A stretch of DNA of 39,562 nucleotides from contig JAOZJU010000012.1 in the NCBI GenBank assembly GCA_029935705.1, positions 1 to 39,562 of the forward strand, read 5' to 3'. The first letter of the stretch is position 1. Every line of letters begins with the position of its first letter. The DNA comes from Arcobacteraceae bacterium (GTDB lineage Bacteria > Campylobacterota > Campylobacteria > Campylobacterales > Arcobacteraceae). Below are positions 1 to 39,562 of the stretch, piece after piece. The translations under genes were made by a program, and so were the position numbers. The notes beneath the pieces are model-generated. The model was not told where the DNA came from and made no database searches. It worked only from the letters and a program-made list of their open reading frames with translations.

Positions 1-1
1 C

Positions 2-304
2 AAAGAATTAAATAGCTTAGCAAAAGATTTTGATATATATGAAATAAAAAGAGATGAACAACACAGTTATACAATGTGGGGTGAGCCTACAAACTTAAAA
101 ACTCTTGAGATGACATTTGCTATAAAAGCTACTCCAAATACAATCATATTTGATAAGATAGGCAGAAAGATATGGCAAGTGCCAGGATATGCCAATCCAG
201 CTATCATGGTGCCTTATTTGAAGTTTGTCAAAGGGCTTGATAGTGGCAAATATGAGATAACTAAATGGCGAGAATTTTTAAAAAAAGAGGGTATAATAAA
301 ATAA
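2..304 (+). CDS. Thioredoxin-fold protein, 5'-truncated by window edge
   Basis: The reading frame is open from base 2, with no start seen, so only about the last 100 residues are present. The segment ATPNTIIFDKIGRKI followed by GYANP looks like the cis-proline loop and beta3-beta4 hairpin of a thioredoxin fold (TPT-like Pro, then a strand ending in G). It resembles periplasmic SoxW/DsbD-gamma/TlpA-type proteins. The CxxC site would lie upstream of the window and cannot be checked. It lies 60 bases before hypC on the same strand, and a second thioredoxin-like gene follows hypD, so a redox role near hydrogenase maturation is possible. The family assignment rests on the C-terminal half alone. 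Confidence 0.6.
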   Translation, partial: KELNSLAKDFDIYEIKRDEQHSYTMWGEPTNLKTLEMTFAIKATPNTIIFDKIGRKIWQVPGYANPAIMVPYLKFVKGLDSGKYEITKWREFLKKEGIIK

Positions 305-364
305 TAGAACACTCTGATTAAATACAAGATTATTTGGATAGAATACCAATAAAAAGGAGTTAAT

Positions 365-658
365 ATGTGTTTATCTATACCAAGTAAGGTAGTCAAAATA
401 GACAAACAAACAAACGAAGCAACAGTCGATACCTTTGGTATTATGAGGAAAGCATCTTTGGATTTGATGGAGCAAGACGATGTCAAAGTAGGGGATTTTG
501 TCTTACTTCATATAGGTTTTGTGATGAACAAAATAGATGAAAAAGATGCTTTGCTCTCACTTGAAACTTATAAAGAGATAATCCAAATCATGGACGAAGA
601 TGAGAAAAAAGCTGCTATATTAAAAGATGACAACTGTCAAGATAGAACTGCCTTATGA
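365..658 (+). CDS. hypC: Hydrogenase maturation chaperone HypC
   Basis: This small (97 aa) HypC/HupF-family protein works with HypD to carry the Fe(CN)2CO centre and deliver it to the large subunit of NiFe hydrogenase in the cytoplasm. The diagnostic N-terminus MCLSIPSKV is present; Cys2 is the metal-binding residue exposed after Met removal. A beta-barrel region follows (VDTFGIMRKASLDL, then KVGDFVLLHIGFVMNKID), as in the family. The start is supported by an AAGGAG site about six bases upstream. It overlaps hypD by 4 bases (ATGA), so translation is coupled. The length is slightly above the usual 75-95 aa because of a charged C-terminal tail. Confidence 0.97.
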   Translation: MCLSIPSKVVKIDKQTNEATVDTFGIMRKASLDLMEQDDVKVGDFVLLHIGFVMNKIDEKDALLSLETYKEIIQIMDEDEKKAAILKDDNCQDRTAL

Positions 659-1773
659 TAAAACTAAAAAACTTATACGATGATTTTAGAGATGGCAAAA
701 CTATTAAAGCATATGCCAATATCATAAGCAAAGATGCCAAAAAATTACAAAAACCTATAAATATCATGGAAGTATGCGGTGGTCATACACATACTATCAT
801 GAAATATGGTTTGCCACAATTGTTGCCTGAAAATATCAACTTCGTTCATGGTCCTGGGTGCCCTGTATGTATCATGCCAAAAGAGAGGATAGACCATGCA
901 TATCATTTAAGTATGTTAGACGATGTGATTATCGTAACTTTGGGCGATATGATAAAAGTGCCAGGTAGCAATGGCAGTTTGCAAGATGCCAGAGGTGCTG
1001 GAGCTGATGTGAGATTTGTCTATAGTCCTATGGAGTGCTTAAAAATTGCCAAACAAAATCCTACCAAAAAGATAATATATTTTGCTATAGGTTTTGAAAC
1101 TACAACTCCTATGACCGCTTCTTTGCTTGAAGCTGTGATCAAAGATGATATTGAGAATATATTTTTTCATATAAACCATGTAACAGTGCCAGAAGCTATG
1201 GAACTACTCATAAACAATCAAGATAGTCGTATAGATGCATTTTTGGGTCCAGCTCATGTGAGTGTCATCGCTGGTTCTAAGATATACGATATATTTCCTA
1301 AAAAATTCAATACACCAGTAGTAGTAGCTGGGTTTGAGCCAGTAGATATGATAGAAGCGATATCTATGATAGTCAAGCAGTTTGTAGAGGGCAGACAAGA
1401 GCTTGAAGTCCAATACAAAAGAGTAGTCAATTTTGATGGAAATATAGTTGCCCAACAAAAAGTAAAAAAATATTTTCAAGTAGCAAAAAAGTTTAGATGG
1501 CGAGGATTGGGAGATATAGCTAACTCTGCTTTGGAACTTAAAGATGAGTTTAGCAAATATGATGCTACAAAAATATATAAAGATATTTTGCCAAACAAAC
1601 CAATAGATGACCATAAGTTATGTATCTGTGGAGATATACTAAAAGGCATAGCAAATCCACTTGATTGTACTATATTTGGGACAGCTTGCAAACCAACCAC
1701 TCCTATAGGAAGCTGTATGGTAAGTAGTGAAGGGGCTTGTTCGGCATACTACAAATACGGAGATAAGATATGA
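655..1773 (+). CDS. hypD: Hydrogenase maturation protein HypD
   Basis: This 372 aa protein is a full-length HypD, the [4Fe-4S] scaffold that with HypC assembles the Fe(CN)2CO group of NiFe hydrogenases. Visible motifs are CGGHTHT with Cys41, GPGCPVC with Cys69 and Cys72, and a cysteine-rich C-terminal cluster region (CICGDILKG, then FGTACKPTTPIGSCMVSSEG), all as in the family. Its start overlaps the hypC stop and its own stop overlaps the start of the following thioredoxin-like gene (ATGA at 1770), so the three are translationally coupled. hypE and hypA, the usual next genes in related organisms, do not follow here. They must lie elsewhere if the pathway is complete. Confidence 0.97.
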   Translation: MIKLKNLYDDFRDGKTIKAYANIISKDAKKLQKPINIMEVCGGHTHTIMKYGLPQLLPENINFVHGPGCPVCIMPKERIDHAYHLSMLDDVIIVTLGDMIKVPGSNGSLQDARGAGADVRFVYSPMECLKIAKQNPTKKIIYFAIGFETTTPMTASLLEAVIKDDIENIFFHINHVTVPEAMELLINNQDSRIDAFLGPAHVSVIAGSKIYDIFPKKFNTPVVVAGFEPVDMIEAISMIVKQFVEGRQELEVQYKRVVNFDGNIVAQQKVKKYFQVAKKFRWRGLGDIANSALELKDEFSKYDATKIYKDILPNKPIDDHKLCICGDILKGIANPLDCTIFGTACKPTTPIGSCMVSSEGACSAYYKYGDKI

Positions 1774-2243
1774 TAAGATATATTCTTATTGTTTTGATTT
1801 TATTTTTAACACAGACAAATGCTGATAATATATTTTGGCAAGATAGTTTACAAGATAGTAAAGAGTTAGCAAAAAAATTCAACAAACCACTCTTTATATT
1901 TATGGAATCAAGGCGATGTTATTATTGTCCTATCATGAAAGAGAAAACTTTTACAGACAAAGATATAATTAAGCTTATCAATGAGAACTATATACCTGTG
2001 ATACTTGACAACTCGACAGGAAGTGAAAGCGATGTAGCAAATACAGGTCATGCTCCAGAGAGATTGACCACCTCTATAACACCAGCTATATATATCATGG
2101 GACCAAACGAAGAGAAGTTAGCAAGAAAAGGCAAAAAACATATGCTAATATATGGATTTTGGGAAGCTGATGATTTGAAAATATGGTTAGAAAAGGGCAA
2201 AAGAATATTTCAAAAACTATATGGAGAAAAATATGCTAAATAA
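1770..2243 (+). CDS. Exported thioredoxin-like protein (CYYC active site)
   Basis: This 157 aa protein begins with an uncleaved-looking or Sec-type signal segment (MIRYILIVLILFLTQTNA) and then shows a thioredoxin fold of the thioredoxin_7/SoxW/DUF255-like type. It has FMESRRCYYCPIMKE with Cys50 and Cys53, and a cis-proline loop around TSITPAIYI. It is expected to act in the periplasm as a thiol-disulfide reductase. It overlaps hypD by 4 bases and the downstream cytochrome c gene by 11. The neighbour suggests it could keep the haem-binding cysteines of c-type cytochromes reduced, or act on a hydrogenase partner; neither is shown. Confidence is high for the fold and low for the substrate. Confidence 0.85.
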   Translation: MIRYILIVLILFLTQTNADNIFWQDSLQDSKELAKKFNKPLFIFMESRRCYYCPIMKEKTFTDKDIIKLINENYIPVILDNSTGSESDVANTGHAPERLTTSITPAIYIMGPNEEKLARKGKKHMLIYGFWEADDLKIWLEKGKRIFQKLYGEKYAK

Positions 2244-2589
2244 GTTGGCAACTCTTTTTCTTTTGTCTGTTTTGATGACAGTATCAGTAGAGGCAAAAGA
2301 GTATTATCATAAAACCAAACAATTAAAAGGACAAAAGTTTTATCTAAAACGATGTGGCAGTTGTCATGGAAGTGGCAAAATGGGTGGTAATATCTACTCT
2401 ACATACGAGTGGGATGAGATATTTAAAAATCAAGCCAAAGAGCTAGCTTGGCTTCATGGTGGCGAAAAAGGCGAGAAAGAGATAAAACAATATATTGATA
2501 GTAAAGAGTTTAAAAAAGAATCAAAATATATCTTAAAATTTATAAGAGAGTTTGCTTACGACTCACAATATATACCTACTTGTAATTGA
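2233..2589 (+). CDS. Small periplasmic mono-haem cytochrome c
   Basis: The start is placed at the second ATG because a GGAGA site sits 5-8 bases before it and it gives a clean signal peptide (MLNKLATLFLLSVLMTVSVEA). An ATG 12 bases upstream in the same frame is the alternative. The 118 aa product carries one CxxCH haem site, CGSCH at residues 41-45. Met residues shortly after (KMGGN) or later ones could be the distal ligand, but this is not certain. It is likely a periplasmic electron carrier. It overlaps the preceding thioredoxin-like gene, which may help its haem attachment. The second half is charged and helical, without further haem motifs. Confidence 0.88.
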   Translation: MLNKLATLFLLSVLMTVSVEAKEYYHKTKQLKGQKFYLKRCGSCHGSGKMGGNIYSTYEWDEIFKNQAKELAWLHGGEKGEKEIKQYIDSKEFKKESKYILKFIREFAYDSQYIPTCN

Positions 2590-2598
2590 TATGTTGTT

Positions 2599-3249
2599 AT
2601 GAGGATATTGATACTTGAAGATGACAATCTAATATCATCGCAGATTAAAATATATTTTGAGCTTAAGAATAATATGTGTGATATATATGAAGATGGTCAA
2701 ACACTCTTAGATGAGGCAAATATAGATTTATATGACCTGTTTTTATTTGATATAAATACACCAAATAAAAATGGTTTGGAAACCTTAAAGATATTAAGAG
2801 ATGAGGGATACGATACTCCTGCTATATTTTTGACAGCACTTAGCGACACAAAAGATTTAAAACTTGGGTTTATAGCAGGGTGCCATGACTATATCAAAAA
2901 ACCATTTGACCTCGAAGAGGTAGAGATACGAGCAAATAAGCTGGTATATAAAAAGAGTAAAAATATCATAAGGATAGACGATAAATATAGTTTTGATATA
3001 TTCAAACAAAGCTTAATGTGTGATGATACAGTAGTGGATTTGACCAAAATAGAAAGAGATATAGTTTTTATTTTGATCAAAAACATTAACAACACAATAC
3101 CTACTGATATAATAATAAATTATGTATGGCAAGGGAATATAGTATGTGACAATACTCTACGAACTCATATAAAAAAGCTAAGAGACAAAACAACAAATAG
3201 TTTAATAAAAAATATCAAAAATGTAGGCTATAAGATAGCAACTATATAG
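2599..3249 (+). CDS. OmpR/PhoB-family response regulator, orphan
   Basis: This 216 aa two-domain transcription regulator has a receiver domain at about 1-115 with acidic residues EDD near the N-terminus, phosphoacceptor Asp51 (LFLFDINTPNKNG), Thr79 and Lys101 before Pro. A winged-helix Trans_reg_C domain spans about 130-215 (LTKIERDIVFILI, then TLRTHIKKLRDK, then NVGYKIA). It lies 9 bases after the cytochrome c gene, probably in the same transcript. No histidine kinase is next to it, so the signal is unknown. A target is also unknown; the 162-base gap downstream contains short inverted repeats that could be its sites, which is speculation. Confidence 0.93.
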   Translation: MRILILEDDNLISSQIKIYFELKNNMCDIYEDGQTLLDEANIDLYDLFLFDINTPNKNGLETLKILRDEGYDTPAIFLTALSDTKDLKLGFIAGCHDYIKKPFDLEEVEIRANKLVYKKSKNIIRIDDKYSFDIFKQSLMCDDTVVDLTKIERDIVFILIKNINNTIPTDIIINYVWQGNIVCDNTLRTHIKKLRDKTTNSLIKNIKNVGYKIATI

Positions 3250-3286
3250 CAAATAAGCTTTAAAAATAACTATCATTAAGTCCAAA

Positions 3287-3339
3287 AACGACTATATCGT
3301 TCTTTGTTGTGCGATAATCTTGCAATCTTAAGATATCTT
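3287..3339. repeat. Two short palindromes in the gap before the lipid operon
   Basis: At 3287-3301 AACGA and TCGTT flank CTATA, and at 3330-3339 there is a perfect 10-base palindrome AAGATATCTT. Both lie between the response regulator gene and the -10 box of the next operon, where an operator would sit. Such short repeats also occur by chance in AT-rich DNA. Confidence 0.3.
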
Positions 3340-3367
3340 TATTAAGCTAACTTTTTGGTTATTATGT

Positions 3368-3373
3368 TATAAT
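3368..3373 (+). promoter_or_regulatory. -10 box (TATAAT) of the lipid operon
   Basis: A perfect TATAAT lies 39 bases before the chosen start of the hydrolase lipoprotein gene, preceded by a T-rich stretch (CTTTTTGGTT) and no clear -35, the usual sigma70 promoter form in Campylobacterota. It is the only good promoter before the four overlapping genes that end at 9257. Confidence 0.5.
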
Positions 3374-3411
3374 TTCAAACGGATTTTATTTCCATAATCA
3401 AAAGGATGTGT

Positions 3412-4743
3412 ATGTTTAAGAAAATAATATTAGATATCATCAAGATATCTACAGCGGTGCTGATATTTACAGGATGTGGAGATATCAGCAATACTGGGGA
3501 AAATACAGTTGGCAATAATTTTGTCAAAGCTTTAGAGATAGATGACAAAGATGCCGCTACTAACTTAGGTTTTGTCAGAGCATTTGGGATAGATGCAAAT
3601 GCTACAACTGCATTTGGCTATAAAGTTTATAAGATAAATTATAAAACCAAAGATGAGTTTGATGCAGAAGTAGAAGCTTCAGGTGCATTGGTAGTGCCTA
3701 CAATCACTCAGGCTTTTTTAGATGCATACAAACAAGCATACAAAAAAGATTTTTCAATATCTTTGATAGCTGAAAATCATGGCACGATATTTGAGAACAA
3801 AGAAGCACCAACAAACGAGATAAATACTACAGCAAGTTCAAGTCATGTTTTAGCAGTGCTTATGACTGCAAAAGCTGGATTTGCTGTTGCTATGCCAGAT
3901 TATTTGGGTTATGGTGCTTCAAATGACAACTATCATCCATATATACTAAAAAAATCATCAGCAAAAGTATCCATAGATATGTTACGAGCTAGCACTAAGT
4001 TTATGATAGATAATGGCATATTGTTTAATGGTCAAGTGTATATCTCTGGATACTCAGAAGGTGGATATGTAGCTATGGCAATGGCACAAGAGATAGAAAA
4101 AAACTATTCATCTGATTTTAAACTAAAAGGTGTAGCTCCAATGGCTGGACCATACGATGTATCTTCATTGGGCAAAAAAGAGATAAAATCGACTTCAAAT
4201 ATGCAATATCCTGCATTTTTGGCATACTTGACCAACTCTTATACAAAAACTTATGATGATTTGGATCTAAGCGAAACTATAAACTACCCAGATATATCAA
4301 CATATAGAACTTTTTTTGATGGTAACTTGAGCGGACCTGCTATAAATGTATCTTTGGGTATGGGTGATGGGAATACCACTTTTGGGTTTCAAAGCCATAC
4401 TCCAGATGCATTATGGAAACAAACATTTATAGATAGTTATACAGATGATGGTAAATTTGCCACAAGGTTATCTCAAAACAATGTTTATGATTGGTCACCA
4501 AAAACTAAAATAAACTTAATTCACTGTATAGATGATGAGATTATTCCTATAAGTATGGCTCAAACTGCATATGATAAATTTGTAGAATATAAAGCAGATG
4601 TAAATATCACTAAGATCCCAACTGCTACCTTATCTCAGCAAGTGGATCCTGGACATCCATTTGTGCATGCAAACTGTGGTTCCACCGCATATGGTGTAGC
4701 TGTAACTTGGTTTGATGATATACGACAAGGGAGAATAAAATAA
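3412..4743 (+). CDS. Secreted alpha/beta-hydrolase lipoprotein (lipase-like)
   Basis: The start is set at the second ATG, which has AAAGG six bases upstream; an ATG two codons earlier is the alternative. The N-terminus is a lipoprotein signal with lipobox IFTGC, so the 443 aa product should be lipid-anchored. The fold is an alpha/beta hydrolase related to secreted lipases (LIP family). It has a DYLGYGAS oxyanion-side loop, nucleophile elbow GYSEGG with Ser215, likely Asp374 or Asp375 in HCIDDEIIP, and His415 in DPGHPFVH. The next two genes encode a FadL-type fatty acid porin and an acyl-CoA synthetase, so an ester lipid substrate is likely. It overlaps the porin gene by one base (TAATG). Confidence 0.85.
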   Translation: MFKKIILDIIKISTAVLIFTGCGDISNTGENTVGNNFVKALEIDDKDAATNLGFVRAFGIDANATTAFGYKVYKINYKTKDEFDAEVEASGALVVPTITQAFLDAYKQAYKKDFSISLIAENHGTIFENKEAPTNEINTTASSSHVLAVLMTAKAGFAVAMPDYLGYGASNDNYHPYILKKSSAKVSIDMLRASTKFMIDNGILFNGQVYISGYSEGGYVAMAMAQEIEKNYSSDFKLKGVAPMAGPYDVSSLGKKEIKSTSNMQYPAFLAYLTNSYTKTYDDLDLSETINYPDISTYRTFFDGNLSGPAINVSLGMGDGNTTFGFQSHTPDALWKQTFIDSYTDDGKFATRLSQNNVYDWSPKTKINLIHCIDDEIIPISMAQTAYDKFVEYKADVNITKIPTATLSQQVDPGHPFVHANCGSTAYGVAVTWFDDIRQGRIK

Positions 4744-5990
4744 TGAAAAATATAGAATTTAAAATATTTTTTTTGACAATAGTCACAAGCTCGATATTGT
4801 TTGCAAGTGGTTGGAGGCTTCCTCAGTCATCCTCAAAGTCGATCGCTTTAAGTGGAGCTTATGTTGCAAATGCAAATGGAGCAGATGCTACATACTACAA
4901 CCCTGCAAATATGAGTTTCAATAAAAATATCTCACAAGTTGAGTTTGGTCTTATAAATATATCTTTGCCAAGTATGAAATATACTGACAACAACAGCAGT
5001 GCAAATAAAGATGGCAAATCAGAAAAACAAAGCTCATTTTTACCAAGTATATTTTTCGTATCAAAAGATTATGGCGATAAAAATATTAGGTATGGTTTAT
5101 CTCTTAATATCCCTGGTGGTCTTACAAGAAAATGGAACAGTGCATATCAAAAAGCATATGCACAAGAGTTTAGTTTGAAAATAATTGAAATCAACCCAAC
5201 AATAGCTTATAAAGTTGCAGATAATTTTTCAATAGGTGGCGGTATAAGAGCTATCATAAGTAGTGGTGTAGTCAAAAGCGATGGCACAGATGCCGGCAAA
5301 CCAGCGATACGAGATATGGAGGGTGAGACTGTGGAGTATGGCTTCAATCTTGCAGTAGCATACAAGCCAAATGATTTTTCAAACTTATCAGCAACTTATA
5401 GGTCAAATATTGATCTAAAAGAGGAAGGAAATGCTAAACTTTATTTAAGTGGAACAAAAGTATATGATGGTGGTGCAAGTGTTACTGTGCCACTTCCTGC
5501 TGTATTGACAATAGCTTATGCATATGGTATCAATGAAAAAACGACAGTAGAGTTTGAGTTTGATAGAACATATTGGTCGGCATATGAGGATTTGGATTTT
5601 ACATACAAAAGTAGTATCCCAATAGCTCTCAAATCGGCATTTGATGACCCAAAAACAAGAGATTGGGAAGATACAAATGCTTTTCGTATTGGGTTGACAC
5701 ATAAATACAACAATAAACTAACGATGATGGCAGGGTTTTCAAAAGATGGACACCCCATACCTGAAAAAGCACTATCGTTTGAATCGCCAGATTATAACTC
5801 AAACACCATATCTTTTGGTGCTGATTATAACTTAGATGAAAGCAGTTCTTTAGGGTTTGGGTATCTATATAGTCAAAAAGATGATAGAACAGCAACAAAC
5901 ACAAACCCAGATGGAACCAAATATTTAGATGGCAAGATAAGCGATGTAAAAGCACACTTGTTGTCAGTCGCATATAGAATGAACTTCTGA
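4743..5990 (+). CDS. FadL/TodX (OmpP1) family outer-membrane transport protein
   Basis: This 415 aa beta-barrel protein has a signal peptide ending near FASG and the family hallmark N-terminus: GWRLPQSSSKSIALSGAYVA followed by ADATYYNPANMSF. The C-terminus ends in an aromatic residue (YRMNF), as expected for BAM-dependent insertion. FadL proteins let long-chain fatty acids or other hydrophobic compounds diffuse laterally through the outer membrane. It is sandwiched with one-base overlaps between a lipase-like gene and an acyl-CoA synthetase gene, which supports fatty acid as the substrate. Aromatic hydrocarbons (TodX/XylN-type) remain possible, but no catabolic oxygenase is seen here. Confidence 0.92.
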   Translation: MKNIEFKIFFLTIVTSSILFASGWRLPQSSSKSIALSGAYVANANGADATYYNPANMSFNKNISQVEFGLINISLPSMKYTDNNSSANKDGKSEKQSSFLPSIFFVSKDYGDKNIRYGLSLNIPGGLTRKWNSAYQKAYAQEFSLKIIEINPTIAYKVADNFSIGGGIRAIISSGVVKSDGTDAGKPAIRDMEGETVEYGFNLAVAYKPNDFSNLSATYRSNIDLKEEGNAKLYLSGTKVYDGGASVTVPLPAVLTIAYAYGINEKTTVEFEFDRTYWSAYEDLDFTYKSSIPIALKSAFDDPKTRDWEDTNAFRIGLTHKYNNKLTMMAGFSKDGHPIPEKALSFESPDYNSNTISFGADYNLDESSSLGFGYLYSQKDDRTATNTNPDGTKYLDGKISDVKAHLLSVAYRMNF

Positions 5991-7561
5991 TGAAACTAGA
6001 CTACAAATACAATAACTTATATGAACTTTTAGAAAAAAATAGTCTCCAAGCTCCTAAGAAGATTGTCATATATAGTGAAAGTGGCAAACTAACCAATATA
6101 GAACTACAAAACAAAGTGGATAGGTTAGCAAGATTTTTAGAAAATTCTGGTATAAAGTTTGGCGACAAAGTAGCTATAGTGATGTCAAATAGTCATGAGT
6201 TTGTGATATCGCTGTTTGCTATATGTAAGATAGGGGCGATAGCAGTACCTATAAACAACTTTTTAAAAAGTGAAGAGTTGGAGTATATCATAAAAGATTG
6301 TCAAGCAAAGCTTCTTGTTGCTAGCAATAGTTTTAAAAGTGAATTAAAAACAGTTTTGCAAAATACAACAGTATCCAAAATCATATGGACACAACATAAA
6401 GATGAGTTAGATGAGTTTAACTTTTGTTTTGATGAGATATTAAGCACCATTGTAGTGCATGAGCATATATCTCATAGTCCCGCTTTAAACGATACTGCGA
6501 TTATTATCTATACATCTGGAACCACTGGAAATCCAAAAGGTGCCATGCTTTCTTATAAAAATATATTTTCAAACTCAATAGCAGGTGGCGATAGATTTAA
6601 GCTAACCTCTAAAGATAGATTTGTAGTCTATTTGCCTATGTTTCACTCATTTACTTTAAGTGTTATGGTCATAGCTCCTATATATTTCAATGCCTCTATA
6701 GTATCGATTAAATCAATATTTCCGTTTTCAAATGTTTTAAAACAAGTTTTGTTTAAAAGAGTTACTATATTTTTAGGAGCACCACAGATATACAATGCCC
6801 TAAACAAAGCAAAAATTCCGTGGTATTTTATGTGGTTTAACAATATAAGACTTTTTGTAAGTGGTTCGGCACCTTTAAGCGAACAGGTTTTGATAGATTT
6901 TAACAAAAAGTTTAAAAGGTCAGTCATGATAGAGGGTTATGGTCTAAGCGAATGCTCACCTGCAGTATCATCTAATTTGTTTGACAAAAGAAAAACCTTG
7001 AGTGTTGGTGTGCCTTTTAAATCATTTCAAGTAAAAATTGTAGATGATGAACTTTTAGAAGTACCCAAAGGAGATGTAGGCGAGATAATAGTTTATGGGG
7101 ATTGTGTCATGCAAGGATACTACAACAACCCAACAGCCACAGACAATACCATAATAAACGGCTGGTTAAAAACTGGCGATTTGGGTTATGTAGATGATGA
7201 TGGTTTTATATATATCGTAGATAGAAAAAAAGATCTTATCATATCAAAAGGGATAAATGTATATCCAAGAGAGATAGAGGAGCTTATCATCAAAATAGAT
7301 GGCATAGATGCAGTTGCGGTCGTAGGCATAAAAGATGAAACCAAAGATGAAAGAATTGTAGCATTTGTAGAGCTCGAAAAAGAGAAAAAACACAAAATAA
7401 GCGAACACTCTATCAAAGAAGATATCAAACCACACTTAGCAAACTTCAAGATGCCAAAACATATCTATTTTATAGAGGAGTTGCCCAAAAATGCTGCTTC
7501 TAAAGTATTAAAGCGAAAACTAAAAGAGAATATAAAAATGTATATAGATGATGAAAAATAA
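5990..7561 (+). CDS. AMP-forming fatty acyl-CoA synthetase
   Basis: This 523 aa protein of the ANL adenylating superfamily uses ATP and CoA to activate a carboxylic acid. The P-loop-like motif YTSGTTGNPKG lies at 174-184. GYGLSE (A5), TGDLGYVDDDGF (A7), DRKKDLIISKGINVYPREIE (A8) and the C-terminal catalytic Lys in ASKVLKRKLK (A10) are all present, so the enzyme looks complete. Its size and the FadL-type neighbour favour a medium- or long-chain fatty acid. It starts in overlap with the porin stop and overlaps the next lipoprotein gene by 14 bases. No beta-oxidation gene is present in the window, so the acyl-CoA may feed lipid synthesis rather than catabolism. Confidence 0.92.
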   Translation: MKLDYKYNNLYELLEKNSLQAPKKIVIYSESGKLTNIELQNKVDRLARFLENSGIKFGDKVAIVMSNSHEFVISLFAICKIGAIAVPINNFLKSEELEYIIKDCQAKLLVASNSFKSELKTVLQNTTVSKIIWTQHKDELDEFNFCFDEILSTIVVHEHISHSPALNDTAIIIYTSGTTGNPKGAMLSYKNIFSNSIAGGDRFKLTSKDRFVVYLPMFHSFTLSVMVIAPIYFNASIVSIKSIFPFSNVLKQVLFKRVTIFLGAPQIYNALNKAKIPWYFMWFNNIRLFVSGSAPLSEQVLIDFNKKFKRSVMIEGYGLSECSPAVSSNLFDKRKTLSVGVPFKSFQVKIVDDELLEVPKGDVGEIIVYGDCVMQGYYNNPTATDNTIINGWLKTGDLGYVDDDGFIYIVDRKKDLIISKGINVYPREIEELIIKIDGIDAVAVVGIKDETKDERIVAFVELEKEKKHKISEHSIKEDIKPHLANFKMPKHIYFIEELPKNAASKVLKRKLKENIKMYIDDEK

Positions 7562-9257
7562 ATTTTTATATCTTATATTTACTTTTTTTGTGATAGTTGG
7601 TTTGGTATCTTGTGGCATAAGCGACAACAATATCTCCGCAAGCGTCGTAGATGCAAAGAAGATAGAAGAAAGCCCTGCTGATACGAGTGAGCCATATTAT
7701 GATAAAGAAACCACAAGAGTATTCAGAACAGGATCTCGTAGTATCAAAAGAGCTACAACAAGCTCTGGATTGAAAGCTGGTTTTTCAGATGACAATAAAC
7801 AGTTTAACTATTTTTTAAACTTTTTAAACAAATACAAAAATAACACCACAAGAAAATATCATGATATAGAAAATAAAGTTACACTAAGAGTGATGGATAA
7901 AAACCACAAAACTATAGCAAATGCTAAAGTGATAGACACAAACACACAAAAAGAGAGCTTGACATATAGCGACGGTAGTTTTCTCGTATATAGACCAACA
8001 AAACTAAAAATCACACACAAAAACAGCACAAAAACTATAACCATAGATGAAAATAGCAAAAAAGTTGTAGATGTGGTGCTAAACCAGGCTTTCAAACCAG
8101 TCGATCCAATACCTGTGGATATAGTCTTTGCTCTTGATACTACTGGAAGTATGAGCGAAGAGATAAGACGACTAAAAAAAACTATAGAGATAATCTATCT
8201 TAACCTTTCAAACCTAAAAACCAAGATAAACTTAAGGTTTGGTATGGTGCTATATAAAGATAGAAAAGATAAATATACTACTAAAATATCACCACTTACA
8301 GATGATTTAAAAAGTTTTCAAAAAGCACTAAATAAGGTTACAGCAAATGGCGGTGGCGATAGACCCGAAGATCTTGTGTCTGCTTTAAGAGATACAGTAT
8401 ATGATATAAAGTGGCAAAAAGATGGACTAAAAATAGTATTTGTCATAACCGATGCACCACCGCATATCCATTATCATGATCTAAAACCATATATGTTTTA
8501 TGCAGATGTAGCAAAACAAAAAGCTATCAAGCTTCACACTATAGGCACAGGTGGATTAGGTATTGATGGCGAATATGCATTAAGACAACTTTCACAATAC
8601 ACAAATGGCAAATATATATTTCTAACTTATGGCGAAAAAACACAAAGCGATGGAGGCAAAACTGGAAGTGTAAGCCACCACACAGGCTCAAACTTCTCAA
8701 CTGACAAGTTAGAAAAAATAGTCATAAAGTTTGTCAAAGAGGATATTGCAAAGATTGCTTCTGAGAAAATTGTAGATGATGAGTATTTTGAAGCTACAAA
8801 AATAGATAGCGAAAGCAAACAACAAACTACGACAAAACTATTTGATAAAGCATTTGCTCAAATAGTTGACTACTCATCTATCAAGATAGATAAAAATAGT
8901 TTGTCGCTGTTGCCTATCATCACTTCAAAATATGAAAAAGATAAAAAGACAAAGATAGATGCTGAGTATTTTTCACAACAACTGCTTCAAAGTGTCAAAA
9001 AAAACAAAAATTTTAAACTAATAGAACGAAACGATATGCAAAAGATTATGGATGAGATGAAGTTTCAAGATAGCGGTCTCGTAGATGAGAAAAAAGCTGT
9101 CAAGTTTGGCAAGATAGTTGGGGCTGAATTTTTACTAATAAGCAGAATATACAAGAAAAACAATAGATACGAACTATATATCAAACTTCTTCATCTATCA
9201 ACTGCTGAAGTGGTATCTGTAACAAAAGTTTATATAGACAAAAGATTAGGCATATAG
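7548..9257 (+). CDS. Lipoprotein with von Willebrand A and CsgG-like domains
   Basis: This 569 aa protein has a lipoprotein signal (lipobox LVSC, Cys at about residue 24). After a polar linker there is a small beta-sandwich resembling a carboxypeptidase regulatory-like domain (about 105-185; TIANAKVIDTNTQKE, SDGSF). A VWA domain follows at about 190-410 with MIDAS motif DTTGS at 197-201 and VITDAPPH. The C-terminal part, about 470-569, looks like a CsgG/TolB-N-type domain (LIERNDMQKIMDEMKFQDSG, GAEFLLISRIY). ATG codons at 7548 and 7551 are both possible. It overlaps the acyl-CoA synthetase gene, so it is co-translated with the lipid genes. A role in ligand binding or envelope assembly is inference; I do not know a named family with this order. 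Confidence 0.8.
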   Translation: MMKNKFLYLIFTFFVIVGLVSCGISDNNISASVVDAKKIEESPADTSEPYYDKETTRVFRTGSRSIKRATTSSGLKAGFSDDNKQFNYFLNFLNKYKNNTTRKYHDIENKVTLRVMDKNHKTIANAKVIDTNTQKESLTYSDGSFLVYRPTKLKITHKNSTKTITIDENSKKVVDVVLNQAFKPVDPIPVDIVFALDTTGSMSEEIRRLKKTIEIIYLNLSNLKTKINLRFGMVLYKDRKDKYTTKISPLTDDLKSFQKALNKVTANGGGDRPEDLVSALRDTVYDIKWQKDGLKIVFVITDAPPHIHYHDLKPYMFYADVAKQKAIKLHTIGTGGLGIDGEYALRQLSQYTNGKYIFLTYGEKTQSDGGKTGSVSHHTGSNFSTDKLEKIVIKFVKEDIAKIASEKIVDDEYFEATKIDSESKQQTTTKLFDKAFAQIVDYSSIKIDKNSLSLLPIITSKYEKDKKTKIDAEYFSQQLLQSVKKNKNFKLIERNDMQKIMDEMKFQDSGLVDEKKAVKFGKIVGAEFLLISRIYKKNNRYELYIKLLHLSTAEVVSVTKVYIDKRLGI

Positions 9258-9348
9258 CAAATATATAAGTGCTAAAATTTGTCGCTTAGAAAATTTGCCA
9301 TCTTTATTCAATACTCCTTATTGGTTATATTGTCAGCAAAACGATATA

Positions 9349-9543
9349 CTAAGTTATCTTTAGCAAGTTGCCTTTGATGAGGTTGCCATCTTTGCTACTT
9401 AGTGCCAATAGCTTAAGATAGTGGTAGTTTAGAAGCGATCTAATCTTTTTTACAAAAGCTTCCTCTTTTGGATGCTTAACTATTTAAATAGTCAAACAGC
9501 TATCTTTGATGATTTTATAGTCATTTGTGCTTATTGGTTTCAT
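9349..9543 (-). pseudogene. Possible decayed small gene with one internal stop
   Basis: On the minus strand an ATG at 9543 opens a frame (MKPISTNDYKIIKDSCLTI) that meets a TAA at 9484-9486. The same frame then continues without another stop (KHPKEEAFVKKIRSLLNYHY, then LKLLALSSKDGNL) to TAG at 9349. The 64-codon frame has a protein-like composition and one stop only, which suggests a recently broken gene or a gene fragment. I recognise no family. Chance is a real alternative at this length, and no ribosome-binding site is evident before the ATG. Confidence 0.3.
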
Positions 9544-9568
9544 TATACCAAACTAAAGTTAATTTGGA

Positions 9569-9574
9569 TATAAT
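9569..9574 (+). promoter_or_regulatory. -10 box (TATAAT) of typA
   Basis: A perfect TATAAT lies 30 bases before the TTG start of typA, inside an otherwise gene-free stretch. No convincing -35 is visible. Confidence 0.5.
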
Positions 9575-9604
9575 ATAAAAAACACAAAAACCCAAGGAAT
9601 AAAA

Positions 9605-11419
9605 TTGAGAGATATACGAAACATAGCAGTCATAGCCCATGTTGATCACGGCAAAACCACTTTAGTAGATGAGCTACTCAAACAGTCAGGCACCTTTGAT
9701 GACAGAGTAGAGACGCAAGAGAGAATGATGGATAGCAATGCTATAGAAAAAGAGCGAGGCATAACAATTTTAGCTAAAAATACTGCAATTGACTATAAAA
9801 ATACAAGAATAAATATCATAGACACCCCAGGTCATGCGGATTTTGGTGGTGAGGTTGAACGAGTTTTAAAGATGGTAGATAGTGTTCTTTTGCTTGTAGA
9901 TGCACAAGAAGGAGTGATGCCACAAACTAAGTTTGTAGTGAAAAAGGCTTTAGAATTAGGACACAGACCCATAGTAGTAGTAAACAAGATAGACAAAGAT
10001 GCAGCACAACCAGATAGAGTAGTAGATGAGGTGTTTGATCTGTTTGACCAGATGGGAGCAAATGAACATCAGCTTGAGTTTCCTGTGATATATGCAGCTG
10101 CGAAAAATGGCTATGCTAAAATAGAATTAGAAGATGAAAACAAAGATATGACACCACTTTTTGATATGATTTTAAAAGAGGTTCCATCTCCTACTGGTAG
10201 CGATGACAACGGCTTACAGCTTCAAGTTTTTAACCTCTCTTTTGATAGTTTCATAGGCAAAATCGGAATCTCTAGGATATTTAATGGCACCATATCTATG
10301 GGGGAAAATGTCATATTAGTAAAAGCAGATGGTGAAAAAGTAAAAGGACGAGTGAGCAAACTTATTGGATTTAAGGGGCTTGAAAAGATAGATATAAAAA
10401 AAGCAGGTCATGGAGATATAGTAGCAATCGCTGGATTTGAGACTATAGATGTAGGTGATAGTTTGTGTGATCCATCTAACCCTATGCCACTTGACCCACT
10501 TCACATAGAGGAGCCTACACTTAGTGTGACATTTGCTGTAAACAACTCACCACTTAGTGGAACTGAAGGTAAATTTGTAACTAGCAACAAAATCCAAGAG
10601 AGACTTGAAGCTGAGATGAAAACAAATATAGCTATGAGTTATGAACAAAAGGGGGATTCTGCTTTTGAAGTAAATGGCAGAGGCGAATTACAAATAACAA
10701 TATTGGCAGAAAATATGAGGCGAGAGGGTTTTGAGTTTAGTATATCTAGACCACAAGTTATCACAAAAGAGGTAAATGGTGTAAAGATGGAGCCATTTGA
10801 ACACCTTGTGTGTGATATACCAGATGAGTTTAGTGGACAAGTGATAGAGACTTTAGGCAAGAGAAAAGCAGTGATGGCAAATATGATCCCTATGAACGAT
10901 GGTCAAACCAGAATAGAGTTTGAGATACCAGCAAGAGGTCTTATAGGATATAGAAATGAGTTTTTGACAGACACTAAAGGTGAGGGTGTGATGAACCACT
11001 CATTTTTGGAGTTTAGAGCATATAGTGGTGTAGTAGTAAGCCGTAAAAATGGAGCTTTGGTCTCTATGGAGCAAGGCGAAGCTGTGGCATACTCTATATT
11101 TAACCTACAAGACAGAGGCGATATGTTTATCAAACCACAAGATAAAGTATATGCTGGTATGATAGTAGGCGAACACTCAAGAGAAAATGACTTAGATGTC
11201 AATCCAATAAAAGCAAAACAACAATCAAATGTGCGAAGTAGTGGAGCAGATGAAGCTATAAAATTGGTTCCGCCAAAAATTATGAACTTGGAGTTGGCTT
11301 TAGAGTGGATAGAGGACGATGAACTAGTAGAGATAACTCCAAAAACAATAAGAATACGAAAACGAGAGTTAAATGCAAGTTTGAGAAAACGGGAAGCGAA
11401 AAAAACAAAAAATATGTAA
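9605..11419 (+). CDS. typA: Ribosome-associated GTPase TypA/BipA
   Basis: This 604 aa translation-factor GTPase is the usual length for the family. G1 is AHVDHGKTT at residues 11-19, followed by the switch I region ERGITI, G3 [11 protein letters not shown] and G4 NKIDKD, and later the EF-G-like C-terminal domains ([13 protein letters not shown] is strongly typical of TypA). It binds the ribosome and supports 50S assembly and growth under stress or low temperature. The start is TTG with AAGGA six bases upstream and gives [16 protein letters not shown], matching the family N-terminus. lgt follows after 9 bases and is likely co-transcribed. Confidence 0.97.
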
Positions 11420-11428
11420 GGATAGATT

Positions 11429-12271
11429 ATGAACAGTTGGCAAAATATATACAGCCATTTTGATCCAGTGGCATTTTATATTGGCTCCTTTGGAGTGCAT
11501 TGGTATGGTATCATGTATGCTACCGCCTTACTTGTAGCTATATTGACCGCTCATTGGATAGTCAAAAAGGACAAGATAGATATATCAAGCGATCTGTTGG
11601 ATAGTTATATTATATGGGTAGAAATAGGTGTGATAGTTGGTGCTAGAGTTGGTTTTGTGCTATTTTATGATAGTCATACTGCTTACTATCTATCAAACCC
11701 TTGGCAGATATTTAATCCATTTTCAAATGGTGTATATGCTGGTATATCTGGTATGAGTTATCACGGAGCATTGATAGGATTTGTGATAGCATCTTATCTA
11801 TGGACAAGAAAACATAAAAAATCTATGCTTTTTATGAGCGATATAGCGGCTATTGCTGTGCCTGTAGGATATGTGTTTGGTAGAATTGGTAACTTTTTTA
11901 ATCAAGAGTTAGTAGGAAGAGTTACTGATGTTCCTTGGGGAATATATGTCAATGATATCTTAAGACATCCATCGCAACTATACGAAGCAGTGCTTGAGGG
12001 AGTATTGGTATTTCTAATCATATACTTTTTTAGAAATAGGAAAAAATTTGATGGGCAACTCGGATTGATCTATGTGGGTCTATATTCGTTTGCTAGAATT
12101 ATAGCTGAACTATTTAGACAACCAGATATTCAGTTGGGATTTTTGTATGGTACCTCTTGGCTTACTATGGGTATATTGATATCTTCTATATTTGTCGTTT
12201 TGTCAATAGTAGCATACTATTATCTATCAAAAAAAACCAAAAATCAAAAATCAAAAAAAGGTAAATTATGA
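11429..12271 (+). CDS. lgt: Prolipoprotein diacylglyceryl transferase
   Basis: Lgt is the inner-membrane enzyme that moves diacylglycerol from phosphatidylglycerol to the lipobox cysteine of prelipoproteins. The 280 aa product has about seven hydrophobic segments and the signature GRIGNFFNQE at residues 151-160, with YHGALIGF upstream containing the conserved His. The C-terminal tail is lysine-rich (SKKTKNQKSKKGKL). The gene overlaps clpS by 4 bases (ATGA). The two lipoproteins encoded at 3412-9257 would be its substrates, though there is no special linkage. Confidence 0.97.
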   Translation: MNSWQNIYSHFDPVAFYIGSFGVHWYGIMYATALLVAILTAHWIVKKDKIDISSDLLDSYIIWVEIGVIVGARVGFVLFYDSHTAYYLSNPWQIFNPFSNGVYAGISGMSYHGALIGFVIASYLWTRKHKKSMLFMSDIAAIAVPVGYVFGRIGNFFNQELVGRVTDVPWGIYVNDILRHPSQLYEAVLEGVLVFLIIYFFRNRKKFDGQLGLIYVGLYSFARIIAELFRQPDIQLGFLYGTSWLTMGILISSIFVVLSIVAYYYLSKKTKNQKSKKGKL

Positions 12272-12567
12272 GCAAAATATTTGAAGTAGAGTTTGAAAAA
12301 AAAGTTAAACTACAAAAACCAAAAAAGTTCAAAGTATATCTGATAAATGACAATCAAACCACTATGGATTTTGTAGTTGATGTATTGATAAATATATTTA
12401 AAAAAGCACCAATAGATGCAAACCAGTTGATGCTTGATATTCATAACAAAGGCAGAGGTTTGTGTGGAATTTATAGTTATGAGATAGCAAAAACCAAAGA
12501 GATTGAGGTAAAACAATATGCCAAAGCTGAAGGTTTCCCACTCAAAGCAACTATAGAAGAGGAATAG
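12268..12567 (+). CDS. clpS: ClpS adaptor for ClpAP (N-end rule)
   Basis: ClpS delivers proteins with N-degron residues to ClpA. The 99 aa product has the family core: VYLINDNQTTMDFVVDVL, corresponding to the usual hNDd(Y/F)TTMeFVV, then MLDIHNKGRGLCGIYSYEIA, with the conserved His-x-x-Gly region and the GxxxyE(I/V)A motif. The N-terminal extension of about 25 residues is charged and probably disordered, as in other ClpS proteins. It overlaps the lgt stop and is three bases from clpA, so adaptor and unfoldase are made together. Confidence 0.95.
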   Translation: MSKIFEVEFEKKVKLQKPKKFKVYLINDNQTTMDFVVDVLINIFKKAPIDANQLMLDIHNKGRGLCGIYSYEIAKTKEIEVKQYAKAEGFPLKATIEEE

Positions 12568-12570
12568 AAG

Positions 12571-14733
12571 GTGATAACAAAAGAGCTAAAAAATGTTTTT
12601 TTAAAAGCTGTAGATATGGCAGAGATGAACAAACACCAGTATGTGACAGTAGAACATCTCTTTTTTGCTATAGTTAGTGATATGTTTATTAGCAATGTAT
12701 TAAGCGATATGGGAGTAGATATCAAAAATCTAAGAGCAGATTTGGAGGAGTATATAGATGCAAATACTCCAAAATTTGTAAATAGACCATCAAAACCAAT
12801 AGAATCTTTTGTGCTTAGTCAAATCGTAGCTGATATGATCTATCATCTTGAAAAAGAAAATAAAAAAGAAGCACATATAGAAGATATGCTAATAGAGATA
12901 ATCAAACACGACAAACTCTATTGTACCTATCTTATAAAAAATGCTGGAATAAAAAATATTGATATAATTCGCGATGATGAACAAATAGGTGAGATAAAAC
13001 CAAAAAAACCAAAAAAATCTATCTTGGATAAGTATGCGACAGAGTTAGTATCGCTGGCAAAACAAACAACTATAGATGATGTCATAGGCAGAGACGATGA
13101 GATAAACAGAGTATTGGAAGTATTAAACAGACGAAAGAAAAACAATCCTATACTAGTAGGCGAACCTGGAGTTGGAAAGACTGCTATAGTAGAGGGGTTT
13201 GCCAAAAATATAGCATATGGCAAAATACCAAATATGCCAAAAGATACTGCTATATATTCACTTGATGTAGGAGGTTTGATAGCTGGGACAAAATATAGAG
13301 GCGAATTTGAAAAAAGGCTAAAACTGATCATCAAAGATATCAAAACCAAAAAAAACTCTATGTTGTTTATAGATGAGATACACACAATAGTTGGAGCAGG
13401 TGCAGTCTCAAATGGTGCTTTAGATGCATCAAATATACTAAAACCGATGTTAAGTTCAGGAGATATCAAATGTATTGGTGCGACAACATATAGTGAGTAT
13501 AGAAACAGTTTTGAAAAAGACAAAGCACTAAGTAGGCGATTTAGCAAAATAGATATTGATGAACCATCTGTAGAGGAGGCTATCAAAATCATCGCAAAAG
13601 TAGCAAAAGATTATGAAAAGTTTCATAAAGTAAAGTTTGATAACGATAGTTTAACACAAGCAGTTAAGTTAAGCAAGAGATATATCACAGATAAATTTTT
13701 ACCAGATAGTGCTATAGATGTCATAGATGAGACTGCCTCTCTTTGTAAGCTGAAAAAAACTTTTAAAATCACAAAATCAAATATAGAAAAAACAGTAGCA
13801 AAGATAGCAAATATACCAGAACAAACCGCTACAAAATCACAAAAAATAGTGCTAAAAAATCTTGAAAAAAATCTATCTAAAACTATTTTTGGACAAGATG
13901 AAGCAGTGGATAAGATAACCAAAGCTATATATATAAACAAATCAGGCTTATCTTTGCCAGACAAACCAATTGCAAGCTTTCTTTTTGCTGGGCCTACTGG
14001 TGTTGGGAAAACACAACTTGCAAAAGAGTTAGCAAATAGTTTGGGTATATATTTTGCTAGGTTTGATATGAGTGAATATAAAGAGCTTCATACAACAAGT
14101 AAGCTAATAGGTGCACCAGCTGGATATGTAGGATACGAAAATGGCGGGTTGCTTACAAAAACAATCAAAAAACACCCTCACTGTGTTTTGTTGCTCGATG
14201 AGATAGAGAAAGCCCACAAAGATATCATGTCAATTTTGTTGCAGATTATGGATGATGCCACCTTGACAGACAACAATGGCGATAAAATAAGTTTTGAAAA
14301 TGTAATACTCATACTCTCATCAAACCTAGGAGAGAAAGAGAGTAGTGTGATGGGGTTTGAAAAAGATGAACAGCTCAACACAGACAAAGCAATTAAAGAG
14401 TTTTTTAGTGATGAGTTTATCAATAGATTAGATGGCACTATAGTGTTTAATCAATTAAACAAAAAAGAGATATCAAAGATAGTCAAAAAGTTTCTTGATG
14501 AACTAAACCTTCAGTTAAAAAATAAGAAGATTAATATCAAATTTAGCAAAAAGAGTATAGAAAATCTCATAAAAATAGGTTTTGATAAACAATATGGAGC
14601 AAGACCTCTACATAGAGCAATAACCAAATATATCAAAACACCACTAACAAAACATATGTTGTTTGGCAAGCTTGAAAATGGTGGAGATGTTTTAGTTGAT
14701 TTTGAAGACAATTTATTTGTTTTTAAGTTTTAA
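12571..14733 (+). CDS. clpA: AAA+ unfoldase ClpA
   Basis: This 720 aa Hsp100 ATPase feeds substrates to ClpP. It has an N-terminal Clp_N repeat domain (about 1-140) and two AAA modules, the first with Walker A GEPGVGKTA near residue 197 and the second with GPTGVGKTQ near 474. LFIDEIHT and LLLDEIEKAH are the Walker B motifs, and the C-terminal part has YGARPLHRAI (D2-small domain). It lacks the long coiled-coil middle domain of ClpB, and with clpS directly upstream it is ClpA rather than ClpC. The start is GTG, three bases after clpS, with AGAGGAATAG nearby as ribosome site. clpP is not in the window. Confidence 0.95.
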   Translation: MITKELKNVFLKAVDMAEMNKHQYVTVEHLFFAIVSDMFISNVLSDMGVDIKNLRADLEEYIDANTPKFVNRPSKPIESFVLSQIVADMIYHLEKENKKEAHIEDMLIEIIKHDKLYCTYLIKNAGIKNIDIIRDDEQIGEIKPKKPKKSILDKYATELVSLAKQTTIDDVIGRDDEINRVLEVLNRRKKNNPILVGEPGVGKTAIVEGFAKNIAYGKIPNMPKDTAIYSLDVGGLIAGTKYRGEFEKRLKLIIKDIKTKKNSMLFIDEIHTIVGAGAVSNGALDASNILKPMLSSGDIKCIGATTYSEYRNSFEKDKALSRRFSKIDIDEPSVEEAIKIIAKVAKDYEKFHKVKFDNDSLTQAVKLSKRYITDKFLPDSAIDVIDETASLCKLKKTFKITKSNIEKTVAKIANIPEQTATKSQKIVLKNLEKNLSKTIFGQDEAVDKITKAIYINKSGLSLPDKPIASFLFAGPTGVGKTQLAKELANSLGIYFARFDMSEYKELHTTSKLIGAPAGYVGYENGGLLTKTIKKHPHCVLLLDEIEKAHKDIMSILLQIMDDATLTDNNGDKISFENVILILSSNLGEKESSVMGFEKDEQLNTDKAIKEFFSDEFINRLDGTIVFNQLNKKEISKIVKKFLDELNLQLKNKKINIKFSKKSIENLIKIGFDKQYGARPLHRAITKYIKTPLTKHMLFGKLENGGDVLVDFEDNLFVFKF

Positions 14734-14744
14734 TATGATACAAT
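14734..14744 (+). promoter_or_regulatory. Possible -10 region of the YfaZ-like gene
   Basis: TATGAT (14734-14739), overlapping TACAAT (14739-14744), lies directly after the clpA stop and about 27-32 bases before the next start. Either hexamer could act as -10, behind a T-rich stretch inside the end of clpA. Confidence 0.35.
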
Positions 14745-14770
14745 GCATTACAACAAAAAAAAGGAAAAAT

Positions 14771-15364
14771 ATGAAAAAATTACTTATGATAGTATTAGTT
14801 TTTGGTGGCATAAATATGTTTGCAAGTAGTGCAGAGATAAATGTAAATAGCAATTCAGTAGAGTTTGGTGGAGATATGTATATGCATAAAAAAGGCTATA
14901 CTACTTACTACTTTACAGGAAGATACCTAAACAACGGTGAGATAAATGATGATGAGTTTGATGCTACTTTGACAACAGTCGGCTTAAAAGCGATGAATCA
15001 ATACAGAGTAGGAAATCATCTGTTAAAAGGTGCTGGTGTAGGTATGGGTATGGATATAGGCATATTAGATATAGATCAGTCTGATGAGGATTTTATCACT
15101 ACTCCATTTGCTCTATATGGCAACTTGCAGTTTTCAAACAGATTGTCGCTTGATGCAAAATATGCTTATTCTCCAGAGATATTAACTCATGGAGATGGTA
15201 CAAAATATAGTGACTTTAAGTTAAAAATCAATTTTAGATTGATAGACAATGGTTATGTATTTATAGGACAAAGAGTAATAAAAGCTACATATGAGACAAG
15301 CGGTAATGATTTTGTAGCAAAACTTGACAATGATGTTTTTGCAGGATTTAGACTTATATTCTAA
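14771..15364 (+). CDS. YfaZ-like outer-membrane protein
   Basis: The start is set at the ATG preceded by AAAGGAAAAAT, which gives a signal peptide (MKKLLMIVLVFGGINMFASSA). A longer in-frame extension would bury this signal and is unlikely. The 197 aa product alternates polar and hydrophobic residues, has VEFGGDMYMHKK early, a glycine-rich strand pair (LKGAGVGMGMDIGIL), and ends in the aromatic GFRLIF, as outer-membrane barrels do. It resembles YfaZ-family proteins of unknown function. It is separated from clpA by 37 bases with a possible own promoter, and from rpsU by 80 bases. The barrel assignment is fairly secure; the family name less so. Confidence 0.65.
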   Translation: MKKLLMIVLVFGGINMFASSAEINVNSNSVEFGGDMYMHKKGYTTYYFTGRYLNNGEINDDEFDATLTTVGLKAMNQYRVGNHLLKGAGVGMGMDIGILDIDQSDEDFITTPFALYGNLQFSNRLSLDAKYAYSPEILTHGDGTKYSDFKLKINFRLIDNGYVFIGQRVIKATYETSGNDFVAKLDNDVFAGFRLIF

Positions 15365-15384
15365 TAAGATTAAGTTTATCTCGC

Positions 15385-15390
15385 TATAAT
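15385..15390 (+). promoter_or_regulatory. -10 box (TATAAT) of rpsU
   Basis: TATAAT lies 55 bases before the rpsU ATG, after a CTCGC segment and a T-rich region; no clear -35. With the terminator at 15678 it makes rpsU a single-gene transcript. Confidence 0.5.
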
Positions 15391-15444
15391 AACTTAAGCT
15401 ATTGAGATATATAGTGAATTTTATAAAAAAAGGTGGTGATTTTA

Positions 15445-15657
15445 ATGCCAGGCATTAAAGTTAAGTCTGAAGAGTCTTTCGAAGAAGCTTATAGAAGATT
15501 TAAAAAGCAGTGTGACAGAAGTTTAGTTGTCACAGAAACTCGTGCGAGAAGATATTTTGAACCTGAAACTGAAAAGCGAAAGAAACAAAAGATCAATGCA
15601 AAGAAAAAAATGCTTAAAAAACTCTATATGCTTAGACGATATGAGTCTAAACTTTAG
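15445..15657 (+). CDS. rpsU: 30S ribosomal protein S21
   Basis: S21 is a small, basic 30S subunit protein involved in mRNA binding at initiation. The start is the ATG giving [20 protein letters not shown], which matches the family N-terminus, and it follows a GGTGGTGAT ribosome site; a GTG four codons upstream is in frame but unlikely. The 70 aa product ends in a lysine/arginine-rich helix ([20 protein letters not shown]). Unlike the E. coli arrangement, dnaG does not follow; the gene stands alone between a promoter and a strong terminator. Confidence 0.96.
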
Positions 15658-15677
15658 AAGATTTGATGACAAACCAA

Positions 15678-15712
15678 AAAAAGGGCAGGAGTTTTACTCT
15701 TGCCCTTTTTTA
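15678..15712 (+). terminator. Rho-independent terminator after rpsU
   Basis: A stem of 14 pairs (AAAAAGGGCAGGAG with CTCTTGCCCTTTTT, one G-T wobble) closes a five-base loop TTTTA and runs straight into a T tract. It starts 21 bases after the rpsU stop. The A-tract on the left would also give a U tail on the opposite strand, so it may work both ways. Confidence 0.9.
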
Positions 15713-15908
15713 TTTTTGATAATACTATTTGTAAAGTAGTTTTATCAATCGCTACACAAGAGTCTCATAAATGAGCTTATAAAAGATAGCAATCTATTGG
15801 ATTGAAGTTTAGTCTGTATATCTTTTTTGTACCCAAATGTAGATAGATAGCTCTCTTGCAATCTTTAAACTCCCACCATATAAAAAACAAAACAAGTAAG
15901 GAAATATT

Positions 15909-16694
15909 ATGAATAGTGACAAACTATACAATAAACTAAAAAATGACAAATTTATCATAGCAGGTCCTTGTGTGATAGAAAACGAAGATATGGTTATGAA
16001 CTTAGCAGAAAATATCACCAAAATGACCCAAAAGTTAAACTTGACATATATATTTAAAGCAAGTTTTGACAAAGCAAACAGAACTTCACTTGATAGTTTT
16101 AGAGGTCCAGGTATAGATAAAGGGCTTAAGATACTTCAAAAAGTCAAAGATGAGTTTAATCTGCCAATAACCACAGATATTCACGAATCATACCAAGCTG
16201 ATATATTAAGTGAGGTTGTAGATATACTACAGATTCCTGCATTTTTGTGTAGGCAAACTGACCTTCTAATAAGTTGTGCAAAAACAGATAAAATTATAAA
16301 TATAAAAAAAGCACAATTTTTAGATGGCAAAGATATGATACACCCTATAAATAAAGTCAAAAATAGTGGCAACAATAAAATAATGCTCACAGAAAGAGGT
16401 AGTATGTTTGGCATAGGAAATCTTGTCGTTGATTTTCGCCAAATTATAGATATGAAGGAGTTTGGTTATCCAGTCATCATGGATGTAACTCATAGCACTC
16501 AAAAACCATCAGCTTTGGGAAACACAAGTGGAGGCGATAGAAAATATGCCCCATTTATGGCAAAACTAGCATCTGCTGTTGGGGTAGATGGCTACTTTTT
16601 TGAAGTGCACCAAAACCCTCAATTGGCACTAAGTGATGGTCCAAATATGATATATCTTGATAAGTTTGAAAATATTTTAAAATCAATATGTTAA
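15909..16694 (+). CDS. kdsA: 3-deoxy-8-phosphooctulonate (KDO-8-P) synthase
   Basis: KdsA condenses phosphoenolpyruvate with arabinose 5-phosphate to KDO 8-phosphate for the lipopolysaccharide core, so the organism is Gram-negative. The 261 aa product has the family motifs IIAGPCVIEN, FKASFDKANRTS, FRGPGI, TTDIHE, DILQIPAFLCRQTDLL, and near the end MDVTHSTQKPS and FFEVHQNP. The start has TAAGGAAATATT upstream. The upstream gap of 250 bases holds the rpsU terminator and no other recognised gene. It overlaps the following helicase gene by 7 bases. Confidence 0.96.
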   Translation: MNSDKLYNKLKNDKFIIAGPCVIENEDMVMNLAENITKMTQKLNLTYIFKASFDKANRTSLDSFRGPGIDKGLKILQKVKDEFNLPITTDIHESYQADILSEVVDILQIPAFLCRQTDLLISCAKTDKIINIKKAQFLDGKDMIHPINKVKNSGNNKIMLTERGSMFGIGNLVVDFRQIIDMKEFGYPVIMDVTHSTQKPSALGNTSGGDRKYAPFMAKLASAVGVDGYFFEVHQNPQLALSDGPNMIYLDKFENILKSIC

Positions 16695-19423
16695 AAGATA
16701 GGTTACTTTGTTATAAAGCAAGTGCTGGAACTGGCAAAACATATGCTTTGACAGTCAGATACCTATCTTTGCTCTTACAAGGAGTCCACCCATCTTCTAT
16801 ACTTACAATTACATTTACAAACAAATCAGCAAACGATATGAAAAGAAGAATATCCCAAGCGATAAATGATATAACGATAGAAGATAAACTATTTTTAGAT
16901 AAAATTCAAGAACAAACAGGACTAAAATATGATGATATTTTAGCAAGAAAATCACAAATATTGAAAAAATATCTATCCAACCCACCACATATCATGACTA
17001 TAGATAAGTTTATAAACAGTATCTTAAAACAGTTTGCTGGATATCTAAATATCAAAGATACATATGCTATAAAAAGCCATGACCCAGATCTGCTGGCTTT
17101 TGAATTTTTGCGAAAATTGGAGAAAAAAGAGTTTGACAATATAGTTGAATTTTCTTATAATAGTAGCAAACAATACAAAAATATTATAGATATGTTTAAG
17201 CAGTTTGATAGAAATAACCAAAAGATAAAAATTGATGAAATAAAAGATGATATATACTACTTAGCAAAAGAAAACTTAATACAAAAGGCAAATATCATAA
17301 AAAATTATGTTTTAAACCACGACAAAGCCTCAAAGAGAGCTAAAGATGCTGTCAATTTTAAAACAACTACAGATATCACCTCCTCTACTTGGGCGATAAA
17401 AGAGAAGTTTGAAGATTATGGTTTGTTTAATAAAGATATGCAAAATGCCGATATAGAATATGCTTTTACAGAGTTTAAAGATGCAGTAAAGAAGTGGATT
17501 AGAATATCAAACAACTATTATCTTAAAAAACTTTTTGATATATTTTTGTTATGGTCAAAACATATAGATGAAGAAAACAAAAAAGAGAACCAAATCTATT
17601 TTGATGATATATCAACCTATGTATTCAAACTTTTACATAGAGATATCAAAAGCGACTTTTTGTATTTTAGATTGGATGTAAAATATGATCATATACTTAT
17701 AGATGAGTTTCAAGACACATCAAAACTCCAATACGATATATTAAAACCCCTAATAGATGAGATAGTATCACAAGACAATGATAGATTTCGTTCATTTTTT
17801 TATGTGGGAGATACCAAACAATCAATATATAGATTTCGTGGTGGCAACTCAAATCTATTTGGACATTTGATAGATAAATATCCCCAACTTAAAGTCAAAG
17901 AGTTAAATGAGAGTTATAGAACTGGTAAAAATATATTAAACTATGTATATGAGTGTTTTGAAGATGAACCAAACTATATCTCAAAACCTATATCAAATAT
18001 CTCAAACGATGGTTTTGTTAAAGTTGTCCCAGTTGGTTTGGATTATGGCAACAACAAAGAGTATAGACAAATTTTACAAACTATCAAAGCGATGCTACGA
18101 ATTGGTGTTTTGCCCCAAAATATAGCGATACTTACATATACAAATAAAGATTTGCAAGAGGTGTATCTCTATCTTAAACAACATCTGCCACACATAGAGA
18201 TATCTACAGATGCCACAGCGAAACTTATCAAATCAAGATATGTCAAAGCTATCATAAACTTTATAAAATATGCCTATTTTCAAGAAGATATCTACAAAAG
18301 CAACTTTTTGTCACAATTGGGCAAAGATATTCGTAGCGGCATAGAACTAAAACTTGATATAAAAAACTTCACAGTAGTTGAAATGGTTGCAAAAATAGCA
18401 AAATATTATGAGATATTTGATGAAAATGTAGTTAAGTTTCTGGAAATATCCAAACAGTTTAGTAGTGTGGTTGATTTTATCCATACTATAGACAACCTTG
18501 ATGAAGCTATCACTAACACTCTTGCTCTTGGTATACGACTTATGACGATATTTAAAGCAAAAGGTTTAGAGTTTGACACAGTTCTTTTGCTTGATAAGGT
18601 TGGCAAAATGAAAAGCGATACGAGCTCTATACTACTTGAGTATGATGATATTGACTTAAAACAAATATTTTACAAAACCAAAAACAAAGAGTTTTTTGAC
18701 GAAAACTATCGCATAGCTTTAGAAAAAGAGAAAAAGTTACAATATATAGACAATCTAAATACAACATATGTAGCACTCACAAGAGCGAAAAATAATCTTT
18801 TGGTCTTTAAAAAACCAAACAGTTCAAAACTTCATATAATAAAACCAAAAAAAATAGGCAAATTTACAGTTGTCAGAAAAGATAAAGAGGTTGTTATAAA
18901 AGAGGATAAAATAGAGTTCAAAGATATAAATTATGGCAGACAAAAGCAAAAAAGTGTACAAAATGACAAAAAAGTAGGTTCTATACGATCATCATTTTTT
19001 GGTATTGCTACTCACTACTGTTTAGAGATGATGGAGAAGTTTGATAAAGCTTCACTTGATATATCAATCAAACTGACTATTGCTAACTATACAAATATGT
19101 TATTAAAAGAGGATTTTGACAAGATATATCAAGTTTGCCAAAATCTAATAAACGATAAAAGATTTCAAGATATGATAAAAGGCTATCGACTACTAAAAGA
19201 GCAACCAATCATATACGACAAGGAGACAAAAGTGATCGACTTGGTGGCTACAAAAGATGAAAAAGTGTTAATTTTTGATTATAAAACTACAAGATATCAA
19301 GATGAAACACACAAAACTCAAATAGATTTATATCAAAAAGCCCTAAAAGATATATATCAAAAAGATATCTATGGATATATTCTATATCTTGATGCAAAAA
19401 AAACAACAATTGTAAAATGCTAA
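16688..19423 (+). CDS. addA: RecB-like helicase-nuclease (AddA type)
   Basis: This 911 aa UvrD/Rep superfamily-1 helicase has a C-terminal RecB-family nuclease, the form found in Campylobacterota as AddA for double-strand break repair. Walker A is KASAGTGKT at residues 10-18, with motif Ia TFTNKSANDMKRR. Walker B is LIDEFQDTS near 337-345, followed by VGDTKQSIYRFRGGN (motif III/IV) and YVALTRAKNNL (motif VI). The nuclease has Asp851, Asp864 and Lys866 (DYK) in the PD-(D/E)xK arrangement, with GIATHYCLEMM upstream. The protein is shorter than RecB or AddA of Firmicutes. AddB, its usual partner, is not adjacent; the gene overlaps kdsA instead. Confidence 0.9.
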   Translation: MLKDRLLCYKASAGTGKTYALTVRYLSLLLQGVHPSSILTITFTNKSANDMKRRISQAINDITIEDKLFLDKIQEQTGLKYDDILARKSQILKKYLSNPPHIMTIDKFINSILKQFAGYLNIKDTYAIKSHDPDLLAFEFLRKLEKKEFDNIVEFSYNSSKQYKNIIDMFKQFDRNNQKIKIDEIKDDIYYLAKENLIQKANIIKNYVLNHDKASKRAKDAVNFKTTTDITSSTWAIKEKFEDYGLFNKDMQNADIEYAFTEFKDAVKKWIRISNNYYLKKLFDIFLLWSKHIDEENKKENQIYFDDISTYVFKLLHRDIKSDFLYFRLDVKYDHILIDEFQDTSKLQYDILKPLIDEIVSQDNDRFRSFFYVGDTKQSIYRFRGGNSNLFGHLIDKYPQLKVKELNESYRTGKNILNYVYECFEDEPNYISKPISNISNDGFVKVVPVGLDYGNNKEYRQILQTIKAMLRIGVLPQNIAILTYTNKDLQEVYLYLKQHLPHIEISTDATAKLIKSRYVKAIINFIKYAYFQEDIYKSNFLSQLGKDIRSGIELKLDIKNFTVVEMVAKIAKYYEIFDENVVKFLEISKQFSSVVDFIHTIDNLDEAITNTLALGIRLMTIFKAKGLEFDTVLLLDKVGKMKSDTSSILLEYDDIDLKQIFYKTKNKEFFDENYRIALEKEKKLQYIDNLNTTYVALTRAKNNLLVFKKPNSSKLHIIKPKKIGKFTVVRKDKEVVIKEDKIEFKDINYGRQKQKSVQNDKKVGSIRSSFFGIATHYCLEMMEKFDKASLDISIKLTIANYTNMLLKEDFDKIYQVCQNLINDKRFQDMIKGYRLLKEQPIIYDKETKVIDLVATKDEKVLIFDYKTTRYQDETHKTQIDLYQKALKDIYQKDIYGYILYLDAKKTTIVKC

Positions 19424-19447
19424 AAGGTAAATTTAAGGAAACTTGTG

Positions 19448-19453
19448 TATAAT
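19448..19453 (+). promoter_or_regulatory. -10 box (TATAAT) of the SNF transporter
   Basis: TATAAT lies 29 bases before the chosen ATG and 24 bases after the addA stop. It falls inside the longer in-frame extension of the transporter frame, which argues against that extension being translated. Confidence 0.5.
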
Positions 19454-19481
19454 TACAATAAATTTTGATAAAGAGAGAAAA

Positions 19482-20837
19482 ATGATAGAAAAAAACAAAG
19501 AAAGATTTGGAAGAATCGGGTTTATACTAGCAGCTGCTGGTAGTGCTGTAGGACTTGGGAACATATGGAAGTTTCCATATATCACTGGTGAAAATGGTGG
19601 TGGAGTGTTTGTATTGGTATATCTACTAACAGTTGTGTTGATTGGTATGTCAATATTTTTAGCAGAAGTGCTGATAGGAAAGAAGGCACAAAGCGATACT
19701 GTAACGGCATATGAAGGGCTTGCAACAAAAGGCAAAAACTTATGGAAATTTGCTGGGTTTACTATATTTATAGGTTTGCTTATATTGTCGTTTTATTCGG
19801 TGGTTATTGGTTGGATATTTCACTATATAGTTGTGGCTTTAACATCGCTTCCTACAAATATGAAAGAAGCTGAAGATGCATTTATGACTATGCTTCAAGT
19901 AAATTGGGGCACACAGCTGTTTTATTTTAGTATAGCTATGTTTCTTATAGCTTTTATCATCTCAAAAGGAATCAAACAAGGAATTGAGAAAGTCAATTTG
20001 ATCATGATGCCAGCTATGATGGGCATACTTTTAGTTATGTTAGTTTATGCTACAACTATGAGTGGATTTGGACAAGCTTTGGAGTTTTTGTTTAGTCCAA
20101 ACTTTGAGAAGTTTAACACAAGCTCTATCATAGTAGCAGTGGGGCATGCATTTTTTACATTGTCTATAGGTATGGCAGTTATACTTACCTATGCTTCATC
20201 GATAGGCAAAGATACAAACATAGTCAAAGCATCTTTGAGTGTCGTAGCTCTTGATACAATTATAGCACTTGTCGCTGGTATAGTGATATTTACTATCACA
20301 TTTAGTAGTGGCACAGAGCCTGGTAAAGGTGCTGGACTTGTATTTATCACACTTCCTGCTTTGTTTTATGACTTAGGAGTGGTTGGTAGTATTATGGCTG
20401 TATTTTTCTTTGTGGCACTTGCTTTTGCTGGTTTGACATCGGCTATATCTATACTTGAACCTATGGTTATGTATCTTGAAAGAAGATGGCAAATAAACAA
20501 AACTAAAGCGACTTTTGGTTCTGCTTTTGTCGTCTATATCGTAGGTATAGTAGCACTTCTAGCAAATACGAAAGATTTTGGAGCTATGCTTACTTTTGGT
20601 AGCAAAAACCTTTTTGATTGGTTTGACTTTTTAACAGCAGCGATACTTATGCCACTTGGTGGTATAGTTGTAGCGGTATTTGTAGGATACTTTATGGATC
20701 AAAAGATGGTAAGAGACGAAGTTCAACCACTTATGGGAGAGAGATTTTATACTCTTTGGATGATAAGCTTGAAGTATATCGTGCCTATAGCTATCACACT
20801 TGTATTGCTAAACGAAACAGGTATTTGGAAAATTTAA
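19482..20837 (+). CDS. SNF-family sodium-dependent transporter
   Basis: This 451 aa sodium:neurotransmitter symporter family protein has about 11-12 membrane segments in a LeuT-type fold and imports amino acids or related solutes with Na+. The first segment carries the hallmark FGRIGFILAAAGSAVGLGNI followed by WKFPYITGENGGGVF, which includes the unwound TM1 sodium and substrate site. The start is the ATG after GAGAGAAAA; a TTG 13 codons upstream is in frame but overlaps the promoter. The gene is flanked by a promoter and a terminator, so it is probably a one-gene transcript. The substrate cannot be told from sequence. Confidence 0.93.
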   Translation: MIEKNKERFGRIGFILAAAGSAVGLGNIWKFPYITGENGGGVFVLVYLLTVVLIGMSIFLAEVLIGKKAQSDTVTAYEGLATKGKNLWKFAGFTIFIGLLILSFYSVVIGWIFHYIVVALTSLPTNMKEAEDAFMTMLQVNWGTQLFYFSIAMFLIAFIISKGIKQGIEKVNLIMMPAMMGILLVMLVYATTMSGFGQALEFLFSPNFEKFNTSSIIVAVGHAFFTLSIGMAVILTYASSIGKDTNIVKASLSVVALDTIIALVAGIVIFTITFSSGTEPGKGAGLVFITLPALFYDLGVVGSIMAVFFFVALAFAGLTSAISILEPMVMYLERRWQINKTKATFGSAFVVYIVGIVALLANTKDFGAMLTFGSKNLFDWFDFLTAAILMPLGGIVVAVFVGYFMDQKMVRDEVQPLMGERFYTLWMISLKYIVPIAITLVLLNETGIWKI

Positions 20838-20849
20838 CCAAACAATCTA

Positions 20850-20878
20850 ACAAACCTCATATAACTTATGGGGTTTGT
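20850..20878 (+). terminator. Terminator-like hairpin after the SNF transporter
   Basis: ACAAACCTCATA pairs with TATGGGGTTTGT (12 pairs, one wobble) around loop TAACT, 13 bases after the stop. An A/T-rich tail with TTTTT a few bases later follows. It sits between convergent genes and may also stop transcription from thiS on the other strand. Confidence 0.65.
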
Positions 20879-20909
20879 AAAATTTTTAAAATATTTATTT
20901 TTTATATTT

Positions 20910-20924
20910 TATCTCGTTGAGATA
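20910..20924. repeat. Small inverted repeat between convergent genes
   Basis: TATCTC and GAGATA flank GTT, 29 bases past the thiS stop on its side. It could be a minor terminator element for the minus-strand operon, but no T tract follows directly. Confidence 0.3.
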
Positions 20925-20952
20925 TTTACTACAAAAGTTATCACCAAAAATC

Positions 20953-21153
20953 CTATCCTCCACCAACAAACTGCAAAAACTCTATTTTGTCGTTTTGTTT
21001 GGGAGTGTAGTTTTGCCACATCTTTTTTTGTATAATATTCATATTTACAGCTACTGCCATCACCTTATCTTTGATATTTAGTTTATCTAATATATACTCA
21101 ATTGTTACACCATCATCAAAACTCATCTCATCTCCATTTATAATTAGCTTCAT
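20953..21153 (-). CDS. thiS: Sulfur carrier protein ThiS
   Basis: This 66 aa beta-grasp, ubiquitin-like protein ends in VGGG; the C-terminal Gly-Gly is thiocarboxylated to carry sulfur for thiamine thiazole synthesis. Other supporting features are MKLIINGDEM at the N-terminus, EYILDKLNI, MAVAVNMNII, and NDKIEFLQFVGGG, all in ThiS order. The start overlaps the stop of the MidA-type methyltransferase gene by 4 bases (ATGA). thiG, thiF and thiH are not next to it. A MoaD-like or other sulfur-carrier role cannot be ruled out from so short a sequence, but ThiS fits best. Confidence 0.85.
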   Translation of the reverse strand: MKLIINGDEMSFDDGVTIEYILDKLNIKDKVMAVAVNMNIIQKKMWQNYTPKQNDKIEFLQFVGGG

Positions 21154-22169
21154 AATCTTCCTTTTGCAAAATGCACCATCTTAAATCTCTCACCCATACC
21201 AGCAGGATCGAGGAGTAGTTTTATTTGGTTGTTGTATTTGGTATATGTTTTTTGGTCACTATTTTTTCTTAATATATCAAGCAACGATATGATACCAAAA
21301 TCCACAAGTGCTTTTAACTGTGTACTGTAAGCAACCTTAGTAAATCCACAAGAGAGAAAACTATCTATGAGATGTTTAAAAGATATATCATAAGTGATAT
21401 CACTATTTTTGTAGTGGTCTTTTAGTATCAACTTCTCATCAAATAGTGGTAAAACTTTATGAGAATTATAAACTCTACAAGATATGTCGCCTCTTGGATA
21501 ATACTCACCATAATCAAAAGTGATAAACTCAATTTTGTCAATATTTTGACTTAATATATTTGCAAAATTTTCAAAACCCAAAGATATCTCACCTTTTTTT
21601 ATGTTGTATTTTTTTGCTATATCTTGGATATATTTATCATCTTTTGTACAGTTTTCAAATGATATTTTATCATTTTGAACTACTGCTTTTTTTATATTGT
21701 TGCTCATTTCAGTATGGATTATCTCACAAGCAAATGTATCAAAAAGTTCATTAGCAACCACAAAAGCACTACTACAAGATATATCTTTGATATTTGATAC
21801 ATATTGTATATTTATCTTATTGGCAAATGATTTTTCAAGATATCTTTTTTGTTTGTTTATTATAAAACTATTTTGCTCTATTAGTACAAATTTTAAACTA
21901 TCTATGAGCGATGGTTCTATCGTATAAATAAACTGAATCATATCAGCCATCATATACCCACTGTTTGCACCTATCTCTATGATTGTTGTATCTTTTGGAA
22001 GTTTTTTGTCGCTTATAATATCGCAAATTTTTTTACCTATAGTGCCACCAAAAAAGCTACTTACACTAACTGCTGTATAAAAATCTCCACTTTTTCCTAT
22101 ATCTTTATCTTGTTTGTAGTAGCCATTCTCTCCAAAAAGCCACTCTTGAAAATATTGACTAAAGTTCAT
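21150..22169 (-). CDS. MidA/NDUFAF7-family SAM-dependent methyltransferase
   Basis: The start is set at the ATG giving MNFSQYFQEWLFG; a TTG seven codons upstream is in frame but overlaps tolC by 32 bases. The 339 aa product has GYYKQDKDIGKSGDFYTAVS then FFGGTIG, the hallmark of the COG1565/DUF185 family, and the SAM-binding IIEIGANSGYMMADMI. In mitochondria the family member NDUFAF7 methylates an arginine of a complex I subunit, and the bacterial target is not established. It overlaps both neighbours (tolC upstream and thiS downstream), so the three are one transcript. Why these are together is unclear. Confidence 0.87.
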   Translation of the reverse strand: MNFSQYFQEWLFGENGYYKQDKDIGKSGDFYTAVSVSSFFGGTIGKKICDIISDKKLPKDTTIIEIGANSGYMMADMIQFIYTIEPSLIDSLKFVLIEQNSFIINKQKRYLEKSFANKINIQYVSNIKDISCSSAFVVANELFDTFACEIIHTEMSNNIKKAVVQNDKISFENCTKDDKYIQDIAKKYNIKKGEISLGFENFANILSQNIDKIEFITFDYGEYYPRGDISCRVYNSHKVLPLFDEKLILKDHYKNSDITYDISFKHLIDSFLSCGFTKVAYSTQLKALVDFGIISLLDILRKNSDQKTYTKYNNQIKLLLDPAGMGERFKMVHFAKGRL

Positions 22170-23304
22170 CTTGTATAGAATATAGCTCAAGAAGCTCTAT
22201 ATTTTTATCTATTTTATACAGTTTTAGATTTAAGCTTTCTATCATTTTTGAATTTGCTATAACTTTTATATCATCGCTACTTTTAAAACCAGCAGCTTTT
22301 TGTTCTTTGATATCTTGAAGCAATTTTTCATAAAATGCAATATTTTCTTTTTCTATCTCTATCTTTTTGTCTAGAAATCTTAGTTTTCTAAAAACTCTTT
22401 TATAATACCTTTTTTGCTTGTTTTTATCAAGCTTGAGTTTAGTTTTTGCTCTAAGGTAGCTTATCTTTGCACTTTGAATATCTTGAAAAACAGTAACATT
22501 AAGTGGCATAGAAACTTTAAAACCTCTTGTATTTGTTTGTTGATCATTTTGCATATCATCTATATAGTTGTATGTCAAGCTCAATGTTGGCAGATAGTTT
22601 GATATGATTAAGTTTTTTCTATATCTTAACAGCTCCTTGGATTGAATAGCTCTTTTTATATATAGGTCGTTGTTTATTTTTATCTTTTTTAACTTTAAAG
22701 ATAGTTTAGGTAGTGCAAATGTTTTATAGTTTTTGTCTGATAAGTTTTTAAAGCTATTGAGCAAAATTTCTTTTTGCATCTGTAGATCTATGTTGGCAGT
22801 TTTGTATCTGTTTAGTTCCATGATGGCACTATTTAGGGTGCTGATATTTGTAAATCCACTTAAAAGTTCCTCTTTTTTTTGTTTGACATTGATATTTTTA
22901 TTTTGAATCTCTAATTTTGTTTTGATGATATTTATATCAAGTTTTTTTAGTTCAAATATTGTTTTGTATGCATCTTTTATCATAACTCTTTTTTGTAGTT
23001 TGTTGTTTAGTTTTTGATATTTTTCATTTACAGTTGCATATCGCACCGCATGGTATATGCCACCACTTTTAAAGATAGGTTGGTCTATACTGACCATAAA
23101 CTGTTCGTTTTCTATATTTTCATTTTCATTTTTGATGTAACTTAGTCCTATAGGATTTATCCAGAGCAAACTCTCTTTAAAACTCTCTTTTTCAATCTTT
23201 TGAAGCGACAAATCAAAGTCATCCAATCTATCTTTTTGTAGAATTTTATCATCTGCATAAGATACTAAGAGTAAAAATAGAGATAAAATATATATTTTTT
23301 TCAT
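22159..23304 (-). CDS. TolC-family outer-membrane efflux protein
   Basis: This 381 aa protein has a signal peptide (MKKIYILSLFLLLVSYADD) and long lysine/glutamate-rich coiled-coil helices with the repeated OEP pattern. Examples are YLPTLSLTYNYIDDM after the first repeat, and two helical hairpins rich in NxxL and LxxxK. It is shorter than typical TolC (about 470 aa), so one region may be reduced. The start follows AAAGGTG. No periplasmic adaptor or RND pump gene is adjacent, so it may serve several pumps or a type I secretion system encoded elsewhere. A perfect inverted repeat lies 30-59 bases upstream of its start and could regulate it. Confidence 0.8.
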   Translation of the reverse strand: MKKIYILSLFLLLVSYADDKILQKDRLDDFDLSLQKIEKESFKESLLWINPIGLSYIKNENENIENEQFMVSIDQPIFKSGGIYHAVRYATVNEKYQKLNNKLQKRVMIKDAYKTIFELKKLDINIIKTKLEIQNKNINVKQKKEELLSGFTNISTLNSAIMELNRYKTANIDLQMQKEILLNSFKNLSDKNYKTFALPKLSLKLKKIKINNDLYIKRAIQSKELLRYRKNLIISNYLPTLSLTYNYIDDMQNDQQTNTRGFKVSMPLNVTVFQDIQSAKISYLRAKTKLKLDKNKQKRYYKRVFRKLRFLDKKIEIEKENIAFYEKLLQDIKEQKAAGFKSSDDIKVIANSKMIESLNLKLYKIDKNIELLELYSIQDEL

Positions 23305-23334
23305 AAAATAACACCTTTTTAGTTTTTGTAGCGG

Positions 23335-23363
23335 CTCTTATGAATATATTGGTTTCATAAGAG
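23335..23363. repeat. Inverted repeat in the tolC leader
   Basis: CTCTTATGAA and TTCATAAGAG are perfect 10-base arms around a nine-base spacer, located 30 bases upstream of the tolC start. It could be an operator for a dimeric repressor, as efflux outer-membrane genes often have, or an mRNA leader hairpin. No regulator gene is nearby. Confidence 0.4.
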
Positions 23364-23470
23364 GTTGGCTTTTTATATTTTATCCAAAAAAACTTATACA
23401 CTATCTTGTTTTATTTAGAGTTCTATAAACTATAGAGATTTTGTAGAGCTTATCTTAAGTTAATTTTGGT

Positions 23471-23476
23471 ATAATT
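23471..23476 (+). promoter_or_regulatory. -10 box (TATAAT) of tRNA-Cys
   Basis: TATAAT lies 10 bases before the first base of the tRNA-Cys gene, the expected spacing for a tRNA transcript with a very short leader. Confidence 0.5.
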
Positions 23477-23485
23477 AGTTTGTTG

Positions 23486-23560
23486 GAGCTATAGCAAAGT
23501 GGCTAATGCATTGGATTGCAAATCCTTGATCCTCGGTTCGACTCCGAGTAGCTCCTCCAC
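23486..23560 (+). tRNA. tRNA-Cys (GCA)
   Basis: The acceptor stem is GGAGCTA / TAGCTCC, the T-arm CTCGG-TTCGACT-CCGAG, and the anticodon loop TTGCAAA reads Cys; discriminator T and an encoded CCA complete it. The anticodon stem (TTGGA / TCCTT) appears to pair only at its three loop-side positions, leaving two T-T oppositions at its outer end. It stands alone between tolC and truD, which are both on the other strand. Confidence 0.95.
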
Positions 23561-23580
23561 TTTTATACAAGAGTTCTCTT

Positions 23581-24654
23581 TTACTCACTATTTCTCATAA
23601 TCCTTATCAACTCAGTAGCATAACTACCTTTTGGAAGTATAAACTCCACTTCAAAATGATTTTTCTCCTCTTTATATGCAGATTTTATATCTTGTGGAAA
23701 TACCCAAGCATATCTCCTACTACCATCTATATCTAAACTAAAATCAGGCAAAAACTCTTTTTCATAAACACTAGCATCTTTTGTAGCAAACTTCGTTTTA
23801 ATACCACATAGCAAACCAGTAGGAGATATCAGTTTTTGTTCAAATCTTGAAACTTCATCTTGCATATGCTCAAGCTCAAATGTCTTGCCATATGGATAGT
23901 GGTTCATAATATCCCCTAACATTAGCTTGAAAGGATGTTTTTGACTTTTAAGTTGTTTTATGCTTCTCTCATCAAAATCTAAGATATTTTTTAGTTCATC
24001 TTTGCTAAACTGTGTTACAAGGTTTGATATCTCTACTCTTTTGTTTAACCAGTTGTTAAAATTGTAGCTTTGGTATGCACTGATAAATAGTTTTTTGAGT
24101 TTTTTATTTTTCTCTTTTTTTTCACCTTTTAGTATCATTTGACCATATTTATAATTGTCACCATCTATACCAAATCTTTGTTCTCCAAAATAGTTTGGCA
24201 TACCATATTGGCTTATCTTTTGTAGGATATTGTTTAGTTTTGGTATATCTTGAGGTTTTGCTCTTTTGAGTCGTATGAAAAATTTATTTGCTTTAAGGTG
24301 TCCTATCTTTATCTTGTTGTTGTGGTATGTTTTATCCAAAATCTTGATTTTGTTATGTGAAAAACTACTCAATCTTTCTTCATATTTTTTATTTATTGAT
24401 ATATATTGAGTTGTTAGGGCATTTTTGTCCTTCAAACCAGCATAACCAAACTCTCTATGGTTACAGCCTATATGATTTGATAGGTCAGATATCATCTGCC
24501 ATGAGGTCAAATCCTTTTTTCGAATCTTTAGCACAATATGTTCACCACTACCACTAAATGGATATAACGGTATCTCATCTACTACAAAATCATCTTTTGA
24601 TTGTTTGAAATATATATCGATTTTGCTATGTGATAGATAGCTTTGCTTTGTCAT
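23581..24654 (-). CDS. truD: tRNA pseudouridine(13) synthase TruD
   Basis: TruD makes pseudouridine at position 13 of tRNA-Glu. The 357 aa product has EFGYAGLKDKNALTTQYIS with catalytic Asp76 in GLKDK, and PNYFGEQRFG, the two best family signatures. The C-terminal half includes the TRUD insertion domain (LISPTGLLCG). It overlaps the upstream oligopeptidase gene by 4 bases and closes the rplU operon. It converges with tRNA-Cys 20 bases away. Confidence 0.95.
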   Translation of the reverse strand: MTKQSYLSHSKIDIYFKQSKDDFVVDEIPLYPFSGSGEHIVLKIRKKDLTSWQMISDLSNHIGCNHREFGYAGLKDKNALTTQYISINKKYEERLSSFSHNKIKILDKTYHNNKIKIGHLKANKFFIRLKRAKPQDIPKLNNILQKISQYGMPNYFGEQRFGIDGDNYKYGQMILKGEKKEKNKKLKKLFISAYQSYNFNNWLNKRVEISNLVTQFSKDELKNILDFDERSIKQLKSQKHPFKLMLGDIMNHYPYGKTFELEHMQDEVSRFEQKLISPTGLLCGIKTKFATKDASVYEKEFLPDFSLDIDGSRRYAWVFPQDIKSAYKEEKNHFEVEFILPKGSYATELIRIMRNSE

Positions 24655-26570
24655 ATTATGCCCTCTTGTATCAAAAGTGAGTTTGGGTTTGGTTTTTTTG
24701 ATAAAAATTTGTAGTATATCCTATCCATATCTTCACTTCCACTCAAAGACAAAACAGTTTGCCTGTATCTATTCATAAACTCTTTTTTGTCAACACTTTT
24801 TTTATATGAGATAAAAGCATCTGCACTTAAAACCTCTGCCCATTTATAGCTATAATACCCAGCACTATAACCACCTCCAAAAATATGGTCAAAACTATTT
24901 TGAAACTTATTGTATCTTGGTGGAATTATCACAGACACTTTCTCTCTTGTCTCGTCAAGAAGCTTTTGAATCTCATCTTTTTGATAAAGTTTTTTGTGAA
25001 GCAACATATCAAAAAGTGAAAACTCAATCTGCCTTGCCATAGCCATAGATGAGTGAAAATTTTTAGCATTTATCAGCTCATCTATCATCTTTTTTGGTAT
25101 TTGTTTTTTAGTTTTGTAGTTTATTGCAAACTTTTTGATAGTCTCAAAATCATAACAAAAGTTTTCAAGAAACTGCGATGGAAACTCCACTACATCCCAT
25201 GCCACACCATTTACTCCAGAAACAAAAGGTTCCTCTATATCGCTTAACAGATGATGCAAAGCATGTCCTACTTCATGAAACAATGTGACTACATCGTTAT
25301 GTCTTAACAAAGAGGGTGTTTGTTTGTTTGATGGAGGAAAATTACAAACAACAAAAGCTATAGGCAAGCTATCTTTGGTTTTGCTTTGATAGTCATTCAT
25401 CCAAGCTCCGCCTCTTTTGTTTTTTCTACTTTCAAGGTCAAAATATATTGTGGCTATCTTTTTGTTTTTTTCATATATATCATATTTTTCAGCTTTTTCA
25501 TCCCATAGTTTTTCATCTATTTTTTTAAACTCTATACCAAACATATCATATAGAAACTCAAATAAGCCATTTAAAACTATGTTTTGTTCAAAATATGGTC
25601 TATACAACTCTTCGTTTATGCTTAGTTTGTGAAGTTTGAGTTTTTCACTGTAGTATGCAATATCCCAAGCATTTAGTTTGCTTATACCATCTATATCAAT
25701 AGCAAAATTTTCCAACTCTTTAAACTGCTCTTTTGCTTTTGCTTTTGATCTGTTTGATAGGTCAAGTAAAAACTCTACTACCTCGTCTGGCGAGTTTGCC
25801 ATCTTTGTCTCAAGCGAGAATGTGGCATAACTATCAAATCCCAAAAGTCGTGCTTTTTGAGATTTTAGTTTTAATATTTTGTCTATTATGGTGCTATTTT
25901 CTTCTGCTTTTGTCATATTTGCTCTATATAACTCTTCTCTTAAATCACTGCAACTACAGTATCTCATAAATGCTCCAAAACTAGGAGGCAAAAGTGTAAA
26001 AAGATACCCATCTTTGGTTTTTGCTAAAATCTTATCACTTTTTGGCAACTCTTTTAAATAGTCGTCGTTTGGTAACTTTAGCTCATATTTATCTATGCTT
26101 TTGATGATATTTGATGAAAAATTGTGTGAAAGTTTGTCAAGCTGTAAGTTTATATCATCTAATATGGTTTTCTTTTTTTTATCTAAAAATGCACCAGATA
26201 GTTTGAAAGATTTTATCTCGTTTGTTATCACTTTTTTTTCTGTTTTGGTTAAGTTTGTTTTGTTTATTGAAATAAAAGCATCGTTTAGTTTTTGGTTTTT
26301 AGTTAGTTTGTTTTGATAGTTTGATAAAAGCTCAATAACCTCTAAAGATAGCTTATCTGTCTCTTTGCTATTTGCAACTGCATCTATATGAAATATAGCA
26401 TTTGATAATCTGTTTATATTTTCATTTGCTTTTTGATAAAGAGTCATAAAGTTTTCATAACTTTTGTTTGGTATAGACAAGATATCTTTTATGGTTTCTT
26501 CGCTGGCTTTTATAATATTTTCAAGATCTGTTTTGTTTTTAGCTATATCCTTATCGTTAAAGTTCAACAT
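24651..26570 (-). CDS. M3-family zinc oligopeptidase (thimet/PrlC type)
   Basis: The start is set at the ATG giving [13 protein letters not shown], preceded by AAGAG; the frame extends 39 codons upstream but that part lies inside obgE. The 639 aa product is a cytosolic metallopeptidase that degrades short peptides such as cleaved signal peptides. The zinc site is [12 protein letters not shown] near residue 429 (HExxH), with the downstream Glu in [12 protein letters not shown], and the substrate-side [14 protein letters not shown] near the C-terminus is typical of PrlC/oligopeptidase A. It overlaps obgE by 14 bases and truD by 4. Confidence 0.93.
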
Positions 26571-27654
26571 CAAGCATCTCTTGAAGTGCAAACACAACAG
26601 CTTTTGTATTTGTATTTGTAGCAGATGATATAGGCAATACAAAATATGGCTTATCGTTGTCGTATGTAAACTCAAAGTTGTCGTCATTTTGTAAAAAATA
26701 GTTGTAGTTCATATCCAGAGCGAACTTTTGTTTTGTAGTTTTTTTGATATTAAGATATTTTAAAAAAATATCTATTTTTTTGTTTGCTATCGTTGTCGTC
26801 ATCGTATCAATCTTGGTTAAAACGATAGCATATCTATTTTCAACAAGCTCTTTTGAGTATCTTTGTAACTCTATCTTTAGAGATCTATACTGTTCTTGCA
26901 TATCTTTATAGTTTGATATATCCAAAACAAAAAGGACAGTTTTGGTTCGTTGAATATGTCTTAGAAACTCAAGACCCAAACCTTTGCCGCAACTTGCACC
27001 CTCTATGATACCAGGTATATCTGCCATGACAAATGAACTATACTCACCAGATGATACTACACCTAGATTTGGTATAAGTGTGGTAAATTCGTAGTTTGCT
27101 ATTTGTGGTTTTGCATTTGATATAGTTGATATAAGTGTAGATTTGCCTACATTTGGAAACCCTACTAAACCTACATCTGCTATAAGTTTGAGTTCAAATC
27201 TTACATTAAGAGTAGTTGCAGGTAGCCCTGGCTGATGATATGTAGGGGTTTGATTTCTTGAGTTTTTGAAGTGATAGTTACCCATACCACCCTTGCCACC
27301 TGTGATTAGTTTCAATCTTTGACCATCTTCAAGTAGGTCAAGCAGTAGTTCATCTGTATCATCGTCAAATACTTGAGTACCAGGAGGCACTCTTAAGATG
27401 AGGTTTTCGCCTGCCTTGCCAGAACAGCGACTTCCGCCACCTGGTTCACCATCTTTTGCTTTGAGTTTTTTTTTGCCTTTAAAGCTGCTAAGTGTGTCGG
27501 TATTGTTACAAACTTCTAAAATAAGGTCTCCACCTTTGCCACCATCGCCACCATCTGGGCCACCTTTGACTACAAACTTCTCTTTACGAAAAGATGTGCA
27601 ACCCTCTCCACCTTTGCCAGATGAGAGCTCTAGCTTAACAATATCAACAAACAT
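26557..27654 (-). CDS. obgE: 50S assembly GTPase Obg
   Basis: This 365 aa essential GTPase acts in large-subunit assembly. The N-terminal glycine-rich Obg fold covers about 1-157 ([16 protein letters not shown] and [15 protein letters not shown] are diagnostic). The G domain begins with GFPNVGKST at 165-173, followed by switch region [11 protein letters not shown] and G3 DIPGIIEGA, with TKID as G4. The C-terminal extension of some Obg proteins is missing. It lies five bases after rpmA in the standard rplU-rpmA-obg order. Confidence 0.97.
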
Positions 27655-27659
27655 CTATG

Positions 27660-27911
27660 TTAGTTATATACAGAGACTTTCTTTCTCTTACGGTCCTTGT
27701 TTTCAAACTTTACTTCACCATCTATTAGGGCATATATAGTATGGTCTTTGCCTATTCCTACATTGTTACCTGTATGAAATTTTGTTCCTCTTTGTCTTAT
27801 GATTATGTTGCCAGCTACTACTTTCTCTCCACCAAACTTTTTGACTCCAAGTCGCCTACCAGCTGAGTCTCTATTGTTATTGGTACTACCTTGACCTTTC
27901 TTGTGTGCCAT
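27660..27911 (-). CDS. rpmA: 50S ribosomal protein L27
   Basis: This 83 aa ribosomal protein has an N-terminal tail that reaches the peptidyl transferase centre. [20 protein letters not shown] is the canonical N-terminus, with no N-terminal propeptide of the type cleaved in Firmicutes. [19 protein letters not shown] and [10 protein letters not shown] are further family blocks. It is placed between rplU (9 bases) and obgE (5 bases). Confidence 0.98.
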
Positions 27912-27920
27912 ATATCTCTC

Positions 27921-28226
27921 CTATAGTTCTATTTTGTTTATTTTGATTTTTGTATAGCTTCTTCTAAAACCTCGTTTTAGTTTGCTATCTTTTCGTCTTC
28001 TTTTTTTGTAGATAATCACTTTTTTATCTCTACCTTCTACGATAACTTCTGCTGTTACTTTCGAATTCTTAAGATCATTTGCTGTTTTTAAAGCACCATC
28101 ATCTATAGCTATTATATCATCTATCACAAGCTTATCTTTTGGTTCTTTACTTAACTTATCTACATTCAATATATCGCCCTCTTTGACTTTGTATTGTTTT
28201 CCGCCACATTTTATTATCGCATACAC
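27921..28226 (-). CDS. rplU: 50S ribosomal protein L21
   Basis: This 101 aa protein is recognised by [18 protein letters not shown] and [20 protein letters not shown] near the end. The start codon is GTG at 28226; an ATG two bases upstream is out of frame. A GG-containing site (AAAAAAGGC) lies about 8 bases before. It is the first gene of rplU-rpmA-obgE-peptidase-truD. Confidence 0.97.
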
Positions 28227-28253
28227 ATTTTTGCCTTTTTTATAATTTTATTC

Positions 28254-28259
28254 ATTATA
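28254..28259 (-). promoter_or_regulatory. -10 box (TATAAT) of the rplU operon
   Basis: Read on the minus strand, TATAAT lies 27 bases before the rplU GTG start. No clear -35. It would drive five genes through truD. Confidence 0.5.
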
Positions 28260-28361
28260 CCATCTTTTCTTTAAAGTTTCTTATATAGAGAAAAATTTTA
28301 TAGTTTTAGGATCGTTTTAGAGTATCTTGTAGTTTATAAGCTTATAGTAGAGTAAAAAAGC

Positions 28362-29075
28362 TTAATTGTCATATTGCAACAGTTTATTTTTGATTATCAT
28401 ATTTTTAAGCCGTCTTAGATACTCATGTTTTAGCTGTGAATAGTTTATAAAACCTTTGTATATACTCAAACCATTAAGCGGTTTGTTGTTTTTTATAGTT
28501 TTTTCTCTCAAGTTTCTTACTTGTTTGTATGCACCATTTGAGTTGACATTTTTAAGATATGCTTTTAGAGAATCTTCTAATGAATCAAAGATTCGTATCT
28601 TGTGTTTGGCTCCTTTGTTTCGCCTAAGCGGTATCAAACCTTTACTACCATAAGTCCAGTGACCAAATATGTTGTTTGCTTCTTTTGTAAATCTACTATT
28701 GCCCCAGCCACTTTCAAGTGCTGCTTGAGCTAGTATTATAGATGTGGGGATTATGTTGATTTTTTTCATATAACTATCATAATCATATAGCTTTTTTACT
28801 TTATAATATTTTTTAAGTTTTATCATCTTTAACATAGCGATACCATCTCGTTTGGTATTTAAAACACCAGTTTTGAAAAATTGTTCTATAAACTCTCTAT
28901 CTTTTAATATTTGTTCATTTTGTTTTTTTATAAGAGGTACTAATGTATTAAAAAATACCATCTTTTTCATTTTGGTGCTTTTTATATCATAATATGATTT
29001 TGGAAAACCACCTTTAGCATAAATAAAAGATGCAAAGATAAAAAACAAAATAGATATTCTAAATATTTTTGACAA
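28362..29075 (-). CDS. Bax-like glucosaminidase, exported
   Basis: This 237 aa protein has a signal peptide (MSKIFRISILFFIFASFIYA) and a glucosaminidase-like domain. The block PTSIILAQAALESGWGNSRF then EANNIFGHWTYG carries the catalytic-type Glu in the lysozyme-like fold shared with Bax and FlgJ. It is expected to cut peptidoglycan in the periplasm. The start is TTG with AAGGAG eight bases upstream, and overlaps the end of dapF by 17 bases. It is the last gene of the run that begins with the spermidine synthase homologue. Association with dapF (meso-diaminopimelate for the cell wall) is consistent with a wall role. Confidence 0.87.
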   Translation of the reverse strand: MSKIFRISILFFIFASFIYAKGGFPKSYYDIKSTKMKKMVFFNTLVPLIKKQNEQILKDREFIEQFFKTGVLNTKRDGIAMLKMIKLKKYYKVKKLYDYDSYMKKINIIPTSIILAQAALESGWGNSRFTKEANNIFGHWTYGSKGLIPLRRNKGAKHKIRIFDSLEDSLKAYLKNVNSNGAYKQVRNLREKTIKNNKPLNGLSIYKGFINYSQLKHEYLRRLKNMIIKNKLLQYDN

Positions 29076-29808
29076 AAGTAACAGCTCCTTGAAAATGTAT
29101 TATACCATTTTTTAATAAAATTGTAATTTCTTCACCACTTTTGGGATATACAACTATCTTATCCTCTACAAGATTTTGTTTATGAAGCCACAAAAAAGAT
29201 GCCACCATACCAGTGCCACAAGCTTTTGTCTCATCCTCTACACCCCTTTCAAAAGTTCTTACATATATGGTTGTTTTGTTTTTAATCTGCACAAAATTTA
29301 CATTTGTGTTGTATCTATCTCTTAATCTTTTTGATAAATTTTTATCAAACATATTGATATTTTCAACTATCGTTACCATATGCGGAACTCCTGTATCTAC
29401 CATCCACCATATTTTGTCATCTATTTTAAATGGTTTTTTTAACTCTTTTGATGGTGGCATAGTAGTTTGGACTACATTTTTGTCTACTTTTGTTTTGATA
29501 ATCCCTACATCACTCATAAAGTTTATATCTGTTTTGTTTTTTATCTTTTGATTGTAGTATAAAGCCACTGCTCTTGTGCCATTGCCACACATGGAAGCTG
29601 TTGAACCATCAAGATTGTAAAACAACCATGTAAAATCTATGCCATATAGATCTTGCTCTTTTTGGTTTGCTAATATCACCACTATCAAACCATCTGTTTT
29701 GTTTTTTTGACACAACTTGATTGCTAATTTGCTAAAATCCTCTTTTTGGTTTTTTTGGATTATGACAAAACTATTGCCACTTGCATCGTATAGACTATAT
29801 TTTTCCAT
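29059..29808 (-). CDS. dapF: Diaminopimelate epimerase
   Basis: DapF converts LL- to meso-diaminopimelate, needed for lysine and peptidoglycan. The two catalytic cysteines are seen in SMCGNGTRA (Cys74) and ETKACGTGMVA (Cys197), and the N-terminal SLYDASGNSFVII corresponds to the usual K..G.GNDF block, with Ser in place of the usual Asp in GN(D)F. At 249 aa it is a little shorter than the usual 270-280. AAGGAGTTAT precedes the ATG. It overlaps coaE by 14 bases and the glucosaminidase by 17. Confidence 0.95.
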   Translation of the reverse strand: MEKYSLYDASGNSFVIIQKNQKEDFSKLAIKLCQKNKTDGLIVVILANQKEQDLYGIDFTWLFYNLDGSTASMCGNGTRAVALYYNQKIKNKTDINFMSDVGIIKTKVDKNVVQTTMPPSKELKKPFKIDDKIWWMVDTGVPHMVTIVENINMFDKNLSKRLRDRYNTNVNFVQIKNKTTIYVRTFERGVEDETKACGTGMVASFLWLHKQNLVEDKIVVYPKSGEEITILLKNGIIHFQGAVTFVKNI

Positions 29809-30409
29809 ATAACTCCTTTTTTAATAATAAATTTTTTACTCTTTCTACTTCATGTTGTAGATGTTTCATATCTTTGTTGTTGTATATCACATAGGTTGCC
29901 ATAGGTAGTTTTGCATCTATATCTAACTGGTTTGATAAGATATTGTTAATCTGGGTTTTGTTTTTCATATCTCTTTTGATCGCTCTTTTGATTTGCTGTT
30001 GTTTTGTAGCATATACTAGTATGGTTGTTTTGATGTCGTAGTTGTTTGTCTCGAAAAAAAGTGGTATATCTACTATATATGGTTTTTGTTTTGTTTCTAA
30101 TATTTTACACTTTTTGATTATACTCTCTTTTATAAGCGGGTGTAAAAAATTCTCCAATTTTTGTTTGTTTTGTTTATCTTCAAAGATAAAGTTTGCTAAT
30201 AGTTTTCTATCAATCTTGCCATCTTTTGTAAACTTATCATCAAACATTTTTGATATTTTATTTTGATTTTTGTCAAATATCTCTTTGCTTATTTTATCTG
30301 CATCTATGATAGCAAAACCATGTAAACCAAAAAGAGAACAAACAGTGCTTTTGCCAGTAGATAAACCGCCTGTCAAAGCTATGGCATATTTTAGATTATC
30401 GTTTTGCAA
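29795..30409 (-). CDS. coaE: Dephospho-CoA kinase
   Basis: CoaE phosphorylates dephospho-CoA at the 3' position, the last step in CoA synthesis. The 204 aa product has P-loop LTGGLSTGKSTVCSLF at the N-terminus, IIDADKIS and the lid region RAIKRD, all typical. The start is TTG, in overlap with the end of the spermidine-synthase-like gene by 14 bases; no ATG fits in frame before the P-loop. Translation is presumably coupled. CoA is also the cosubstrate of the acyl-CoA synthetase at 5990, but there is no operon link. Confidence 0.94.
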   Translation of the reverse strand: MQNDNLKYAIALTGGLSTGKSTVCSLFGLHGFAIIDADKISKEIFDKNQNKISKMFDDKFTKDGKIDRKLLANFIFEDKQNKQKLENFLHPLIKESIIKKCKILETKQKPYIVDIPLFFETNNYDIKTTILVYATKQQQIKRAIKRDMKNKTQINNILSNQLDIDAKLPMATYVIYNNKDMKHLQHEVERVKNLLLKKELYGKI

Positions 30410-30908
30410 GACCAGTTAGCTTTTTTGTCATACTAGCACCATACACAAAAGATGCATTGTGAATCTCTGTAGAATAATAATCCATACCTTCTAGCATATC
30501 AGATACTGCTAGCTTGATATTTGCTTGTGGGTGTGATTTTTTCGATGCAAATATCGCATGGGTATGCCCAAAACGATATGGCATAGTTATCCAAAACTTA
30601 TCATATATAGTTTTTAAATCTTTTTCTATATCATCTGCTACAAATACAACTATTCCAGCAGTTTGCTCCAAAATATTGTCTATATTTTGTGTAAAATTTT
30701 CATCTATGTTAGCACAAATTATTATGACATCATATTTCTCATTTGACTCTTTTGGTAGAGTGGTTTTAAAATCCACATTTAGTTTATGCTTGTTAGTCTC
30801 TTTTTTCATACTCTCTATATCGTCAGTGATTACCAATATATTTTGTGGATCAATATGAGTAGATAGTGGAATATGTGTCATCATCTCGCTAAATATCTTG
30901 TTTTTCAT
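30396..30908 (-). CDS. Short spermidine-synthase-like protein, N-terminal domain absent
   Basis: This 170 aa protein starts with FSEMMTHIPLSTHIDPQNIL, which matches the (H/S)EM..H.PL block that in spermidine synthases comes after an N-terminal beta domain of about 50-90 residues. That domain is missing. The C-terminal half (FWITMPYRFGHTHAIFASKK then MDYYSTEIHNASFVYGA) aligns by eye with the C-terminus of the Helicobacter SpeE. The SAM-binding glycine motif GGGDG is replaced by ITDDIE, so aminopropyl transfer is doubtful. The start has AAAGG six bases upstream, so the short form is a real start and not a chance truncation. coaE overlaps it downstream. Function is unknown; a binding or degenerate paralogue is possible. 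Confidence 0.7.
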   Translation of the reverse strand: MKNKIFSEMMTHIPLSTHIDPQNILVITDDIESMKKETNKHKLNVDFKTTLPKESNEKYDVIIICANIDENFTQNIDNILEQTAGIVVFVADDIEKDLKTIYDKFWITMPYRFGHTHAIFASKKSHPQANIKLAVSDMLEGMDYYSTEIHNASFVYGASMTKKLTGLAKR

Positions 30909-30931
30909 CTTTAACCTTTATCTTTTTATTG

Positions 30932-30937
30932 TATAAT
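30932..30937 (+). promoter_or_regulatory. -10 box (TATAAT) before the small membrane protein and purM
   Basis: TATAAT lies 25 bases before the ATG at 30963, in a 54-base divergent gap. The opposite strand has a TATTAT-like -10 for the spermidine-synthase-like operon in the same stretch, so the two promoters face away from each other and may overlap. Confidence 0.5.
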
Positions 30938-30962
30938 ACCAAAAAAATATAAAAGGTAGATT

Positions 30963-31151
30963 ATGAATAAGTATGATAAAGTCAGAGATTTTTGTAAAAA
31001 TTTTAGAGTTGTATTGGGAATAGTGCTAATAACCATAGGAGTTTTTTCAGGAAACTCGTGGTTTTATTTGGGAGCAATACCACTTCTTGCTGGATTGTTT
31101 AATTTTTGTCCTACATGTATTATATCTAAAAAATGCACCCCAAAATCATAA
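30963..31151 (+). CDS. Small DUF2892-type inner-membrane protein
   Basis: This 62 aa protein has two hydrophobic segments (VVLGIVLITIGVF and FYLGAIPLLAGLF) and a C-terminal FCPTCIISKKC. It matches the DUF2892/YgaP-like membrane domain that ends in an F(C)P-type motif. A clear AAAGG site precedes it. Three bases separate it from purM, which has no strong ribosome site of its own, so they are probably coupled. DUF2892 proteins have no established function; in YgaP the domain is attached to a rhodanese. The C-terminal cysteines could bind a metal or thiol, which is only speculation. Confidence 0.8.
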   Translation: MNKYDKVRDFCKNFRVVLGIVLITIGVFSGNSWFYLGAIPLLAGLFNFCPTCIISKKCTPKS

Positions 31152-31154
31152 GAT

Positions 31155-32150
31155 ATGTCTAAAATATCTTATAAAGATGCTGGTGTAGATATAAACAAAG
31201 GCAATGATTTTGTCCAACAGATAAAACCACACATCAAAGCTACTAAAACAGACGGTGTCATAGGTGGTATAGGCTCATTTGCTGGAGCATTTAAGATGCC
31301 ATCAAACTACAAAAATCCAGTGCTTTTATCAGCTACAGATGGAGTAGGTAGCAAACTCAAACTCGCTATAAATAGTGGCAAATTTGATACAGTGGGTATA
31401 GACCTTGTGGCTATGTGTGTAAATGATATTATATGCAACTTTGGGAAACCTCTCTTTTTTTTAGATTATTATGCTACTGGAAAATTGGATACAAATGAAG
31501 CTGGTCTTGTAGTTAAAGGTATAGCAGATGGTTGTATAGAAAGTGAGTGTGCATTAGTAGGTGGTGAGACAGCAGAGATGCCAACTATGTATAAAGATGG
31601 CGATTTTGATTTGGCTGGATTTTGTGTAGGAGTTGCAGAGATGGATGAGATAGACAGAACTCAAAAAGTCAAAGAGGGTGATCTCATCATAGCTTGGAGT
31701 AGTAGTGGCATACACTCAAATGGCTTTAGTCTTGTGCATAAGATACTCTTTGATAAACTTAATATGAAGTTTGATGATATATTTGATGGTAAGAAACTTA
31801 TAGATATATTGCTAGAACCTACGAAGATATATCTAAAACAATTTTTAGAAAATCAAAAATATATCAATGCATTGTCGCACATAACAGGTGGCGGTCTTGT
31901 AGAAAATATCCCACGAGTTTTGCCAGATGGCCTACAAGCTATAGTTTATAAAGAAAAAATCAAAACTCCACAGATATTTAAACTTTTTTCAAAATATGTT
32001 CAAACAGATGAGCTTTATAGGACTTTTAATATGGGTGTAGGTATGGCAGTGATATGCAACAGCAAAAATGCCAAACATATATTGAAAAACAGAGATAGTT
32101 ATATCATAGGAGAGATAACAAAAGGTCAAAAAGGTTGCAAACTTATTTGA
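31155..32150 (+). CDS. purM: Phosphoribosylformylglycinamidine cyclo-ligase
   Basis: PurM closes the imidazole ring in purine synthesis (FGAM to AIR). The 331 aa product has SYKDAGVDINKGNDFV, GGIGSFAGAF, LLSATDGVGSKLKLA, CVNDIICNFGKPLFFLDYYA, GGETAEMP, SSGIHSNGFSL, and HITGGGLVENIPRVLP, an almost complete set of family signatures. It lies three bases after the small membrane protein and converges with cysteine synthase 48 bases away. Confidence 0.97.
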   Translation: MSKISYKDAGVDINKGNDFVQQIKPHIKATKTDGVIGGIGSFAGAFKMPSNYKNPVLLSATDGVGSKLKLAINSGKFDTVGIDLVAMCVNDIICNFGKPLFFLDYYATGKLDTNEAGLVVKGIADGCIESECALVGGETAEMPTMYKDGDFDLAGFCVGVAEMDEIDRTQKVKEGDLIIAWSSSGIHSNGFSLVHKILFDKLNMKFDDIFDGKKLIDILLEPTKIYLKQFLENQKYINALSHITGGGLVENIPRVLPDGLQAIVYKEKIKTPQIFKLFSKYVQTDELYRTFNMGVGMAVICNSKNAKHILKNRDSYIIGEITKGQKGCKLI

Positions 32151-32198
32151 TTGAACCTCTCCAATAAATAACAACCTTTAAGCTATCTAAAAAAAGGC

Positions 32199-33092
32199 TT
32201 AATCATACAGCCCAGTGCTTATATATCTCTCTCCTGTATCACAAAGCATAGTTACAATCTTTTGTTTTGGATATTTTTGTTGCATCTTTAACGATGCAAA
32301 TATATTTGCACCAGATGATATACCTACAATCAAACCATCGCTTTTGGCTATATCTTTTGCTTGGGTTATTGCATCTGTATCATCTACTTTTACTATCTCA
32401 TCTATTATTGAGGTGTTTAGATTTTTAGGAACAAATCCAGCTCCAATGCCTTGAATCTTATGAGCTGAGGGTGCTTCACCTGATATGACAGCACTATTTT
32501 TTGGCTCTACAGCTACTATTTTTATATCTGGGTTAAATTTTTTTAATACCTTTGATACACCACTTATAGTGCCACCAGTTCCTACTGCTGATACAAATAT
32601 ATCTATATGGTTTGACATATCCTCCAATATCTCTAAAGCAGTAGTTTTCTCGTGTGTTTTAGGATTTGCTTGGTTTTCAAACTGCTGAAGTATTATGCTG
32701 TTTTTATCTTTTTGTTTTAGTTTATAAGCTTCATCTATAGCACCTTTCATACCAAGCTTTGGATCAGTCAAGATAAGTTTTGCCCCTAAAGCCTTGAGCA
32801 GGACTCTTCTTTCTTTGCTCATAGAGGATGGCATAGTAAGAGTCAAGTTTAAACCAAAATTTGCACATATACAAGCCAAAGCTATGCCTGTATTGCCACT
32901 TGTGGGTTCTATGATGTTTGTATCTTTATTTATGGTGCCACTATTTAAAGCCTCTTTGATCATACTTAATCCAATTCTATCTTTGACACTACTTGTAGGG
33001 TTTAGAAATTCACATTTGCCGTATATTCCTGATTTTAGTTTGATAATCGGAGTGTTGCCTATAATATCACCAATATCTTGTGCTATTTTCAT
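32199..33092 (-). CDS. Cysteine synthase (O-acetylserine sulfhydrylase)
   Basis: This 297 aa PLP enzyme makes cysteine from O-acetylserine and sulfide. Features are IGNTPIIKL, NPTSSVKDRIG with PLP Lys37, PTSGNTGIALA, the phosphate-binding GTGGTISG, and IVGISSGANI near the end. CysK and CysM cannot be separated confidently by eye, and the symbol is left open. It has its own promoter in the gap shared with tatA and runs opposite to the flanking genes. Confidence 0.93.
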   Translation of the reverse strand: MKIAQDIGDIIGNTPIIKLKSGIYGKCEFLNPTSSVKDRIGLSMIKEALNSGTINKDTNIIEPTSGNTGIALACICANFGLNLTLTMPSSMSKERRVLLKALGAKLILTDPKLGMKGAIDEAYKLKQKDKNSIILQQFENQANPKTHEKTTALEILEDMSNHIDIFVSAVGTGGTISGVSKVLKKFNPDIKIVAVEPKNSAVISGEAPSAHKIQGIGAGFVPKNLNTSIIDEIVKVDDTDAITQAKDIAKSDGLIVGISSGANIFASLKMQQKYPKQKIVTMLCDTGERYISTGLYD

Positions 33093-33111
33093 ATTTTTGC
33101 CTTTTTTTTAA

Positions 33112-33117
33112 ATTATA
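33112..33117 (-). promoter_or_regulatory. -10 box (TATAAT) of cysteine synthase
   Basis: TATAAT on the minus strand lies 19 bases upstream of the cysteine synthase ATG, which is preceded by AAAAGGC. Confidence 0.45.
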
Positions 33118-33140
33118 TCATAATTTTAATAAATTTTAGA

Positions 33141-33146
33141 TATAAT
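33141..33146 (+). promoter_or_regulatory. -10 box (TATAAT) of tatA
   Basis: TATAAT lies 23 bases before the tatA ATG on the plus strand, in the divergent gap with cysteine synthase. Confidence 0.5.
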
Positions 33147-33169
33147 AGTAAAAATAAAAGGAGTTGTTT

Positions 33170-33400
33170 ATGGGAATGCCTAGTGGTATGGAACTATTTA
33201 TAATCGTAGGGGCAATTGTATTGTTATTTGGAGGTAAAAAAATTCCAGAATTAGCAAAAGGATTAGGGCAAGGTATCAAAAACTTCAAAAAAGCAGTTAA
33301 AGATGATGATATAACACAAAGCGATGAGAACAAAGAGATCGAAAAAGATGTTCAAACAGCAGATGTCAAAACAGCAAAAAAAGAAGAAGCAAAAGTTTAA
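33170..33400 (+). CDS. tatA: Twin-arginine translocase subunit TatA
   Basis: The start is set at the ATG with AAAGGAG six bases upstream; a TTG two codons earlier is in frame. The 76 aa protein has an N-terminal membrane helix (MELFIIVGAIVLLFGG) followed by KKIPELAKGLGQGIKNFKKA, the amphipathic helix, and a charged tail, the standard TatA/E plan. It forms the pore-like part of the Tat system for folded proteins, such as NiFe hydrogenase small subunits. tatB and tatC are not adjacent. argS follows after three bases. Confidence 0.95.
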   Translation: MGMPSGMELFIIVGAIVLLFGGKKIPELAKGLGQGIKNFKKAVKDDDITQSDENKEIEKDVQTADVKTAKKEEAKV

Positions 33401-33403
33401 AAG

Positions 33404-34984
33404 TTGTATTATGTAGTCAAAAGTGCTATAGAGAAAGCTACAAACAAGCAAGTTGTGCTTGAAAAACCAAAAAATAGCAAGTTGGGACACTTTGCTATAA
33501 CTTTGGCATTTGCTATGGCAAAAAAGCTTAAAAAATCACCTATTGTTATAGCAAATGAGTTAGTCAATACTCTATCAAAGATAGAGATATTTGATAAAGT
33601 TACAGCTGTTAATGGGTTTGTCAATATAACTTTGTCGAAAGATTTTTTGCAAGATGTAGTTCGCGATACCCTAAACGACAAAATAGTACAAAACAGCACA
33701 AAGCAGAAGATACTTTTGGAGTTTGTCAGTGCAAACCCAACAGGGCCACTACATATAGGACATGCCAGAGGTGCGGTGCTTGGTAGTGCTATATCAAATG
33801 TGGGCAGGTATTTGGGGTATGATATCACAACTGAGTATTATATAAATGACAATGGCAGTCAAATAGATCTGCTTGGTTTGTCGCTTTTTCTTGAAGCACA
33901 AAAACATATATTTGGTTTGGATATATCCTATCCACAAGATTATTATAGGGGCGAGTATCTTACACTTTTATGCGATGAGATAGAAAAAGAGTTTGGCAAA
34001 GATATACTAAAAGATAAAACAAACTTAGATAAAATAGCCCTTTATGCAAAAGATAGAGTGCTACAGATGATAAAAGATGATTTAAAATCAATAGGTGTAT
34101 TTTTTGACAATTTTGTAGCAGAAAAACCACTCTACAAAGAGTGGGACAAAACCAAAAAAGAGCTCGAAAAAAACGATGCACTATACGAAAAAGATGGAAA
34201 ATTGTGGTTAAAAAGCACCAAATATGGCGATGAGTTAGATAGAGTAGTCACAAGGGACGACAACAGACCTACTTATCTTGCAGGGGATATAATATATCAC
34301 AAACAAAAGTTTCAAAGAGGTTTTGATAAACTTATCAATATATGGGGAGCTGACCATCATGGGTATATCAGCAGAGTCAAAGCTTCTTTAGAGTTTTTGG
34401 GGTTAAAAAGTGAAAATCTACAGATAATTTTATCTCAAATGGTATCTTTGCTTAAAGATGGCAAACCATACAAGATGAGCAAAAGAGCAGGAACCTCTAT
34501 ACTTCTTAAAGATATAGTAGATGAGATAGGTGCTGATAGTTTTAGATTTGTATTTTTGAGCAAAAAAAGTGATACACACTTAGAGTTCGATGTTGAAAGT
34601 TTGAAAAAACAAGACCAAAATAACCCTATATTTTATGTAAACTATGCAAATGCAAGAATAAATCAAATTTTTACTAAAGCAGGTGTAGATATAAAAGATG
34701 TATTAAACTATGAGTTTGAGATGATGGATGAAAATCTTACAAATATGCTTTTTGAAGCTTTGATGTTGCCACGAATTTTACAAGATAGTTTTGACAAACG
34801 ACAACCACACTTGATAACTTTGTATCTGCAAAATCTTTCAGCTATATTTCACAAATTTTATACTAACAACAAAATAGTAGGTGCCACAAACCAAAAAGAG
34901 ATACTAAAAACTATAGCAGTAGTCTCTCATACTATAACTTTGGCACTTAAACTACTTGGCATAAGAGCCAAAAAAAGGATGTAA
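33404..34984 (+). CDS. argS: Arginyl-tRNA synthetase
   Basis: This 526 aa class I synthetase has a HIGH motif (ANPTGPLHIGHARGAVLG, HIGH at 117-120), the N-terminal Add-1 domain before it, KMSKR in YKMSKRAGT, and the C-terminal anticodon-binding domain with NPIFYVNYANARI. The start is TTG, three bases after tatA, with no better in-frame codon, giving MYYVVKSAIEKA, the usual N-terminal helix; no strong ribosome site is seen, so translational coupling with tatA is likely. ychF follows after three bases. Confidence 0.96.
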   Translation: MYYVVKSAIEKATNKQVVLEKPKNSKLGHFAITLAFAMAKKLKKSPIVIANELVNTLSKIEIFDKVTAVNGFVNITLSKDFLQDVVRDTLNDKIVQNSTKQKILLEFVSANPTGPLHIGHARGAVLGSAISNVGRYLGYDITTEYYINDNGSQIDLLGLSLFLEAQKHIFGLDISYPQDYYRGEYLTLLCDEIEKEFGKDILKDKTNLDKIALYAKDRVLQMIKDDLKSIGVFFDNFVAEKPLYKEWDKTKKELEKNDALYEKDGKLWLKSTKYGDELDRVVTRDDNRPTYLAGDIIYHKQKFQRGFDKLINIWGADHHGYISRVKASLEFLGLKSENLQIILSQMVSLLKDGKPYKMSKRAGTSILLKDIVDEIGADSFRFVFLSKKSDTHLEFDVESLKKQDQNNPIFYVNYANARINQIFTKAGVDIKDVLNYEFEMMDENLTNMLFEALMLPRILQDSFDKRQPHLITLYLQNLSAIFHKFYTNNKIVGATNQKEILKTIAVVSHTITLALKLLGIRAKKRM

Positions 34985-34987
34985 TAT

Positions 34988-36088
34988 ATGGGATTGTCAG
35001 TAGGAATTGTAGGTTTGCCAAATATAGGTAAATCTACAACATTTAATGCTTTAACCAAAGCACAAAATGCTTTAAGTATGAATTATGCTTTTTGCACAAT
35101 TGAACCAAACAAAGCAATAGTTCCAGTGCCAGACGATAGATTGGAACAGTTATCAAACATAGTCAAACCACAAAAAATACAGCCAAGCCATATAGAGTTT
35201 GTAGATATAGCAGGTTTAGTAAAAGGTGCCAGTCGTGGCGAGGGGTTGGGCAATCAATTTTTGTCAAATATACGAGAGGTTGAAGTGATATTGCATATGG
35301 TGAGGTGTTTTGAAGATAAAAATATAGCCCATGTAGAAGGCGAGATAGACCCTGTAAGAGATATAGAGATAATCGAAACAGAGCTTATATATGCCGATAT
35401 AACACAACTTGAAAACAAAATAAACAAACTAACCAAACAATCAAAAACAAACAAAGATGCAAAAGCAATGCTTGATATTGCAAAAGAGTTACTAACACAT
35501 CTTGAAGAGTTAAAACCAGTTAGTCTATATAGCAACAAAACAGACGATAGTTTCATATCGCTTGACAAAGAGCTAAAATTTTTATCAAACAAAACTATCA
35601 TATATGGAGCAAATGTTGATGAAGATAGCCTAAAAGAGGATAATAGTTTTGTCCAACAGGTCAAACAGTATGCAAAAAAAACAGGTTTTGAAGTGGTTAC
35701 TTTGTGTGCCAAAATAGAGGAGGAGCTCATAGGTTTGAGTGACGATGAGGCTAAAGAGTTTTTAGATGATTTTGGTGTCAAATTTAGTGGGCTTGAAACT
35801 ATCATTCAAAAATCATTTGATCTTCTTGGACTTCAAAGCTACTTTACAGCAGGAGTACAAGAGGTTCGATCTTGGACTATAAAAAAAGGGGACACAGCCC
35901 CTAAAGCAGCAGGGGTGATACACAATGATTTTGAAAAAGGTTTCATAAAAGCTGAGGTTATATCATTTGATGATTATATCACTTATCAGAGCGAAATAAA
36001 AGCAAAAGAGGCTGGCAAGATGAGACTTGAGGGCAAAGAGTATGTAGTTCAAGATGGCGATGTGATGCACTTTAAGTTTAATGTATAA
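34988..36088 (+). CDS. ychF: Obg-family ATPase YchF/OLA1
   Basis: This 366 aa P-loop protein prefers ATP. GIVGLPNIGKST lies at 6-17, FVDIAGLVKGASRGEGLGNQFL is the diagnostic G3 region, and the C-terminal TGS domain has FTAGVQEVRSWTIKKGDTAP and VIHNDFEKGFIKAE. The coiled-coil helical insertion lies between. It associates with ribosomes and is linked to oxidative stress in several bacteria. It ends the tatA-argS-ychF run. Confidence 0.97.
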   Translation: MGLSVGIVGLPNIGKSTTFNALTKAQNALSMNYAFCTIEPNKAIVPVPDDRLEQLSNIVKPQKIQPSHIEFVDIAGLVKGASRGEGLGNQFLSNIREVEVILHMVRCFEDKNIAHVEGEIDPVRDIEIIETELIYADITQLENKINKLTKQSKTNKDAKAMLDIAKELLTHLEELKPVSLYSNKTDDSFISLDKELKFLSNKTIIYGANVDEDSLKEDNSFVQQVKQYAKKTGFEVVTLCAKIEEELIGLSDDEAKEFLDDFGVKFSGLETIIQKSFDLLGLQSYFTAGVQEVRSWTIKKGDTAPKAAGVIHNDFEKGFIKAEVISFDDYITYQSEIKAKEAGKMRLEGKEYVVQDGDVMHFKFNV

Positions 36089-36102
36089 ACAAAACAGATC
36101 TT

Positions 36103-36237
36103 TTAAATACCTATAGTTGTTATTTTATTTTGATTGTTATATTTTTGTTCCTGTTTAATATAAACTTTGATATTGTGAGCTATTGATGTGGTTGTTATAA
36201 CTAAAAAGCTTAAAATTATTTTATTTAATCTATTTAT
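36103..36237 (-). pseudogene. Possible small exported protein with ATA start, or start-lost remnant
   Basis: On the minus strand GGGAG (36246-36242) is followed four bases later by an ATA codon (36237) that opens a 44-codon frame with a signal-peptide look: a basic NRLNK start, hydrophobic IILSFLVITTTS, then IAH and a polar tail ending QNKITTIGI. There is no ATG, GTG or TTG at the expected place. Either the gene uses the rare ATA start or its ATG mutated to ATA and it is decaying. I recognise no family, and the frame may be a chance one. Confidence 0.3.
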
Positions 36238-36318
36238 ATTTCTCCCTTTTTGTTTTAACGACTATATCATAAATCAAAAGATATATCATTTACATATATC
36301 AAGAGCATATTTACAGGT

Positions 36319-36347
36319 GCAAAATTAAGGCAAAATTAAGCAAAATA
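36319..36347 (+). repeat. Tandem 11-base repeat upstream of ffh
   Basis: GCAAAATTAAG occurs twice without a gap at 36319-36340, followed by a partial third copy (CAAAATAT). It lies about 100 bases before ffh. The 11-base period is close to one DNA turn, so it could position a regulator, or be replication slippage. Confidence 0.6.
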
Positions 36348-36445
36348 TTTTTTTAAAGTTCTATTTTATAGCATTTTTCAAAATTTGAACCTAAAAACTA
36401 ACTTAATTTAAGCTTCTTTAGCTAAAATGTGAAAAAGGAGCAGAT

Positions 36446-37786
36446 GTGTTTGATACTATTATAGAAAATTTAAAAGATATTTCAAATAAAATTAGATTTA
36501 AAGATGATATAGCATCACTCAATAAAGCTACAACAAACCTAAAAAAGATGCTTTTAAAATCTGACTTGCACCATAAAACTACCAAAGAGCTGATCGCAAA
36601 AATAGAGCGAGATGTCAAAACGACTGGCATAGGACAAAAAAACTTTATCTCTTCACTTCAAAAAAATCTTTTGGATATTTTACAAACAGATGGCAAACAA
36701 GGTTTTGTCTTCTCTTCTAAAGGAGTCACTACTATTCTTATGACTGGACTTCAAGGAAGTGGTAAAACTACAACTGTAGGCAAGTTAGCTATGTATCTTA
36801 AACAGCGAAACAAAAAAGTGCTTATATCAGCATGTGACACACAAAGATTAGCAGCAGTAGAACAACTCAAACAGATCACAGACAAATTAGAGATAGATCT
36901 ATATTTTGATGAAAATGAAACAAACCCAGTAGATATAGCGAAAAAAGCAGACAAAAAAGCCAAAGATGAACTATATGATGTGCATCTTATAGATACAGCT
37001 GGTAGGCTTGCTATAGACGATGAACTTATGAGCGAATTGAAAAAGATAAAAGCATCAATAGATCCAGATGAGGTGTTTTATGTAGCGGACTCGCTTACAG
37101 GTCACGATGCTACAAGGACTGCAACTAGTTTTCATGAGAAAATTGGCTTAGATGGTGTGATACTTACAAAGTTTGATGGAGACAACAAAGGTGGAGTCGC
37201 TCTTAGTATAGCTCACCAAGTAAATATACCTCTTAGATTTGTAGGTACTGGTGAAAATATGCCAGATATTGAGACTTTTATACCTCAAAGAATTGTCTCA
37301 AGACTTATGGGGCAAGGCGACATAGAGGGTTTAGCTGAAAAAACATCGGCAGTTATAGATGAAAAAAAGTTCAAACAAGTTAGTATGAAGATAAAAAAGG
37401 GTGAGTTTAATTTTGATGATTTTTTAGAGCAGATGAATATGATCAAAAAACTAGGTTCTATGAAATCAATGTTATCTATGATTCCTGGTATGGGCAAGAT
37501 GGCATCACAAGTTGCAAATATGGATATAGAAAACTCAACTCAGATGAAAAATATCAAAGCTTTGATATCCTCTATGACCAAAAAAGAGCGAATACAACCA
37601 TCTATACTAAACCAAAGTAGAAAAGATAGAATATCTAAAGGTGCGGGACTTAGTATTATGCAAACAAATAGAATACTCAAACAGTTTAAAAATGCTTCAA
37701 AAATGGCAAAAAAACTATCTGGTAAAAATGGCAAAGGTATAAAAAGTATGATTGAAAATATGGAAGGCTCAAGCATACCAAGATAG
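36446..37786 (+). CDS. ffh: Signal recognition particle protein Ffh (SRP54)
   Basis: This 446 aa GTPase binds SRP RNA and signal sequences and targets inner-membrane proteins with FtsY. An N domain lies at about 1-85, and the G domain has GLQGSGKTTT at 101-110, ACDTQRLAA, DTAGRL and TKFDGD. The C-terminal M domain is methionine-rich with MNMIKKLGSMKSMLSMIPGM and the RNA-binding IQPSILNQSRKDRI. The start is GTG with AAAGGAG five bases upstream, giving MFDTIIENL. rpsP follows 99 bases later after two inverted repeats. Confidence 0.97.
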   Translation: MFDTIIENLKDISNKIRFKDDIASLNKATTNLKKMLLKSDLHHKTTKELIAKIERDVKTTGIGQKNFISSLQKNLLDILQTDGKQGFVFSSKGVTTILMTGLQGSGKTTTVGKLAMYLKQRNKKVLISACDTQRLAAVEQLKQITDKLEIDLYFDENETNPVDIAKKADKKAKDELYDVHLIDTAGRLAIDDELMSELKKIKASIDPDEVFYVADSLTGHDATRTATSFHEKIGLDGVILTKFDGDNKGGVALSIAHQVNIPLRFVGTGENMPDIETFIPQRIVSRLMGQGDIEGLAEKTSAVIDEKKFKQVSMKIKKGEFNFDDFLEQMNMIKKLGSMKSMLSMIPGMGKMASQVANMDIENSTQMKNIKALISSMTKKERIQPSILNQSRKDRISKGAGLSIMQTNRILKQFKNASKMAKKLSGKNGKGIKSMIENMEGSSIPR

Positions 37787-37816
37787 TAGCCAAGAGTGCA
37801 GATTTAAGCTACTATC
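37782..37816. repeat. Inverted repeat over the ffh stop
   Basis: GATAGTAGC (37782-37790) and GCTACTATC (37808-37816) are perfect 9-base arms around a 17-base spacer; the first arm includes the ffh stop codon. It could be a weak terminator or mRNA 3' hairpin. Confidence 0.5.
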
Positions 37817-37818
37817 AA

Positions 37819-37864
37819 TATAACAAGTGCTAAATTTTTTGTAAAAAATTTAGCACTTGTTATA
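37819..37864. repeat. Perfect 22-base inverted repeat between ffh and rpsP
   Basis: Two perfect 22-base arms flank a two-base centre (GT at 37841-37842). The left arm reads TATAACAAGTGC then TAAA and TTTTTT, the right arm is its exact complement. A strong hairpin would form in RNA of either strand. No T tract follows on the plus strand, so it is not a textbook terminator, but its place after ffh and 21 bases before rpsP suggests termination, processing or control of rpsP. The TATAAA at its right edge could also act as a -10 for rpsP. Confidence 0.75.
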
Positions 37865-37885
37865 AAACAAAAAAAAGGAAAAAAT

Positions 37886-38113
37886 ATGACAACAATAAGA
37901 TTGACAAGAATGGGACGAAAAAAGAAGCCATTTTATAGAATAGTAGTAACAGACAGCAGAAAAAGAAGAGATTCAGGATGGATTGAATCTATTGGATATT
38001 ATAACCCAGTATCTGAACCAAAAGAGCTAAAAGTAGATAACGACAGACTTGATTATTGGCTTTCAGTTGGAGCTACTATGAGCAGTAAAGTGAAAAAAAT
38101 CACTGGAAAATAA
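37886..38113 (+). CDS. rpsP: 30S ribosomal protein S16
   Basis: This 75 aa protein is identified by [22 protein letters not shown] then [15 protein letters not shown] and [21 protein letters not shown] precedes the ATG. It is the head of rpsP-khpA-rimM. The C-terminus is short, as in other Campylobacterota. Confidence 0.98.
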
Positions 38114-38115
38114 CT

Positions 38116-38358
38116 ATGATAGTAGAATTTGTAGAGAACTATTTATCACTTTTAATAGACGATAAAGATAGTTACAATATAGAGTTGCAAGAGATATCTG
38201 AAAACTTTTCACATATCAATATATATGCAAAAGAGGATTGTATAGGATTGATTGTAGGCAAACGAGGTATGCTCAAAAACTCTTTAAAAACTGTGATAAA
38301 TGGGTGCAAAATCAAAAATGGCAAAGCATATAAGATAAATGTCATTCAAAAAGACTAA
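38116..38358 (+). CDS. khpA: KH-domain RNA-binding protein KhpA
   Basis: This 80 aa single KH-domain protein (DUF/YlqC type) has the GxxG loop as GKRG in CIGLIVGKRGMLKNSL, and an N-terminal helix region (MIVEFVENYLSLLID). It binds RNA broadly and in other bacteria pairs with KhpB. It sits two bases after rpsP and 14 before rimM, the classic place for the gene. Confidence 0.92.
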   Translation: MIVEFVENYLSLLIDDKDSYNIELQEISENFSHINIYAKEDCIGLIVGKRGMLKNSLKTVINGCKIKNGKAYKINVIQKD

Positions 38359-38372
38359 GGAGAGTTCAAAGG

Positions 38373-38891
38373 TTGATATATGTAGCAAAACTTGGTAAGA
38401 CTGTTGGTTTAAATGGATGGTTGAAGCTTTATATAGATACTGATTTTCCCTCACAGTTTCGCAACAATGCTATGTTTTATCTGCAAGATGGAAAAAGTTT
38501 GACGATAGAAAGTTTATCTGCAAAAAATGATAAAATCAAGTTTAAAGATTTTGATGATATCCAAACTGCTAAAAAACTGACAAATAAACTTTTGTATGTA
38601 ACCAAAAAAGAGACGATAGAGAATTGTCCATTGGAAGATGGGCAGTTTTTTTGGTTTGAGTTGATTGGCAGTGTTGTGCTTGAAAACAAAAAAGTTTTAG
38701 GAGTTGTAGAAGATATTCAAAGGTTTGCAGATATTGATTATCTTTATATAAAAACAGATAAAAAACTTGTAACAGATGGATTTACCAAAAGTTTTTTATC
38801 TCCATATAACAAAGATTATATAGATAAGTTTGACAAAAAAGAGAGATGTTTATATGTCAAAAATATGTTTGAAATAGTTGAAAATAGCTAA
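38373..38891 (+). CDS. rimM: 16S rRNA processing protein RimM
   Basis: RimM helps 30S subunit maturation around the S19 region. The 172 aa product has VAKLGKTVGLNGWLKLYIDT at the N-terminus (RimM beta-barrel) and a PRC-barrel at the C-terminus (FFWFELIGSVV, then KVLGVVEDIQRF, ending CLYVKNMFEI). The start is TTG. An AAGGAGAG site lies 9 bases upstream, with AAAGG closer. trmD and rplS, which usually follow in rpsP operons, are absent: a tRNA cluster begins 82 bases later. Confidence 0.93.
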   Translation: MIYVAKLGKTVGLNGWLKLYIDTDFPSQFRNNAMFYLQDGKSLTIESLSAKNDKIKFKDFDDIQTAKKLTNKLLYVTKKETIENCPLEDGQFFWFELIGSVVLENKKVLGVVEDIQRFADIDYLYIKTDKKLVTDGFTKSFLSPYNKDYIDKFDKKERCLYVKNMFEIVENS

Positions 38892-38950
38892 AATTTTCAA
38901 ATTCATAGCTGTTTTGTCTTTTTCTTAAGCTATGTTTAATAAATTTGTGA

Positions 38951-38956
38951 TATAAT
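38951..38956 (+). promoter_or_regulatory. -10 box (TATAAT) of the tRNA cluster
   Basis: TATAAT lies 17 bases before the first base of tRNA-Phe, in TGTGATATAATGC. It probably drives the Phe-Thr-Tyr-Gly-Thr transcript. Confidence 0.5.
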
Positions 38957-38972
38957 GCAAATTCAACCATGT

Positions 38973-39048
38973 GGCTCGATAGCTCAGTCGGTAGAGCAAA
39001 GGACTGAAAATCCTTGTGTCGGCAGTTCGATTCTGCCTCGCGCCACCA
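38973..39048 (+). tRNA. tRNA-Phe (GAA), with an acceptor-stem mismatch
   Basis: The anticodon loop CTGAAAA reads Phe, with stem AAGGA / TCCTT, T-arm GGCAG-TTCGATT-CTGCC, and encoded ACCA. The acceptor arms GGCTCGA and TCGCGCC pair at six of seven places; position 4 (T) faces 69 (C). A G at position 4 would restore the pair, so this is a single change or a sequence error. Confidence 0.95.
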
Positions 39049-39064
39049 TAGTTGAGTTTTGGAT

Positions 39065-39140
39065 GCTGGTGTAGCTCAGTTGGTAGAGCATCTCACTTGT
39101 AATGAGGCGGTCGGTGGTTCGAGTCCTCTCACCAGCTCCA
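39065..39140 (+). tRNA. tRNA-Thr (TGT)
   Basis: The acceptor is GCTGGTG / CACCAGC, the anticodon loop CTTGTAA reads Thr, and TCCA ends the gene. In the T-stem GGTGG / CCTCT, position 51 (T) faces 63 (T), one mismatch. It starts 16 bases after tRNA-Phe. Confidence 0.96.
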
Positions 39141-39173
39141 TTGTCATAACATTGCGTTAAACCATAACATATC

Positions 39174-39258
39174 GGTGGGGTTGGAGAGTGGTCAAATCCA
39201 ACGGATTGTAAATCCGTCGCCTTAGGCTTCGAAGGTTCAAGTCCTTCTCCCACCACCA
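39174..39258 (+). tRNA. tRNA-Tyr (GTA)
   Basis: A class II tRNA with a long variable arm. The acceptor is GGTGGGG / TCCCACC with a G-T closing pair, the anticodon loop TTGTAAA reads Tyr, and T-arm GAAGG-TTCAAGT-CCTTC and ACCA follow. All stems pair well. Confidence 0.97.
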
Positions 39259-39271
39259 TGATTTATATCAA

Positions 39272-39291
39272 ATGACAAATTTATTTGTCAT
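39272..39291. repeat. Hairpin between tRNA-Tyr and tRNA-Gly
   Basis: ATGACAAAT and ATTTGTCAT are perfect 9-base arms around TT. It lies in the 48-base spacer and could guide processing of the precursor or weaken read-through. Confidence 0.45.
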
Positions 39292-39292
39292 A

Positions 39293-39298
39293 TATAAT
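39293..39298 (+). promoter_or_regulatory. Possible internal -10 box before tRNA-Gly
   Basis: TATAAT lies 9 bases before tRNA-Gly, right after the hairpin, so the last two tRNAs and the predicted tuf gene may have a second promoter. Confidence 0.35.
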
Positions 39299-39306
39299 TA
39301 AATATG

Positions 39307-39383
39307 CGGGTGTAGCTCAGTTGGCTAGAGCTTCTGCCTTCCAAGCAGACTGTCGCGCGTTCGAGTCGCGTCACCCGCTCCAT
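39307..39383 (+). tRNA. tRNA-Gly (TCC)
   Basis: The acceptor is GCGGGTG / CACCCGC, the anticodon loop CTTCCAA reads Gly, and the T-arm is GCGCG-TTCGAGT-CGCGT. An encoded TCCA ends it. All stems pair, with one G-T. Confidence 0.97.
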
Positions 39384-39526
39384 ATGATATATTAATTTGG
39401 GAGCAGTTGAAAATAACTTTTTGTATCTTTGAAAGATTGCAAACTAATTTTATACTACTTCTATTATATCAAATTACAATTTCCAATATAGCTTTAAGAT
39501 AGTTTATCTATTTTATAGGTGTATTT

Positions 39527-39562
39527 GCCCATATAGCTCAGGGGTAGAGCACTTGCTTGGTA
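39527..39562 (+). tRNA. tRNA-Thr (GGT), cut by window edge
   Basis: The 5' half reads GCCCATA, TA, GCTC-AGGGGTA-GAGC, then anticodon arm CTTGC-TTGGTA, giving anticodon GGT for Thr. The 3' half lies outside. It is 143 bases after tRNA-Gly. The order Thr-Tyr-Gly-Thr is that of the E. coli tufB operon. Confidence 0.9.

Follow-up and report, generated by a model that had tools for sequence, protein, structure and literature searches.

Genes 1-3 of a four-gene cluster in an Arcobacteraceae genome, encoding a lipase, a FadL channel, and an acyl-CoA ligase, are best read as an operon of the Campylobacterales that would scavenge exogenous fatty acids and feed them into phospholipid, with the fourth gene as a dispensable neighbour (probability roughly 0.7). 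All four genes are located on the plus strand between positions 3412 and 9257 of the window, the whole analyzed stretch of 39,562 nucleotides, and successive genes overlap by 1, 1, and 14 bases. Gene 1 (3412..4743, 443 aa, with a second in-frame ATG at 3406) encodes a lipoprotein lipase/esterase of the alpha/beta hydrolase type (PF03583), gene 2 (4743..5990, 415 aa) a FadL/TodX outer-membrane channel (PF03349) with a signal peptide, and gene 3 (5990..7561, 523 aa) a FadD-like AMP-forming long-chain acyl-CoA ligase (PF00501 and PF13193). Gene 4 (7548..9257, 569 aa) encodes a lineage-specific lipoprotein with a von Willebrand factor A (VWA) domain and an LpoB/CsgG-like domain. An earlier note on this DNA had described four overlapping same-strand genes and had named a lipase, FadL, and an acyl-CoA synthetase; the layout is as described, and the family scans agreed with these names.

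The same note had placed the genes behind a single TATAAT box. The hexamer is present upstream of gene 1 at 3368..3373 on the plus strand, where it was read from the sequence and is preceded by TG as in a possible extended -10 element. As a promoter for the four genes it is only plausible, since it has no -35 match and promoter-like sites occurred in the region at chance level in the sigma-70 scan (37 against 37.1 expected), which misses this site. At the other end of the cluster, a broken reading frame on the minus strand (MKPISTNDYKIIKDSCLTI*IVKHPKEEAFVKKIRSLLNYHYLKLLALSSKDGN...) occupies 9258-9604 between the VWA gene and typA and resembles what is left of a degraded gene.

The product of gene 1 matched the LIP (secretory lipase) family PF03583 with 50.8 bits (cut-off 23, E 2e-13). 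The lipobox Cys22 as well as Ser215 (within GYSEGG), Asp375, and His419 were invariant in an alignment of nine sequences, and GYSxGG was kept in all 89 lipase relatives. The structure model reached a mean pLDDT of 77.9, and its best folds in the PDB were Xanthomonas oryzae LipA and Legionella lpg1103, followed by Candida antarctica lipase A. The likeness to LIP-family lipases thus extends from the Pfam family to the fold, with about 22% identity to Xanthomonas LipA in the fold alignment, but unlike LipA and the Candida enzyme, gene 1 encodes a predicted lipoprotein and is situated within a fatty-acid operon. Gene 1 probably encodes a secreted, lipid-anchored lipase or esterase, its sequence being compatible with either.

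The FadL product matched nearly the entire PF03349 profile (positions 3-421 of 421) with 177.8 bits (cut-off 29.7, E 3e-52). It carries NPA, which we take to be the N-terminal hatch motif of FadL, as YYNPANM, and 86 of 88 relatives have NPA close to their N terminus. The cut-off of the E. coli FadL equivalog was missed by gene 2 (66.1 vs. 585 bits). The ligase matched PF00501 and the C-terminal domain PF13193 (E 2e-82) and scored above the cut-off of the NCBIfam long-chain-fatty-acid--CoA ligase model PRK06187 (567.9 vs. 476 bits). It keeps the motifs of the adenylation P-loop, the signature, and the C-terminal catalytic lysine (YTSGTT, GWLKTGD, DRKKDLI, and SKVLKR), and patterns related to these were present in 46-51 of 51 relatives. 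The two families are those of the E. coli FadL-FadD pair, in which an outer-membrane FadL channel is likewise combined with an AMP-forming long-chain acyl-CoA ligase. In contrast to E. coli, fadL here adjoins the ligase gene and a lipase gene lies ahead of both; moreover, E. coli FadD feeds beta-oxidation, which is absent from the genome studied here.

The order of the first three genes recurred well outside this species. Among 80 relative genomes, lipase relatives were found in 11, ligase relatives in 17 (E 1e-60), and FadL relatives in 24 (E 1e-40). Lipase, FadL, and ligase followed each other in genome G031, a member of the same family with a ligase 77% identical to that of the window, and in G053 and G072. 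The lipase-FadL pair occurred in G033, G043, G054, and G073, and FadL-ligase without a lipase at nine loci, belonging to the congeners G001-G003 and to G051, G056, G057, G065, G067, and G070. Named genomes were scanned in addition with the lipase alignment, and the 80 loci retained are the best matches, thus a non-random sample that overlaps the first survey (e.g., G031, G033, and G043). Nearly all of them belong to Campylobacterota, including Sulfurimonas, Sulfurovum, Nitratifractor, Arcobacter, Sulfuricurvum, and Sulfurospirillum. FadL lay immediately downstream of the lipase in 66 of these best 80 loci, mostly within 60 bases, and was followed by the ligase in 34, while in 22 lipase-FadL loci no ligase gene adjoins the pair even though some sequence is available downstream. 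Because the order recurs in dozens of divergent genomes, it is well beyond chance, and from these comparisons of gene order lipase-FadL-ligase is a real and widespread unit of the Campylobacterales. The earlier note had counted an order unique to this genome as evidence against its reading; the four-gene order is indeed unique among the genomes examined, but the three-gene order is not. All three components are of familiar types, and no description of the conserved three-gene combination in Campylobacterota was found in the open-access papers searched.

Several variations surround this unit. In G033 and G043, both placed in the same family as the window, the lipase has one FadL gene upstream and two tandem FadL genes downstream (L047, 7907-13318; L048, 7755-13072); these FadLs are 39-55% identical to that of the window, and the ligase is absent nearby. 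Lipase relatives outside Campylobacterota were seen in Persephonella (L144) and Cocleimonas (L151), neither with an adjacent FadL, which may reflect exchange of genes between vent bacteria or contigs binned wrongly. A gene with an endonuclease IV-like start (KFVGAHVSASGG...) occurs beside the fatty-acid genes in several members of the order, directly adjoining them in L067 (5246-6088), L068 (5030-5872), L076 (10936-11784), and L050 (11543-12445) and one gene further away in L072 (8519-9376), so that the wider neighbourhood appears to be partly conserved as well.

In the ligase tree, the genus forms one clade (100/99) and G031, which bears the complete three-gene order, is its sister (100/100). 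Recent horizontal acquisition of the ligase is not supported by this tree, the genus being monophyletic with a family member as sister. The FadL tree is broadly consistent with this; the branching among the FadLs of the window, G031, and the sister species is weakly supported. Given the position of G031, the most straightforward account is vertical descent of a three-gene order that is old in the family, with loss of the lipase in the sister species.

Gene 4 showed a different pattern. Its C-terminal domain was matched by the profiles of both LpoB (TIGR02722) and CsgG lipoproteins; the Pfam LpoB domain scored 38.9 bits (cut-off 22.3, E 1e-9), and the CsgG match was partial (E 4e-8, profile positions 41-98 of 210), so that gene 4 lacks a match to the complete CsgG domain with its membrane-spanning part. 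The cut-off of the LpoB equivalog TIGR02722 was not reached either (42.6 vs. 110.55 bits). With higher scores for the LpoB models and so little of the CsgG profile covered, the domain named CsgG in the earlier note is better called LpoB/CsgG-like, whereas the VWA domain and the lipoprotein character stand. Unlike LpoB and CsgG, the protein has an attached VWA domain, whose MIDAS-type site (DxSxS/T-type) reads DTTGS (residues 197-201) and is unchanged across the three congeners, and it has a lipobox cysteine as in gene 1. The mean pLDDT of its structure model (52.8) was too low for a fold search. Elsewhere in the genome, CsgG-family matches are confined to contig C17, where three lipoprotein genes stand in tandem (L060, 7218-10333), two of the CsgG family and one LPP20-like.

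Full-length gene 4 was confined to this genus, where it occurred in three of four species (the two congener relatives being 61-64% identical), and all other matches across 399 genomes of the order covered the VWA part or little more. One of these (L158, G391) matches positions 73-361, i.e., the pre-VWA region and the VWA domain without the LpoB-like end; more distant proteins with the VWA part were seen at L159-L163 (G105, G153, G129, G117, and G061). Plasmid relatives among the records listed covered 21-35% of gene 4, over the VWA part. The VWA gene was found in none of the best 80 lipase loci and behind lipase-FadL-ligase in no other genome examined. In two of the three VWA-bearing congeners, FadL-ligase occurs without the lipase and the VWA gene lies at a separate place; in G001 and G002 it sits behind mqo, a glycosyltransferase gene, and an ABM-domain gene. 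The genome of the window has the same mqo-glycosyltransferase pair on contig C41 (89 and 78% identical) without the ABM or VWA gene, and the pair is followed by a gene read as glyceraldehyde-3-phosphate dehydrogenase-like. The VWA gene therefore changed place within the genus, in one direction or the other. From its absence from the best 80 lipase loci, its confinement to the genus, and its other placement in the sister species, gene 4 is probably a lineage-specific neighbour or passenger outside the pathway, although its 14-base overlap with the ligase gene argues that it may be co-transcribed with genes 1-3.

The possible fates of the acyl chains were narrowed by the gene content of the assembly (1.28 Mb, 99.56% complete), in which absences rest on family searches. 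No match to the enoyl-CoA hydratase family ECH_1 was found in the genome, with controls positive in 13 of 14, and no thiolase match lay above the cut-off, the single match below it being FabH. From these hydratase and thiolase searches, beta-oxidation was rejected as a sink, in agreement with what had been supposed before. Storage lipid had been offered as a second destination; for polyhydroxyalkanoate (PHA) it was not supported, as PhaC_N had no match in the genome. Present are PlsX, adjoining FabH with AcpS near, and one PlsC-type acyltransferase, which fits the suggestion of membrane lipid as a sink. PlsX, FabH, AcpS, and an acetyl-CoA synthetase were named by reading their sequences, not by family scans; the last is a second AMP-binding protein, rejected as a fatty-acid ligase since it looks acetyl-CoA synthetase-like in its length (645 aa) and its start. 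With ECH_1, thiolase, and PhaC_N absent but a PlsC-type acyltransferase present, incorporation into phospholipid is most likely, ahead of beta-oxidation or PHA.

Other readings of the cluster were weighed against these results. The earlier note had proposed that the four genes function as a single system whose VWA lipoprotein captures lipid particles or organises its envelope portion. The shared strand, the tight overlap of the ligase gene and gene 4, and the lipobox cysteine common to genes 1 and 4 would suggest this, but the distribution and placement of the VWA gene described above leave such a role unsupported and make it very unlikely. Tight gene overlap alone does not establish membership in a pathway. 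A more specific version, in which the genus recruited the VWA and LpoB-like lipoprotein into a membrane-only lipid-salvage operon and thereby coupled uptake to envelope growth, is a long shot. It is also rather improbable that the substrate is not a fatty acid, i.e., that a FadL/TodX channel imports an aromatic acid, a hydrocarbon, or the like, the hydrolase cuts another ester, and the ligase makes the corresponding CoA thioester. FadL-family channels transport hydrocarbons and aromatics as well, TodX shares the Pfam family of FadL, and the best solved relatives of the ligase include malonyl-CoA and 4-coumarate-CoA ligases, several of the nearest using malonate or aromatic acids. Against this stand the PRK06187 score of the ligase, the lipase fold and family of gene 1, the lack of ECH-type enzymes in the genome, and the fact that no degradation genes were recognised adjoining the operon in the window.

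The remaining alternative alters only the carrier step of the preferred reading. If the ligase were an acyl-ACP synthetase of the AasS/AasN type, exogenous acids would enter FASII and PlsX/PlsY directly, which would suit a genome with PlsX, FabH, and AcpS and without beta-oxidation. There is a parallel in Chlamydia, which also lacks beta-oxidation and uses acyl-ACP made by AasC as acyl donor (PMC6167442). As in the scheme proposed here, the Chlamydia AasC/LpaT and the AasS/AasN systems turn exogenous acids into thioesters for membrane lipid, but AasC, AasS, and AasN are acyl-ACP synthetases, whereas the ligase of the window is closer to CoA ligases, and the present unit also differs from those systems in its dedicated lipase and FadL. 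Vibrio AasS structures fell outside the best 60 solved relatives of the ligase, many of which are CoA ligases. The gate residue of AasS is a tryptophan (W230) four positions past a conserved histidine (PMC11271967), and the ligases compared here have Phe, Leu, or Met at this position as judged by spacing only. Overall resemblance favours CoA over ACP, and an acyl-ACP synthetase is considered unlikely, if clearly worth keeping in mind.

The earlier suggestion that the lipoprotein lipase, FadL, and the acyl-CoA ligase make up a scavenging unit is supported by the families and by the conserved order, and for the scheme that follows we infer substrates, transport direction, acyl carrier, fate, and co-transcription. 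At the outer membrane, the secreted, lipid-anchored LIP-family lipase or esterase would hydrolyse ester lipids, and FadL would let the freed fatty acids through to the periplasm. In the cytoplasm, the AMP-forming ligase would then trap them as acyl thioesters, more likely acyl-CoA than acyl-ACP. With neither beta-oxidation nor PHA synthase in the genome, the chains would go to phospholipid, at least to the sn-2 position via PlsC. The gene for the VWA and LpoB/CsgG-like lipoprotein would have settled behind the operon in this species without being required by the pathway. These findings suggest that membrane-lipid salvage is common, though seldom described, among Campylobacterota of vents and sulfidic habitats, where it would provide a cheap source of acyl chains to cells that otherwise make all their fatty acids.
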